Below, one piece after another: positions 1 to 64,000 of a stretch of 64,000 nucleotides of DNA (its first letter is position 1; each line of letters begins with the position of its first letter). This DNA is from Thermotoga petrophila RKU-1 (GTDB lineage Bacteria; Thermotogota; Thermotogae; Thermotogales; Thermotogaceae): the NCBI RefSeq assembly GCF_000016785.1, contig NC_009486.1, forward strand, positions 1,054,001-1,118,000, read 5' to 3'. Below the pieces are notes generated by a model. The model saw only the letters and a list, made by a program, of their open reading frames with translations. It made no database searches and had not been told where the DNA came from. The position numbers were made by a program, and so were the translations under genes.

Positions 1-910
1 CGTGAAAAAGAAACTCTCCCTCGCTCTCGAAGCAGCGAAGATGAGGGGAGAAGTACTCGATCATGTCCTCCTCGCAGGACCACCGGGACTCGGAAAGACT
101 ACCCTTGCACACATAATCGCCAGCGAACTCCAGACGAACATCCACGTTACGAGCGGACCGGTTCTTGTGAAACAGGGAGATATGGCCGCCATCCTCACAA
201 GTCTGGAACGGGGAGACGTTCTCTTCATAGACGAAATACACCGATTGAACAAAGCAGTGGAGGAGCTTCTTTACTCTGCCATCGAAGACTTCCAGATAGA
301 CATCATGATCGGAAAGGGTCCGAGTGCGAAGTCCATCAGGATAGACATCCAGCCTTTTACGCTCGTTGGAGCCACGACGAGAAGTGGTCTTTTGAGTTCT
401 CCTCTCAGAAGCAGGTTTGGTATCATCCTCGAACTGGACTTCTACACTGTGAAAGAACTGAAGGAAATCATAAAAAGAGCGGCCAGCTTGATGGACGTTG
501 AAATAGAAGATTCAGCAGCAGAGATGATCGCGAAAAGATCGAGAGGCACACCGAGGATCGCTATAAGACTCACGAAGAGAGTGAGGGACATGCTCACGGT
601 GGTAAAGGCAGACAGAATCAATACCGATATCGTTTTGAAGACCATGGAAGTGTTGAACATAGACGCCGAGGGGCTGGATGAGTTCGACAGGAAGATTCTG
701 AAGACGATCATAGAGATTTACAGGGGAGGACCCGTCGGATTGAACGCCCTCGCCGCTTCACTCGGTGTGGAAGCGGACACTCTGAGCGAAGTTTATGAAC
801 CTTACCTCCTCCAGGCGGGATTTCTCGCCAGAACTCCAAGAGGAAGGGTCGCCACTGAAAAGGCTTACAAACACCTGAAGTACGAAGTCCCGGAAAACCG
901 TCTCTTCTGA
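1..910 (+). CDS. ruvB: Holliday junction branch-migration ATPase RuvB (5' partial)
   Basis: RuvB is the hexameric AAA+ motor that, with RuvA, drives branch migration of Holliday junctions in recombination and repair. The frame is open from the first base. The fragment has 303 codons, so about 30 N-terminal residues of the usual ~334 lie outside the window. Visible motifs: Walker A GPPGLGKTT near fragment residue 26, Walker B LFIDEIHRL, sensor-1 GATTRSG, the arginine-finger region SPLRSRFG, and a C-terminal winged helix starting around GGPVGLNALAASLG. It is the first gene seen of a + strand run; its TGA overlaps the Shine-Dalgarno site of the next gene. The identification is secure. Confidence 0.97.
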   Translation, partial: VKKKLSLALEAAKMRGEVLDHVLLAGPPGLGKTTLAHIIASELQTNIHVTSGPVLVKQGDMAAILTSLERGDVLFIDEIHRLNKAVEELLYSAIEDFQIDIMIGKGPSAKSIRIDIQPFTLVGATTRSGLLSSPLRSRFGIILELDFYTVKELKEIIKRAASLMDVEIEDSAAEMIAKRSRGTPRIAIRLTKRVRDMLTVVKADRINTDIVLKTMEVLNIDAEGLDEFDRKILKTIIEIYRGGPVGLNALAASLGVEADTLSEVYEPYLLQAGFLARTPRGRVATEKAYKHLKYEVPENRLF

Positions 911-921
911 GGTGATCTCCC

Positions 922-1611
922 ATGGGATTGAAAGAAAACCTCGAAAGGGTTCTCAACAGAATGAAAAACGCTGCTCTTCGAGCAAACAGGGATCCCTTCG
1001 AAGTGAGGCTCGTAGTCGCTTCAAAATACGCCAGCGTCCAGCAGATGGAAGAACTCGTGTTCCTTGGTATCAGAGAGTTCGGAGAAAACAGAGCGCAGGA
1101 TCTCGTCAAAAAGAGCGAATATTTCAAGGGCAAACCCATCATCTGGCACTTCATTGGAAGAATACAGACGAACAAGGTGAAATACATCGTACCGAGATGT
1201 GAACTGATCCACTCCGTCTGGAGGGAAGAGGAGCTGAAAGAAATAGAAAAAAGGGCAGAAAAACTTGGGAAAATCCAGAAGATTCTCCTTGAGGTGAACG
1301 TCTTCAAAGAAGAAACGAAGGCCGGGCTTCTGGTCGAAGAAGTGGAAGAGTTCTTGAAACTCTGTCAGGAATTCCCACACGTCGAAGTTCTCGGCTTTAT
1401 GACCATGGCTCCCTACGCTGAAAACCCCGAAGAAGTTCGGTGGGGTTTCAGAACTCTCAGAGAGCTAAGGGACGAGCTCGCCAGCAGGTTCAACGGGAAC
1501 GTGAAACTCAAGGAGCTTTCCATGGGCATGAGCAACGATTTCGAAGTAGCGATAGAAGAAGGAGCAACCATGGTGAGGATTGGAAGCGCCATATTCGAAG
1601 GAGGGAAGTGA
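922..1611 (+). CDS. YggS/PROSC-family pyridoxal-phosphate homeostasis protein
   Basis: A 229-residue single-domain PLP-binding protein of the YggS/PLPBP family, which buffers PLP and affects amino-acid and B6 metabolism; no catalytic activity is established for the family. The fold resembles the N-terminal barrel of alanine racemase. The PLP lysine is expected at K35 in VASKYAS. Other family blocks are WHFIGRIQTNK, LEVNVFKEETKAGL, GFMTMAP and LSMGMSNDFEVAI. ATG 922 was chosen because GAGGTGAT sits a few bases upstream and overlaps the ruvB stop. The stop TGA is directly followed by the ATG of the YggT gene, so the two are probably co-translated, a pairing common in many bacteria. Confidence 0.93.
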   Translation: MGLKENLERVLNRMKNAALRANRDPFEVRLVVASKYASVQQMEELVFLGIREFGENRAQDLVKKSEYFKGKPIIWHFIGRIQTNKVKYIVPRCELIHSVWREEELKEIEKRAEKLGKIQKILLEVNVFKEETKAGLLVEEVEEFLKLCQEFPHVEVLGFMTMAPYAENPEEVRWGFRTLRELRDELASRFNGNVKLKELSMGMSNDFEVAIEEGATMVRIGSAIFEGGK

Positions 1612-1908
1612 ATGTTCGTGATAGCCAATCTGCTCAGATCGATCGCGGTGGTTCTGAGAACGTTCATATACGTGGAGATTGTGTCCATCGTTGTCTCTGC
1701 GATCTTCAGCTGGACCACACCTTACTATTATCACCCTGTAAGAAGGTTCTTTGATGCTTTATCTTCGATCGTTTTGAATCCTATTCGACGCGTTGTGCCT
1801 CCAATAGGTTCTGTTGACATATCTCCTATGATTGCCATCTTCATTCTCATGTTCCTGGACGGTTTCCTCGTACAGACCCTCTTCGATCTGGCGGTGAGAC
1901 TTTCATGA
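1612..1908 (+). CDS. YggT family integral membrane protein
   Basis: A 98-residue hydrophobic protein with two predicted membrane segments, near residues 5-35 and 70-95. The middle holds the family-typical NPIRRVVPPIGSVDISPM block (residues ~60-77). YggT proteins often sit beside yggS and cell-division or envelope genes; their molecular role is not settled. ATG 1612 follows the previous stop with no gap and has GGAGGGAAG upstream. The 3' end overlaps the NAD kinase start (ATGA), so translation is probably coupled. The family call is good; the function is unknown. Confidence 0.87.
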   Translation: MFVIANLLRSIAVVLRTFIYVEIVSIVVSAIFSWTTPYYYHPVRRFFDALSSIVLNPIRRVVPPIGSVDISPMIAIFILMFLDGFLVQTLFDLAVRLS

Positions 1909-2681
1909 AAATCGCCATTCTTTACAGAGAAGAGCGAGAAAAAGAGGGAAAATTCCTGAAAGAAAAGATTTCAAAAGAACACGAAGTAATCGAGTTCGGT
2001 GAAGCGAACGCTCCAGGAAGGGTTACGGCAGATTTGATAGTGGTGGTTGGAGGAGACGGAACCGTGCTCAAGGCAGCGAAAAAAGCGGCCGATGGAACAC
2101 CAATGGTGGGCTTCAAGGCAGGCAGACTGGGGTTCCTCACATCCTACACCCTCGATGAGATAGATCGATTTCTCGAGGATCTCAGAAACTGGAACTTCCG
2201 GGAAGAAACAAGATGGTTCATACAGATCGAAAGTGAACTCGGAAACCATCTCGCCCTGAACGATGTCACCCTCGAACGTGACCTGAGTGGAAAGATGGTC
2301 GAAATAGAGGTCGAGGTGGAGCACCACTCTTCCATGTGGTTCTTCGCAGACGGAGTGGTGATTTCCACACCGACAGGTTCCACGGCTTATTCTCTTTCCA
2401 TAGGAGGTCCCATAATATTCCCGGAATGCGAGGTGCTGGAGATCTCTCCCATTGCACCACAATTCTTTCTCACCCGAAGCGTTGTGATACCCTCGAATTT
2501 CAAAGTGGTGGTTGAATCCCAGAGAGATATAAACATGCTGGTGGATGGAGTCCTGACGGGAAAAACAAAACGAATCGAAGTAAAGAAATCCAGAAGATAC
2601 GTTAGAATTCTGAGACCTCCTGAGTACGATTACGTGACGGTGATAAGAGACAAACTCGGTTACGGGAGGCGTATCGAGTGA
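1905..2681 (+). CDS. nadK: NAD kinase
   Basis: ATP (or polyphosphate)-dependent kinase that phosphorylates NAD to NADP. The 258-residue length is normal for short bacterial NadK. The diagnostic GGDGT motif is at residues 49-53, followed by the family NE/D-type motif LALNDVTLERD and the glycine-rich TPTGSTAYSLSIGGP block that shapes the active site. The start overlaps the yggT stop by 4 bp (ATGA) and the gene end overlaps the PhoU-like gene (GTGA), placing it inside a translationally coupled operon. Identification is secure. Confidence 0.96.
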   Translation: MKIAILYREEREKEGKFLKEKISKEHEVIEFGEANAPGRVTADLIVVVGGDGTVLKAAKKAADGTPMVGFKAGRLGFLTSYTLDEIDRFLEDLRNWNFREETRWFIQIESELGNHLALNDVTLERDLSGKMVEIEVEVEHHSSMWFFADGVVISTPTGSTAYSLSIGGPIIFPECEVLEISPIAPQFFLTRSVVIPSNFKVVVESQRDINMLVDGVLTGKTKRIEVKKSRRYVRILRPPEYDYVTVIRDKLGYGRRIE

Positions 2682-3385
2682 ATAGACTCTTAAACGAAAA
2701 GGTGGAAGAATTCAAGAAAGGCGTTCTCAAAGCGGGATGGTTCATAGAAAAGATGTTCAGAAACTCCATATCCTCACTTGTCGAAAGAAACGAGTCCCTC
2801 GCCAGGGAAGTGATCGCAGATGAAGAGGTTGTCGATCAGATGGAAGTGGAGATTCAGGAAAAAGCAATGGAGGTGCTCGGCCTCTTTTCTCCCATAGGAA
2901 AGCCCCTTCTCACAGTAACAGCGGGTATAAGGGTGGCAGAGCTCATTGAAAATATAGCCGACAAATGCCATGACATCGCAAAGAACGTCCTTGAACTCAT
3001 GGAAGAACCTCCCTTGAAACCTCTCGAAGACATTCCAGCCATGGCGAATCAAACTTCAGAAATGTTGAAGTTCGCTCTCAGGATGTTCGCCGATGTGAAC
3101 GTAGAAAAGTCTTTCGAAGTTTGCAGGATGGATTCGAAGGTTGATGACCTGTACGAGAAGGTGCGTGAAGAACTCTTGCTCTACATGATGGAGTCACCCA
3201 AATATGTGAAAAGGGCTCTTCTCCTCTTAGAAATAGCCGGCAACATAGAGATCATAGCCGATTACGCCACCAACATCGTGGAAGTCTCCGTTTACATGGT
3301 TCAGGGAGAGGCCTACAAGTGCTACCACGATGAACTCCTTCTCTTCAAAAAATCCGGAGGGGTGCTCTTTGAAAGTTCTGATTAA
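2678..3385 (+). CDS. phoU: PhoU-like regulatory protein
   Basis: A 235-residue all-helical protein with two PhoU-type three-helix repeats: roughly residues 10-105 with the E-x-x-x-D metal-binding style segment EEVVDQMEVEIQEKAM, and residues 115-215 with DSKVDDLYEKV. PhoU proteins modulate phosphate uptake and PhoR-type signalling, but no pst or phoBR genes are visible nearby, so its partner here is unknown. The GTG start at 2678 overlaps the NAD kinase stop (GTGA) and has GGGAGG 9 bases upstream. The 3' end overlaps the start of the downstream permease fusion by 17 bp. Confidence 0.88.
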   Translation: MNRLLNEKVEEFKKGVLKAGWFIEKMFRNSISSLVERNESLAREVIADEEVVDQMEVEIQEKAMEVLGLFSPIGKPLLTVTAGIRVAELIENIADKCHDIAKNVLELMEEPPLKPLEDIPAMANQTSEMLKFALRMFADVNVEKSFEVCRMDSKVDDLYEKVREELLLYMMESPKYVKRALLLLEIAGNIEIIADYATNIVEVSVYMVQGEAYKCYHDELLLFKKSGGVLFESSD

Positions 3386-6300
3386 GTATCTTCTGAAACT
3401 CTCCGTTGTCCCTTTCTTGATCGGTCTTGGTGGTTTCATCGTTTTCGTCAGTCTTGAGATTCTCTACCAGCTCTCCGATCTGATAGTGAGGCACAGGGTG
3501 GGAATCGAAAAACTCTTTCTCATGCTGTACTACTACCTTCCTTACTTCGTCGCAATGGGTGTTCCCGTTGGAGTACTCCTCGCCATCTTCTGGACGTTCT
3601 CACGACTCTCCGAAGAAAGAGAGCTCATGGCCATACAGGTTCACGGAATCTCCCAAAAAAATTTGATCGTTCCCTTTCTGATTCTTGGAGCCCTTCTCTC
3701 CATAGCCGTCTTCTTCCTCAGCGATCAAATCGTTCCCGAGTACCAATCAAAAGCAGAAGAAGCAATGTCGAAGTACGTTCTGAAAAAACCCGAGGTTTTT
3801 GTCGTTGAAAACGTCATCTCAAAGATAGGAGACGACCAGTATTTCTATGTGGAAAAATACGACGAAAGAACAAGCACGATGTGGAACGTGGTTATTTTCA
3901 GATACGGGCATGAAGAGACGATAATCACCGCAAAAAGGGTGCAGAAAAAAGGTAACGACTGGTACCTCTTCAATGGAAATTACTACACCGTCGATAAAGA
4001 TGGCTTCTTAAAACTCGACGTGCACTTTTCTGAGATGAAACTGGATATTACAGAAGACATAGAAAAACTCCTTCGTGTGGGAAAGACGCCGAGAGAGATG
4101 ACTGGAAGAGAACTCAAGGAAAAGATAGAATTCTTCAAAAAAGTGGGAGTGAAACCTTCTCCCTGGGTCGTAGAGCTTCACAGCAGATACGCGAACTCTT
4201 TGACGCCGATAGTGATAGTGCTCGTTGGAGTGCCTCTCTCTCTTCTCTTTCAGCTGAGAAGCAAATCCTGGGGTGTGATCTTCACTTTCGTACTCGTTGT
4301 CCTTTATCAGGGAAGCGGTGCGTGGCTCAGCGCCATGGGAAAGGAAAATCTCCTCGATCCCGTGCTCGCACCGTGGATTCCAAACATCGTGTTCACGATC
4401 GTTGGAACGCTCCTGTTTATCCTTCTCGACACCTTTCTCGCCTACAGAATCACAGAATTTCTCTCGAGACTGTTTTTCGTTGCCTTCATCTTCACCGTCT
4501 CTTCTCTTTTTTCATCACAGGTTGTCATAGTGTCCGATCGAATGGAAAGGTTTCCGGAGGAAATGGTCTTTCATGGAAGCGTTGAAATATCGTACAAAGA
4601 TATGACCGTCCAGGCGAGCGAAGCCACGGTTCAGCTCACCGAAGAAGGGAAAGCGAAAAAACTCGAAGCTTCAGGTGGAGTGATATACAGAAAGGCAGAC
4701 ACGATCTTGATTGGTGAGCATTTGATCTTCTATCTGGAAAATGAAAAAAGCGTTCTTACTCACATTCGGGGAAGCACTGTCCTCGAAATAGAAAAAGAAA
4801 AGAAAAAAATTTACCTGTCCGGTGAAGATCTCACCTCTGAAGGCTCGAGAACGATCGTGGACATGGGTTCCATCTCCACCTGCTCGGAAACTCCGCCCCA
4901 TTACAAGCTCAAGGCCAGGTACATAGAAATAAAAGAGAACGACTACCTCCTGGCAAAGGATGTGGTTTTCTATCTTCTGGAAATACCGCTGTTTTATCAA
5001 CCCATCTTTTTCACTTCACTATCCGACAAACCGCAACCGTTCTCCGTTGAAGTGGGTGTGGGAGATAACCCGTACCTGAAAACCTCTTACAACGTGTCTT
5101 ACCCCTCTGGACTACTGTATTTCTCAACCAAAAGTGTATTGAGCGGAGACCTGTCTAAGGAACTCAACTGGAACCACAAGATGGGAAGCTGGTCCATCAA
5201 TTTAGACTACAAAGAATCGACATCCCACAGCGTTTTGGTGAAGATCTTCGACAGTAAAAACACCTTCCTTTTCTCACAGAAAAACGAAGAGAGAATCTAT
5301 CAGTTCGAAAGAAAGGAGAAGATCCTGAACGGAAGTCTGAACGTGGTTCTCAAAAAAGAATCGGACGGCGAAGACAGTTACATACTCCCACAAGTAACTG
5401 TGAAAAAAGTGAGCGTCAAGACGGGTGTAGGAACTTTTTCTGTGGACAGTTTCAATCACGAAACCCGCATAGAAGATCAAGAAAAGAGGAACTCCGGGTC
5501 GGTGAGCCTTTCTTTTCGTTCTGTTCCCTTCTTGCTTTTTCAGTCCGTGAGCGTCAGTACCACTGGAAAGTACTTGTTTGAAAACCAAAACCTCGACGAA
5601 CGAACGAGCTACCTCAAAACAGATTCCATATGGGATTTTCAGAACCTTTCCCTCGGGAAGTTTCTCGTACTGGATGATAAAATATACGCTGGCGTGTACA
5701 GATCGAACGAAGACGGCTACCGTGTTGGAAATCTGTTCACAACCACACTCAGAGTGCCTCTGGGGCCTTTTTCCTTCGAGAGTTACTACAAACTCTTCAC
5801 GGTTTCCGGAGAAAACCTCAGAAAGTTTTCCCAGAATGAATCAAAAAACGAGGTGGATCTGAAAGTATCGTTCTCTTATGAAAATTTCAAATCTTCCTTA
5901 GAAACAACCTACGATTTCCTCGAAAAGGAGTTCTCGGATCCGTATCTCAAAACCTCTTACTCGTTCAAAACAGGAGATATCACTCACACTGTGGACTCCA
6001 CTACCCGGTTCGTTCTGGACGAGATCAGCAGAAGTTACACCACCTGGAACTTCCAGCAGAGAATGGGAGCTTTCCTGAACAGATTCTACTTCACCTACTA
6101 CTACAGAGAACCACACGTTAAGTACGTCGAGGATCAGATGAGGATATACGGAAAGAATTTCCTTTTCATGGAAAACCCGCGAATAACCACGTACACAAAG
6201 CTGAGCGTTGATCCCTTTGAACTGGATGAATTCTGGATACGCGGGACGTTTAAAAAAGGAGAGTCCACCCACTCTTTGAAAATGAGTTATTCCAGTGACA

Positions 6301-6554
6301 ACCTGGAATTTTCTTATCAGACAAAGAACGGTGATCCGGCGCTGGAAATATCTTTTTCATTAAAGGACTGGAACGTGGAGAAGTTTTCTCTGTCTGTTGA
6401 AAAGGCTTTGCACTGTCTTGGAACGAAGATTTCAACTTCATTCGGCAGGAATTTCACTCTTGAGAGTTTCTCCATTCTTTTCTTCATAAGAGATTTTCCG
6501 AACAGCGGTATCGGTTTCGACACGGAAGAAGGGATAGGGCTCAACGTTTTTTGA
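3369..6554 (+). CDS. LptF/LptG-type permease fused to LptA/LptD (OstA)-like protein
   Basis: A single uninterrupted 1061-residue frame. Residues ~1-385 look like an LptF/LptG (YjgP/YjgQ) permease: N-terminal membrane helices, the conserved SEERELMAIQVHGIS region, a soluble middle, then further helices. After a hydrophobic segment (~366-385) comes an OstA/LptA-like stretch (DMTVQASEATVQL, AKKLEASGGV, TILIGEHLIFYL). An LptD-like block follows from ~504 (CSETPPHYKLKARYIEI, then LEIPLFYQPIFF) and runs into a long beta-strand-rich C-terminus with alternating aromatic strands. The TTG start has GGAGGGGTG 5 bases upstream and lies inside the phoU end. In Proteobacteria these parts are separate proteins of the LPS-export bridge; here an inner-membrane permease half and an outer-envelope half share one chain. 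Substrate unknown. Confidence 0.8.
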   Translation: MKVLIKYLLKLSVVPFLIGLGGFIVFVSLEILYQLSDLIVRHRVGIEKLFLMLYYYLPYFVAMGVPVGVLLAIFWTFSRLSEERELMAIQVHGISQKNLIVPFLILGALLSIAVFFLSDQIVPEYQSKAEEAMSKYVLKKPEVFVVENVISKIGDDQYFYVEKYDERTSTMWNVVIFRYGHEETIITAKRVQKKGNDWYLFNGNYYTVDKDGFLKLDVHFSEMKLDITEDIEKLLRVGKTPREMTGRELKEKIEFFKKVGVKPSPWVVELHSRYANSLTPIVIVLVGVPLSLLFQLRSKSWGVIFTFVLVVLYQGSGAWLSAMGKENLLDPVLAPWIPNIVFTIVGTLLFILLDTFLAYRITEFLSRLFFVAFIFTVSSLFSSQVVIVSDRMERFPEEMVFHGSVEISYKDMTVQASEATVQLTEEGKAKKLEASGGVIYRKADTILIGEHLIFYLENEKSVLTHIRGSTVLEIEKEKKKIYLSGEDLTSEGSRTIVDMGSISTCSETPPHYKLKARYIEIKENDYLLAKDVVFYLLEIPLFYQPIFFTSLSDKPQPFSVEVGVGDNPYLKTSYNVSYPSGLLYFSTKSVLSGDLSKELNWNHKMGSWSINLDYKESTSHSVLVKIFDSKNTFLFSQKNEERIYQFERKEKILNGSLNVVLKKESDGEDSYILPQVTVKKVSVKTGVGTFSVDSFNHETRIEDQEKRNSGSVSLSFRSVPFLLFQSVSVSTTGKYLFENQNLDERTSYLKTDSIWDFQNLSLGKFLVLDDKIYAGVYRSNEDGYRVGNLFTTTLRVPLGPFSFESYYKLFTVSGENLRKFSQNESKNEVDLKVSFSYENFKSSLETTYDFLEKEFSDPYLKTSYSFKTGDITHTVDSTTRFVLDEISRSYTTWNFQQRMGAFLNRFYFTYYYREPHVKYVEDQMRIYGKNFLFMENPRITTYTKLSVDPFELDEFWIRGTFKKGESTHSLKMSYSSDNLEFSYQTKNGDPALEISFSLKDWNVEKFSLSVEKALHCLGTKISTSFGRNFTLESFSILFFIRDFPNSGIGFDTEEGIGLNVF

Positions 6555-6565
6555 GAGGTGAGAAC

Positions 6566-7921
6566 ATGCGTGTTCCCCCGCACAACTTAGAGGCCGAAGT
6601 TGCTGTGCTCGGAAGCATATTGATAGATCCGTCGGTAATAAACGACGTTCTTGAAATTTTGAGCCACGAAGATTTCTATCTGAAAAAACACCAACACATC
6701 TTCAGAGCGATGGAAGAGCTTTACGACGAAGGAAAACCGGTGGACGTGGTTTCCGTCTGTGACAAGCTTCAAAGCATGGGAAAACTCGAGGAAGTAGGTG
6801 GAGATCTGGAAGTGGCCCAGCTCGCTGAGGCTGTGCCCAGTTCTGCACACGCACTTCACTACGCGGAGATCGTCAAGGAAAAATCCATTCTGAGGAAACT
6901 CATTGAGATCTCCAGAAAAATCTCAGAAAGTGCCTACATGGAAGAAGATGTGGAGATCCTGCTCGACAACGCAGAAAAGATGATCTTCGAGATCTCAGAG
7001 ATGAAAACGACAAAATCCTACGATCATCTGAGAGGCATCATGCACCGGGTGTTTGAAAACCTGGAGAACTTCAGGGAAAGAGCCAACCTTATAGAACCCG
7101 GTGTGCTCATAACGGGACTACCAACGGGATTCAAAAGTCTGGACAAACAGACCACAGGGTTCCACAGCTCCGATCTGGTGATAATAGCAGCGAGACCCTC
7201 CATGGGAAAAACCTCCTTCGCACTCTCAATAGCGAGGAACATGGCTGTCAATTTCGAAATCCCCGTCGGAATATTCAGTCTCGAGATGTCCAAGGAACAG
7301 CTCGCTCAAAGACTACTCAGCATGGAGTCCGGTGTGGATCTTTACAGCATCAGAACAGGATACCTGGATCAGGAGAAGTGGGAAAGACTCACAATAGCGG
7401 CTTCTAAACTCTACAAAGCACCCATAGTTGTGGACGATGAGTCACTCCTCGATCCGCGATCGTTGAGGGCAAAAGCGAGAAGGATGAAAAAAGAATACGA
7501 TGTAAAAGCCATTTTTGTCGACTATCTCCAGCTCATGCACCTGAAAGGAAGAAAAGAAAGCAGACAGCAGGAGATATCCGAGATCTCGAGATCTCTGAAG
7601 CTCCTTGCGAGGGAACTCGACATAGTGGTGATAGCGCTTTCACAGCTTTCGAGGGCCGTAGAACAGAGAGAAGACAAAAGACCGAGGCTGAGTGACCTCA
7701 GGGAATCCGGTGCGATAGAACAGGACGCAGACACAGTCATCTTCATCTACAGGGAGGAATATTACAGGAGCAAAAAATCCAAAGAGGAAAGCAAGCTTCA
7801 CGAACCTCACGAAGCTGAAATCATAATAGGTAAACAGAGAAACGGTCCCGTTGGAACGATCACTCTGATCTTCGACCCCAGAACGGTTACGTTCCATGAA
7901 GTCGATGTGGTGCATTCATGA
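6566..7921 (+). CDS. dnaB: Replicative DNA helicase DnaB
   Basis: A 451-residue hexameric 5'-3' replicative helicase. The N-terminal primase-interacting domain begins PPHNLEAEVAVLGS (~residues 4-17). A linker leads to the RecA-like motor with Walker A ARPSMGKTS near residue 207, the conserved FSLEMS block, Walker B IFVDYLQLM near 315, and the C-terminal GPVGT and LIF blocks. No intein is present. ATG 6566 was preferred over an upstream in-frame TTG because GAGGTGAG stands just before it. It follows the Lpt fusion gene by 11 bp, so it probably shares the transcript. Confidence 0.97.
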   Translation: MRVPPHNLEAEVAVLGSILIDPSVINDVLEILSHEDFYLKKHQHIFRAMEELYDEGKPVDVVSVCDKLQSMGKLEEVGGDLEVAQLAEAVPSSAHALHYAEIVKEKSILRKLIEISRKISESAYMEEDVEILLDNAEKMIFEISEMKTTKSYDHLRGIMHRVFENLENFRERANLIEPGVLITGLPTGFKSLDKQTTGFHSSDLVIIAARPSMGKTSFALSIARNMAVNFEIPVGIFSLEMSKEQLAQRLLSMESGVDLYSIRTGYLDQEKWERLTIAASKLYKAPIVVDDESLLDPRSLRAKARRMKKEYDVKAIFVDYLQLMHLKGRKESRQQEISEISRSLKLLARELDIVVIALSQLSRAVEQREDKRPRLSDLRESGAIEQDADTVIFIYREEYYRSKKSKEESKLHEPHEAEIIIGKQRNGPVGTITLIFDPRTVTFHEVDVVHS

Positions 7922-7958
7922 TAGAATTTTCTTGAAAAAGACCAGGGAGGTGTTCGAC

Positions 7959-8795
7959 GTGGACATAAAGGCCTACAAAGAAAGAGTGGAAAAAGCGGTT
8001 GAATATCTGAAAGGTCAGATCGATGAAACACCCGAAATAGCGATAATACTGGGTTCTGGTCTTTCCGTCATAGCGGATGAGGTGGAAAAGGAGGGAACCT
8101 CCAAGAAGATACCCTACAGCGAGATACCAGGATTTCCCATTTCCACAGCTCCGGGTCACAAGGGTGAGCTGATCTTCGGAAAACTCTTTGGAAAGAACGT
8201 CATGCTGATGAACGGAAGGTTTCACTACTATGAAGGATATTCAATGAAGGAAGTCACATTCCCCATCAGAGTGATGCAGCTTCTCGGTGTTGAAATTCTG
8301 ATTGTTACCAACGCCGCTGGTGGGTTGAATCCGGATTTCGAAGTGGGAAGACCCATGATCATAACCGATCACATCAACTTCATGGGTGACAATCCTCTCA
8401 TAGGTCCTAACGTGGATGAGTGGGGTCCCAGGTTTCCGGACATGTCGGAACCCTACGACAAGGAACTCATAGAACTCGCCTACAACAGTGCAAGAGAACT
8501 GGGAATTCCCGTCTATCAGGGTGTCTATGTGGCCGTTACAGGTCCGTGCTTCGAAACGCCCGCTGAGCTCAGAATGCTCAGAAAATTCGGGGCCGATGCA
8601 GTTGGAATGTCAACCGTTCCGGAAGTCATAGTGGCAAGACACGGTCAGATAAGGGTCCTTGGAATTTCTGCCATCACCGACAGGGCCGTCCCTGAAGATC
8701 TCAAGCCACTCACCGCAGAGGAAGTCCTGGAAGTCGCTGAGAAGACGGGAAGAAAGATCGCTCAGATCATCTTCGAGGTCGTCAGAAAGCTCTGA
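7959..8795 (+). CDS. Purine nucleoside phosphorylase
   Basis: Phosphorolysis of purine nucleosides to base plus ribose-1-phosphate, for salvage. The 278-residue length and motifs match the trimeric PNP/MTAP family: ILGSGLS near residue 29, PGHKGELIFG (phosphate site), RFHYYEGY, TNAAGGLNPDFEVG and MSTVPEVIVA (ribose/base site). The GTG start at 7959 is supported by GGGAGGTG 6 bases upstream; longer in-frame starts overlap dnaB and have no good ribosome site. It is followed after 9 bp by the ZIP transporter. Substrate choice (inosine/guanosine or methylthioadenosine) cannot be fixed from sequence alone. Confidence 0.94.
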   Translation: MDIKAYKERVEKAVEYLKGQIDETPEIAIILGSGLSVIADEVEKEGTSKKIPYSEIPGFPISTAPGHKGELIFGKLFGKNVMLMNGRFHYYEGYSMKEVTFPIRVMQLLGVEILIVTNAAGGLNPDFEVGRPMIITDHINFMGDNPLIGPNVDEWGPRFPDMSEPYDKELIELAYNSARELGIPVYQGVYVAVTGPCFETPAELRMLRKFGADAVGMSTVPEVIVARHGQIRVLGISAITDRAVPEDLKPLTAEEVLEVAEKTGRKIAQIIFEVVRKL

Positions 8796-8804
8796 GGTGA
8801 AAAG

Positions 8805-10453
<1,649 letters not shown>

Positions 10454-10457
10454 AAGA

Positions 10458-10880
10458 GTGGAAAAACTCTTCAGATTCGAAGCAGAACCGGAGAAACTGC
10501 CACCGGCCGTTCTCGCGTACCTGGGAGATGCCGTTCTGGAGCTCATCTTCAGATCGAGATTCACAGGAGATTACAGAATGTCCGTCATACACGAGAGGGT
10601 CAAGGAACACACTTCGAAACACGGTCAGGCATGGATGCTGGAGAATATATGGAATCTCCTCGGCGAAAAGGAGCGAGAAATAGTTAAAAGAGCGATGAAT
10701 TCGAAGGCAGCAAAAAGACACGGGAACGACCCTACATACAGAAAGAGCACCGGTTTCGAAGCTTTGATCGGGTATCTATTCTTGAAAAGAGAATTCGACA
10801 GAATTGAAGAACTACTCCGGGTGGTGATGGATCTTGAGAGTCTACGGAAGAAAAATCCTGGAGGAAGCGCTCAGGAATAA
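10458..10880 (+). CDS. mrnC: Mini-ribonuclease III
   Basis: A 140-residue RNase III catalytic domain without a double-stranded-RNA-binding domain, matching Mini-III, which matures 23S rRNA ends in Bacillus. The signature is at YLGDAVLEL (residues ~20-28), with the second acidic cluster in STGFEALIGYL (~residues 99-109). GTG 10458 was chosen because GGGAGATGA lies upstream and the previous stop is 5 bp away. The 3' end overlaps the next gene, a TrmH/RlmB-type 23S methyltransferase, by 47 bp; the mrnC-rlmB pairing is a common conserved arrangement and supports both calls. Confidence 0.93.
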   Translation: MEKLFRFEAEPEKLPPAVLAYLGDAVLELIFRSRFTGDYRMSVIHERVKEHTSKHGQAWMLENIWNLLGEKEREIVKRAMNSKAAKRHGNDPTYRKSTGFEALIGYLFLKREFDRIEELLRVVMDLESLRKKNPGGSAQE

Positions 10881-11562
10881 CGTTCCGATAAAGAAAGTAT
10901 TCTTCCAAAAAATGCAGAACCCAGGCAGTTACTTTCTCTCCCTCGTGGAAGAAGTCGAAAAGAGAGGTATCAAGTACTCTTTTGAATCAGAAGAAAAGTT
11001 GAAGAACCTCTCAGGAACAAAGAAGCATCAAGGGGTTGTTTTCGATATAGAAGAGTACCGGTACAGTTCTGTAGAGGAAATTCTTGAAGCAAAGACTCCA
11101 CCCTTGATAGTTCTTCTCGATCAGATTCAGGATCCACACAACCTCGGTGCAATCGTGAGGACATCCGTGGGAGCAGGAGCGAACGGAATTATCATCCCAA
11201 AGGACAAGTCAGTGAAGGTAACAGAAACCGTCGTGAAGGTTTCGGTTGGAACGGTTTTCAGAGCCAGAATCGCCGTTGTGACCAATCTGGCAAGAACGAT
11301 AGAAGAGTTGAAGGAAAAAGGTGTCTGGACTTACGCTTCAGACATAGACGGTACACCCATCTACGAGGAAGATTTCACCTTCCCCACCGCCTTCGTCTTT
11401 GGTAACGAGGGAGAAGGCATCAGAAGACTCGTGAGAGAGAAGTGCGACAGAGTGGTCACCATTCCGATGGAGAACGACATAGATTCTCTGAACGTTTCGG
11501 TGAGTGTGGGAGTGGTTCTCTTCGAAGCTGTGAGACAGAGGAGGATGAAAGGTGCTGGATAA
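10834..11562 (+). CDS. rlmB: TrmH/RlmB family 23S rRNA 2'-O-methyltransferase
   Basis: A 242-residue SPOUT-class methyltransferase: an N-terminal L30e-like substrate-binding domain (residues ~1-75) and a knotted SAM-binding domain. SPOUT motifs are LDQIQDPHNLGAIVRTS (motif 1), FGNEGEGI near residue 189 (motif 2) and IPMENDIDSLNVSVS near 210-222 (motif 3). By family it methylates a ribose in 23S rRNA (G2251 for E. coli RlmB); the exact target is inferred. The TTG start at 10834 follows GGTGGTGAT and lies inside mrnC. The next gene starts within its last codons, so coupling is likely. Confidence 0.9.
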   Translation: MRVYGRKILEEALRNNVPIKKVFFQKMQNPGSYFLSLVEEVEKRGIKYSFESEEKLKNLSGTKKHQGVVFDIEEYRYSSVEEILEAKTPPLIVLLDQIQDPHNLGAIVRTSVGAGANGIIIPKDKSVKVTETVVKVSVGTVFRARIAVVTNLARTIEELKEKGVWTYASDIDGTPIYEEDFTFPTAFVFGNEGEGIRRLVREKCDRVVTIPMENDIDSLNVSVSVGVVLFEAVRQRRMKGAG

Positions 11563-12331
11563 AATAGAACTCTTCATTTTAGATATGGACGGGACTTTCT
11601 ATCTGGACGATTCGCTTCTTCCCGGATCTTTGGAATTCCTGGAGACTTTGAAAGAGAAAAACAAAAGATTCGTCTTTTTCACCAACAACTCCTCGCTCGG
11701 CGCACAGGACTACGTGAGGAAGCTGAGAAACATGGGAGTGAACGTGCCGAACGATGCCGTTGTAACCTCTGGAGAAATCACTGTGGAGTACATGCTGAAA
11801 CGGTTCGGAAAGTGCCGTATCTTTCTTCTGGGAACCCCTCAGCTGAAGAAGGTCTTCGAGGCTTACGGACACGTCATAGATGAGGAAAATCCGGATTTTG
11901 TGGTCCTGGGTTTCGACAAAACACTGACGTATGAAAGGCTGAAAAAAGCCTGTATTTTACTCAGAAAGGGAAAATCCTACATAGCCACCCATCCGGACAT
12001 CAACTGTCCCTCGAAAGAAGGACCCGTTCCAGACGCTGGAAGCATCATGGCAGCGATAGAAGCCTCGACGGGAAGAAAGCCAGACTTGATCGCTGGGAAA
12101 CCCAATCCACTGGTTGTGGATGTGATATCCGAGAAGTTCGGTGTTCCAAAAGAAAGAATGGCAATGGTAGGAGACAGGCTGTACACGGATGTGAAACTGG
12201 GAAAGAACGCCGGGATAGTCTCCATTCTCGTTCTCACCGGTGAGACTACCCCGGAAGACCTTGAAAGGGCTGAAACAAAACCGGATTTCGTCTTCAAAAA
12301 CCTTGGAGAATTAGCCAAGGCTGTCCAGTAG
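11552..12331 (+). CDS. HAD superfamily phosphatase, NagD/4-nitrophenylphosphatase type
   Basis: A 259-residue HAD type-IIA phosphatase. The nucleophile motif is LDMDGTFYLDD with D11 and D13, motif II is FFTNNSS, and the C-terminal Mg-binding motif is GDRLYTDVKLGKNAG. The cap domain sits between motifs II and III, as in NagD. It dephosphorylates small sugar or aromatic phosphates in vitro; the natural substrate is not known. The GTG start overlaps the methyltransferase end and has GAGGAGG upstream. Its 3' end overlaps the convergent aldo/keto reductase by 21 bp. Confidence 0.9.
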   Translation: MLDKIELFILDMDGTFYLDDSLLPGSLEFLETLKEKNKRFVFFTNNSSLGAQDYVRKLRNMGVNVPNDAVVTSGEITVEYMLKRFGKCRIFLLGTPQLKKVFEAYGHVIDEENPDFVVLGFDKTLTYERLKKACILLRKGKSYIATHPDINCPSKEGPVPDAGSIMAAIEASTGRKPDLIAGKPNPLVVDVISEKFGVPKERMAMVGDRLYTDVKLGKNAGIVSILVLTGETTPEDLERAETKPDFVFKNLGELAKAVQ

Positions 12332-13135
12332 CTTCATTTCCTCTTCGGAAAGTTTGATCTCCGCTGCTTTTAGATTCTCCCTGAGATGTTCTACACTGCC
12401 GGCCTTTGGAATGGCAACAACATTTGGTTTTGCGAGAAGCCACGCGAGCATAATCTGATAGATGGTTGCTCCATGATTCTTCGCTATTTCTTCGAGTGTT
12501 CTCTTCGTTTTTTCTGAAAGAAGAGTTCTTCTCAGTGGAGAGTAGGCCACCAGGGTCACTCCGTTCTTTTGGCAGAACTCGAGAAGTCCATCTCTTTCTG
12601 GATCTCTGTCTTCTATGTTGTACTTGACCTGATCGCAGACTATGGGTTCTTGAGACTTGCTGATGGCCTCCTCGAGGAGTCTTCTGTCGAAATTCGAAAC
12701 TCCTATGTACCTGATGAGCCCCTGCCTGACGCCCTCTGCCATTGCGGAAAGGGTCTCTTCGAGGGGAATCTCTGGATTCGGCCAGTGAATCAGGTAAAGA
12801 TCCACGTAGTCCGTGTCGAGTCGTTTGAGGGTGTTCTCGAGGGAGCGCAAAAGATCGTCCCTTCTCAGATGCGTCGGCCACACCTTGGACACTATGAAAA
12901 GATCCTCACGCCTGAAATCCTTTATCGCCTTGCCGATGAGTTCCTCTGTGTGCCCTCCACCGTAGTACTCTGCCGTGTCTATGTGTGTGTATCCCATTTT
13001 GATCGCCGTCTTCAAAAGCTCAACCATCTCTTCGTCTCTGGAGTAATCGGGTGTTTCAAAACCGCCGATACCCCAGGTGCCCAGACCCAGAGCTGGAATC
13101 TCTTCTGCTGTTCTTCCAAGTTCTTTGTATATCAT
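12311..13135 (-). CDS. Aldo/keto reductase
   Basis: A 274-residue NAD(P)H-dependent TIM-barrel oxidoreductase. The catalytic tetrad is complete: D53 and Y58 in HIDTAEYY, K84 in VSKVWP and H117 in LIHWP. C-terminal cofactor blocks include VAYSPL and IPKAGSVEHLRENL. Such enzymes reduce aldehydes or ketones of sugars and metabolites; the substrate is unknown. ATG 13135 was chosen over an upstream extension because AGGAGGTGG stands 6-7 bases before it. It is a single-gene unit on the minus strand, divergent from threonine aldolase and convergent with the HAD gene (21-bp tail overlap). Confidence 0.93.
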   Translation of the reverse strand: MIYKELGRTAEEIPALGLGTWGIGGFETPDYSRDEEMVELLKTAIKMGYTHIDTAEYYGGGHTEELIGKAIKDFRREDLFIVSKVWPTHLRRDDLLRSLENTLKRLDTDYVDLYLIHWPNPEIPLEETLSAMAEGVRQGLIRYIGVSNFDRRLLEEAISKSQEPIVCDQVKYNIEDRDPERDGLLEFCQKNGVTLVAYSPLRRTLLSEKTKRTLEEIAKNHGATIYQIMLAWLLAKPNVVAIPKAGSVEHLRENLKAAEIKLSEEEMKLLDSLG

Positions 13136-13171
13136 TCCAACCACCTCCTGAATTAGTCTAGTATTATTATT

Positions 13172-13198
13172 ATTATAACCTGAGGTGTTAAAATTCAA
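13172..13198 (-). promoter_or_regulatory. Probable promoter of the aldo/keto reductase gene
   Basis: On the minus strand TTGAAT (complement of 13193-13198) and a consensus TATAAT (complement of 13172-13177) are separated by 15 bp, shorter than the ideal 17. The -10 box lies about 37 bases upstream of the reductase start, in the 87-bp divergent region shared with threonine aldolase. An ATT-repeat tract overlaps the -10 box. Confidence 0.45.
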
Positions 13199-13222
13199 TC
13201 AAATCGTGTGGGAGGTGACAGG

Positions 13223-14254
13223 ATGATCGATCTCAGGTCCGACACCGTTACAAAACCAACAGAAGAGATGAGAAAAGCCATGGCACAGGCTGAGGTGGGA
13301 GACGATGTGTACGGAGAAGATCCAACCATCAACGAACTCGAAAGGCTCGCCGCAGAGACCTTTGGAAAGGAAGCGGCTCTCTTTGTACCCTCCGGCACCA
13401 TGGGAAATCAAGTGAGCATAATGGCTCACACCCAGAGGGGCGATGAAGTGATACTGGAGGCAGACAGCCACATCTTTTGGTACGAAGTCGGAGCCATGGC
13501 GGTTCTCTCCGGAGTCATGCCCCATCCTGTACCTGGAAAAAATGGAGCCATGGATCCCGATGATGTGAAAAAAGCCATAAGACCCAGAAACATACACTTC
13601 CCCAGAACTTCGCTCATCGCCATCGAAAACACACACAACCGTTCTGGTGGAAGAGTGGTCCCGCTTGAAAACATAAAAGAGATCTACACGATAGCCAAAG
13701 AACACGGCATAAACGTTCACATAGATGGTGCGAGGATCTTCAACGCCTCAATCGCTTCAGGTGTTCCCGTGAAGGAGTACGCCAAATACGCCGATTCCGT
13801 GATGTTCTGTCTTTCAAAAGGTCTCTGCGCACCCGTCGGTTCGATAGTTGTAGGAGACAGAGACTTCATAGAAAGAGCGAGAAAGGCAAGAAAGATGCTC
13901 GGTGGAGGGATGAGACAGGCAGGTGTTCTCGCTGCCGTTGGGATAATCGCCTTGACAAAGATGGTAGATCGATTGAAAGAAGATCATGAAAACGCCAGAT
14001 TTCTCGCCCTGAAGCTGAAAGAAATAGGGTACTCCGTGAATCCCGAAGATGTGGAAACCAACATGGTGATTCTGAGGACCGACAATCTGAAGGTGAACGC
14101 GCACGAGTTCATAGAAGAGCTCAGAAACAGCGGGGTACTCGCGAACGCCGTATCCAACACGGAGATCAGACTGGTAACCCACAAAGACGTTTCGGGAAAC
14201 GACATAGAAGAGGCTTTGAACATCTTCGAAAAACTCTTCAGAACATTCTCCTGA
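13223..14254 (+). CDS. ltaE: L-allo-threonine aldolase (low-specificity)
   Basis: A PLP enzyme that cleaves L-allo-threonine/L-threonine to glycine and acetaldehyde. The 343 residues match the T. maritima enzyme of known structure as I remember it. Motifs: the start [24 protein letters not shown], the active-site stretch [20 protein letters not shown], and the Schiff-base lysine K199 in [15 protein letters not shown] 13223 follows GGGAGGTGA; an in-frame earlier start at 13208 would swallow that site. It is divergent from the aldo/keto reductase and is followed by an unrelated exported protein with its own ribosome site. Confidence 0.95.
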
Positions 14255-14332
14255 AACAGGAAAAAATTTCACGTTTTTTTCACGGTCGGAGCATTAAGAT
14301 GAAGCTGGAGACTCTGAAGAGGAGGTGGAAGT

Positions 14333-14956
14333 ATGAAAAGGTTTTTTGTGGTGATGCTCGTACTGACAGTGGCACTGGGTGTGTTCGCGGCGGGCTACAA
14401 AGGTTTCTCGGAAAGACCAGCTTTTGAAAGACAGCCCATGGGCTACGCTCAGCAGTTCCCGGGTTGCGGAGGAGGTCCCGGATACGGTCCCAACGCTCCC
14501 ATGTATGAAAGGCCTCAGATGAGAGCCGAAAGAGGTTTCGGCTACGGTCTCAAACTCCAGATCAGAGACGAAGAACAGCTGAAACTCGCTCTCAAGACAA
14601 GGATCGCAGAAGCACTGAACAACTTGGATCTAAACGACGATCAGTTGAAAGAGCTCTACAATGTCGCGAAAGAAACAAAAGAACAGCTCGATTCCCTGAA
14701 AGAAAAGTTCGTTCAGCTCCATGAGGAGTACTACAACGCTCTCGTAAAAAGAGACACAAAGACAGCAGAAGACCTGAAAGACCAGATAGACGACCTCAGA
14801 GATGAAGTGCAGGATATCTACAAAGATTTCGCTGACAAAGTGGACGACATCATCACCGTGGATCAGTACAGAAAATTCAGAGGCAGCGAAAGAATGTTCC
14901 TCGTTCTCCTCAGCGACGAAGGCTTTGAAGTGCTGGAAGAAATGGTTCAGGAGTAA
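14333..14956 (+). CDS. Exported helical protein with Gly/Pro/Tyr-rich linker (unrecognised family)
   Basis: A 207-residue protein with a clear signal peptide (MKRFF, hydrophobic VVMLVLTVALGVF, then AAG around residue 20). Residues ~25-65 are rich in Gly, Pro, Tyr and Met with a single Cys, and the rest is highly charged alpha-helix or coiled coil (residues ~80-180, many E/K/D heptads). The helical part is reminiscent of Spy/CpxP-like periplasmic proteins, but I see no decisive motif. GAGGAGGTGG precedes ATG 14333 by 6 bases. It appears to be monocistronic and ends at a strong terminator. The function is unknown; a periplasmic or toga-associated location is inferred from the signal sequence. 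Confidence 0.78.
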   Translation: MKRFFVVMLVLTVALGVFAAGYKGFSERPAFERQPMGYAQQFPGCGGGPGYGPNAPMYERPQMRAERGFGYGLKLQIRDEEQLKLALKTRIAEALNNLDLNDDQLKELYNVAKETKEQLDSLKEKFVQLHEEYYNALVKRDTKTAEDLKDQIDDLRDEVQDIYKDFADKVDDIITVDQYRKFRGSERMFLVLLSDEGFEVLEEMVQE

Positions 14957-14975
14957 CTCTCTTTCCCCACACCCC

Positions 14976-15004
14976 GGCGGGCCCGCAATGGGCCCGTCTT
15001 TCTT
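14976..15004 (+). terminator. Rho-independent terminator after the exported protein gene
   Basis: A GC-only 7-bp stem, CGGGCCC and GGGCCCG, with loop GCAAT at 14978-14996, followed by a T-rich tail (TCTTTCTT). It lies 21 bp after the stop and isolates this gene from the butyrate kinase operon. Confidence 0.85.
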
Positions 15005-15015
15005 CCTCTCTCAAA

Positions 15016-15103
15016 ATGTTGACAAATTTTGATCTTGATGTTTCTGTATGGTAATATTCTTATAGAACACTACATAAAAATTTATGTAATCTTTTGTCAA
15101 CAT
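15016..15103 (+). promoter_or_regulatory. Control region of the buk-ptb-KOR operon with two inverted repeats
   Basis: The 112-bp gap before the first butyrate kinase gene carries two palindromic signals. One is an 18-bp near-perfect palindrome at 15071-15088, arms TACATAAA and TTTATGTA with an AA centre. The other is a separated inverted pair, ATGTTGACAA at 15016-15025 and TTGTCAACAT at 15094-15103. The left arm contains a consensus -35 TTGACA (15019-15024); AT-rich candidates for a -10 (TAATAT, 15052-15057) are present but the spacing is poor. The arrangement suggests repressor or looping control; the regulator is unknown. Confidence 0.5.
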
Positions 15104-15116
15104 AAGAGGTGATCGG

Positions 15117-16186
15117 ATGTACAGAATTCTCGTGATAAATCCAGGTTCATCCTCCACGAAGGTAGCTGTGTTTGAAGATGAAAAAAAGATCGCTGAAAAG
15201 AACCTCACTCATAGCGCTGAAGAACTGAAAAAGTTCAAAAAGTCGATTGATCAGGAACCTTTGAGAAGAAAAGCGGTGGAAGACTTCATAGACGAGGTCG
15301 GCTACAGGATAGAAGATTTCAGCGCGATCGCTGCTAGAGGTGGTGTACTCGAGCCGGTTCCGGGGGGAACTTATGTTGTAGATGAATACATGGTGGATTA
15401 CCTCATCAATCGTTCTCCTGTTGACCATGTGTCCAATCTGGCAGCTGTGATCAGCTACAAACTGGGAAAACCCTACGGAATACCCTGTTTTGTGGTAGAT
15501 CCGGTTTCAGTGGACGAAATGTGTGATGAAGCGCGTTTCTCTGGAATCCCTGAAATCGAGAGAAAAAGTTATTCTCACGCTCTAAACATCAAAGCGGTAT
15601 TGAGAAAAGTTTCCAGAGAGATGGGCAAAACACCAGAAGAGGTGAAGATCGTAGTGGCACATCTTGGAAGCGGAATCTCTGTTTGTGCCTGTAAAAACGG
15701 AAAGATAATAGACGTGAACAACGCCAACGACGAAGGACCCTTCAGTATAGAGCGAACGGGAGAGCTTCCCGTTGGAGACGTTGTGAAGACGGCCTACTCG
15801 AGTAAACACTCAGCCGCCGAACTGAAAGAAGAATTCACCAAAAAAGGAGGACTTTTAGCGTACCTTGGAACAAAGGACCTCAGGAAAGCTCTCGATAGTA
15901 TGGAAACCTCGAGGAAAGCGAAACTGGTCGTTGAAGCCATGGCCTATCAGATCGCTAAAGAAATCGGTGGAATGTGCGCTGTCCTTGGAGACAAACCCGA
16001 CGCCATAGTGATAACAGGTGGCATGGCCCACGAAAACAGATTCGTCCGGATGATCACAGATTACATCGAAAAGTTCGGAAAAGTAGAGGTAATTCCAGGA
16101 GAGCTGGAAATGGAAGCCCTCGCACTCGGTGTTTTGAGGGTTCTCAGAGGAGAGGAAAAAGCGAAGGATTATCGGAGTGTGATCGA

Positions 16187-16190
<4 letters not shown>
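15117..16190 (+). CDS. buk: Butyrate kinase (branched-chain-acid kinase) 1
   Basis: Catalyses acyl-phosphate + ADP to carboxylate + ATP (reversible), the ATP-yielding step after phosphotransacylase. 357 residues. ASKHA-family features: the N-terminal phosphate loop INPGSSSTKVAVFED, the central VAHLGSGISVCA and DVNNANDEGPFSIERTG blocks, and the C-terminal adenosine motif VITGGMAHENRF. ATG 15117 has AGAGGTGAT upstream and an operator-like region before it. The last bases overlap the ptb start (ATGA). The downstream oxoacid oxidoreductase suggests that isobutyrate, isovalerate or similar acids could be the true product. Confidence 0.94.
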
Positions 16191-18788
<2,598 letters not shown>

Positions 18789-18792
18789 GAAT

Positions 18793-19026
18793 ATGAGAGG
18801 CTACATAACGATCGATTCAGAAAGATGCAAGGGTTGTGGCCTGTGCATCTCCGTGTGCCCTGCAAAGGTGATCGAGTTTTCCCACAGGTACAATTCGAAA
18901 GGCTATCATCCTGCGGTGTACAAAGGAAATGGATGTATAGCCTGCGGATTCTGCTATCTCACTTGTCCGGATGTTTGTATAACCGTTTTCAGAGAGGTTC
19001 AGAAGAAAGTCAACGTGAAGGTTTGA
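18793..19026 (+). CDS. 2-oxoacid:ferredoxin oxidoreductase delta-type subunit (2[4Fe-4S] ferredoxin)
   Basis: A 77-residue ferredoxin with two complete CxxCxxCxxxCP motifs: Cys12, 15, 18, 22 and Cys48, 51, 54, 58. It should bind two [4Fe-4S] clusters and pass electrons from the TPP-bound intermediate to soluble ferredoxin. The long insert between the motifs (SHRYNSKGYHPAVYKGNG) is typical of KorD-like subunits. GGGGATGAG precedes ATG 18793, 4 bp after the ATPase gene stop, and the alpha subunit follows 12 bp later. Confidence 0.92.
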   Translation: MRGYITIDSERCKGCGLCISVCPAKVIEFSHRYNSKGYHPAVYKGNGCIACGFCYLTCPDVCITVFREVQKKVNVKV

Positions 19027-19038
19027 GGAGTGGTGCTT

Positions 19039-20100
19039 ATGAAAAAACTCATGATGAAAGGAAACGAAGCGATAGCAGAATCTGCGATAAGAGCGGGTTG
19101 TAGATTGTATTTTGCTTATCCAATCACTCCCCAGAGCGAGATAGCAGAATACATGGCGAGAAGACTTCCTGAAGTGGGAGGCGTTTTCCTTCAGACCGAA
19201 AGTGAAATAGCAACGGTCAACATGGTTTATGGAGCAGCTTGCACCGGAAAACGTGTTATGACATCTACATCTTCTCCTGGTTTCAGCCTGATGCAGGAGG
19301 GGATCTCATACATTGCAGGCGCAGAGCTTCCCTGCGTTTTTGTCAACGTGGTACGTGGAGGTCCTGGACTTGGAAACATCCAGCCTTCTCAGGGTGATTA
19401 TTTTCAAGCGGTGAAAGGAGGAGGCCACGGGGATTACAGACTGATCGTTCTTGCACCATCAACACTTCAGGAAGCTGTAGATCTGACCCAGCTGGCTTTT
19501 GATCTCGCTGACAGATACAGAAATCCCGTTCTCATACTGGCGGATGGAATGATCGGCCAGATGATGGAACCCGTTGAGCTACCGGAGATGAGAGATTTGT
19601 CCACCCTTCCGGATCATTCGGATTGGGCGCTTCGAGGTGCCAGAAACAGAGAGCCACACAGAATAGCCGCTTTCAACATAGATCCTGTCGGTCTTGAGAA
19701 AATGAACAAGCGCTTACAGGAAAAGTACAGGCTGATAGAAGCGTCAGAGCAGCGATGGGAAGAGTACAGGGTGGACGGTGCAGAGTATCTGATGGTTGGC
19801 TACGGTACGATAGGAAGAATCCTCAAGAGCGTTGTGGACTCTCTGAGAGAAGAAGGAATACCGGCTGGCCTGTTCAGACCTGTGACACTCTGGCCTTTCC
19901 CGAAAAGAAGGCTCAAAGAACTGGCCAAAAAAGTGCAACTCATCTTCGTTGTGGAAATGAGTTCCGGACAGATGGTCGAAGACGTTCAGATTTCGGTAGA
20001 AGGGAAAGTGCCGGTACACTTCTACGGACGCATGGGAGGAGTTGTTCCAACACCCGAAGAAATACTGTCTGCCTTCAAGGAGGTGAGGAAATGGAAGTGA
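19039..20100 (+). CDS. korA: 2-oxoacid:ferredoxin oxidoreductase alpha subunit
   Basis: 353 residues. It carries the pyrimidine-binding TPP domain: [16 protein letters not shown], the signature [13 protein letters not shown] near residue 28, the catalytic [16 protein letters not shown] stretch, and [18 protein letters not shown]-like residues (here MTSTSSPGF). The C-terminal third is the transketolase-C-like domain ([22 protein letters not shown]). With beta and gamma it oxidatively decarboxylates a 2-oxoacid to acyl-CoA, reducing ferredoxin. ATG 19039 follows GAGGAG; an upstream GTG pair lies too close to that site. The end overlaps korB by 10 bp. Substrate (oxoglutarate or branched-chain) is not readable; the ptb-buk neighbours favour branched or short acyl products. 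Confidence 0.92.
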
Positions 20101-20834
20101 TATTCAAAAGACCGAAAGCCTTGAGTGATAGAGAATTCACTTACTGTCCAGGATGCCACCATGGAATAATACACAGGCTGATAGCAGAAGTGATAGATGA
20201 GCTGGGCATTCAGGAAAAAACCATAATGGTTGCCCCCGTTGGATGCTCTGTTTTCGCTTACGAATTTTTCGATGTGGATGGGACAGTGGCTCCGCACGGT
20301 AGAGCACTCGCAGTAGCAACCGGTATAAAAAGAGCACTCCCGGACAGGATAGTCTTCACCTATCAGGGGGATGGAGATCTCGCGGCCATTGGAATTGCAG
20401 AGACAATCCACGCGGCGAACCGTGGAGAAAAGTTGACAACGATATTTGTCAACAACGCGGTGTACGGTATGACGGGTGGACAGATGGCACCCACCACCCT
20501 TTTGGGGCAGAAAACCACCACGACCCCATATGGCAGAACCGCAGCAAATGACGGATATCCTCTTCACGTTTCCGAAGCTTTGAGTACTATCGATGGAGTT
20601 GCTTACCTTGAACGTACAACGGTGAGTACCACAAAGGATATTCTGAACACAAAAAAAGCCATAAAGAAAGCTTTTCTCGCACAGATAAAGGGACTGGGAT
20701 TCGGAATGGTGGAAGTGCTCAGCACCTGTCCCACAAACTGGGGGATGAGTCCAGTTGAAGCTCAGAACTGGCTTCTGGAGAACATGGTAAAGGAATTTCC
20801 ACCGAAAGTTTTTGTTGACAAGGTGGGCGATTGA
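20091..20834 (+). CDS. korB: 2-oxoacid:ferredoxin oxidoreductase beta subunit (TPP-binding)
   Basis: 247 residues. It binds the TPP diphosphate through [17 protein letters not shown] (~residues 92-108) and the following [25 protein letters not shown] cluster-type motif is near residue 19, as in KorB/OorB proteins. ATG 20091 has AAGGAGGTGAGG immediately upstream and overlaps the korA end, so it is co-translated. The next gene starts 1 bp after the stop. The subunit split (alpha, beta, gamma, small ferredoxin) matches four-subunit archaeal and thermophile enzymes. Confidence 0.93.
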
Positions 20835-20835
20835 T

Positions 20836-21405
20836 ATGGCGTATCACGCGATAATAATAGCCGGTTTTGGCGGTCAGGGAATCATGCTCACAGGCCAAAT
20901 AATTGCCGCAGCTGCCGTTATAGAAGGGAAAAACTCCACCTGGCTTCCTTCGTACGGTCCCGAAATGAGAGGAGGCACCGCCAACTGCACTGTGATCGTG
21001 GATGAAAAACCAATCACTTCCCCCGTTGTCGATCATCCCACGGAAGTAATAGCGATGAACTTTCCCTCCATGATGAAATTCGGAGCAAAACTCAGATCTG
21101 GTGGTTTGCTCTTGGTCAATTCTTCTGTTGTTGAACAGATCATAGAAAGGAACGATATAGAAACGATTGAAATACCAGCGAACGAAATAGCGGAAGAAGC
21201 AGGAAGCGTGAAAGCCGCAAACATGGTGATGCTCGGAGCCTTTCTGGAACTAACAAGAACAGTGAGCTTTGAAGCTGTAGAAGAAGTACTCAGAGAGAAA
21301 CTTTCAAAAACCAAGGAAGATCTTCTCAAAATCGATCTGATCGCTATAAAAAGGGCAGGGAATTCATCGGTAGTTTGCACCACAAATCCTCTTGACAACC
21401 CGTGA
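20836..21405 (+). CDS. korC: 2-oxoacid:ferredoxin oxidoreductase gamma subunit
   Basis: 189 residues. The gamma domain is recognised by the glycine-rich GFGGQGIMLTGQI near residue 10, the SYGPEMRGGTANCTV block and later AGSVKAANMVMLGAFL. It binds CoA in characterised relatives. ATG 20836 has AAGGTGG upstream and begins 1 bp after korB. It is the last gene of the buk-ptb-KOR operon. A TTGACA that may serve tRNA-Asp lies inside its last codons. Confidence 0.92.
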   Translation: MAYHAIIIAGFGGQGIMLTGQIIAAAAVIEGKNSTWLPSYGPEMRGGTANCTVIVDEKPITSPVVDHPTEVIAMNFPSMMKFGAKLRSGGLLLVNSSVVEQIIERNDIETIEIPANEIAEEAGSVKAANMVMLGAFLELTRTVSFEAVEEVLREKLSKTKEDLLKIDLIAIKRAGNSSVVCTTNPLDNP

Positions 21406-21420
21406 CTTTTCTGAGAAAAT
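21392..21420 (+). promoter_or_regulatory. Possible promoter of tRNA-Asp
   Basis: A consensus -35 TTGACA at 21392-21397 is followed after 17 bp by GAAAAT at 21415-21420, a weak -10, 13 bp before the tRNA. It overlaps the end of korC. The -35 match is exact; the -10 match is poor, so some read-through from the operon may also feed the tRNA. Confidence 0.4.
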
Positions 21421-21433
21421 AGTATTCGGTTCA

Positions 21434-21511
21434 GGGGACGTGGTGCAGCCTGGTTAGCATGCCGGTCTGTCACACCGGTGGTCGCGGGTTCAAATCCCGT
21501 CGTCCCCGCCA
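21434..21511 (+). tRNA. tRNA-Asp (GTC)
   Basis: A full cloverleaf with encoded CCA. Acceptor GGGGACG pairs with CGTCCCC (21501-21507), discriminator G, then CCA at 21509-21511. The anticodon stem CCGGT/ACCGG encloses loop CTGTCAC, anticodon GTC. The T arm contains GGTTCAAATC. Length is 78 nt including CCA. Confidence 0.97.
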
Positions 21512-21518
21512 GAAAGAA

Positions 21519-21550
21519 AAAAGGGGCTCAAAGCCCCTTTTTCTTTTTTA
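21519..21550 (+). terminator. Terminator of tRNA-Asp overlapping the uvrB 3' end
   Basis: The inverted repeat AAGGGGCT / AAGCCCCTT (21521-21539) is followed on the + strand by TTTCTTTTTT. The uvrB stop codon (minus strand, 21528-21530) lies inside the stem, and the A-rich run before the stem would give a T-tract on the minus strand too, so it may work in both directions. Confidence 0.82.
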
Positions 21551-23522
21551 TCTCTTCCCTGATTCTGAACAGCTCATCCCTCAAGGCCGCTGCGTCTTCG
21601 TACCTGAGCTCACTCGCAGCCCGATACATTTCCTCTTCGAGAACGGCCATGTACTCCTCCGGAGAGAGCGTTTTCTTCATCTCAAAGATGTTTTTCACAG
21701 TGTCTCCGTACCTCTCAGGCTCTTCTTTCACCATGAACTGTTCGAACACTTCTATCTCCAGAGGCTTTATCACAGAACGTGGAGTGATCCCGTGTTTTTT
21801 ATTGTACTCGAGCTGAATTCTCCTTCTTCTGTTCGTTTCTTCGATAGCTCTCTTCATCGCGTTTGTTATCCTGTCGGCGTACATGATGACCTTCCCGTTG
21901 ATGTTCCTTGCGGTTCTCCCTATGATCTGGATGAGCGTTGTTTCAGATCGAAGGAAGCCTTCCACGTCCGCGTCCATGATCGCTACCAGTGACACCTCGG
22001 GAAGATCGAGACCCTCCCTCAGAAGGTTCACACCAACGACCACGTCCACGTCTCCCCGCCTCAGTTTCTTCAAAACCTCAACCCTCTCTATGGCGTCCAG
22101 TTCGGAGTGAAGATAGAGCGATCTTATTCCAAGTTCCGTCAGATGTTCACTCAAAAGCTCTGCCGTTTTTTTGGTGAGCACCGTAACAAGGGCTCTTTCC
22201 CCTCTTTCTTTCACTTTCACGATCTCGTTCACAAGATCATCCACTTGCCCCGCGGTGGGACGTACCTCCACCTCTGGATCCACGAGTCCTGTGGGTCTAA
22301 TGATCTGCTCGACGACCTGTTCAGAGATCGAGAGTTCGAAGTCTCCCGGCGTAGCGGAAACAAAGATGATCTGGCCTGTTTTTTTCAAAAATTCTTCGAA
22401 AGTCAGCGGTCTGTTGTCGTAAGCGGAAGGTAGACGAAAACCGTATTCAACCAGATTTTTCTTTCTGGATCTGTCTCCGTTGTACATGGCCCTGAGTTGA
22501 GGAACCGTGATGTGTGACTCGTCTATGAAAACGATGAAATCTTTATCGAAATAATCGAGAAGAGTGTACGGAGGCTCTCCCGGCTTTCTTCCATCGAAGT
22601 GCCTGGAGTAGTTCTCTATTCCAGGACAGTATCCCATGGTCTCCAGCAGCTCTATGTCGTTCAGAGTTCTCTGCTTCAAGCGTTCGTACTCGAGGATCTT
22701 TCCCTGTTTTTTGAGCTCTGAGAGTCTTTCGTTAAGCTCCTCCCTTATTGATTCGACGGCTCTTTTGAGTTTCTCCTCCGTTGTGATAAATTCAACGGCG
22801 GGATAGATGATGATCTTGTCAAGGTGCTCCAGTGTGGTGCGATTGAATCTGTCTATCAACGTTATCGAGTCCACTTCGTCTCCGAAGAATTCGATCCTGA
22901 TCCCTTCATCCTGATACGTCGGGTAGATCTCCACCGTGTCTCCCTTCAGCCTGAAACATCCAGAAAGAGACACATCCTCCGTTCTCTGATAGCCTATCCT
23001 TGCCAGTCTTTCCGCGAGTTCCAGAACGTCTATTCTATCTCCAACAGCGAGATTTATGTTCATCCTATCGAAATCGTTCGGGTCTCCCGTGGCGTAAATA
23101 CACGAAACACTCGCAACTACCACCACATCGCGACGAGTTCTCACAGATTTCAACGTGGACATTCTCATTCGCACGATCACATCGTTGATGTCAGCGTTCT
23201 TCTCTATGTAAAGATCTTTTGTTGGAATGTAGGCCTCCGGTTGATAGTAATCGTAGTAACTTATGAAGAACTCCACTCGATTTTCCGGGAAGAACGCTTT
23301 GAACTCCTGATAAAGCTGGGCGGCGAGCGTCTTGTTCGGTGAGATCACAAGGGCGGGTCTGTTCACGCGCGCTATCACGTTGGCCATGGTGAAAGTCTTT
23401 CCGCTCCCCGTAACACCGAGGAGCGTTTGAAATCTCATTCCTCTGTTCAAACCTTCCACAAGTTTCTCTATAGCCTGCGGCTGGTCACCTGTTGGCTCAA
23501 ATTCACTCACCAGCTTGAACAC
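21528..23522 (-). CDS. uvrB: Excinuclease ABC subunit B
   Basis: Damage-verifying helicase-like subunit of UvrABC nucleotide-excision repair. 664 residues, full length. Walker A is [14 protein letters not shown] near residue 38, the beta-hairpin region is [16 protein letters not shown] near 92, helicase motifs include [23 protein letters not shown] and QIIGRTARN, and a UvrC-binding UVR domain ([16 protein letters not shown]) closes the protein. The GTG start at 23522 is backed by AGGAGG 8 bases upstream. It stands alone on the minus strand between tRNA-Asp and transketolase. Confidence 0.97.
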
Positions 23523-23633
23523 AATTTTTTCCTCCTAGAAAACTTTTTAACATATCTATAATGGTAGAATCTCAATAGATGTGAATACTTCTTGCCACTA
23601 TTATGACCCATTTGCGGGAGGTGAGGTTTAACG
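23523..23633. promoter_or_regulatory. Divergent control region between uvrB and transketolase
   Basis: A 111-bp AT-rich spacer. On the + strand TATAAT at 23557-23562 is a consensus -10 for transketolase, without a convincing -35 at 16-18 bp. On the minus strand TTGAGA with TATGTT 15 bp later is a weak candidate for uvrB. GGGAGGTGAGG before transketolase is a strong ribosome site. I could not identify any SOS-box palindrome. Confidence 0.35.
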
Positions 23634-25541
23634 ATGGAAAGGTTTCCCTATGAAAAGCTTCCAGAAAGCGAACTCAAAGAGTTGAAAGAACTCGGAAGGC
23701 TCTGCCGTGGCGACATACTGAAAATGACCTACATAGCTGACTCAGGCCATCCTGGAGGCTCCATGTCTTCGATCGATCTTTATCTTACCGTCTTCAAGTA
23801 CGCAAAACTCAGACCCGTCGATGATCCCGCAAGAGACAGAATCGTGATCAGCCACGGTCACACTTCTCCGGGGGTTTACGCAGCTATGGCTCGTTTAGGA
23901 TTTGTCGAGCTCGATGAAGTCCTCACGGGATTCAGGCACCACGCTTCCGTTTTTGAAGGACACGTGACCCGAGGTGTTGGGATCATCGACTGGACAACCG
24001 GAAACCTCGGTCAGGGTCTTTCAGCCGGACTCGGTTTTGCCCTCGCATCCAGGTTCACAGGAAAAGATTACCACGTCTTTGTTCTCATGAGTGACGCAGA
24101 ACAGGCAAAAGGACAGGTGGCGGAGGCAAGAAGAGTGGCGAAAAAGTACGGTGTCACGAATCTCACGGTGATCATCGACTACAACGACGCCCAGATCAGC
24201 GGCCGTGCCAGAGACGTCATGCCCGTGAACATAAAGGAAAACTACTTAGCGGACGGCTGGAGGGTCATCGAGATCGACGGACACGACTACGAACAGATCT
24301 ATCTCGCACTGAAAGAAGCGGTAGAAGACGAACTGAATCCCGTTGCCATACTCGCTAAAACGGTCATGGGAAAAGGCGTATCCTTCATGGAAAACGAGGT
24401 TAAATACCATGGAAAGCCCCTGAACAGAGAAGAACTCGAAAAGGCCCTCGCTGAACTCGGCATCGAAAACGATGTGGATGTGTACATCGAAAAAAGAAAA
24501 CAACTTCCAATGGAAAAGCACAAGAAAGTTTACAAGACTTACCCGATCAAGATCGACACGGGAGAGCCCATCACCTACACCTCACCGACCGACAACAGAG
24601 GTGCGTTCGGAAAAGCCCTTCTGGATCTGGTGAAGAAGAACGCGAACAATCCAGAAGCCACTCCCATCGTCGCTGTGGACTGCGACCTGAAGGGATCGGT
24701 CAAACTCGATCTGCTCGACAAAGAGTTCCCTGAGAGACTCTTGGAAGTGGGTGTTCAAGAACACAACGCCGCCGCTATGGCTGGGGCACTCTCCGCAGAG
24801 GGTGTTATCACGTTCTTCGCTGATTTTGGTGTTTTTGGAATTTCTGAAACCTACAACCAGCACAGGTTGAACGCCATCAATGGAACGAACCTCAAAGTCG
24901 TTGTCACACACTGTGGACTCAACGTGGGAGAGGACGGAAAGACTCACCACGGAATCGACTACGTTTCCGGGCCGATGAACTGGTACGGTTTCAAAGTGAT
25001 CGTCCCCGGTGATCCCAACCAAACAGACAGAGCTGTGAGGTACGCCGCGAAGGAGTACGGAAACTTTGTGATCGCCATGGGAAGGTCGAAGCTTCCCATC
25101 ATCCTCGATGAAAACGGGAAACCTTTCTTCGGAGAGGGTTACACCTTCGAATACGGAAAGATCGATGTCGTTAGAAACGGAGACGACGCGGTGATAATAA
25201 CTTACGGTTCCACACTCTGTGAAGCCGTAAGCGCTGCAGACGAACTCAAGAAAGAAGGAGTAAACGTAGCAGTTCTGAACGTCTCCTGTCCGGTGGATCT
25301 CGATATAGAGACCTTGAAGATGGTCGATGGAAAACCCGTTCTCGTTGTGGAAGATCACAACGTTTTCACCGGGCTTGGAAGTTACCTCGGAACCACCCTT
25401 CTTGAAAACGGCATCATCCCGAAGAAGTACGTGAGAGTAGGTGTTCCAGAGTTCGCTGTGTCCGGCAGTTACGAAATGCTCTACAAATTATATGGTCTGG
25501 ATAAGGAAGGAATAATTTCCAGACTCAGAGAAATGCTCTGA
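23634..25541 (+). CDS. tkt: Transketolase
   Basis: TPP enzyme of the non-oxidative pentose-phosphate pathway, moving two-carbon ketol units between sugar phosphates. 635 residues with all three domains on one chain: a TPP-binding domain (GHPGGSMSSIDLY, ISHGHTSPGVYAAM, WTTGNLGQGLSAGLG), the pyrimidine domain (DNRGAFGKAL, VGVQEHNAAAMAGALS) and the C-terminal domain (ITYGSTLCEAVSAA). The usual GDG of the TPP/Mg motif reads SDAEQAKGQ (~residue 152), keeping the metal aspartate but not the flanking glycines. ATG 23634 has GGGAGGTGAGG upstream. It is monocistronic and ends at a strong terminator. Confidence 0.94.
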   Translation: MERFPYEKLPESELKELKELGRLCRGDILKMTYIADSGHPGGSMSSIDLYLTVFKYAKLRPVDDPARDRIVISHGHTSPGVYAAMARLGFVELDEVLTGFRHHASVFEGHVTRGVGIIDWTTGNLGQGLSAGLGFALASRFTGKDYHVFVLMSDAEQAKGQVAEARRVAKKYGVTNLTVIIDYNDAQISGRARDVMPVNIKENYLADGWRVIEIDGHDYEQIYLALKEAVEDELNPVAILAKTVMGKGVSFMENEVKYHGKPLNREELEKALAELGIENDVDVYIEKRKQLPMEKHKKVYKTYPIKIDTGEPITYTSPTDNRGAFGKALLDLVKKNANNPEATPIVAVDCDLKGSVKLDLLDKEFPERLLEVGVQEHNAAAMAGALSAEGVITFFADFGVFGISETYNQHRLNAINGTNLKVVVTHCGLNVGEDGKTHHGIDYVSGPMNWYGFKVIVPGDPNQTDRAVRYAAKEYGNFVIAMGRSKLPIILDENGKPFFGEGYTFEYGKIDVVRNGDDAVIITYGSTLCEAVSAADELKKEGVNVAVLNVSCPVDLDIETLKMVDGKPVLVVEDHNVFTGLGSYLGTTLLENGIIPKKYVRVGVPEFAVSGSYEMLYKLYGLDKEGIISRLREML

Positions 25542-25561
25542 AAAAATCGATTATGATAAAA

Positions 25562-25598
25562 TTCTACGAGGGGAGAAAATCCCCTCGTAGATTTTGTT
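25562..25598 (+). terminator. Rho-independent terminator after transketolase
   Basis: A perfect 10-bp stem CTACGAGGGG / CCCCTCGTAG (25564-25590) with loop AGAAAAT, followed by ATTTTGTTG. It lies 22 bp past the transketolase stop and just ahead of the EF-P ribosome site (AAGGAGGTG), so it may also attenuate read-through into efp. Confidence 0.85.
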
Positions 25599-25614
25599 GT
25601 AAGGAGGTGTTCAC

Positions 25615-26172
25615 ATGATAGAAGTGGGTGACCTGAAAAAGGGTATGTTCATCATCTACGATGGAGAAATATACAGAGTCCTCGAGGCGAGCAAACACTT
25701 CATGGGAAGAGGGAGCGGACTCATCAGGACAAAACTCAAGAACGTGAAAACAGGACTCGTAAGGGAAGTGAACTTTCCAAGCGGTGATAAGGTACCGGAA
25801 GCAGAACTCTCTTTCAGAAAAGCCCAGTATCTTTACAGAGACGGAGATCACTATTATTTCATGACACTTGATGACTACGAGCAGTACGCTCTCAGTGAAG
25901 AGGAAATAGGCGATGCAAAATACTACCTGGTCGAAAACATGGAAGTGGACCTTGTATTTCACGAAGGAACACCCATAGGAATCGAGCTTCCAACCACCGT
26001 TGAACTGACAGTGGTAGAGACAGAACCTTCCTTCAAAGGTGATACTGTTTCCGGGGGAGGAAAACCAGCAGTCCTCGAAACTGGACTGAAGATCACTGTA
26101 CCTTACTTTATCGAAGTTGGTGATAAAATAAAAGTTGATACGAGAACAGGGGAGTACGTTGGAAGAGCATAA
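25615..26172 (+). CDS. efp: Translation elongation factor P
   Basis: 185 residues, three beta domains. EF-P rescues ribosomes stalled at polyproline. The loop that reaches the peptidyl-transferase centre reads HFMGRGSG: Arg at position 32 and Ser at 34, instead of the commonly modified Lys34. An Arg32 resembles EF-Ps that are rhamnosylated by EarP, but whether this one is modified cannot be seen. The C-terminal OB domain has the family [18 protein letters not shown] block. ATG 25615 follows AAGGAGGTG. It heads a + strand series with Asp23, NusB, Fhs and FolD. Confidence 0.94.
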
Positions 26173-26187
26173 AAAGGGGGGATCCTC

Positions 26188-26553
26188 ATGGCGGAAGAAT
26201 ACAAGAACATCGAAATATCCGACGGAGTGATAAAAGAAATCGCAATCAGAAGCATCGAAGAGTTTTTGGGGGATGTGAGTTCAAAGGTTATCAAGAAGAT
26301 CAGGAAGAGCCTCGATGTTACCAGAAACCCCGATGACAGCCTTGTGATCGAGTTCAAAATCGATGTACCCTACGGTGAGTCGATTCCGGAATACGTTTCC
26401 AAACTCACCGAAAAAGTCAAACACGACGTCGAAATGATGACATCCATGAAAGTGGAATCCATCAACGTCACGGTGGAGAACGTCTTTGAGAAAGAAGAGG
26501 AGCTGGAAGAAGAACCAGAAGAAATCAAGGAGGATGAAGAAAAGAAAGAATAA
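26188..26553 (+). CDS. Asp23/Gls24 family protein 1
   Basis: A 121-residue protein of the Asp23 (alkaline shock / DUF322) family: NIEISDGVIKEIAIRSIEE at the start, a beta-strand core with DSLVIEFKIDVPYGESIPEY, and the helical region VSKLTEKVKHDVEMM. The last 25 residues are an extremely acidic Glu/Lys tail. Family members are envelope-stress or cytoskeleton-like proteins in Firmicutes; the function here is unknown. In Firmicutes this gene also lies next to nusB and efp, which supports the call. ATG 26188 follows GGGGGGATC. Confidence 0.84.
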   Translation: MAEEYKNIEISDGVIKEIAIRSIEEFLGDVSSKVIKKIRKSLDVTRNPDDSLVIEFKIDVPYGESIPEYVSKLTEKVKHDVEMMTSMKVESINVTVENVFEKEEELEEEPEEIKEDEEKKE

Positions 26554-26574
26554 ATCTGGAAAGGAGATCCAGAC

Positions 26575-27003
26575 ATGAAAACACCGAGGCGAAGAATGAG
26601 GCTTGCTGTCTTCAAAGCCCTGTTTCAGCATGAATTCAGAAGAGACGAAGATCTTGAACAAATTCTCGAGGAAATTCTGGATGAAACCTACGATAAAAAG
26701 GCAAAGGAAGATGCCAGGCGCTACATAAGAGGTATAAAAGAAAACCTTCCCATGATAGACAATCTCATTTCCCGATACCTAGAAAAGTGGTCTTTAAACC
26801 GACTATCAGCTGTGGACAGAAACGTTCTGAGACTCGCCACTTATGAACTGCTCTTCGAAAAGGACATCCCCATAGAAGCGACCATCGATGAAGCCATAGA
26901 AATAGCCAAGAGATACGGCACGGAGAACAGTGGAAAATTCGTCAACGGAATACTGGACAGAATCGCCAAAGAACACGCTCCAAAAGAAAAATTCGAACTT
27001 TGA
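26575..27003 (+). CDS. nusB: Transcription antitermination protein NusB
   Basis: 142-residue all-helical RNA-binding factor that with NusE (S10) nucleates rRNA antitermination at boxA. Family blocks: [16 protein letters not shown] at the N-terminus, [15 protein letters not shown], and the C-terminal [26 protein letters not shown] 26575 follows GGAGATCC with AAAGGAG nearby. It lies between asp23 and fhs, the stop overlapping the Fhs ribosome site, so the genes are probably cotranscribed. Confidence 0.95.
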
Positions 27004-27014
27004 AGGTGATAATT

Positions 27015-28643
27015 TTGAAACCGATCAAAGAGATCGCCGATCAGTTGGGATTGAAAGACGACGTTCTCTATCCTTACGGCCACTACATAGCGAAGATAGA
27101 CCACAGATTCTTGAAAAGCCTTGAAAATCGTGAAGATGGGAAACTGATCCTCGTAACGGCAGTTACTCCTACCCCTGCAGGTGAAGGAAAAACTACCACC
27201 AGCATAGGACTTTCCATGTCTCTGAACAGAATCGGTAAGAAATCGATAGTTACTCTGAGAGAGCCTTCCCTCGGCCCCACCCTTGGATTGAAAGGCGGTG
27301 CAACAGGAGGTGGCAGGTCGAGGGTTCTTCCTTCTGATGAGATAAACCTTCATTTCACCGGAGACATGCACGCCGTGGCCTCCGCCCACAATCTGCTGGC
27401 GGCCGTTCTGGATTCGCACATAAAACACGGCAACGAGCTCAAGATAGACATAACAAGAGTATTTTGGAAGCGAACCATGGACATGAACGACCGTGCTTTG
27501 AGAAGCATAGTGATCGGTCTTGGAGGCTCAGCGAACGGATTTCCAAGAGAAGACAGTTTCATCATCACGGCCGCTTCCGAAGTGATGGCCGTTCTTGCTC
27601 TGTCCGAGAACATGAAGGACCTGAAAGAAAGACTTGGAAAAATAATCGTAGCGCTCAACACTGACAGGAAAATCGTCAGGGTCTCTGATCTTGGAATTCA
27701 GGGGGCCATGGCCGTTCTTTTGAAAGATGCCATAAATCCCAACCTTGTTCAGACAACCGAAGGAACTCCAGCGCTCATACACTGCGGACCTTTCGCCAAC
27801 ATCGCGCACGGCACCAATTCCATCATAGCGACGAAGATGGCCATGAAGCTCTCCGAATACACGGTCACGGAAGCGGGTTTTGGAGCAGACCTCGGTGCCG
27901 AAAAATTCATCGACTTTGTTTCCCGTGTCGGTGGTTTTTATCCGAACGCGGCCGTTCTTGTGGCCACAGTACGAGCACTGAAATACCACGGTGGTGCGGA
28001 CCTCAAAAACATACACGAGGAAAACCTGGAAGCCCTCAAAGAAGGATTCAAAAATCTCAGGGTACACTTGGAAAACCTGAGGAAATTCAATCTACCCGTC
28101 GTGGTAGCGCTGAACAGGTTCATCACGGACACAGAAAAGGAAATAGCCTACGTGGTGAAAGAGTGCGAAAAACTCGGTGTGAGGGTAGCAGTCAGTGAGG
28201 TTTTTGAAAAGGGCAGCGAAGGTGGTGTCGAACTCGCAAAAGCCGTGACAGAAGCTGTGAAGGACGTAAAACCGGTTTATCTCTACGAAATGAACGATCC
28301 TGTGGAAAAGAAGATAGAGATTCTCGCAAAGGAGATCTACAGAGCGGGAAGAGTGGAGTTTTCCGATACTGCAAAAAATGCCCTCAAATTCATTAAAAAA
28401 CACGGTTTTGATGAGCTTCCCGTGATCGTTGCCAAAACTCCAAAGTCCATTTCCCACGATCCGTCTCTCAGAGGTGCACCCGAAGGATACACGTTCGTTG
28501 TCAGCGACCTCTTCGTTTCCGCCGGGGCAGGCTTTGTCGTTGCGCTTTCAGGAGACATAAATCTGATGCCCGGTCTTCCAGAAAGGCCGAACGCCCTGAA
28601 CATGGACGTAGACGACAGCGGTAACATAGTAGGTGTTTCGTGA
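27015..28643 (+). CDS. fhs: Formate-tetrahydrofolate ligase
   Basis: ATP-dependent ligation of formate to tetrahydrofolate, giving 10-formyl-THF. 542 residues. The phosphate loop [14 protein letters not shown], the [25 protein letters not shown] block (split across the active site), HFTGDMHAV, and [14 protein letters not shown] are all family signatures. I chose TTG 27015, which has GAAGGTGAT 5 bases upstream; an upstream frame extension lacks such a site. It is followed directly by folD, so C1 units can be interconverted in one transcript. Confidence 0.94.
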
Positions 28644-28656
28644 AGGAGGTCACACC

Positions 28657-29472
28657 GTGTGGATCGACTGTAGGACAATAGCTCGAAGTATAGAGGAAAG
28701 AACGAAAGAGAGAGTAGAAAAGCTCGGTTTCACTCCCAAACTGGTCAGCGTTGCGTGTACAGATGATCCATCGACTCTTTCTTATTTAAAGTCTCAGAGG
28801 AAAAAAGCTGAGAAACTCGGAATAGCCTTTGAAATACTGAACGTTTCTCCAGAGGAGATAGTTTCCACGCTGAAAAAACTCGGATCGGATGAAAGTGTGA
28901 ATGGGGTTTTCGTTGCAAGGCCTTTTCCTCCAAGTTTTGACGAGAAAGAAATCCTTTCCTCAGTTCCCGTTGAAAAAGATGTTGAAGGTGTGAATCCTGC
29001 AAACCTCGGACTTCTTCTTTACGACGAAGAGATCTTTCCTCCATGCACGGCCGAAGCCGCTGTGAGAATACTCGAAAGAGAGACAAACCTTTCTGGGAAA
29101 AGAGTCACCGTTGTTGGAAGGAGTGTCACCGTTGGAAAGCCTCTCGCTTTGATGCTCTTGAAGAAGGGAAGGGACGCAACCGTCACGGTTTGTCACTCCA
29201 GAACGGTGAACCTCGAAGAGATAACAAAAAACAGTGACATCGTGGTGGTAGCCGTCGGTAGAGCACACTTTCTGAAGAAGAACATGGTAAAAGAAGGAGC
29301 TATCGTGATAGACGTGGGGATAAATTACGTGGACGGAAAACTCCAGGGAGATGTCGATCCATCGGTTGAAGAAATCGCCAGAGTGACTCCCGTTCCAGGG
29401 GGTGTGGGACAGGTAACAACCGCACTCCTGTTCGAACACGTTGTGAGAGCGGCGGAGAGACAAAGGAAATGA
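28657..29472 (+). CDS. folD: Bifunctional methylene-THF dehydrogenase / methenyl-THF cyclohydrolase
   Basis: 271 residues. FolD oxidises 5,10-methylene-THF (NADP-linked) and hydrolyses methenyl-THF to 10-formyl-THF. The catalytic Y-x3-K is in SYLKSQRKKAEKLG, the cofactor-binding VVGRSVTVGKPLALML lies mid-protein, and the C-terminal PVPGGVGQVTTALLFEH is diagnostic. GTG 28657 has AAGGAGGTC 6 bases upstream. The conserved middle motif usually reading QLPLP is replaced by ARPFPPSF, a small deviation. It overlaps xseA by 4 bp (ATGA). Confidence 0.94.
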   Translation: MWIDCRTIARSIEERTKERVEKLGFTPKLVSVACTDDPSTLSYLKSQRKKAEKLGIAFEILNVSPEEIVSTLKKLGSDESVNGVFVARPFPPSFDEKEILSSVPVEKDVEGVNPANLGLLLYDEEIFPPCTAEAAVRILERETNLSGKRVTVVGRSVTVGKPLALMLLKKGRDATVTVCHSRTVNLEEITKNSDIVVVAVGRAHFLKKNMVKEGAIVIDVGINYVDGKLQGDVDPSVEEIARVTPVPGGVGQVTTALLFEHVVRAAERQRK

Positions 29473-30653
29473 AAGATTACACTTATTCTGTCACAGAGAT
29501 AAACGAGTACATAAAAGACCTGATAGAAGGAGATCCTTATCTCACCAACGTGAGCGTTTACGGTGAGATTTCCGGTGTGCGCCCCAGGAAGGGGCATATT
29601 TTTTTCTCTTTAGTCGAGGAAAACGCCAGGCTGGAGTGTGTAATATTTGGTGGAGACAACATGGGAATTCGTCTTCAAGAAGGTAGAATGGCTCTTGTCG
29701 AGGGAAGTGTCAGTGTCTACATTCCTCATGGAACCTACAGATTCATCTGCTCGAACGTGAGATATCTGGATCGAGTTGGTATGTATCAGATAAAATTCGA
29801 AACCACACTGAAAAAACTCCTCGAAGAAGGTCTCCTTTCCAGACCAAAGAAAACCGTTCCCAGATTTCCCAGGAAAATCGGCATCATCACCTCTCGAGAC
29901 TCCGCCGCCCTGCAGGATGTGATAAGAACTGCCAGAGAAAGAAAGGCCCCAATCGAAATTTACGTCTTCCACACCTCCGTTCAGGGTGATTCTGCAAGAG
30001 AGGAGCTCATAAAAGCCCTGCGAAAAGCAAACGAATACGATCTCGATCTCGTTATGATCGTGAGAGGCGGTGGTTCCAAGGAGGACCTCTGGGTCTTCAA
30101 CGAAGAGGATGTGATTCGTGAGATCCTCAAGCTTCGACATCCCGTTGTAACGGGGATAGGACACGAAATAGACCGTGTGATAGCGGACTTCGTGGCAGAT
30201 GTATCGATGCACACCCCAACGGGTGCCGCCGAGTATGTGATACCGGATGCGAGTGAAATACACGAAGACCTTGATTCATTCCTCGAAAAGTTGATAGCTT
30301 CCCTGTCGAACAGATTCGATATGGAAGAGAGAAGATTGGAGACTCTTTATTTTCGCCTCAGAATGATCGGACGAAGAAAACTCGAGCTAAACGAATTTAA
30401 AATAGAAAGGGTCAAAGAATTGGCCGCAAAGTTGAGAAAGAAACTCATGGATTGTTTTGAACAAGATCAAGAGAAACTCGAAAGTCTCGGCAGAATGCTC
30501 GAAAGTTTGAACCCGTTGAGACCTCTCGAAAGAGGGTTCGTCCTGGTGAAAAAAGAAGGAGAGATCGTCAAAGAATCTTCCGATCTGAAACGAGGAGATG
30601 TAGTGTCGCTTGTTTTCAAGGATGGAACGAAGAAAGCGCAGGTGATAGGGTGA
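29469..30653 (+). CDS. xseA: Exodeoxyribonuclease VII large subunit
   Basis: 394 residues. The large subunit degrades single-stranded DNA together with several small subunits. The N-terminal OB-fold nucleic-acid-binding domain is clear (VSVYGEISGVRPRKGHIFF), followed by the catalytic core (KIGIITSRDSAALQDVI, VMIVRGGGSKEDLWVFNEE, GIGHEIDRVIADFVAD, STPTGAAE-like HTPTGAAEYV) and a long coiled coil (~residues 265-350). Its start overlaps folD (ATGA) and its end overlaps xseB (GTGA), so the two subunits are co-translated. Confidence 0.95.
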   Translation: MKDYTYSVTEINEYIKDLIEGDPYLTNVSVYGEISGVRPRKGHIFFSLVEENARLECVIFGGDNMGIRLQEGRMALVEGSVSVYIPHGTYRFICSNVRYLDRVGMYQIKFETTLKKLLEEGLLSRPKKTVPRFPRKIGIITSRDSAALQDVIRTARERKAPIEIYVFHTSVQGDSAREELIKALRKANEYDLDLVMIVRGGGSKEDLWVFNEEDVIREILKLRHPVVTGIGHEIDRVIADFVADVSMHTPTGAAEYVIPDASEIHEDLDSFLEKLIASLSNRFDMEERRLETLYFRLRMIGRRKLELNEFKIERVKELAAKLRKKLMDCFEQDQEKLESLGRMLESLNPLRPLERGFVLVKKEGEIVKESSDLKRGDVVSLVFKDGTKKAQVIG

Positions 30654-30877
30654 ATTTCGAGGAAATGATGAAAGAACTGGAGGAAATCGTAAACAGACTG
30701 GAAAACGAGGATCTTCCACTCGAAGAATCCATCAAACTCTTTGAACGCGGAGTGGAGCTCTACAGAAAGTGCAAAGAGATTCTTCAGCAAAACAGGCTGA
30801 AGATCATAGACGTGATGAAAGAGCTGGAAGGTGAGATAGATGCTTCTGGACGAGATCAAGAGAATGAGCTACGATGA
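30650..30877 (+). CDS. xseB: Exodeoxyribonuclease VII small subunit
   Basis: 75 residues, the usual size. The signature is FEEMMKELEEIVNRLENEDLPLEESIKLFERGVEL, two helices that bind XseA. The GTG start overlaps the xseA stop. The last 38 bp overlap the start of dxs, a strong sign of translational coupling from xseA through dxs. Confidence 0.95.
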   Translation: MNFEEMMKELEEIVNRLENEDLPLEESIKLFERGVELYRKCKEILQQNRLKIIDVMKELEGEIDASGRDQENELR

Positions 30878-32666
30878 GCTGAAAAGACTGGCAGAAGACA
30901 TCCGAAAGAAGATCACAGAAGTTGTCTTGAAGAACGGGGGACACCTCGCATCGAATCTCGGAACAATAGAATTGACCCTCGCCCTCTACAGGGTCTTCGA
31001 CCCGAGGGAAGATGCTATTATCTGGGACACTGGCCACCAGGCTTACACACACAAAATTCTCACCGGTCGCGATGAACTGTTTCACACGATAAGAACCTTC
31101 GGCGGTCTCAGTGGTTTTGTGACGAGAAGAGAATCTCCACTCGACTGGTTTGGAACGGGCCACGCCGGAACCTCCATAGCCGCGGGCCTTGGTTTCGAAA
31201 AAGCATTCGAGCTGCTCGGAGAGAAAAGGCACGTTGTGGTCGTCATCGGTGATGGTGCACTCACCTCCGGCATGGCACTCGAGGCACTGAACCAGCTGAA
31301 GAATATCAACTCGAAGATGAAGATCATACTGAACGACAACGGCATGTCCATCTCGCCAAACGTAGGTGGGCTCGCCTATCACCTCTCAAAATTGAGAACC
31401 AGTCCAATCTACCTGAAAGGAAAAAAAGTCCTGAAGGAAGTTCTCGAAAAAACAGAGATCGGGTTCGAAGTCGAAGAAGAAATGAAGTATCTGAGAGACA
31501 GTCTCAAAGGAATGATACAGGGAACCAACTTCTTTGAATCCCTCGGATTGAAATACTTCGGCCCCTTTGACGGCCACAACATAGAGCTACTGGAAAAAGT
31601 TTTCAAAAGAATCAGAGACTACGATTATCCATCGGTTATTCACGTGGTGACTAAAAAAGGGAAAGGATTCACCGCCGCAGAAGAAGATCCCACAAAGTAT
31701 CACAGCGCTCCGCCATCTGAAAAACCGAAAATGCTCTCTTACAGTGAACTCCTGGGATATACCCTTTCAAGAATAGCGAGAGAAGATAAAAAAATTGTCG
31801 CCATAACGGCTGCGATGGCTGATGGAACGGGGCTTTCCATCTTCCAGAAAGAACATCCCGATCGCTTCTTCGATCTCGGAATAACGGAGCAGACGTGCGT
31901 AACTTTTGGAGCCGCTCTCGGTCTTCATGGAATGAAACCTGTGGTCGCCATATACTCCACTTTCTTGCAGAGAGCGTACGATCAAATCGTTCACGATGTG
32001 GCTCTACAGAACGCTCCCGTTCTCTTTGCAATCGACAAATCCGGAGTGGTGGGAGAAGACGGCCCCACACACCATGGTCTGTTCGACATAAATTATCTGC
32101 TTCCTGTTCCAAACATGAAAATCATTTCTCCGTCCTCTCCTGAGGAGTTCGTGAGTTCACTCTACACCATTCTAAAGAACCTCGATGGGCCTGTTGCCAT
32201 TCGATACCCCAAGGAATCCTTCTACGGTGAAGTCGAATCCATTCTGGAGAACATGAAAAAGATAGACCTTGGCTGGAAGATATTGAGGAGGGGGAAAGAA
32301 GCTGCAATAATAGCGACCGGAACCATTCTGAACGAAGTTTTGAAAATACCACTGGACGTGACCGTGGTGAACGCCCTCACGGTGAAACCGCTGGACACAG
32401 CTGTCCTGAAAGAAATCGCCAGGGATCACGATATCATTATCACCGTTGAAGAGGCTATGAGAATCGGTGGTTTTGGATCCTTTGTTGCTCAGAGACTTCA
32501 AGAAATGGGATGGCAGGGAAAGATCGTTAATGTGGGTGTCGAAGATCTTTTTGTTCCTCATGGGGGAAGAAAGGAGCTTCTCAGCACGCTGGGGCTGGAT
32601 TCGGAGGGACTCACAAAAACTGTGCTAACATATATTAAGGCCAGAAGTAGGGAGGGGAAAGTATGA
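30840..32666 (+). CDS. dxs: 1-deoxy-D-xylulose-5-phosphate synthase
   Basis: First enzyme of the MEP isoprenoid pathway: pyruvate + glyceraldehyde-3-phosphate to DXP, TPP-dependent. 608 residues. Motifs: HLASNLGTIELTLAL, WDTGHQAYTHKILTGR, TGHAGTSIAAGLG, the TPP motif GDGALTSGMALEALN, and the catalytic LGITEQTCVTFGAALG with the domain III region EEAMRIGGFGSFVAQRL. ATG 30840 lies inside xseB with AAGGTGAG upstream. The end overlaps the second Asp23 gene by 4 bp. Confidence 0.95.
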   Translation: MLLDEIKRMSYDELKRLAEDIRKKITEVVLKNGGHLASNLGTIELTLALYRVFDPREDAIIWDTGHQAYTHKILTGRDELFHTIRTFGGLSGFVTRRESPLDWFGTGHAGTSIAAGLGFEKAFELLGEKRHVVVVIGDGALTSGMALEALNQLKNINSKMKIILNDNGMSISPNVGGLAYHLSKLRTSPIYLKGKKVLKEVLEKTEIGFEVEEEMKYLRDSLKGMIQGTNFFESLGLKYFGPFDGHNIELLEKVFKRIRDYDYPSVIHVVTKKGKGFTAAEEDPTKYHSAPPSEKPKMLSYSELLGYTLSRIAREDKKIVAITAAMADGTGLSIFQKEHPDRFFDLGITEQTCVTFGAALGLHGMKPVVAIYSTFLQRAYDQIVHDVALQNAPVLFAIDKSGVVGEDGPTHHGLFDINYLLPVPNMKIISPSSPEEFVSSLYTILKNLDGPVAIRYPKESFYGEVESILENMKKIDLGWKILRRGKEAAIIATGTILNEVLKIPLDVTVVNALTVKPLDTAVLKEIARDHDIIITVEEAMRIGGFGSFVAQRLQEMGWQGKIVNVGVEDLFVPHGGRKELLSTLGLDSEGLTKTVLTYIKARSREGKV

Positions 32667-32992
32667 GGATCATGTTGGAAAACGGGGAGCTCGAAATCAC
32701 ACTCAACGCATTGAAAAAAATCGTGTACTTTGCGACTCTGGAGAGCTATGGAACGGTAGGACTTGGAGATTCCCGATCCTTCTTCGAACGAATCTTCGGA
32801 GGGGACAGAGGCATCAAAATCGAGGAACTGGAAGATTCTTCTCTAAACGTTGATGTGTACATCGAAGTGGAATACGGAGTGAACATCAGGGAAGTCGCCA
32901 AAAACATAGCAGACAACGTAGCTCACAAATTGAAAACCCTCGCAGGGTGTGAAAAACTGAACATAACAGTCCATGTAGTAGGCATCAGGTAA
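32663..32992 (+). CDS. Asp23/Gls24 family protein 2
   Basis: A 109-residue Asp23-like protein without the acidic tail of its paralogue at 26188. Visible features: GELEITLNALKKIVYFATLESYGTVGL at the start, the core ELEDSSLNVDVYIEVEYGVNIREVAKNIADNVAHKLK and an ending LNITVHVVGI strand. In Firmicutes a gene of this family (YloU) directly precedes the FakA/YloV gene; the same order holds here and supports both calls. ATG 32663 overlaps the dxs stop and has GGGAGGGG upstream. Confidence 0.85.
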   Translation: MRIMLENGELEITLNALKKIVYFATLESYGTVGLGDSRSFFERIFGGDRGIKIEELEDSSLNVDVYIEVEYGVNIREVAKNIADNVAHKLKTLAGCEKLNITVHVVGIR

Positions 32993-33008
32993 AACGGGGG
33001 TAGAGACC

Positions 33009-34595
33009 TTGAAAAAGATCACAGGCAGATTCCTCAAAATCATCATAAAGAAGGCAACTGAAAATCTACTAAAACACAGAGATGAAATAAACGCCCTGAA
33101 CGTGTTTCCAGTTCCAGACGGAGACACAGGATCCAACATGTGTTCCACCATGCTGGAAGCGTGCAAGTACATAGACAACGTTAAAAGTGACGATCTCAAT
33201 GAGGTATGGAAAGCCATAAAAGAAGGTGCACTGATGGGAGCCCGGGGAAATTCCGGGGTGATACTGTCTCAGATTCTGAGAGGACTGGCAGACGCTTCCC
33301 CAAAAGAGTTCATCGCACCAGCAGATTTCGTAAAAATGATCTCCAATTCCAGAAAAGTCGCTTACAGCGCCGTCATGAGACCTGTTGAAGGAACGATGCT
33401 GACGGTCGTGAGAGTTCTGGATGAACAGCTAAAAAACAAGAATTTTGAAACTTTCGAAGAACTCTTCGACTGGATCGTCGAAACAGCGAGAGACACTGTG
33501 AATCGAACTCCACACATGCTTCAAAAACTCAGAGAAGCCGGCGTAGTAGATGCCGGTGCGAAGGGCCTCTATTACATATTCGAAGGCATGAGGGACGCCA
33601 TAAAGGGAAACATACAGGTTAATCTGGAAAAGGTGGAACAGGCTTCCGTTGAAGAACTCCAGAGAATGGCCTTTGAAGAGATAACGAATCGATACTGCAC
33701 AGAAGTGGCCGTCAGGAGGAACCAGGTAGTTGAAAAAATTGAACTCGAAGCTTTCCTCAACGAGATTGGTGACTCTGTTGTCCTCGTCGAACAGGATGAC
33801 CTGATAAAACTGCACGTTCACACGAATCATCCGGGTCAGGTACTGGAAAAAGTCATCGAATTCGGAGAAATAGTGAAGGTAAAAATAGACAACATGAAGC
33901 TTCAACACGAACACGTGATCTCCTCACAGATCGCAAAAGAGATCGGGGTTGTCGCTGTTTCTCCTGGAAAGGGTATCTCAGATATACTGAAGAGCCTTGG
34001 AGTGGACGTGATAGTACCCGGCGGTCAGACCATGAATCCCAGCTTTGCCGATCTGAAAGCGGCTGTGGAACGGACACACGCCAGGAATGTCTTCCTGTTT
34101 CCAAACAACGCAAACGTCCTTCTCACAGCAAAACAAATAGCGGAAGCGTTCGACGATAGAAGAGTGATCGTCATTCCAACCTCCTTCGTTCAGGAGTGTG
34201 TGGCAGCCATGGTAGAGTACGATCCCGACGCAGAACCTGAAGATCTTCTAAAGAGGTTTGAAGAAGCGATCTCTCAGTGTGTTCCAATTTCCGTTACAAG
34301 AGCGGTGAGAGATTCCAGGTACGGAAACAGACGAATAAGAAAAGGAGAGTATCTGTTGTTTGTCAGAAAGGAACTAGTGTCCCACGGTTTCAGCCTCGTG
34401 AGGGTTTTGAAAGAAGCCTTAGAAAAGGAAAACGCGCATGAAAAAGAGATACTGACGATTTTTCTTGGAGACAACCACAGAAAACCGGAACTCGAAAAGA
34501 TTCAAAAACTCATAGGAGAAGAATTTCCAAATCTCGATCTTGAAATCTACGATGGAAAACAACCTCACTATCCCTATTTGATGCTTCTACAATGA
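33009..34595 (+). CDS. FakA/YloV-like DhaL-domain kinase subunit
   Basis: 528 residues. The N-terminal DhaL (dihydroxyacetone-kinase-like, ATP-binding) domain shows NALNVFPVPDGDTGSNMCSTM and GARGNSGVILSQILRG, with three Asp-type Mg ligands in PDGDTG. The middle and C-terminal part matches the DegV-associated FakA region, including VVAVSPGKGISDILKSLGVDVIVPGGQTMNPS. In Staphylococcus FakA phosphorylates fatty acids bound to FakB (DegV family); no DegV gene is in the window. The TTG start at 33009 has GGGGGTAGAG upstream. The pair with the Asp23 gene is conserved widely. Confidence 0.88.
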   Translation: MKKITGRFLKIIIKKATENLLKHRDEINALNVFPVPDGDTGSNMCSTMLEACKYIDNVKSDDLNEVWKAIKEGALMGARGNSGVILSQILRGLADASPKEFIAPADFVKMISNSRKVAYSAVMRPVEGTMLTVVRVLDEQLKNKNFETFEELFDWIVETARDTVNRTPHMLQKLREAGVVDAGAKGLYYIFEGMRDAIKGNIQVNLEKVEQASVEELQRMAFEEITNRYCTEVAVRRNQVVEKIELEAFLNEIGDSVVLVEQDDLIKLHVHTNHPGQVLEKVIEFGEIVKVKIDNMKLQHEHVISSQIAKEIGVVAVSPGKGISDILKSLGVDVIVPGGQTMNPSFADLKAAVERTHARNVFLFPNNANVLLTAKQIAEAFDDRRVIVIPTSFVQECVAAMVEYDPDAEPEDLLKRFEEAISQCVPISVTRAVRDSRYGNRRIRKGEYLLFVRKELVSHGFSLVRVLKEALEKENAHEKEILTIFLGDNHRKPELEKIQKLIGEEFPNLDLEIYDGKQPHYPYLMLLQ

Positions 34596-36208
34596 GAGGT
34601 GGAAATATAAGGGCAATCGTTTATCTTCCGCTGAATCCAGAAAAAGCAAAGCAAAATAATCTTCCTGTGAAACTACCTGTCCTCGCAGAGGATCTTCCGA
34701 GGATACTGGAAGAAGACAGGATACCCCTCGATGTCATATTGAGGGGTCTGGAAACCCAATACGAGCTCACAAAAGATGAATACTACAGATCTTACTACGT
34801 TTTCTTTCTGTATGAAAAATTCAAGCAGCTTCTTCGTGAAAGAAATCTCGATGAAGCTGAGAAAGTTCTCGAAAGAGCCAGAGAAGTTCAGTACGACTAT
34901 CGCTACCATTTCTACCGTGGACTTCTTCTTAAACACAAAGGAGAGCTCGGAGAAGCAGAAATCGAAATGAGGCTCGTCATTTCAATGAACGATCGTTTCG
35001 CACCAGCGTATTTTGAACTCGCTGACATACTCAAAGAAAAAAATGAGATCGAAGATAGCCTTCTCTTCTATGAAAAAGCCTACGAAGTCAACAAAGAATT
35101 TCTCTTACCGCTCCTCAAGAAGGGAGATCTCCTTCTGGAAGAAGGAAGACTGGAAGAAGCGATCGAGGAATACAAAAGAATCCTCGAGAAAGACCCTAAT
35201 TTTGTCGAAGTCTACGAAAGACTGGGAGTTATCTACAATCAACTCCAGCGATTCAAAGAAGCAGAGAAGTTCTTCAAAAAGGTTCTGGAAATAGAACGAA
35301 AGGATCATGTGGAATACAATCTCTCTTACACCCTCATAAAACTCGGAAAACTCTTTGAAGCTCTCGAAATCCTAAAGAAACTTTATGAAAAAAATCCCGA
35401 TGATCCTCTTGTAGCTAACGAATATGGGCTACTCCTCAAGACGCTCGGACTGTACGAAGAAGCCCTCGAGGTTTTTGAGGACGCTTACCGAAGGCATAGA
35501 GAAGAAGAGATTCTGAAGTACAACTACGGAACAATCCTGCTCCACTTTGAGAAGGAAAAAGCCATATCCATCCTCTCGGAAGTCTCGGATGAGCTGAAAG
35601 ATAGAGCCGAATTCATGATCTCACTCGCAGAAAAGGATGTGGTGATTCCTTCTCAAGAGGAATTCGAATGGCTGAAAGATTACTTTTTCGATGGCACTAT
35701 CGATGTTGTTGCCCTTTCGGAAGAAATCGATTCAGAAGACAAGAACGTGAAAAAGCGAATAGAAAAACTCAGAGAAGGTGAGTTCCCGTTTTACGATACC
35801 ACACTGGACTCTTCAGAAATGCTTGAGGTGATCCTTGGTATCATGTTCGAATCCCCTGATATCTTCAAAATGGAAGAAAACGCCGTGAAATTCGTCTCCG
35901 CGTTCTACGGTAGCTCTGTGATGATCGCCTCCACAATCGTTTTGACAAGAATTTTCCAGTATTTTCTCGCTGAAGAAGAACCTACCATGGAGGAACTTTT
36001 GAGAGAGCTGGTCGCGGAAACTCAGGACGTGAATTGGAAGTTTTCTCTAAGACTCGCCAGATTCAGGCACGCAGACAGGTTCAATTTCGACAGACTTTCG
36101 GATCTTGTAATCGCATTTCTACAATCCATAGAACAGGGAACACCAGTATCGGACGATGAAAGATTAAAATATCTACTGGGGAAACTGACTTCTCAGAAGG
36201 AGGGATAG
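34592..36208 (+). CDS. Tetratricopeptide-repeat protein
   Basis: A 538-residue soluble protein with five or more TPR units between about residues 70 and 330 (for example APAYFELADILKEKNE, EEAIEEYKRILEKDP, VEVYERLGVIYNQL, EEALEVFEDAYRR). The last ~200 residues are helical and not recognised. No signal peptide or membrane segment, so it is probably a cytoplasmic scaffold. The start is uncertain: ATG 34592 overlaps the previous stop, but the best ribosome site (GAGGTGG) stands just after it and points to no standard start codon. Function unknown. Confidence 0.75.
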   Translation: MRGGNIRAIVYLPLNPEKAKQNNLPVKLPVLAEDLPRILEEDRIPLDVILRGLETQYELTKDEYYRSYYVFFLYEKFKQLLRERNLDEAEKVLERAREVQYDYRYHFYRGLLLKHKGELGEAEIEMRLVISMNDRFAPAYFELADILKEKNEIEDSLLFYEKAYEVNKEFLLPLLKKGDLLLEEGRLEEAIEEYKRILEKDPNFVEVYERLGVIYNQLQRFKEAEKFFKKVLEIERKDHVEYNLSYTLIKLGKLFEALEILKKLYEKNPDDPLVANEYGLLLKTLGLYEEALEVFEDAYRRHREEEILKYNYGTILLHFEKEKAISILSEVSDELKDRAEFMISLAEKDVVIPSQEEFEWLKDYFFDGTIDVVALSEEIDSEDKNVKKRIEKLREGEFPFYDTTLDSSEMLEVILGIMFESPDIFKMEENAVKFVSAFYGSSVMIASTIVLTRIFQYFLAEEEPTMEELLRELVAETQDVNWKFSLRLARFRHADRFNFDRLSDLVIAFLQSIEQGTPVSDDERLKYLLGKLTSQKEG

Positions 36209-36210
36209 AG

Positions 36211-37416
36211 ATGTTCGATAAACAGGAGTTCGTGTCGAAACTCGTCACAGAAGAGAAGGCAAAGATCGTTCTACTTGTGATGGATGGCCTTGGAGACATC
36301 CCCGTGAACGGGAAAACACCCCTTCAGGCTGCAAACACTCCAAATCTGGACAGTCTGGCAAAAGAAAGTGATCTTGGGCAGACGATACCCGTTCTTCCCG
36401 GAATCACCCCGGGCAGTGGACCAGGACATCTTTCACTGTTCGGATACGATCCCATAAGGTACCAGATTGGAAGAGGAATACTCGAAGCTCTCGGCATAGG
36501 TGTTGAGGTAGGGGAAAAAGACGTCGTTGCAAGGGCGAATTTTGCCACCTGGGATGGAAAAGTGGTCCTCGACAGAAGAGCCGGAAGGCCTGCCACAGAA
36601 GAATCCGCCAAGGTGGTTCAGCTGCTCTCGGAAAAGATAAAGAAAATCGAAGACGTGGAGATCACTTTCTACCCTGGAAAGGAACACAGGTTCGTTGTGA
36701 AATTCACAGGAGAAGGGCTCGGAGATAACGTGACAGATGCAGATCCCCAGAAAGAAGGACATCCCATGGTCTGGGCAGAAGGACTGGACGAACCTTCGAA
36801 AAAAACGGCAAGGATCACCAACGAGTTGATCAAAAAGATAGCGGAAGTCCTGAAAGACAATCCGAAGATAAACTTCGCCCTCATCAGAGGTTTTTCCAAG
36901 TACCCGGATCTTCCGAAATTCCCTCAAGTTTACAAGATGAAAGCGGGAGCCATAGCAACGTACCCGATGTACAGAGGTCTTGCAAAGCTCGTGGGAATGG
37001 AGATAATAGAAACGGGCCAGACTGTAGCCGACGAGATAAAAACGCTGAAGGAAAGATGGAACGACTACGACTTCTTCTACGTCCACGTGAAGAAAACCGA
37101 CTCTTACGGTGAGGATGGAAAATTCGAAGAAAAGGTGAAGGTGATAGAAGAGGTCGATGCGCTCATTCCAGAGATAGTTTCTCTGAATCCCGACGTTCTT
37201 GTGATCACGGGTGATCATTCCACTCCCGTTCCGCTGAAAGCACACAGCTGGCATCCCGTACCTCTTCTCATCTGGTCGAAGTATACAAGAAGAGGTCTTT
37301 CTCAAGCTTTCAACGAGTTCGAATGCGCGAGGGGCACACTCGGAACGATCCACGCAAGCGACGTCATGACACTGGCTCTCGCGTACGCCGGAAAGCTGGA
37401 AAAATTCGGAGCATGA
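36211..37416 (+). CDS. apgM: Archaeal-type cofactor-independent phosphoglycerate mutase
   Basis: 401-residue alkaline-phosphatase-superfamily metalloenzyme that interconverts 3- and 2-phosphoglycerate in glycolysis. Motifs: LVMDGLGDIPVNGKTPLQAANTPN with the first metal Asp, then TPGSGPGHLSLFGYDP containing the serine nucleophile, an IRGFSKYPDLP block, the HVKKTDSYGEDG region, and the metal-site ITGDHSTPVPLKAHSWHPVPL. This is the archaeal ApgM type rather than GpmI. ATG 36211 follows GGAGGG. Its stop overlaps the comEC start (ATGA). Confidence 0.94.
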   Translation: MFDKQEFVSKLVTEEKAKIVLLVMDGLGDIPVNGKTPLQAANTPNLDSLAKESDLGQTIPVLPGITPGSGPGHLSLFGYDPIRYQIGRGILEALGIGVEVGEKDVVARANFATWDGKVVLDRRAGRPATEESAKVVQLLSEKIKKIEDVEITFYPGKEHRFVVKFTGEGLGDNVTDADPQKEGHPMVWAEGLDEPSKKTARITNELIKKIAEVLKDNPKINFALIRGFSKYPDLPKFPQVYKMKAGAIATYPMYRGLAKLVGMEIIETGQTVADEIKTLKERWNDYDFFYVHVKKTDSYGEDGKFEEKVKVIEEVDALIPEIVSLNPDVLVITGDHSTPVPLKAHSWHPVPLLIWSKYTRRGLSQAFNEFECARGTLGTIHASDVMTLALAYAGKLEKFGA

Positions 37417-38588
37417 TACTCGTTTTCTTCTCGCTGTGTCTCGGGGCGCTGATCGGCGCCCTTTTTCGTTTTCCGTGGTATGTGCTTTTCCCACTGGTGG
37501 CTCTTTTCTGGAAAAGGAACAGGGATATTTCTGTGGTGATATTCTTCACTCTGCTGAGCGCTTCTCTCTATCAGATTGGCACCGTCCCTGCCGGAAACTA
37601 CGAGCTGGTAGGATACGTTGAAAGGGGACGACTGAGACAGGCGAAAGTATTTCAAGGAGAGTGGGAGAAGATATACCCTGTGAGAATAGAAACTTCAGAA
37701 GAGGGATACATCTACGCAATCGGATACTTCGATGGAAACACCTTTCATCCATCGTACATAAGAAAAGTTGAAAAGCCTTCTTTCAAGACTCTGAAAGAAT
37801 CCTTCTCCAAGATGACGAATGGAACGGTTCTTTCTGTGCTTTTCGGAGAGAAAGACCGAGACATTTACAGAAGTGGTCTGGGGCACTTTTTCGCGGTTTC
37901 CGGATTGCACATAGGAATAGCTTTCTCACTCTACACAACGCTGTTGTCTTTTTTGACATGGAGAAGAACGTATCAGGAGCTTGCCGCACTTTTGTTACTC
38001 GTTCCCTATGTGATCACAGTGGGTACACCCTCTGTCATCAGGGCTTACTTGACCATTCTTCTCTGGGTAGTGTTCAAAATTACCGGCTTCAGGACGACCC
38101 CCCTTCATACAACAGCAACGGTGGGATCCTTCATGATGATCGTGGATCCCACCCTTGTTTTCACTCCCTCTTTCCTGTTGTCTTTCTTTGTCACCCTTTG
38201 CATACTGGAGTCAAGGAATATTTTTGAACTGACCATGAGAGCCTATCTGTCGGCTCTACCGTTTCTCTGTCTTTTTTTCGGTGAAACCAACTTGTCAGTT
38301 CTGATTTTCTCCATCCCTGTATCTTTTCTCATGATACCAGTAACGTGGCTCGCTCATCTTTCGTTTCTTTTGTTTCTCCTGGGTCTCAAAACATCCGCTT
38401 TGATTGCAGCAAAGATAACAAACATCTTATCGCTTCCTCTGAACTGGTTCATAAAACTGGCAAATCTGTTCCCTGAAATTCCTCTTCCACATTATCTTTA
38501 CTTCATTTTGATCTTTTTTCCTCTTCTTTTTCTTTCTCCCGACATTCGGGACATATTCCGTAAAATTTCAGATCGTGCCATTTTATAG
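37413..38588 (+). CDS. comEC: ComEC/Rec2-family DNA-uptake channel, short form
   Basis: 391 residues with about ten hydrophobic segments. The Competence-domain signature is present: HFFAVSGLHIGIAFSLY, then TPSVIRAYLTILLW and the following membrane helices. It lacks the C-terminal metallo-beta-lactamase domain found in the long (~750-residue) ComEC proteins. ComEC forms the inner-membrane channel for single-stranded DNA in natural transformation; natural transformation has been reported for Thermotoga, so a real uptake role is plausible. ATG 37413 overlaps the apgM stop. The 3' end overlaps the convergent fur gene by 86 bp. Confidence 0.86.
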   Translation: MILVFFSLCLGALIGALFRFPWYVLFPLVALFWKRNRDISVVIFFTLLSASLYQIGTVPAGNYELVGYVERGRLRQAKVFQGEWEKIYPVRIETSEEGYIYAIGYFDGNTFHPSYIRKVEKPSFKTLKESFSKMTNGTVLSVLFGEKDRDIYRSGLGHFFAVSGLHIGIAFSLYTTLLSFLTWRRTYQELAALLLLVPYVITVGTPSVIRAYLTILLWVVFKITGFRTTPLHTTATVGSFMMIVDPTLVFTPSFLLSFFVTLCILESRNIFELTMRAYLSALPFLCLFFGETNLSVLIFSIPVSFLMIPVTWLAHLSFLLFLLGLKTSALIAAKITNILSLPLNWFIKLANLFPEIPLPHYLYFILIFFPLLFLSPDIRDIFRKISDRAIL

Positions 38589-38961
38589 CGTAACCTGTTT
38601 TTTTAGAGATGTCTGATATTATCTTATTCACCTGTTCCGAGTTTATCTCCACAATCCTCCCACACTTCTGGCAAATCACGTGCTGATGCGATTCCCTATC
38701 AGATCGTTCGGCCAGCTCGTACCTGTAAAGTCCTTCTCCGAAGTTCAGCTTTCTCAGGAACCCCAGCTCCACAAGAAGTTCCACCGACCTATAAACCGTG
38801 GCTTTGCTTATTCGAACGTTCCTGTTCAAAAGTTCTCGGTAAACCTCTTCTACTCCCAGATGCCTCCCTCGAGACTCCAGAAAGATCTTGAGAATCATTT
38901 CTCTCTGTGCCGTGATTCTGTATTTCCTCTTCTTCAATTCGTTTCGAAGTTCTTCGTACAT
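38503..38961 (-). CDS. Fur/PerR family metal-dependent repressor
   Basis: 152-residue winged-helix regulator. The DNA-binding domain is ITAQREMILKIFLESRGRH to KATVYRSVELLVELGFL. The dimerisation domain carries the HQHVICQKCGRIVEI stretch and the second CPEC near the C-terminus, giving the two CxxC pairs of a structural zinc site. Whether it senses iron, peroxide or zinc cannot be decided. The C-terminus is a Lys/Glu tail. ATG 38961 follows AGGAGGTGC. It is the last gene of the rimP-nusA-fur minus-strand series and overlaps comEC tail to tail by 86 bp. Confidence 0.9.
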   Translation of the reverse strand: MYEELRNELKKRKYRITAQREMILKIFLESRGRHLGVEEVYRELLNRNVRISKATVYRSVELLVELGFLRKLNFGEGLYRYELAERSDRESHQHVICQKCGRIVEINSEQVNKIISDISKKTGYAIKWHDLKFYGICPECREKEKEEEKRSK

Positions 38962-38980
38962 CCGAGCACCTCCTCCTGCT

Positions 38981-40015
38981 TCACAGGTTCATGATCGGTT
39001 TTATGTCTATTTTCCATCCAGTGAGTTTTGCAGCAAGTCTTGCGTTCTGCCCTCCTTTTCCTATGGCAAGGGAAAGCTGTGTCGGAGGAACGATAACGCG
39101 TGCTGCTTTGTTCTCTTTGTCGAGTATTTCCACTTCTATGACGGTAGCCGGTGCGAGAGCGTTCGCTATGAGCTGCTTGGGATCGTCCGACCACTTCAGA
39201 ACATCGAGCTTCTCGCCCTTGAGCTCCTTCAGTATAGCGGCTATCCTTGATCCTCCTTCACCAATGCAGGCACCTATGGGATCAACGTTCGGATCGTTCG
39301 ACGAAACCGCTACCTTTGTTCGAACACCAGGTTCTCTGGCAATGGCCTTTATTTCCACGATTCCATTCTCCACTTCCGGAATTTCGAGTTTCATCAAGCC
39401 AATTACGAACTCCGGTACTCTCCTGCTCACGAGTATCTTTGGCCCTTTGGTCGTTTTCACCACATCGATGATGTAAACCTTCACCAAGTCACCAGCCTCG
39501 ATTTCCTCATCAGGGATCCACTCTTTCTTTGGAAGTCTTGTCTCGAGCTTTCCTATCCTGATGTCTGCCCACTCACCCGTGACTCTTATGACTTCTGCGG
39601 TTGTAACCGTTCCCTTGAGTTCGGAATACTTCTCAAACTGTTTCTCCTTCTCGAGTTCTCTGATCCTCTGAATGAGAACCTGCTTTGCCGTCTGTGCAGC
39701 TATCCTCCCGAAATTCTTAACGTTCAACTCCTTCTTAACAACAGAGCCAACTTCCGCGAGGGGATCGACCTTTTTTGCCTCTTCGATGGATATCTGTGTG
39801 GCCGGATCTTCCACCTCTTCCACAACTTCGAGTAGCTGATACACCTTTATGTTTCCCGTGTTCCTATCTATAACAACCTCCACGTTCTTGGAATTTCCAA
39901 AGTTCTTCCTGTAGGCACTCACCAGTGCTTTTTCGAGGATAGGGATGACCTCTTCTTTGGAAATTCCTTTTTCTTCTTCCAGCTGGTCGAGGGCTTCCAG
40001 CAAACCTATGTTCAT
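38981..40015 (-). CDS. nusA: Transcription termination/antitermination factor NusA
   Basis: 344 residues: an N-terminal RNA-polymerase-binding domain (residues ~1-125), an S1 domain (ELKGTVTTAEVIRVTGEWADIRIG), and two KH domains (DPIGACIGEGGSRIAAI, LSLAIGKGGQNARLAAKLTG). It lacks the acidic C-terminal repeats of E. coli NusA, as in most non-proteobacteria. It controls pausing, termination and rRNA antitermination. ATG 40015 follows AAGGAGGTGG. It lies 12 bp downstream of rimP, the common rimP-nusA arrangement, and 19 bp upstream of fur. Confidence 0.96.
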   Translation of the reverse strand: MNIGLLEALDQLEEEKGISKEEVIPILEKALVSAYRKNFGNSKNVEVVIDRNTGNIKVYQLLEVVEEVEDPATQISIEEAKKVDPLAEVGSVVKKELNVKNFGRIAAQTAKQVLIQRIRELEKEKQFEKYSELKGTVTTAEVIRVTGEWADIRIGKLETRLPKKEWIPDEEIEAGDLVKVYIIDVVKTTKGPKILVSRRVPEFVIGLMKLEIPEVENGIVEIKAIAREPGVRTKVAVSSNDPNVDPIGACIGEGGSRIAAILKELKGEKLDVLKWSDDPKQLIANALAPATVIEVEILDKENKAARVIVPPTQLSLAIGKGGQNARLAAKLTGWKIDIKPIMNL

Positions 40016-40027
40016 AATGCCACCTCC

Positions 40028-40480
40028 TTAGAATTCCACTTCCAGATTCGCTCTCTTCACATCATCGATGTTTATTTCGTATTTCCTCTTTTCGTCCGAG
40101 ATCGTGATTGTCCCATCGACAAAGGATTCGATTCTGCCTATGAAGGTTTTTCCATCTTTTGTTACTATCTTTGCAAGTTTTCCAGTGAAACGAACGTAGT
40201 CTTTCGGACCTCTCAGTGGTCTGTCGAGTCCCGGCGAAGAGACTTCGAGTGTGTAAGAGTGCTCTATGAGGTCTTCACGATCCAAAAATCGTTCTATCTC
40301 CCTCGAAAAGAGTTCACAATCCCGCACACTCACATAACCCACGGGATTGTCTATGATGATCCTGAGGACCCATCCTCTGCTCTCACGTCTGTATTGAACA
40401 TCGAATATTTCCAATCCTTGTTCTTCTGCTATCCTTTCTGCTTCTTTTCTTACCTTCTCGAGGATCATTTCTTCAAACAT
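40028..40480 (-). CDS. rimP: Ribosome maturation factor RimP
   Basis: 150 residues. RimP assists 30S subunit assembly. The family blocks GLEIFDVQYRRESRGWVLRIIIDNP, DCELFSREIERFLDRED and the diagnostic YTLEVSSPGLDRPLRGPKDY are visible, followed by a small SH3-like C-terminal domain. ATG 40480 is supported by GGTGAG and follows a terminator for tRNA-Ser. A longer in-frame ORF that runs back through the tRNA is not real. It heads the rimP-nusA-fur unit. Confidence 0.94.
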   Translation of the reverse strand: MFEEMILEKVRKEAERIAEEQGLEIFDVQYRRESRGWVLRIIIDNPVGYVSVRDCELFSREIERFLDREDLIEHSYTLEVSSPGLDRPLRGPKDYVRFTGKLAKIVTKDGKTFIGRIESFVDGTITISDEKRKYEINIDDVKRANLEVEF

Positions 40481-40502
40481 GTTCTCACCCACCCCGTATG
40501 AT

Positions 40503-40534
40503 GAATGAAAAACCGGGACCTGAAAAGTCCCGGT
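40503..40534 (-). terminator. Terminator of tRNA-Ser
   Basis: An 8-bp stem ACCGGGAC / GTCCCGGT (40512-40534) with a 7-nt loop. On the minus strand it is followed by a T run (complement of GAAAAA). It sits between tRNA-Ser and rimP and may let a fraction of transcripts through. Confidence 0.78.
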
Positions 40535-40541
40535 CTTTCTC

Positions 40542-40632
40542 TGGCGGAGAGGGTGGGATTTGAACCCACGGGTGGCTTTTGACCACCACACGCTCTCCAG
40601 GCGTGCGCCTTAGACCCCTCGGCCACCTCTCC
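40542..40632 (-). tRNA. tRNA-Ser (GGA)
   Basis: A 91-nt tRNA with encoded CCA and a long variable arm, as expected for serine. On the minus strand the acceptor GGAGAGG (40632-40626) pairs with CCTCTCC (40552-40546), discriminator G, CCA at 40544-40542. The anticodon stem CACGC/GCGTG encloses CTGGAGA, anticodon GGA. The variable-arm stem GTGGTGGTC...GCCACC and the T arm GGTTCAAATC are clear. Confidence 0.96.
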
Positions 40633-40650
40633 TCTCCACACCAGAAAAAT

Positions 40651-40679
40651 ATTATACACTCAATCGTTTCCTTGTTCAA
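40651..40679 (-). promoter_or_regulatory. Promoter of tRNA-Ser
   Basis: On the minus strand TTGAAC (complement of 40674-40679) and TATAAT (complement of 40651-40656) are separated by exactly 17 bp. The -10 box ends 18 bp before the mature tRNA 5' end. Its layout matches the tRNA-Glu promoter at 49741. Confidence 0.85.
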
Positions 40680-40923
40680 GTTTTCATTTTTATTTTGAAG
40701 TATTTCCATATTCCCACAGCGAAAACAAAAGGTACGAGGTCAGATGAGACTCTCCGATACCGTCAGAAACTGCTTTCTTCTGTAATTGATATTCATAAAC
40801 ACGAAAATAATATGTAGATTTCATCCTTTACAAAACTGAAAATAACGGTGAAAAAACACTTCATATAAATCATTTCAAATAATCCTATAATTATGCTATC
40901 AAGAAAAAAGAGGAGGGTTCATC
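40680..40923 (+). promoter_or_regulatory. Control region upstream of argG
   Basis: A 244-bp non-coding stretch before the arginine operon. A consensus TATAAT is at 40886-40891, 32 bp before argG; I see no good -35 at the right distance. A weak ARG-box-like element, TGTAATTGATATTCATAA (40781-40798), has a good right half (ATTCAT) and a poor left half compared with the general ArgR box. Arginine operons of Thermotoga are known to be ArgR-controlled, so an operator is expected somewhere here. Confidence 0.42.
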
Positions 40924-42153
40924 ATGAAAGAGAAAGTTGTTCTTGCATACAGCGGTGGTCTCGATACTTCCGTCATTTTGAAGTGGCTCTGCGAAAAGGG
41001 CTTCGACGTGATAGCTTACGTTGCAAACGTTGGGCAGAAGGATGATTTCGATGCAATAAAGGAGAAAGCCTTGAAAACAGGCGCTTCAAAAGTCTACGTG
41101 GAAGACCTCAGAAGGGAATTCGTCACAGATTACATATTCACCGCACTCCTTGGAAACGCCATGTACGAAGGAAGGTACCTTCTTGGAACCGCTATTGCAA
41201 GACCTCTCATAGCCAAAAGACAGGTGGAAATAGCCGAGAAAGAAGGGGCACAGTACGTTGCGCACGGTGCGACCGGGAAAGGAAACGACCAGGTGAGGTT
41301 CGAGCTCACCTACGCCGCTTTGAATCCAAATCTCAAAGTTATCTCACCCTGGAAAGACCCCGAATTTCTCGCCAAATTCAAGGGCAGAACAGATCTCATA
41401 AACTACGCCATGGAGAAAGGGATTCCAATCAAAGTCTCCAAAAAAAGACCCTACAGCGAAGACGAAAACCTCATGCACATTTCCCACGAAGCGGGCAAAC
41501 TGGAGGATCCCGCTTACATACCTGATGAAGACGTGTTCACATGGACAGTCTCCCCAAAGGACGCTCCGGATGAAGAAACCTTGCTCGAGATCCATTTCGA
41601 AAACGGCATTCCGGTGAAAGTTGTGAACCTCAAAGATGGAACAGAGAAAACAGATCCCCTCGAACTCTTCGAATATCTGAACGAAGTAGGTGCGAAAAAC
41701 GGGGTGGGAAGACTCGACATGGTTGAAAACAGATTCATAGGTATAAAATCAAGGGGGGTGTACGAAACCCCAGGTGCGACGATCCTGTGGATCGCACACA
41801 GAGATCTCGAAGGAATCACCATGGACAAAGAAGTCATGCACCTGAGAGACATGCTCGCTCCGAAGTTCGCGGAGCTCATATACAACGGTTTCTGGTTTTC
41901 TCCAGAAATGGAGTTCCTCCTCGCAGCGTTCAGAAAAGCACAGGAGAACGTGACCGGAAAGGTGACAGTATCCATATACAAAGGAAACGTCATGCCCGTT
42001 GCGAGGTATTCACCGTATTCGCTGTACAATCCGGAACTTTCGAGCATGGACGTCGAAGGAGGATTCAATGCCACTGACTCGAAAGGCTTCATCAACATTC
42101 ACGCCCTGAGGTTGAAGGTCCACCAGCTCGTGAAAAAGGGGTATCAAAAATGA
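40924..42153 (+). CDS. argG: Argininosuccinate synthase
   Basis: Condenses citrulline and aspartate with ATP to argininosuccinate. 409 residues. The PP-loop motif [15 protein letters not shown] is at residues ~8-22, followed by YVANVGQ, the [12 protein letters not shown] substrate block and the WSVSP-like [11 protein letters not shown] stretch. ATG 40924 follows GAGGAGGG. It is the first gene of a six-gene operon, argGHCJBD, with stop-start overlaps or short gaps throughout. Confidence 0.96.
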
Positions 42154-43346
42154 GCGAAAAACTCTGGGAAAAGGGCTACAAAGTCAACGAAGAAGTAGAA
42201 AAATTCACCGTCGGAGACGATTACGTAACGGACATGAAGATCATAGAATACGACATAAAGGCCTCCATAGTACACTCCAGGATGCTACACAAAATAGGCC
42301 TTCTGAGTGCGGAAGAACAAAAGAAAATAGAAGAAGCGCTCAGTGAACTCCTCAATCTTGTAAAAGAAGGAAAGTTCCAGATAAAACCGGAGGAGGAAGA
42401 CTGCCACACTGCCATCGAGAACTTCCTCGTGAAAAAGCTTGGAGAGATCGGAAAAAAGATACACACCGCTCGCTCAAGGAACGATCAGGTCTTAACCGCA
42501 CTGAGACTCATGTACAAGGAAGAATTGAAAGAGATAGAAAACCTCATCAGAGAGCTCCAAAAGAGCCTGGAAAGATTCATAGAAAAGTTCGGTGACGTGA
42601 AATTTCCAGGATACACCCACACCAGAAAGGCGATGCCAACTGATTTTGCAACGTGGGCTGGGGCGCTGAAAGACGCCCTCGAAGACGATCTGAAACTTCT
42701 AAAAACAACTTACGAAATCGTAGATCAATCTCCTCTGGGGACGGGAGCTGGCTACGGTGTTCCCATCGACATAGACAGAGAGTTCACAGCGAAAGAACTC
42801 GGATTCTCGAGGGTCCAGTGGAATCCCATCTACACCCAGAACAGCAGGGGAAAGTTCGAATATCTTATTCTTCACACGCTCTCTCAGATATCCTACGACT
42901 TGAACAGGTTCGCCTCCGATATCATATTCTTTTCTCTTCCAGAGATAGGTTATCTCAAACTGCCAAAAGAGCTCTGCACGGGAAGTTCCATCATGCCGCA
43001 CAAGATAAATCCGGATCCACTGGAACTCGTAAGGGCCTACCACCACGCGATAGTTTCGAAGATGCTGATGGCAGTCACTCTGCCGTCGAATCTCATCTTC
43101 GGCTACCACAGAGATTTCCAGCTTCTGAAGAAGCCGGTGATAGAGGCTTTCGAAGTTGTTAAGAATATCGTAAGAATAATGAAAATAATTTTTGACCATC
43201 TTGAAGTTGATAAAGAAAGATCTGAGTCTAGTATTACTGAGGAAGTACTGGCCACACACAGGGTCTATGAACTGGTGAAACAGGGGGTACCGTTCCGCGA
43301 CGCTTACAGGATGGTAGCGGAAAAGTACGGGAGGGAAAAAGATTGA
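42150..43346 (+). CDS. argH: Argininosuccinate lyase
   Basis: Cleaves argininosuccinate to arginine and fumarate. 398 residues of the aspartase/fumarase superfamily. The signature [19 protein letters not shown] near residue 280 holds the flexible catalytic loop; [16 protein letters not shown] near residue 107 and [13 protein letters not shown] are also diagnostic. ATG 42150 overlaps the argG stop (ATGA). The C-terminus ends with the usual [13 protein letters not shown] helix. Confidence 0.95.
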
Positions 43347-44362
43347 TCAGAGTTGGAATAATAGGTGCGACAGGTTACACAGGACTGGAGCTCGTCAGAC
43401 TTTTGAAAAACCACCCCGAAGCGAAGATAACCTATCTGTCCTCGAGAACCTACGCCGGAAAGAAACTTGAAGAAGTCTTTCCTTCGACACTGGAGAACAG
43501 TATTCTCAGCGAGTTCGATCCAGAGAAGGTCTCAAAGAACTGCGATGTTCTTTTCACCGCTCTTCCAGCCGGTGCGAGTTACGATCTCGTCAGAGAGCTC
43601 AAAGGTGTGAAGATAATAGATCTTGGTGCGGACTTTCGTTTCGACGACCCGGGAGTGTACAGAGAGTGGTACGGAAAAGAGTTGTCGGGATACGAGAACA
43701 TAAAAAGAGTTTACGGACTTCCAGAACTCCATCGTGAGGAGATAAAGAACGCTCAGGTGGTGGGAAACCCCGGATGTTACCCCACGAGCGTCATCCTCGC
43801 TCTCGCTCCCGCACTGAAGCGCAACCTTGTGGATCCGGAAACGATATTGGTCGACGCGAAATCTGGAGTTTCCGGAGCGGGAAGAAAAGAAAAGGTGGAT
43901 TATCTCTTTTCCGAGGTGAACGAAAGTCTCAGACCGTACAACGTGGCAAAACACAGACACGTTCCCGAAATGGAACAGGAACTCGAAAAGATCTCAGGGA
44001 AGAAAGTGAATGTGGTGTTCACTCCTCATCTCGTCCCTATGACTCGGGGAATCCTCTCGACGATATACGTAAAAACAGACAAATCCCTCGAAGAGATACA
44101 CGAAGCGTACCTCGAATTCTACAGGAATGAACCGTTCGTTCATGTTCTTCCCATGGGAATCTATCCTTCGACGAAGTGGTGCTATGGATCCAACCACGTC
44201 TTCATCGGTATGCAGATGGAAGAAAGAACAAACACGCTCATACTGATGAGCGCAATAGACAACCTCGTGAAGGGGGCGTCGGGACAGGCAGTTCAGAACA
44301 TGAATATCATGTTCGGTCTGGACGAGACGAAAGGGCTCGAATTCACTCCAATATATCCGTGA
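43343..44362 (+). CDS. argC: N-acetyl-gamma-glutamyl-phosphate reductase
   Basis: NADPH-dependent reduction of N-acetylglutamyl phosphate to the semialdehyde. 339 residues. The Rossmann motif [15 protein letters not shown] is at the N-terminus; the catalytic cysteine lies in [15 protein letters not shown] (~residue 149), and SGVSGAGRK and [11 protein letters not shown] follow. The TTG start at 43343 overlaps the argH stop (TTGA) and has GGGAGGG upstream. Confidence 0.95.
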
Positions 44363-44378
44363 AAGGGGTTGGAAAAGA

Positions 44379-47577
<3,199 letters not shown>

Positions 47578-47610
47578 AAGGGAGGCAAAGCCTCCCTCAT
47601 TTTTTCTTCT
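47578..47610. terminator. Terminator between argD and the zinc-ribbon gene (probably bidirectional)
   Basis: A 7-bp stem GGGAGGC / GCCTCCC (47580-47596) with AAA loop, followed on the + strand by TCATTTTTTC. The minus-strand gene ends at 47597, directly beside it, and AATTTGAAA before the stem gives a weaker T tract on that strand. Confidence 0.82.
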
Positions 47611-47779
47611 TTTTTTTGCTTTCTTCCTCTTCTTTTTCCATTTCCATCACTTCTCCTTCTTCACCCAGCTGTTCGAGCTCTCCACCGCATTTTTCGCAGT
47701 ACTTGTTCAGCTGATATTCGATGGACGTTGCAGAGTAGTAGATTGCCCCGCATTTTTTGCATCTGTATATGTAAGGCAT
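47597..47779 (-). CDS. Small zinc-ribbon protein
   Basis: A 60-residue protein with two CxxC pairs, CKKC at residues 7-10 and CEKC at ~33-36, forming a rubredoxin-knuckle zinc ribbon, followed by a very acidic stretch and a C-terminal run of Lys. ATG 47779 has AAGGGGGTG upstream, so translation is well supported. No further function can be read; such proteins are often nucleic-acid or protein-binding adaptors. Confidence 0.72.
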   Translation of the reverse strand: MPYIYRCKKCGAIYYSATSIEYQLNKYCEKCGGELEQLGEEGEVMEMEKEEEESKKKKKK

Positions 47780-47865
47780 GAAAACACCCCCTTGTGAGTA
47801 TTACCGCGTCTTGTGAGCCTTCGCTTCGCTTCTGTAGTATATTCTAATACTTTATTTGGACAGTT

Positions 47866-48686
47866 TCAAGTTTTTAGAATGAATAATACAAGTCCTATTA
47901 CTGCAACTATAAAACCGATGGCTTCAAAAAATGTCACAGCTTCACCCAGAAGAAGAAAAGACCACAGGACAGAAAGAACCGGTTCTCCAACCAGAACAAC
48001 ACTCACCACACTTGAGGAAAAATATCTGAGCGAGAGATTGATGAAAAGATACCCCAGAAACGAACATCCCACCCCCAGACCGATTAGGATGAACCACTCT
48101 TTCGTTTCAACGACCCCGAACGATGGCACAAGAAAAGCCAGAACAGCTGAAGCTAAAGCGTGCGTTCTCAGACTGAACTCCATACTTCCCATGGCCCTGT
48201 TCAGGTATCTTCCAAGAACAAGGTACCCACAAAAGAACACCACACCAACAACTGCAAGCAAATCACCCCTCGAAACACCTGAAAAACCCTCTTTTCCAGC
48301 AAGAGCCAGTACCACCCCCGTAACAACCGTGCTTCCCGTGACAATTCTGAAAGAACTGATCCTTTCTCCATAGATCAGCCACGAGAGCAATCCCGTCAAA
48401 ACAGGCTGAAGCGTCAAAGGTATAACAGCTCCGGCAACGGTGGTGTGGTTGAAGGCGGAAACCCAGAAAAAAAGTGCATCGCAAGGAAAAAGCCAGCAAT
48501 CAAGGAAAGCATCTCCTTCTTCAAAGAAAAAAGCCCGACTCTTCTCTTCACCAGAAAGAAAAGCAATGAAGCAATGAAAACTCTGTAGAAAGCGATGGTT
48601 GTAGGTGGAAGAGAAGAGAGCTTTATGAATATCCCTGAAAAGGACGCCACTAAAACACTGAGTAAAAGATAGAAAACGGGTTTCAA
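47866..48686 (-). pseudogene. EamA/DMT-family transporter, frameshifted
   Basis: Two overlapping minus-strand frames together spell one ten-helix drug/metabolite transporter. The N-terminal part (LKPVFYLLLSVLVASFSGIF, LPPTTIAFYRVFIASLLFFLV) breaks after AMHFF at an A7/T7 run (48467-48473). One extra base there would restore FFWVSAFNHTTVAGAVIPLTLQPV and join the second half, which contains the second EamA repeat (ALRTHALASAV-like, GEPVLSVLWSFLLLGEAVTFFEAIGF). The likely start is TTG 48686, with GAGGGATGTGA upstream. The substrate would be unknown. It may be a true pseudogene, a phase-variable gene or a base-calling error in a homopolymer. Confidence 0.78.
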
Positions 48687-48737
48687 GTGCTTCACATCCC
48701 TCGATAGCGTTGCTGAGTCGTTTATCATTTTACAATA

Positions 48738-48778
48738 TCAAGCCAGAGGCAGGGGTTCGAATCCCCTTGGGAATGCCA
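48738..48778 (+). repeat. Partial copy of the tRNA-Glu 3' half
   Basis: Positions 48738-48771 are identical over 34 bp to 49826-49859 of the intact tRNA-Glu, covering the anticodon-loop end, variable loop, T arm and part of the acceptor. The match then breaks (AAT instead of GGC) and GCCA resumes. No 5' half is present. Such 34-bp tRNA 3' duplications are typical attachment-site scars of integrases, but here the scar lies upstream of the intact gene. Confidence 0.85.
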
Positions 48779-48835
48779 AACACATAGAACGATAAGAACT
48801 TTCCTCAAAATTTCATGAAATCGTTTATTAATAAC

Positions 48836-48891
48836 TTGACGTTGACTCACAAGATGGTATAACATATGAACAGATGATAATATATTCATGT
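48836..48891 (+). promoter_or_regulatory. Promoter and candidate ArsR operator
   Basis: TTGACG (48836-48841) and TATAAC (48858-48863) are 16 bp apart, a good promoter for the ArsR gene. Immediately downstream, ATATGAACA (48864-48872) and TATTCATG (48883-48890) form an imperfect inverted repeat close to the SmtB/ArsR type operator half-site. The position, right after the -10 box, suits autorepression. Confidence 0.5.
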
Positions 48892-48973
48892 ATTTGTTTA
48901 GGGATGATAACTTTTGAAATAGAAAACGAGTTCAATCTGGAAAGATTTGCCTGCAAACGATGGATAGAAGCAA

Positions 48974-49219
48974 ATGATGAATCCAACAAGACTCAGAATA
49001 TTGCTCCTCCTCTCGAAAAAAGACATGTGCGTTGGAAAGATAGCCGAGATCCTGAGGATGGATCAATCGGCAGTGTCAGCTCAGCTCAAAGTTTTGCGCC
49101 ACTTAAATCTCGTAAAAGCCAAACGTCACGGTAGGTACATGCGGTACAAACTGAACAACAAACACGTCAGAAATATACTAAGGGAAGGTTTTAAGTACGT
49201 TTTAAAAACTTCCCAATGA
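48974..49219 (+). CDS. ArsR-family winged-helix regulator (N-terminus uncertain)
   Basis: An 81-residue helix-turn-helix protein: MNPTRLRILLLLSKK (first core helix), then CVGKIAEILRMDQSAVSAQLKVLRHLNLVKAKRHGRYMRYKL, the HTH and wing of ArsR/SmtB repressors. The usual N-terminal dimer helix is missing. No clear Shine-Dalgarno site precedes ATG 48974. A second frame just upstream (ATG 48904) encodes a plausible N-terminal helix (ENEFNLERFACKRWIEA), so a one-base frameshift near 48965 may have split the gene. One Cys (DMCVG) lies near the DNA-binding helix, as in the arsenic or metal-sensing motif ELCVC. It overlaps the SPW protein ribosome site. Confidence 0.65.
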   Translation: MMNPTRLRILLLLSKKDMCVGKIAEILRMDQSAVSAQLKVLRHLNLVKAKRHGRYMRYKLNNKHVRNILREGFKYVLKTSQ

Positions 49220-49233
49220 GAGGAGGGATCGGT

Positions 49234-49560
49234 ATGTCTTGGAGAGGTTGGATTGTTCTTATCTTCTCGCTCTGGTTGATCGTTGCTTCCCTCATTCCTG
49301 GAATCGTCGGCAGCAAAGGAGCGAACATTGCGGATTTTCTCATCGTCGGTGTTGTTCTTCTCATAGCAGGTATTTTCATGCTTGGGACCTCAAAAGTTGC
49401 CGGCTGGATTGAGCTTCTGCTGGGAATCTGGTTGATCATAGCCGCTTTCATTCCGGGTATAACCGGTTCCAAAGGAGCAGCACTTGCAAACGGCCTCGTA
49501 GTTGGTATCATCGCTTTGATCTTTGCTTTCTTCGACAGAAAGAAGCAGGAAGGAAAATAG
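49234..49560 (+). CDS. SPW-repeat-like small membrane protein
   Basis: A 108-residue protein made of two similar halves, each with two membrane helices: GWIVLIFSLWLIVASLIPGIVGSKGANIADFL and GWIELLLGIWLIIAAFIPGITGSKGAALANGL. This tandem W-x-W/L-I-x-P pattern fits the SPW repeat family of small membrane proteins of unknown function. ATG 49234 has GGAGGGATC upstream; the preceding ArsR gene ends 15 bp earlier, so the regulator probably controls it. It ends at a terminator. Confidence 0.7.
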   Translation: MSWRGWIVLIFSLWLIVASLIPGIVGSKGANIADFLIVGVVLLIAGIFMLGTSKVAGWIELLLGIWLIIAAFIPGITGSKGAALANGLVVGIIALIFAFFDRKKQEGK

Positions 49561-49590
49561 CGGGGCCCCTCGTGGCCCCTTGATTTTTGG
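49561..49590 (+). terminator. Terminator of the ArsR-SPW unit
   Basis: Stem GGGGCC / GGCCCC with loop CCTCGT (49562-49579), followed by TTGATTTTT. It begins 1 bp after the SPW gene stop. Confidence 0.8.
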
Positions 49591-49740
49591 AGGAACACTG
49601 GAAGTTATTAAATCGTACTGGTAAACCGGTTGCTATACTGAACAAATGAACTACGAGTGTGATTCTGGGATCAAAAAGATAGAAGACAGTAATTCACATG
49701 AAGCATTATCCCGTAACGATTTATTTACATCCTCGACCAC

Positions 49741-49769
49741 TTGAACTGTTCTGTATTTTATAGTATATT
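49741..49769 (+). promoter_or_regulatory. Promoter of tRNA-Glu
   Basis: TTGAAC (49741-49746) and TATATT (49764-49769), spacer 17 bp, 21 bp before the tRNA. The -35 box and spacing are the same as for tRNA-Ser at 40651-40679. The 150 bp between the preceding terminator and this promoter show nothing else I can support. Confidence 0.8.
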
Positions 49770-49790
49770 TCTTTCTGGTGCACACTTCAT

Positions 49791-49866
49791 GCCCCCATCG
49801 TCTAGCGGCCTAGGACACTGGCCTTTCAAGCCAGAGGCAGGGGTTCGAATCCCCTTGGGGGCGCCA
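49791..49866 (+). tRNA. tRNA-Glu (TTC)
   Basis: A 76-nt cloverleaf with encoded CCA. The acceptor GCCCCCA pairs with TGGGGGC, discriminator G at 49863, CCA at 49864-49866. The anticodon stem CTGGC/GCCAG encloses CTTTCAA, anticodon TTC. The T arm is AGGGGTTCGAATCCCCT. A 34-bp segment of its 3' half recurs at 48738. Confidence 0.97.
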
Positions 49867-49873
49867 GAGATCG

Positions 49874-49909
49874 AAGGGATGCCAGAGGAGCATCCCTTTT
49901 GTTTTTTTA
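49874..49909 (+). terminator. Terminator of tRNA-Glu
   Basis: Stem AAGGGATGC / GCATCCCTT (49874-49898) with a 7-nt loop, followed by TTGTTTTTTTA. On the minus strand it also lies just past the YkgJ-type gene and could serve it. Confidence 0.85.
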
Positions 49910-49914
49910 TTCAT

Positions 49915-50460
49915 TCATGCACTTCTGCGTTTGAACGCCGGGAAAATCCGATAGTAAACGTATTCCAAAGCTTTTTTCAGTGCGATATTTATGGGATATC
50001 TTTCCTGTGCGAGGAAGAAATCTATGGCGAGCAGTTTTGAGTACATTTCGCTGCAGTTTGGAAGGGTTTCAATGAAACTGGAAAGCGCAGGTTTCAGATA
50101 TTTACATCCCCACACTTCTGGTTTTTCCTTTCTAAGAACGTAACTTCCCGAGAAGAGACGACACACCATAGGTCTGAAAGAGTGATACAAACAACCACCA
50201 CGCTCAGAATGTGGATCGAAGAGTACACATCGATCCATTTCATCAACATTTTCAAGGATCTCTAACCACTTCTCTATCGAATCGTTTTGCAAGAGATGAA
50301 TTGCGAGGGGAACAAATTCAAGAACGGTAACCTCAATATTAACAGAGGGAGTATTACAACACTCCCTGCATCCGCCACAGGTAGGAAGGTCTTTCTGAAC
50401 ACCATCCAGTTCCTCGTAAAGCTTTATAACCTGTAGAGAAAGCTCTATTAGTCTTTCCAC
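49915..50460 (-). CDS. YkgJ-type CxxCxxCC cysteine-cluster protein
   Basis: A 181-residue protein with the N-terminal CGGCRECC motif (~residues 28-35) and further conserved cysteines in DRCVLFD, GGCLYHSFRPMVCRLF and EVWGC. This set defines the YkgJ (CxxCxxCC) family, proposed to bind zinc or an iron-sulfur cluster; biochemical function is unclear. The GTG start at 50460 has no strong ribosome site, in contrast with almost all other genes here, so expression may be low or the start mis-set. It is followed by the tRNA-Glu terminator. Confidence 0.78.
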   Translation of the reverse strand: MERLIELSLQVIKLYEELDGVQKDLPTCGGCRECCNTPSVNIEVTVLEFVPLAIHLLQNDSIEKWLEILENVDEMDRCVLFDPHSERGGCLYHSFRPMVCRLFSGSYVLRKEKPEVWGCKYLKPALSSFIETLPNCSEMYSKLLAIDFFLAQERYPINIALKKALEYVYYRIFPAFKRRSA

Positions 50461-50537
50461 GAAGGATATTTATAACTCGCTGAAGTTAAAAAAACAGATA
50501 AGAGTTTTGAAAAAAAGAAGGAATAAAAATTGAAAAA

Positions 50538-51389
50538 TCATGAACGAAGCAAATAAGGTGTTCTCATTTCCTTTGCTCTATACATTCGCATATCTGCTAC
50601 TTTCAGAAGTTCTTCAAGATTTTCTCCGTCTTCAGGAAATCTGGCAACTCCTATGTTCGATGCAACAGTTAAAGTTGTGTTCCCCACTCTGATGGGTTCT
50701 CTGAAGGTGGAAAGAATCCTTTCCAGGAAGAATTTCAGATACTCTTCTTTCATATCGTAGAGGAGAATGGTAAACTCATCGCCACCGTATCGAGCCACCA
50801 CATCGCTCCTTCTTACCCTGTCCAAAATCCTTCTCGAAACTGTCTTTAACACCTCATCACCTGTCAGGTGACCGTATGTATCATTTATTGCCTTAAATCC
50901 AGCAAGATCCAAGAAAAGAACGAATGCCTTCTTTCCTTCACGCTTTGCCAAGTCCAGATATTTGTTTCCCAACTCGAAGAGATAGCGTCTGTTTGGAAGT
51001 CCTGTCAGTGGATCGTGATAGGCCATGTATTCCAGTTCTTTTATACCAAACGAAAGATCTTCCCTTTCAAAGGTCGTCAGCAGAGTCTGAATCAAAAGAA
51101 GAGCATCTTTGCTCAAAGGCCTTTTTAGATATAGGATCAAAGACCTTCTATACTTACTGTCTTTCAATACTGAGATAATTGCAGATGTGCTACTACATAC
51201 ATTGATAAGATGAGTCAGTTCCTCTGAAGTAAAGAAAAACCCCTCTTTGAAAAAGGGAGGGACTTTCCCCTCGGAAACTCTCACAGAGAGCTTTCCATTC
51301 TCACTGTCGCTTTCCAGAAGAACAAAACCAATTACAGGTTGTAAAGAATAAAACACTTTTTTCAAAAATTCAAAATGACCGTTATTCAC
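50538..51389 (-). CDS. GGDEF diguanylate cyclase with unrecognised N-terminal domain
   Basis: 283 residues. The C-terminal GGDEF domain is complete: HDPLTGLPNRRYLFELG, DLAGFKAINDTYGHLTGDEVL, the active site RYGGDEF and IGVARFPEDGENLEELLKVADMRMYRAK. Five residues before GGDEF is RRSD, the RxxD inhibitory site for product feedback. Residues ~1-110 form a small alpha/beta sensor domain, possibly GAF-like, with no clear motif and no membrane segment. It should make cyclic di-GMP in the cytoplasm. I prefer GTG 51389 over GTG 51398 because the AGAAGGTGA ribosome site overlaps the latter. Confidence 0.9.
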   Translation of the reverse strand: MNNGHFEFLKKVFYSLQPVIGFVLLESDSENGKLSVRVSEGKVPPFFKEGFFFTSEELTHLINVCSSTSAIISVLKDSKYRRSLILYLKRPLSKDALLLIQTLLTTFEREDLSFGIKELEYMAYHDPLTGLPNRRYLFELGNKYLDLAKREGKKAFVLFLDLAGFKAINDTYGHLTGDEVLKTVSRRILDRVRRSDVVARYGGDEFTILLYDMKEEYLKFFLERILSTFREPIRVGNTTLTVASNIGVARFPEDGENLEELLKVADMRMYRAKEMRTPYLLRS

Positions 51390-51535
51390 AGTTGTCACCT
51401 TCTGAGATTCAACTTTTTATTGTCTGAATTTTATCACAGTATTCTTTCAAAAATGACAGAAAAATAGCCTCGCAAGCCCTTCCGCTTCAGTGGGACTGGT
51501 GAGAGGCTTGTTGGTCATGTTCGTGTTATGATTGG

Positions 51536-51775
51536 GTGTTGTCGCTATCGATCCAACCGGATCATGTGCATCTTTTTGTTTCTGCGCCTCCTCGGTTAGC
51601 TCCGGCACAAATAGTCAACCTGTTCAAAGGGGTGTCTTCAAAAAAGCTTCTCGAAAAATTCCCGCACCTGAGAACAAGAGAAGAATTGTGGAGCAGAACA
51701 TACTATGTGGGCTCAGCGGGCACCGTTTCAGAAGAAACCATCAGGAGGTACATTGAAGAGTGTCAAGATATGTGA
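51536..51775 (+). pseudogene. tnpA (Y1 HUH transposase), N-terminal deletion
   Basis: 79 residues remain of about 135. PDHVHLFVSAPP contains the HUH motif that holds the metal, and the helix RRYIEECQ carries the catalytic tyrosine. The N-terminal half (first beta strands, ~50-55 residues) is gone; the frame runs directly out of the left-end sequence. A one-residue register of KGVSSKKLLEKFPHLR is as in functional relatives. No ribosome site. Confidence 0.8.
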
Positions 51776-52805
51776 GAACCTACAAAGTCCCTGTGCCAGT
51801 GGAATTGTATCCTTTGTGTTCTGAACTGAACAGGATCGCCGCTCGGATCTACAACAAAACCATGTCGCTGGTCAAAAAGATCAAAAACAAGAGAGGAAAA
51901 ATTTTCTGCCGTTCATTTGGAAAAATCAAGCCATCAAGCTTTTGCCAGATGGGAAGGTCAAGCTCTCGATGGGACGCAATCGAGAGCCATTTGTAATCCC
52001 CACAACGTTGCCAGCCGGTACAACAATCAGGCAAGCCAAGTTGGTTTACGAAGCCGGCCGGTATTATCTTCACCTTGCGATAGAGGTGAAGAGTGAGCAC
52101 AAGAGAGGCCAAAGCCAGAAAGTTATGTCCGTAGACGTCGGAATACTCCGCCCGATAACCTGTTTCGATGGTTCTGAGGTGATTTCATATCACGGTGGTG
52201 TTCTCAACAGCATACTCAGATACCGAAACAAAAGACTAGCAGATATTCAGCGGGCTTTGAGTCGATGCCAAAAGGGCTCACGAAGGTATAAAAAACTGTC
52301 GAGAGCCAAAAGAAGGGTGCTGTACAAGACGAGAAACCAAATCAACGACGTGCTCCACAAAATCACGAGCTACTTCATCGGTTTATGCGTGCAAAAGAAC
52401 ATAAGCACCATTGTCGTCGGAGACATTACGAACATAAGAGAACGCACAAACGGCAACGATAATTTCAATCAAAAACTGCACCAATGGGCCTTCAGAAAGC
52501 TCATGAGCCAGATAGAATACAAAGCGCAAATATTCGGCATCGAGGTTGTGCGCATTTCTGAAGCGCATACAAGCAAAACGTGTCCTGTATGCGGCACTCA
52601 AAACAGGCCGTCTGGACGAAATTACGAGTGCACCAGCTGCAGTTTTGAGTATCACAGGGACGGAGTGGGAGCAATCAACATTTGGAAAAGGTATCTTGGG
52701 ACTCTGTTCCAAGTAGTAGCGGGCTTGGCACCCGCCAGAGGTGTGAGGTTTAACCCACACCTCTGTGGTCATGGAGCGATTAGCGCTCCATGGAAGGCAG
52801 CCTAA
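51760..52805 (+). pseudogene. tnpB (RuvC-like RNA-guided nuclease family), disrupted
   Basis: The first ~45 codons (51760 on: RTYKVPVPVELYPLCSELNR) give the TnpB N-terminus. Most of the ~100-residue region before FIWKNQAIKLLPDGKVKL is missing and the frame shifts near 51900. The rest is open to 52805. The RuvC region shows MSVDVGILRP (first Asp), VVGDITNIRE (position of the second acidic residue, here Gly where Glu is common), the zinc finger CPVCGTQNRPSGRNYECTSC, and HRDGVGAINIWK (third Asp). It has no complete wedge/recognition lobe, so it should be inactive as a nuclease. Confidence 0.8.
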
Positions 52806-52850
52806 GAGCTGCTAAGAATCCCTTCCCCTTTAGGGGGTCGGGAGTGTCAA

Positions 52851-53457
52851 CAAATAATTTTCGATGGTGTGATATAAGAGGAAAAACCACCTCTACTGAG
52901 ATGTAAAAGGTTCAGATCTTTTAATAGGTTTCTTTTCTGCTTCGATGTGAAAAACGAGCCATTTGTTATCTAATCAAAATCCAGAGATCAGATGGTGTTT
53001 TGAGTTCTGTCTTGACCCTTTTTGCCGCGGGTACTGCCAAACCTGCCATAGTCGCTGGTACCTCGTACAAGTACAACCATCTTAGCTTCTGAAGGCGTTA
53101 CAATCCCTCGTTTTTAGTCAGGACATCTTTGAGATTAATTTCTCACGCATGATTACGCCTGCACATATCAAACGTACTGACATCTCCAGCAAAAATCATC
53201 GTACCAAACACCTCCTTAAAGAACTCTCAAAAGCGCATTTCAAAGGGTTATAAAATTCTTATCCATATTTTCAGTGCCTTTTTTGATCGAAACTCACAAT
53301 TGTTTTTTCGAGAAAGGACTTCCTGTGGTACCAAACACTTTGATTTTCCCTCTAACAGAAACTCTCTTTCCAACAAAAGTTCGTTTTTAATTTTTCTTCT
53401 TGTCTTGCTTGATATCCCATCCACCCCCTTGAGTACAGATTTCAAAAAATGTGTAAG
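52851..53457. other. Non-coding stretch with a degenerate minus-strand gene remnant
   Basis: About 600 bp without an intact gene. On the minus strand a strong ribosome site (AAGGAGGTG at ~53214) is followed by ATG 53201 and MIFAGDVSTFDMCRRNHA, then a stop. The same frame continues through another stop as NLKDVLTKNEGL and KLRWLYLYEVPATMAGLAV to ~52975. This looks like a dead gene with at least two nonsense changes; I do not recognise the family. A 65-codon Lys-rich frame at 53248-53445 lacks a ribosome site. No other signal seen. Confidence 0.4.
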
Positions 53458-53480
53458 AAAAAAGCCCCGCTTGATGCGGG
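53458..53480 (-). terminator. Terminator of the CRISPR transcript
   Basis: Read on the minus strand: CCCGC-ATCAA-GCGGG followed by GCTTTTTT, a compact stem and T-run. It lies 12 bp beyond the degenerate final repeat, exactly where a minus-strand pre-crRNA should stop. Confidence 0.72.
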
Positions 53481-53492
53481 AATTCTTATTGA

Positions 53493-53522
53493 TTTATAAT
53501 TTCTCATTAGGAGGATAAAAAA
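53493..53522 (-). repeat. Degenerate leader-distal CRISPR repeat
   Basis: TTATAATTTCTCATTAGGAG followed by GATAAAAAA resembles the repeat with several substitutions and small insertions, and is one spacer length (37 nt) from the first good repeat. Decay of the leader-distal repeat is usual and again places the leader at the other end. Confidence 0.6.
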
Positions 53523-53559
53523 TAGCAGTGGTTCACCTTTCCATCTTTCACATCACGCC

Positions 53560-56144
53560 ATTCATATTCCTCTTAGGAAGATAAAAACGGACAGGAACTT
53601 TGAGATTTTATTTAGCCACGAACAAGTTCATATTCCTCTTAGGAAGATAAAAACTCGTAGAGTTTGCCGTTGGAGGGCACGGCGTCTATGGGTTCATATT
53701 CCTCTTAGGAAGATAAAAACATTTCAAACCTCAAAATTGCGTGCCGAACGTTCTCCTGTTCATATTCCTCTTAGGAAGATAAAAACTTGGGGGCGACATC
53801 AACGATGCATCAGCGGTGATTGTTCATATTCCTCTTAGGAAGATAAAAACTTGAAACGTCCAAAATAAAGGCTGTACTGTTTCCCATGTTCATATTCCTC
53901 TTAGGAAGATAAAAACATTATTCCCACCTCCGTGCCTCTATAGATTGTACCTGTTCATATTCCTCTTAGGAAGATAAAAACAAGGTCGTGTCTCTACTAT
54001 GCTGTATGCTAGATCAGGTTCATATTCCTCTTAGGAAGATAAAAACCAGTACATAGCGGGCTTAAGTAACAGGGATTCTTATACGTTCATATTCCTCTTA
54101 GGAAGATAAAAACCAGGGATTTGAAGATCTTCAGCACTACCTTCGGAAGTTCATATTCCTCTTAGGAAGATAAAAACCCTGGGCTCCAGAAATAAGTATT
54201 AGCTGTAACTATTTTGTTCATATTCCTCTTAGGAAGATAAAAACCAGTACCTGTACGTGGCAAATCGGGAAAATTCTACGTTCATATTCCTCTTAGGAAG
54301 ATAAAAACTGTCTTGAGAGGTGTACTTGAGAAGGAGGCGAAATGAGTTCATATTCCTCTTAGGAAGATAAAAACGAGGAAGTATCAAGGAAGAAATCTTC
54401 ATAGATGCAAGTTCATATTCCTCTTAGGAAGATAAAAACCACAAAAATCATTATGAACAGTTTGTATGGCAAATTGTTCATATTCCTCTTAGGAAGATAA
54501 AAACACGACACAAACACCGGAAAACTTGTTGTATTTTCAGAGTTCATATTCCTCTTAGGAAGATAAAAACGTGACCGTTTTTGTATGTTGTGTCGGGAAA
54601 AACCATCGTTCATATTCCTCTTAGGAAGATAAAAACCCCACATCGCTATCCCTCCTCATAACCATCGCACTTCGTTCATATTCCTCTTAGGAAGATAAAA
54701 ACCGTTCGTCAGCACAATTCTCGGAAGGCCTGTGGCGAGTTCATATTCCTCTTAGGAAGATAAAAACTGAAAGGTCTTGAACAGCTTCTTCAGGCGGTGG
54801 CATCGTTCATATTCCTCTTAGGAAGATAAAAACCTGACCCTTTTTCCTCATCCCTGAGTGTCCATCTATAGTTCATATTCCTCTTAGGAAGATAAAAACA
54901 TATCTATACCACAGCATTTCTGCAACTTCAGGGACAGTTCATATTCCTCTTAGGAAGATAAAAACACGAAATACAACATCACACAAACTTTAGGCACTTT
55001 TGTTCATATTCCTCTTAGGAAGATAAAAACAACTACTACTCTTTTGTCACCAATAAAAATACTAAAAGTTCATATTCCTCTTAGGAAGATAAAAACGTTA
55101 TAGACTGGAAACAACTGAGGGGAGGTAGATGATAGTTCATATTCCTCTTAGGAAGATAAAAACGAGATGAAGCACTAAAAGGGCTATATTCCTATAATGC
55201 GTTCATATTCCTCTTAGGAAGATAAAAACCGTTCGTCAGCACAATTCTCGGAAGGCCTGTGGCGAGTTCATATTCCTCTTAGGAAGATAAAAACTGAAAG
55301 GTCTTGAACAGCTTCTTCAGGCGGTGGCATCGTTCATATTCCTCTTAGGAAGATAAAAACTGATTCGCGGGAACGGCGATCTTTTGCTCTTCGACCGTTC
55401 ATATTCCTCTTAGGAAGATAAAAACTTGTCCTAACTCTTTCCCGCTCTCAAGTTCAACATGTTCATATTCCTCTTAGGAAGATAAAAACGAAGAACGAGA
55501 AGGGCAAGAAAAAGAAGAAAGTAAGTTCATATTCCTCTTAGGAAGATAAAAACAACTTGAAAAGGACTTCATCGTTGAGGGAGAGCCTGGTTCATATTCC
55601 TCTTAGGAAGATAAAAACTTTTTGATCTCACTGAAGAAGATTTTATACTCAATAAGTTCATATTCCTCTTAGGAAGATAAAAACTTTGTTGTCCCTATCT
55701 CCACCGCAAAGGACGTGACGCGTTCATATTCCTCTTAGGAAGATAAAAACACCTCACACTCGCATACAAAGTCGCAGTAGGATATCGTTCATATTCCTCT
55801 TAGGAAGATAAAAACGGTATTGGAAAGGGTTGGTTAATAGGTGTGGGACGGGTTCATATTCCTCTTAGGAAGATAAAAACGCGACGCTGTACAAATACCC
55901 CTATTTAATTGACGCGTTCATATTCCTCTTAGGAAGATAAAAACACTACTCTTCTTTCGTGATATTCCTCTCGTATATTGTCGTTCATATTCCTCTTAGG
56001 AAGATAAAAACTACTTTGACTCTGCGTACATTAGTGCGGTGATTAGTTGTTCATATTCCTCTTAGGAAGATAAAAACGATAACAAAATTTCGAAACGTTA
56101 TGACATACAAGGATAGTTCATATTCCTCTTAGGAAGATAAAAAC
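53560..56144 (-). CRISPR. Type I-B CRISPR array, 40 repeats and 39 spacers
   Basis: I count forty 29-nt repeats (first copies at 53560, 53626, 53692; last at 56116). On the transcribed minus strand the repeat starts GTTTTTATCTTCC and ends GGAATATGAAC, with a weak inner palindrome TTCCTAAGAGGAA. All are identical except that the 53560 copy has A for G at its outer base. Spacers are 35-38 nt. Spacers 18-19 (54703-54804) recur as 26-27 (55230-55331). The last 8 nt of the repeat (ATATGAAC) would form the 5' handle of the crRNA after Cas6 cleavage. The leader lies at the cas2 end. Confidence 0.98.
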
Positions 56145-56222
56145 CGCATTCATTTTTTTAGTAAAAAAAACACATTATAGAACATTTGTTATATGAGTAT
56201 TGCGTCAAACCTCCGGTTTTGT
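56145..56222 (-). promoter_or_regulatory. CRISPR leader
   Basis: Only 78 bp separate the cas2 stop from the first repeat. On the minus strand there is TATAAT (complement of 56174-56179), about 30 bp before the repeat, and an A/T-rich run including TTTTTTTTACTAAAAAAAT next to it. TTGACG occurs 23 bp before the -10, too far for a normal -35. New spacers should be added at this end. Confidence 0.6.
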
Positions 56223-56504
56223 CTAAATGAAATTCGATGTTGGATCGTTCGTATTGGTTAGAATGTCTCTTTCTATCATAATAGAAGGTGGCATTTTGTA
56301 AATTATCACAAAGTCTTCGTCATTATCAATGATGCATTGTAGTTCAAATTTTAGTTTCTCGATTTCTCCCTCCGTTAGTTCTCCTTCAAAAACCGATTTT
56401 TGAACATGGTCAAGATATCTCCTTGCTATCTTCCTTACTCTGTTTAATCGTTTCACTCCTTCTTTTGTCTCAGTAGAAATGTCGTAAACCAGAATAACTC
56501 TCAC
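56223..56504 (-). CDS. cas2: CRISPR adaptation protein Cas2
   Basis: 93 residues, ferredoxin-like fold. MRVILVYDISTE has the usual Asp after the first strand; RRYLDHVQKSVFEGELTEGEIEKL follows the family pattern. Cas2 is the structural core of the Cas1-Cas2 spacer integrase. GTG 56504 was preferred over GTG 56511-56513 because TAGGTGATA stands before it. It is the last gene of the cas operon and borders the leader. Confidence 0.95.
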   Translation of the reverse strand: MRVILVYDISTETKEGVKRLNRVRKIARRYLDHVQKSVFEGELTEGEIEKLKFELQCIIDNDEDFVIIYKMPPSIMIERDILTNTNDPTSNFI

Positions 56505-56513
56505 TAGTATCAC

Positions 56514-57497
56514 CTACCACCAAACCTTGAAAGGCTTGTACTCATCTTCTCCGAGCAGATGTTTGATTATTTTATAAGCCTCCAATCTTATGAAAGACTG
56601 ATATTTAACCTTTCTCTTCAGCTTTCTATGAAGAACTGTTTGTTGAAGCATATTTTCGAATTCCTCCACAAATATTCTTCGTCCTTCATCGTTTAAAAAC
56701 ACTCCATTGGATTCCTGAAGGAAATGATTTTCACGTTTAATCTTGCCAAGATTTATGAGTTTGAATATTATCCTATCAACAAAAATAGGTTTAAATATCT
56801 CCGATATGTCCAAAGCAAGCGAAAACCTTTTGGTACCCGGTTCATGAAGATAACTAACGGTAGGATTCAAATGTGTATGATAAAGTTCCTTCAGAACAAC
56901 GGAATAGGTAAGAGAGTTTCCAAAGGAAATAAGAGCATTCAGTTCATTCAAAGGCGGTTGCATGCTTCTTTCTTCAAACGGCCAGTCTGTTATATCTTCC
57001 CAGGTAGAGTAATAGAGCTTTCTGGCGTGCGCTTCACAACTCATGAGCTCCGGGATAGTCGCTACGTGCTTTATTCTTTCCTGATATTCGGATATCTTAC
57101 TGACAATATCGAATCCTCTTTTTTCGATGTTTCGTTTGAAGTTATGGATTGCTCCTTCTACAAACTTTCTCGCCAAACTCAACCTTTTCTCATTATCCAG
57201 ATAGTGTTCCACCTGTCTTACCAAAAGTTCTCCTGAGAGAAATTTTTCCCTTGGATAAAAAGAGCCGGTGTAATATCCATAATAATTGAAAAAATGGAGA
57301 ACAATATTGTTTTTTGCAGCAAAATCCAGAAATTTTGAATTCAAATCAACCTCACCTAAGAAAAATATCTGATCAACGTTTTCTACCGGAATGAACCTTT
57401 TTTGCTGTTTCCCATCTCTATCCTGATATTCTATTAAGATACTATTTTCTCGCCTTCGTATTCTTCCAGAGGAAAAAACATAATAGTTTCTTCCCAT
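56514..57497 (-). CDS. cas1: CRISPR integrase Cas1
   Basis: 327 residues. Metal ligands: the Glu in MSCEAHARKLYYSTW (~residue 153), the His in VSYLHEPGTKRF (~216) and the acidic DISEIFKPIFVD (~231). The N-terminal beta domain starts YYVFSSGRIRRRENS. Cas1 cuts and joins new spacers into the array. ATG 57497 follows TAGGTGATT; the gene abuts the cas4 stop. The type I-B Cas1 sequence and neighbours are consistent. Confidence 0.96.
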   Translation of the reverse strand: MGRNYYVFSSGRIRRRENSILIEYQDRDGKQQKRFIPVENVDQIFFLGEVDLNSKFLDFAAKNNIVLHFFNYYGYYTGSFYPREKFLSGELLVRQVEHYLDNEKRLSLARKFVEGAIHNFKRNIEKRGFDIVSKISEYQERIKHVATIPELMSCEAHARKLYYSTWEDITDWPFEERSMQPPLNELNALISFGNSLTYSVVLKELYHTHLNPTVSYLHEPGTKRFSLALDISEIFKPIFVDRIIFKLINLGKIKRENHFLQESNGVFLNDEGRRIFVEEFENMLQQTVLHRKLKRKVKYQSFIRLEAYKIIKHLLGEDEYKPFKVWW

Positions 57498-57506
57498 AAC
57501 AATCAC

Positions 57507-58031
57507 CTACACATAACACAGTTCGTAATACGAACATTTTTTACAAAAAGATCTGTTCAGCACAGGTGGAGGTATCTTGCTACTCACCATTTGCTTTATT
57601 TCTATTAAAGCGTTTTGTATCTTCTCTTCATCCCCATCTTCAAAATTTACTTCTAATTTCCTCATTAACTTTGGATAATGAATGACACCGTGGTTAACAT
57701 TCAATCCGTACTTTCTCAAAACGAACATGTAGTATTTTGTCTGCCAAACATGTGCTTCCTCAAACTTCTTGCTCTTTTTGGTCTCGTGAACTATTATCTC
57801 CCCGCGGAAAGTGAGGAAATCTATCACACAGTCCTCAATCTCTACCTCCTTATGTCTTTCCCGTTTGAACCTTTCAAAATTCAAAAGTTTCCCGATTATG
57901 AGATCAGTTGTCGGCTGTGATTGTTCCATATCAATGTTTTTGGCAAAAAGCCAGAGTTTTCGTTTACATGTGAAATAATAGGAAACCATGGTACCAGAAA
58001 CGTTGAGCATATCAAACTCTTCCAAGTTCAT
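57507..58031 (-). CDS. cas4: Cas4 RecB-like nuclease
   Basis: 174 residues. It has the Fe-S cluster cysteines Cys22 (YYFTCKRKLW) and Cys163, 166, 172 (FCKKCSYYELC). The RecB/PD-(D/E)XK core is CVIDFLTF, EIIVHETKKSKKFEEAHVWQTKYYM with Asp, Glu-x-Lys and the QxxxY motif. Cas4 trims and orients prespacers by PAM. The start overlaps the cas3 stop (ATGA). Compact, close to the typical size. Confidence 0.93.
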   Translation of the reverse strand: MNLEEFDMLNVSGTMVSYYFTCKRKLWLFAKNIDMEQSQPTTDLIIGKLLNFERFKRERHKEVEIEDCVIDFLTFRGEIIVHETKKSKKFEEAHVWQTKYYMFVLRKYGLNVNHGVIHYPKLMRKLEVNFEDGDEEKIQNALIEIKQMVSSKIPPPVLNRSFCKKCSYYELCYV

Positions 58032-60325
58032 TCCTCCAGGAAAATTCCCAGACCTTTTTCGTACCTGCTACCCTTCAACACATAAAGCGCGCTTGCCCAT
58101 TTCAATACTTGTTCATTCTCGGATTCTACCTCCAAAGGCTCTAAAGCTCCACTTTTTATGTGGTGGAGCGGAACATCAACAAGATATTTTGCAGTAACTC
58201 GCCTGAAGTCAAAGTAATCCGATACACTCTTCAGCTCCCGCTTAAGATCTTCTTTCAAATTTTCCGGAACAATGCTCATGGATACTACCCTTCTGAAAAT
58301 CCTGTGGGCTTCATGCTTCTTTTCTGAGGAATAACCGCTATCGAGAACATCAAGAGTCTCCCGAAATTTCTTTAAATAGTTGCTTCCTTGAGAAAGTGCC
58401 TGATAGGTCTCTTCCACCCATTTTCTTTTTGATAGCTCATCCAGCTTAAATGGTTTTTCTATGTCAAACATGCCTTCTAACGCGTTCAAAGTTGCAGATA
58501 CAACATCTTCACTGTAAACCCCGGCGATAAGCTCCTTTCGCTTTTTCTCATTGCTATCAGCGTATATGAAAGTATTCGGAAATTCTTCAGTCCACTCCCT
58601 TTTTCTGAAGATTCTTCCCATCCTCTGCACCAGAGAATCCGCTGGTGCTATATCTGTAAGCAGAATATCAAAATCAATGTCCATTGAAGCCTCCACAACC
58701 TGTGTTGATACGAGAATAATGTTTCTTCCCTTCGCTCCTGGGCGGTAACTTTCCAAAATCTCCTCTATTCTTCTTCGATCCTCCAGAGTCATCCGGGAAT
58801 GTATCAGTAGAACATCCTCTTTTCCCAGTTTCTCTACAAGTTGCCGATAAGTTTCAATCGCATTCCGCACTGTGTTTCTTACTATCAAAACCCTACATCC
58901 TTTTTTGAAAAATTCAACAGCTTTTTCCACGGGATCCAAGCTTTTTTCAACTTTAACCAAATTCCGTAGTAATCTTCCCTGAGGAATGTCTTCGTAAACA
59001 TCTTTTATATTCTTTTCCTCTAGCTCGGCTCTTTTTAAGATCTCATCCCTGATGAATCCAGGCAGTGTAGCTGTCATTATCAAAAAATGTCCTCCGAGTT
59101 GTTTCACATCCTCAGCTGTCTTGACAATTATCGCTGCAGCTTCGGGAGAATAGGCCTGTATTTCGTCTATCACAAGATAGGAATTAGCCAGGATTGAATA
59201 GATCATCTCGTATCCCGGATATTTCAAAGCAGAAGGAAAGACTTGATCCCCCGTCGATATTACGAAAGGATGAGAAAAGAATCTTGATTGTTCCACTATC
59301 TGAAGCACTTCTCCTTCTCTGTCCTCAAAGTTGTTTTTCAGAAAACTGGAGAAAAACAGATAAACAGCAGCATCGGAATGTAGAAGACCGACGTTTTCTT
59401 CACCAAAATAATTCTTAACTCTTTCGTACATCATGTTCGTTGCGCTCTGAAGAGGAAGAGTGAACAAGGTTTTTCCTTTGCTCCACATCAGGGCAAATTC
59501 TGTCTTTCCGGCTCCGGTCGGCGCCACAAGTACAATATTTTCTCCTCGACAATCTTTCAGAAGATCCAGTTGCCATACTTTGTTGGATATTCTCTCCAGA
59601 TATCTTCGAACAGTCTCAAGCTGATCTCTTTCCAGTCTTTTATCTGCTTTCTTGAGAAGCTCCTTATTTCCAGCCGTTTCCACGTAAGATGCGAATCTAT
59701 CGGCTCGCATGACTGTCCCAGAGGTGATTATGTAACGCTTGTAATTTTCATCTCTTATATTCAGTTCTTTAAGGATGATACTCGGAAGCAGAGAAATCAA
59801 ATGAGGAGGGAATACTAAGCCACTGTCAATTATCGAGTTATGTGATAAGTATTCACACAGCGGTTTGTTCAATTCAATTTCACAGAGATCTCCCATTTCT
59901 TCTCTGAGAAGCCAAACTATCTCATCACCTACTTCAAGAAGTCTTTCGTAAGCTTTACAAACACTTTCTTTTTTTCTTCCAAACAGATAGTCAAGATAGG
60001 TTTCTCGCCAATGATGGTAAAGAACCGCTGAAAGAAAAATGCGAGAAAGTCCTTCACCGAGTTCTCTGAGAGTATTCTCCGGGATAAATGCTATACTCAG
60101 AAAGCTGTGCGGAATGTCGGGAATACCATCTTCCGGGACATCTCCTCCAACTTTTTTTTGAAACGCGTATATTACTTTACCCAAATCATGATAAAGGATA
60201 GCTTTCCCAGCAAGTTCTCTTACTCCAGAATCTATCTGAAGATTCTCCAGTACTTCCAATAAATCCAGTACGTGCTCTCTGAGAGTAACACCGTTGCTCT
60301 TGGCAAGAATTTTGGACATGGTCAT
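58028..60325 (-). CDS. cas3: Cas3 HD nuclease-helicase
   Basis: 765 residues. The N-terminal HD nuclease domain shows REHVLDLLE, YHDLGKVIYAF (~residues 45-55) and YHHWRETYL; the SF2 helicase has Walker A VAPTGAGKTEFALMW (~270), DEIQAY box (~385), MTATLPG, and VSTQVVEASMDIDFD with QRMGRIFRKREW. HD and helicase lie on one chain. Cas3 is recruited by Cascade to degrade the target strand. The start is ATG 60325 (overlapping cas5) or ATG 60319, which sits better behind GAGGGGG. Confidence 0.95.
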   Translation of the reverse strand: MTMSKILAKSNGVTLREHVLDLLEVLENLQIDSGVRELAGKAILYHDLGKVIYAFQKKVGGDVPEDGIPDIPHSFLSIAFIPENTLRELGEGLSRIFLSAVLYHHWRETYLDYLFGRKKESVCKAYERLLEVGDEIVWLLREEMGDLCEIELNKPLCEYLSHNSIIDSGLVFPPHLISLLPSIILKELNIRDENYKRYIITSGTVMRADRFASYVETAGNKELLKKADKRLERDQLETVRRYLERISNKVWQLDLLKDCRGENIVLVAPTGAGKTEFALMWSKGKTLFTLPLQSATNMMYERVKNYFGEENVGLLHSDAAVYLFFSSFLKNNFEDREGEVLQIVEQSRFFSHPFVISTGDQVFPSALKYPGYEMIYSILANSYLVIDEIQAYSPEAAAIIVKTAEDVKQLGGHFLIMTATLPGFIRDEILKRAELEEKNIKDVYEDIPQGRLLRNLVKVEKSLDPVEKAVEFFKKGCRVLIVRNTVRNAIETYRQLVEKLGKEDVLLIHSRMTLEDRRRIEEILESYRPGAKGRNIILVSTQVVEASMDIDFDILLTDIAPADSLVQRMGRIFRKREWTEEFPNTFIYADSNEKKRKELIAGVYSEDVVSATLNALEGMFDIEKPFKLDELSKRKWVEETYQALSQGSNYLKKFRETLDVLDSGYSSEKKHEAHRIFRRVVSMSIVPENLKEDLKRELKSVSDYFDFRRVTAKYLVDVPLHHIKSGALEPLEVESENEQVLKWASALYVLKGSRYEKGLGIFLEE

Positions 60326-61104
60326 CCCCCTCTATCCGACTTCCTGATCTTTGCGAGGAAAATGGGTATGTTGTTCCAGGAAAGTATTTCAGGAACATCG
60401 AAATGGATCATCGGAATAGATCCATAATAAAGCTTTGCTGGAATAAAATCAAAAATTCTTTTGTTGTTCTGAATAGTGTAAATGGAAGACACCTTGTAAG
60501 ACGCTCCTATAATCTCTTGATACAGCTCGTTATAGTTATCACACACCTCGTCAGCGAATTCTGGAGAAGGTATCCATGTGTAACCACCCGTGCTGAAAAC
60601 CTTTTTCTTTTCACAGTTTACGAGTTCATAATTTATTTCATCAACCGTGTCTTCAGATCTTCCAAGATGTATCCTTGAAATGTACCCAGGATTTTCCAAA
60701 GACTGTTTTATCATTTCAAGGACATCTTCTTTCGCTTTGACGAACAAATCAACCCTTGGATTTACAAGAGTCTGGATTCTCGTCGGCATCTGCCCTCCAG
60801 GATGTTCTATTTCATGGTTTATTTCCCTGTTTCTTAAACTCTTGAATTTTTTGACGTGAGAGCCTTTTTCCAAGTTCCTGAGCCAGGTGTACTCTTCCAC
60901 TACTCCTTCGTGGTTTCCCACGATAGCCATAGAGAATTCTGAGTTCAAGAAGGACTCTATTTTTGACTCATCACTGAGGATGTTGCAGATGAGACCTATT
61001 GCGGTGGAATACATCGGTATGGGAAAGGTTTTTCTTTCAAATATGAAGAAAGGAATAGCAAAATGAGCGGTTGACGCTTTAACTTCTATTCTTAACAATT
61101 TCAT
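60322..61104 (-). CDS. cas5: Cascade subunit Cas5 (Cas5t)
   Basis: 260 residues, RAMP fold. The N-terminus LRIEVKASTAHFAIP and the block TAIGLICNIL resemble Cas5t of the Tneap subtype. Cas5 caps the 5' handle of the crRNA in the Cascade complex. The start overlaps cas7 (ATGA) and the end overlaps cas3 (ATGA), consistent with co-translation of Cascade subunits. It is the most divergent member of the operon after Cas8; the call relies partly on position. Confidence 0.88.
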   Translation of the reverse strand: MKLLRIEVKASTAHFAIPFFIFERKTFPIPMYSTAIGLICNILSDESKIESFLNSEFSMAIVGNHEGVVEEYTWLRNLEKGSHVKKFKSLRNREINHEIEHPGGQMPTRIQTLVNPRVDLFVKAKEDVLEMIKQSLENPGYISRIHLGRSEDTVDEINYELVNCEKKKVFSTGGYTWIPSPEFADEVCDNYNELYQEIIGASYKVSSIYTIQNNKRIFDFIPAKLYYGSIPMIHFDVPEILSWNNIPIFLAKIRKSDRGG

Positions 61105-62099
61105 GGGTTTTCTTCGCCTCCGATGACTTCACGCAACCATTTATTCAGCTCATTTAATCCTGCACACAATTTTTCTGAGCTTCCTTTCAGGATAGAAGGC
61201 ATTCCCCATATCCTGTAATCTTTAACATTTGTGTTTTCTTCCGCTATCTGGGATATTGTTTCAACATCTATCTTTCCCCCGTCAAGTCTCACGTAAGGAT
61301 TGAAAAGTGTTACGGGTAGTTTGGTGGTTGCCATGACTATGAATACAGGTGATACACTCCAGCTTTCTGTGGAGGAATGTATTTCAAAGCCGTTTATTAT
61401 CACATCAAAGAATTGTTCTAAACGCCTTTGTTTTTCTTTTTCATCAAGAAGCACAGAAATTTTATAAGCTTTTTCAGATTTCTTAACCAGTATCTTTCCT
61501 TTTGGAAGTGGATATTCATCTTTCTCCATATCCACACCAAACAATTTTTTCAACTTTTCCTTCTCATTGTCAGTAGTGAAAACCACATCCTTACCAATGT
61601 TTTCAAGATCTACTACAACGGAGTATTTGTAAAAGGAAAAATGCTCCTCCTTTGAAAATGGGTTGGGATTTGCTTCTTCTCCTCTCTCACGGGCTCTTTG
61701 AACCAAATCATGGTTTGCGTAGAACGCCATGTCTCCTTCCCATTTTTCCATAGACACCGCTTTTGTCAGACCAACGGGTGCTTTTCTTGAAATAGAAACA
61801 TCTCCAGTACTGAGATATCCGAAGAAGTCCAGTTCCTCAGACGTTAAGATACTTTCTTCTTCGATATTGAACTGAATAACACCTCCTTTTGTGGTAACTT
61901 CAGCCGGTTTCCAACCATGTTTTCTGACAAGAGCATTGAAAATATGATGCCTCATGCTGGAACGAGAAAAGAAAGTGTAAACCCCATCTTCTCTCCGGAG
62001 CTTCTTCAAAGATTGAACGTTGTTTGCTATATTTTCATCTCTATTCACAGCGCAGGCCTCAAAAACCACTGTAGCGGTTATTGCCTTCACCTCATTCAT
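61101..62099 (-). CDS. cas7: Cascade backbone subunit Cas7 (Cst2/DevR family)
   Basis: 332 residues. The DevR/Cst2-type start AITATVVFEACAVNRDEN is followed by SSMRHHIFNALVRKHGW and the glycine-bearing central region FFGYLSTGDVSISRKAPVGLTKAVS. Multiple copies form the filament along the crRNA. ATG 62099 has GGAGGTGAA just upstream; a longer in-frame ORF to 62114 would overlap that site. It overlaps cas8b by 8 bp. Confidence 0.92.
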   Translation of the reverse strand: MNEVKAITATVVFEACAVNRDENIANNVQSLKKLRREDGVYTFFSRSSMRHHIFNALVRKHGWKPAEVTTKGGVIQFNIEEESILTSEELDFFGYLSTGDVSISRKAPVGLTKAVSMEKWEGDMAFYANHDLVQRARERGEEANPNPFSKEEHFSFYKYSVVVDLENIGKDVVFTTDNEKEKLKKLFGVDMEKDEYPLPKGKILVKKSEKAYKISVLLDEKEKQRRLEQFFDVIINGFEIHSSTESWSVSPVFIVMATTKLPVTLFNPYVRLDGGKIDVETISQIAEENTNVKDYRIWGMPSILKGSSEKLCAGLNELNKWLREVIGGEENP

Positions 62100-63633
62100 T
62101 CTCTTCACCTCCACTTATTATTCCACTCACGTAAGCAAACATCAAATTTTTGAAGTTCTCGTCGTTTTCTGAGAAAACCCTATTCAGCTCTTCGGGGAAT
62201 GGTTTCTTGTTCGCCATATAAGTTTTCAAGAGCAAATGATATACCTCATCCTTTTTTGCAAGCCTTATTAACTCTAAAAGTCTGTATCTGGTGCGCTCAA
62301 AAAGCTGGGAAACTTCTCTTCCAAGCTCTCTCATTTTCCAGACAGGAACCACCGTTTCCACCCCCAAAGTATTTCGTACTTCCTGAAAAAGTTCAGGTAT
62401 CATCCAAGCATAATATCTCTTTTTCTTGGGATCGAATACTTCTATGTACTCTTTTATTTTGGAATCGTCCCCTGGATTGAGGAAGTACTTTAGCAGGAAA
62501 TACTCAACTTCGATTAGTTTGTTTAGTCTTTCTGGATAGATGACTGTTTCAAAAATCTTGATGCTGTTTATGGAGTTCAGGATAGAAGATATCCTTGTGT
62601 TCAGCAGAAGATCTACGGTCCTTTGAGGTACATAGTATACACTATAAGATTTACCATCGTAGTTCACAATTTCTATGTTTTGTCTCTCCCAAACACCTAA
62701 AAGTCTCTGAAGTTTCATATGAACTTCTGCTACCGCTCTGGAAACTGAAAGTTCTATATTCAGATCCTTGTAAGCTTTTATTGCCTCGTTCAAGTACCAT
62801 ATGGCTTTAAAAGAAGGAACATTTACAAAGATTTCTTTCTTACTATTTTTTGGAAAGACAAAGTGTCTAAACAAAGCAAATTGAGAACATAGATCACATA
62901 AGTGGTATTCATTGTTTATATTCCAAAATGAATTTGGGAACTCTCCTTCTGAGGATGAAAATTCTTTGAAAAGAATTCTTGAAAATTGTTTCCTTTGACG
63001 AATAGATGTGTTCTCGCTTAATCTCAAAGGATTTCCGCAAAGGAAGCATCTTTCTGAGCCAGACAAATCTGGTTTTCTGAATATGGAACGAATAATTTCT
63101 GATAGATAAACTCTGAATTTTTCTTTTTCAGACTGTAGTAAGAAGTTCCTAAGCTCCTCAAGATCTCTATCATCAAACTTCGACAGAAGTTCCTTGGATT
63201 TCTTTTTGATCTGTGGTATCTTAATTTTTTTCTCTTTAACTTGTAATAAAATCTCTCTTTGTTGTTCATTGCTAACTAGTGGCAAAAGCTCGTCAATCTC
63301 CTTATTTGTAAGGCTAACATTTGCTATATAATTTTCATAATATCCGATATTACCTTTAAAGTAATTGTATGCTTTTTCTATACTTCCCTCTCTCTTTACT
63401 ATTTCTTCCATCATAAAAACAAACAGCCGAGGGAAAGTTACTCCTTCAAGATTGTCATTTTCGTACATCTCATCCAACATTTCATCCAACAAGATAACCG
63501 TTCCATCATCCTTGAGAATGTCCATAACTCCGAAAGAAATCTTTCCCTCTTTTGATTTTTCGTTTATAACTTTCAAAAAACCATAGACATTGGCGTTGTG
63601 AAGCCAACTCTGTGGATATATGACTATCGCCAC
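62092..63633 (-). CDS. cas8b: Cascade large subunit Cas8b (Cst1)
   Basis: 513 residues. A CFLCG pair (~194-198) and a later CDLC pair (~245-248) form the zinc-binding region typical of Cst1/Cas8b of the Tneap I-B type. The N-terminus IYPQSWLHNANVYGFLKVI is family-like; the rest is helical. The large subunit recognises the PAM and recruits Cas3. GTG 63633 has GGTGGTGAAA upstream and overlaps the cas6 stop region. The operon order cas6-cas8b-cas7-cas5-cas3-cas4-cas1-cas2 supports the assignment. Confidence 0.9.
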   Translation of the reverse strand: MAIVIYPQSWLHNANVYGFLKVINEKSKEGKISFGVMDILKDDGTVILLDEMLDEMYENDNLEGVTFPRLFVFMMEEIVKREGSIEKAYNYFKGNIGYYENYIANVSLTNKEIDELLPLVSNEQQREILLQVKEKKIKIPQIKKKSKELLSKFDDRDLEELRNFLLQSEKEKFRVYLSEIIRSIFRKPDLSGSERCFLCGNPLRLSENTSIRQRKQFSRILFKEFSSSEGEFPNSFWNINNEYHLCDLCSQFALFRHFVFPKNSKKEIFVNVPSFKAIWYLNEAIKAYKDLNIELSVSRAVAEVHMKLQRLLGVWERQNIEIVNYDGKSYSVYYVPQRTVDLLLNTRISSILNSINSIKIFETVIYPERLNKLIEVEYFLLKYFLNPGDDSKIKEYIEVFDPKKKRYYAWMIPELFQEVRNTLGVETVVPVWKMRELGREVSQLFERTRYRLLELIRLAKKDEVYHLLLKTYMANKKPFPEELNRVFSENDENFKNLMFAYVSGIISGGEENE

Positions 63634-64000
63634 TCTTTCACCACCTTGAGCATTCCAAATCCCTGACCTGTCCTCACTCCTAACCCGTTTTCGTAGAGAA
63701 AATTCAAGATATTAAGGTTTCCAGAGAGCGTTATCGTGCCAGAGAATGCCTCTAGAACTCCTCCATAATGCTTGACAGGAACTTTCTTGAGATCTTTGCT
63801 CACAATGTTCACAGGTTTGAAGCCAGGTGCTTTAACACCAAATTTTTCGAAAATGTCTTTCAAAAGATCAAGACGAACTTTCAGGGAGTGGTTTAAAGCC
63901 TCTTCAAAATCATCATCTTCGGGATTTAAATAGTACCTATCTTTTTCTGATCGGGTTAGAACAGCACTTCCAAGTATCTTAAAATTTACCTTCTCGGAAG
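63624..64000 (-). CDS. cas6: CRISPR repeat endoribonuclease Cas6 (5' partial)
   Basis: 125 codons are present; the frame is open to the window edge, so the N-terminal half is missing. The C-terminal glycine-rich loop GLGVRTGQGFGML, which binds the RNA backbone in Cas6, is clear, as is the second RRM-like domain (VSKDLKKVPVKHYGGVLEAFSGTITLSG). Cas6 cuts pre-crRNA within the repeat. Full-length family members are about 230-260 residues. Its stop overlaps the GTG start of cas8b. The catalytic His is expected in the missing part. Confidence 0.9.
   Translation of the reverse strand, partial: SEKVNFKILGSAVLTRSEKDRYYLNPEDDDFEEALNHSLKVRLDLLKDIFEKFGVKAPGFKPVNIVSKDLKKVPVKHYGGVLEAFSGTITLSGNLNILNFLYENGLGVRTGQGFGMLKVVKEWR

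Follow-up and report, generated by a model that had tools for sequence, protein, structure and literature searches.

A CRISPR spacer of Thermotoga petrophila RKU-1 reads as motif B of a family B DNA polymerase

Results and Discussion

We analyzed a 64,000 nucleotide stretch of the Thermotoga petrophila RKU-1 genome (NC_009486.1, positions 1,054,001 to 1,118,000, further called the window). It contains a CRISPR array, and the second + frame of its spacer 14 reads TKIIMNSLYGK. We consider it very likely that this spacer is an ordinary type I-B one that came from a protein-primed family B DNA polymerase gene (organellar/viral type, PF03175/phrog_1907) of a mobile element which enters Thermotoga and did not turn up in the sequence collections that we searched. 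The best reading of our results is that Thermotoga species immunised themselves against elements, either viruses or linear plasmids, that have their own protein-primed family B polymerase. To our knowledge, viruses of Thermotoga are hardly known. We found no report of such a set of polymerase spacers in the open-access literature. A shale study assigned two viruses to a T. petrophila MAG on the basis of perfect spacer matches (PMC8762873).

A preliminary description of this DNA had stated that the spacer at 54440-54475 encodes motif B of a family B polymerase. This was confirmed, as these positions are the exact limits of spacer 14, the peptide is TKIIMNSLYGK, and it obtained the top rank in the profile scan presented below. 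Three further frames of spacer 14 are open as well, therefore an open frame alone is no proof. Throughout the text we take DxxSLYPS, KxxxNSxYG and DTDS to be the family B polymerase motifs A, B and C, respectively.

The window contains a complete type I-B CRISPR-Cas locus

The following features were identified in the window:

53560..56144, - strand, CRISPR array, 39 spacers (37 of them distinct) between 40 repeats of 29 bp each
54411..54439, - strand, repeat left of spacer 14
54440..54475, + strand, spacer 14 of 39, polymerase motif B on the + strand
54476..54504, - strand, repeat right of spacer 14
55490..55524, + strand, spacer 30, KNEKGKKKKKV in one frame, low complexity
55619..55655, + strand, spacer 32, 20 nt identical to a spacer of genome G091
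55751..55786, + strand, spacer 34, peptide-level counterpart in array L266 of genome G093
55945..55982, + strand, spacer 37, 23 nt identical to a G093 spacer
56145..56222, - strand, inferred leader, resembles the sequence beside a homologous array of genome G092
56223..56513, - strand, cas2 (TIGR01573)
56514..57506, - strand, cas1b (TIGR03641, type I-B Cas1b)
57507..58031, - strand, cas4 (TIGR00372)
58028..60325, - strand, cas3, HD nuclease and helicase (TIGR01587, TIGR01596)
60322..61104, - strand, cas5b (TIGR01895)
61101..62114, - strand, cas7, Cst2/DevR (TIGR02585)
62092..63633, - strand, cas8b1, Cst1-like (TIGR01908, 19.8 bits, cut-off 19.4)

The repeats are near-identical (39 of 40 exact, the first with one mismatch), the spacers are of similar length and the I-B cas genes are adjacent. 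The locus is therefore a complete type I-B CRISPR-Cas system. It has the same full cas set and array side by side as other systems of this type and shows nothing unusual. Since the right flank of the array resembles that of the homologous G092 array, and in the other arrays that we read the conserved flank is likewise the right one, we place the leader on the right, with transcription running from right to left. With the leader on this side, the crRNA of spacer 14 would be the reverse complement of the displayed spacer and thus antisense to the polymerase mRNA.

Inside the array, a block of two spacers with repeats was exactly duplicated (54673-54833 and 55200-55360; the spacer at 54703 equals that at 55230, and the one at 54768 equals that at 55295). 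To the left of the array, at 51942-52805, lies a gene of a TnpB-family RNA-guided endonuclease.

Spacers of sister genomes cover four conserved places of the polymerase

We joined the 37 distinct window spacers and compared them with 103 genomes of the phylum. Outside the own genome only one match reached E<=0.001, namely the 23 nt shared with G093, which sit in a CRISPR array whose repeat is not that of the window array. The spacer adjoining this match reads LFTKIIMNSLYG, in codons differing from those of window spacer 14. Since the neighbour gave the same peptide in other codons, we gathered the arrays of seven genomes of the genus. We obtained 758 spacers, 729 of them distinct, with 9 to 198 per genome; the set may lack arrays that touch a contig end or whose repeats diverge strongly.

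Six of the 729 distinct spacers, originating from three of the seven genomes, fell on four conserved places of a family B polymerase: one on motif A, two on motif B, two on the stretch before motif C and one on motif C. In order, the four pieces read DFNSLYPSVM, FTKIIMNSLYGK, SVLCWASYVTSWARV and YCDTDSIITD. Besides window spacer 14, the spacers were:

G095, L277+1147, motif A spacer, DFNSLYPSVMY
G093, L250+5499, second motif B spacer
G093, L254+2559, pre-motif-C spacer, CWASYVTSWARV
G095, L276+2773, pre-motif-C spacer, SVLCWASYVTSW
G093, L266+2859, motif C spacer, YCDTDSIITDVD

The two pre-motif-C spacers correspond to the VTSxAR stretch just upstream of motif C and have the common core CWASYVTSW. 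The coding strand is the displayed one for three of the six spacers and the opposite one for the other three, thus both strands of the polymerase gene were sampled. Motifs A, B and C are all present among the spacers of three genomes, but six spacers cannot prove one shared element. The earlier suggestion of an attack on the lineage by an element that brings along a B-type polymerase is thus supported by five more spacers, from two other genomes, on motifs A, B, C and the pre-C stretch. A further candidate, L267-4447 (VFILNSKYGHDW), was too weak to be kept.

The polymerase segments rank first among the spacers

We prepared a profile of 61 viral family B polymerases. Briefly, a relaxed-pattern search gave 76 viral contigs, 7 matches lay in frames shorter than 30 aa, and the 61 contigs with frames of at least 450 aa were used. 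Of the 61 sequences, 58 had a recognisable motif A and all had DTDS. The profile was used to scan 4204 translated segments of the 729 distinct spacers, with 4081 segments of reversed spacers as a control. The segment of spacer 14 ranked first of 4204 (12.9 bits, E 0.0064) on the motif B columns, although the contigs had been fetched with an NSLYGK pattern and the motif B score is therefore partly built in. Ranks 2 to 4 were taken by motif A (G095, 11.1 bits), motif C (G093, 8.0 bits) and motif B (G093, 6.4 bits), and all top four segments lay on the matching profile columns. Rank 5 was the VTSWAR spacer CWASYVTSWARV (1.5 bits). The best reversed-spacer segment reached -1.4 bits (n = 4081).

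Both overlapping pairs of spacers differ by synonymous changes only, which is evidence independent of any knowledge about family B polymerases. The motif B pair (window and G093) differs at 9 of 29 nt and at no residue, and the peptide was kept in none of 200,000 random placements of the differences. The CWASYVTSW pair (G093 and G095) differs at 6 of 27 nt, again at no residue (peptide kept in 1 of 200,000 random placements).

We also compared the peptides of all spacers with each other. Without knowledge of polymerases, this comparison returned pairs around TKIIMNSLY (score 44) and CWASYVTSW (score 59). At a score of at least 44 there were 46 real frame pairs and none in the control, and at a score of at least 40 there were 60 and 2, respectively; the real pairs include overlaps on the same DNA. 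At score 34 we observed 107 frame pairs, same-DNA overlaps again included, against 18 in the control. This excess suggests that further target genes may be recognisable by peptide comparison. When 2886 open spacer frames were compared with ORFs of viral contigs, polymerase motifs came out on top (55, 53, 52), but the reversed control reached 53, 50 and 49, therefore this untargeted scan proves nothing by score.

The pieces fit a protein-primed polymerase better than a Pol II type enzyme

We assembled a composite in which the four pieces were separated by X. It matched the phrog_1907 DNA polymerase at 6e-9, best over the stretch from motif B to motif C, and more weakly phrog_11768 (0.074); since the pieces were picked for likeness to family B polymerases and their order and spacing were set by hand, these E-values are flattered and not independent. 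A control composite of the same layout, made of the best peptides of reversed spacers, gave no match. Among 50,697 phage records the composite matched solely four genomes of Methanosarcina spherical virus (MetSV), weakly (E 0.2 to 0.4), and it had no match among plasmid records. As a locus query it gave 108 stretches matched by pattern, none of which was confirmed, and a relative could be among them.

The type B polymerase of MetSV (Tectiviridae) is identical to the motif A piece over the ten residues DFNSLYPSVM. The remaining three pieces align, in matching order, with LFVKYLLNSLYGKF, TCFCWCSYVTSYARV and YCDTDSIFT of this polymerase. A difference is that MetSV infects a methanogenic archaeon, and the record that we read splits the polymerase into two annotated genes. 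MetSV reached a summed score of 205 (best places, any frame, in gene order), while the top score among 218 other loci was 157; these loci are not a random sample, as motif patterns had been used to fetch many of them. The best 11-residue spacer matches to the four MetSV segments scored 52, 40, 55 and 45, while reversed spacers reached at most 24, 25, 31 and 19. For the A, B and C segments, the best unrelated spacer among the matches listed scored 17, 21 and 23. The pattern WAR plus YCDTDS was searched in viral contigs, and among the matches listed none scored above MetSV. Polymerases of contigs which we take to be phi29-like, as well as tectivirus-like and autolykivirus ones, have the same order of motifs A, B and C, and a VTSxAR-like stretch is present in many viral contigs; their summed scores to the spacer peptides, however, were below that of MetSV. 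The preliminary description had compared the polymerase with phi29-like protein-primed enzymes. This holds in the wider sense, as PF03175 and phrog_1907 fit, but the closest polymerase that we found is that of MetSV and not that of phi29.

A cellular-type or T4-like family B enzyme (RNA/DNA-primed, PF00136), as in large tailed phages, is in our opinion an unlikely target. KIIMNS[FL]YG occurs in at least 80 genome loci (pattern KIIMNSLYG), which we presume to be Pol II genes, but among the 80 loci listed the residue after the glycine of the motif was V in 76 and I in 4, and never K. A profile of 68 presumed Pol II proteins likewise ranked spacer 14 first (10.7 bits); nevertheless, all four pieces scored higher on the protein-primed than on the Pol II profile (13.7/10.6, 11.1/7.2, 8.0/-0.7 and 1.3/-5.3 bits), with motif B biased by the fetching of contigs. 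Nineteen weak phage matches of spacer 14 included three that are annotated as B-type polymerases. Two of these are in line with the PF00136 type, namely H1 (PolB, Microcystis phage Mel-JY01) and H3 (DNA polymerase II), while H6 is of the protein-primed type. In Pfam, the composite gave only DNA_pol_B_2 and not DNA_pol_B (E 0.065; the score of 12.5 is below the cut-off of 25.8, and the match covers motif B only). On approximately 50 residues, the pieces thus fit the protein-primed (PF03175) subfamily and viral profiles better than PF00136.

That a spacer from unrelated or non-coding sequence spells motif B by chance is extremely improbable and already largely contradicted: spacer 14 has its other open frames and no protospacer in the collections searched, anyone familiar with many motifs is bound to spot one somewhere, and random peptides score high against large ORF sets, as in the reversed control of the untargeted scan, but a second genome holds the same peptide in different codons and four conserved regions of one polymerase were matched, with no such matches in the reversed controls.

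Protospacer and polymerase searches

In the own genome (1,823,511 bases, one contig), spacer 14 was found at <=3 mismatches only at its own place. The comparison with 50,697 phage and 72,556 plasmid records returned short weak matches and no protospacer. The preliminary description had proposed looking for the protospacer in viral sequence collections, and none was found in phage records or viral contigs. It had also named two outcomes that would speak against its reading, a protospacer in an unrelated gene and a match in the host chromosome; the former did not occur in phage and plasmid records, nor did the latter at <=3 mismatches.

Patterns covering all codons for TKIIMNSLYGK or KIIMNSLYGK were absent from viral contigs, and the pattern for KIIMNSLYGK also from genome contigs. 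Further protospacer and peptide-pattern searches of viral contigs gave no match. The window array and two G093 arrays had no convincing match among phages (E 0.1 or worse). A 13-nt match of spacer 14 to L251-4180 was judged to be chance, with stops in that frame.

PF03175 had no match in any of the seven Thermotoga genomes, and PF00136 had none in the own genome, the sole one examined for it. Among the 103 Thermotogota genomes, PF03175 was above the cut-off in only two, G003 and G010. Their contigs (G003:C265, 3.3 kb; G010:C107, 11.2 kb) thus share this polymerase family, but belong to other families of the class and are loose contigs of fragmented assemblies. The spacers had short matches to these two contigs, none convincing. 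The G010 contig (L295, 11,244 bases) looks like a small tailless virus; it encodes a PF03175 polymerase of 726 aa along with a short ORF that is ATPase-like (GKTGSGKT). The G003 contig (L294, 3,286 bases) carries a phrog_1907 polymerase (DINSMYPYVM, NSLYGKFG, MDTDS) with the N-terminal part in another frame. Matches to phrog_1907 were present in 82 of the 103 genomes; outside G003 and G010, all those listed end by profile position 249 of 629, which we take for the exonuclease part.

Proposed mechanism and identity of the element

In type I systems, crRNA leads Cascade to matching DNA beside a PAM, and Cas3 degrades the DNA. In the proposed mechanism, transcription of the array would start from the right-hand leader, and the resulting guide would be antisense to the polymerase mRNA. 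Loaded with the crRNA of spacer 14, Cascade (Cas8b/7/5) would bind the DNA of the element, which Cas3 would then destroy. The element itself would use this polymerase, together with a terminal protein, to replicate linear DNA.

Our results support the view that the spacers point to a so far undescribed element of a known kind, which has a MetSV-like protein-primed polymerase and was encountered by at least three of the seven Thermotoga genomes that we examined. More doubtful is the possibility that a tectivirus-like tailless protein-primed lineage, related to the archaeal MetSV, infects hyperthermophilic Thermotoga and has so far been visible only through polymerase fragments in CRISPR arrays. 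Since no spacer clearly matched any MetSV gene besides the polymerase, we use the word tectivirus only tentatively.

The six spacers yield approximately 50 residues of the polymerase, enough to recognise a contig of the element in hot-reservoir metagenomes. These pieces would make a thermostable protein-primed polymerase findable. Comparison of the spacers of sister species at the peptide level exposed targets that were missed by nucleotide searches.

Other possible targets of the arrays

Spacers 9, 10 and 11 of the 26 in G093 array L250 are consecutive, and their counterparts are window spacers 30, 14 and 37. The likeness to spacer 30 is weak, in Lys-rich sequence of low complexity, and the G093 frame was read by eye. 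The counterpart of spacer 37 directly adjoins the G093 motif B spacer, and window spacer 37 probably targets the same element as the motif B spacer. Three neighbouring L250 spacers with window counterparts thus suggest several acquisitions from one element family. Array L266 of G093 holds both the counterpart of spacer 34 and the motif C spacer. One overlapping spacer pair suggested a CCA flank for window spacer 37; with a handful of pairs, this was not counted as evidence.

Two G093 spacers (L250+5968 and L254+2428) encode APPLHPNCRCSII and HPNCRCSIIFD, presumably typical of MuF-like minor head proteins. Based on these spacers, tailed phages may be among the attackers as well. Spacers of two genomes (G093, L251-5371; G094, L273+4594) encode, in different codons, a Walker A-like motif, GTGKTTFV[AG]RL.
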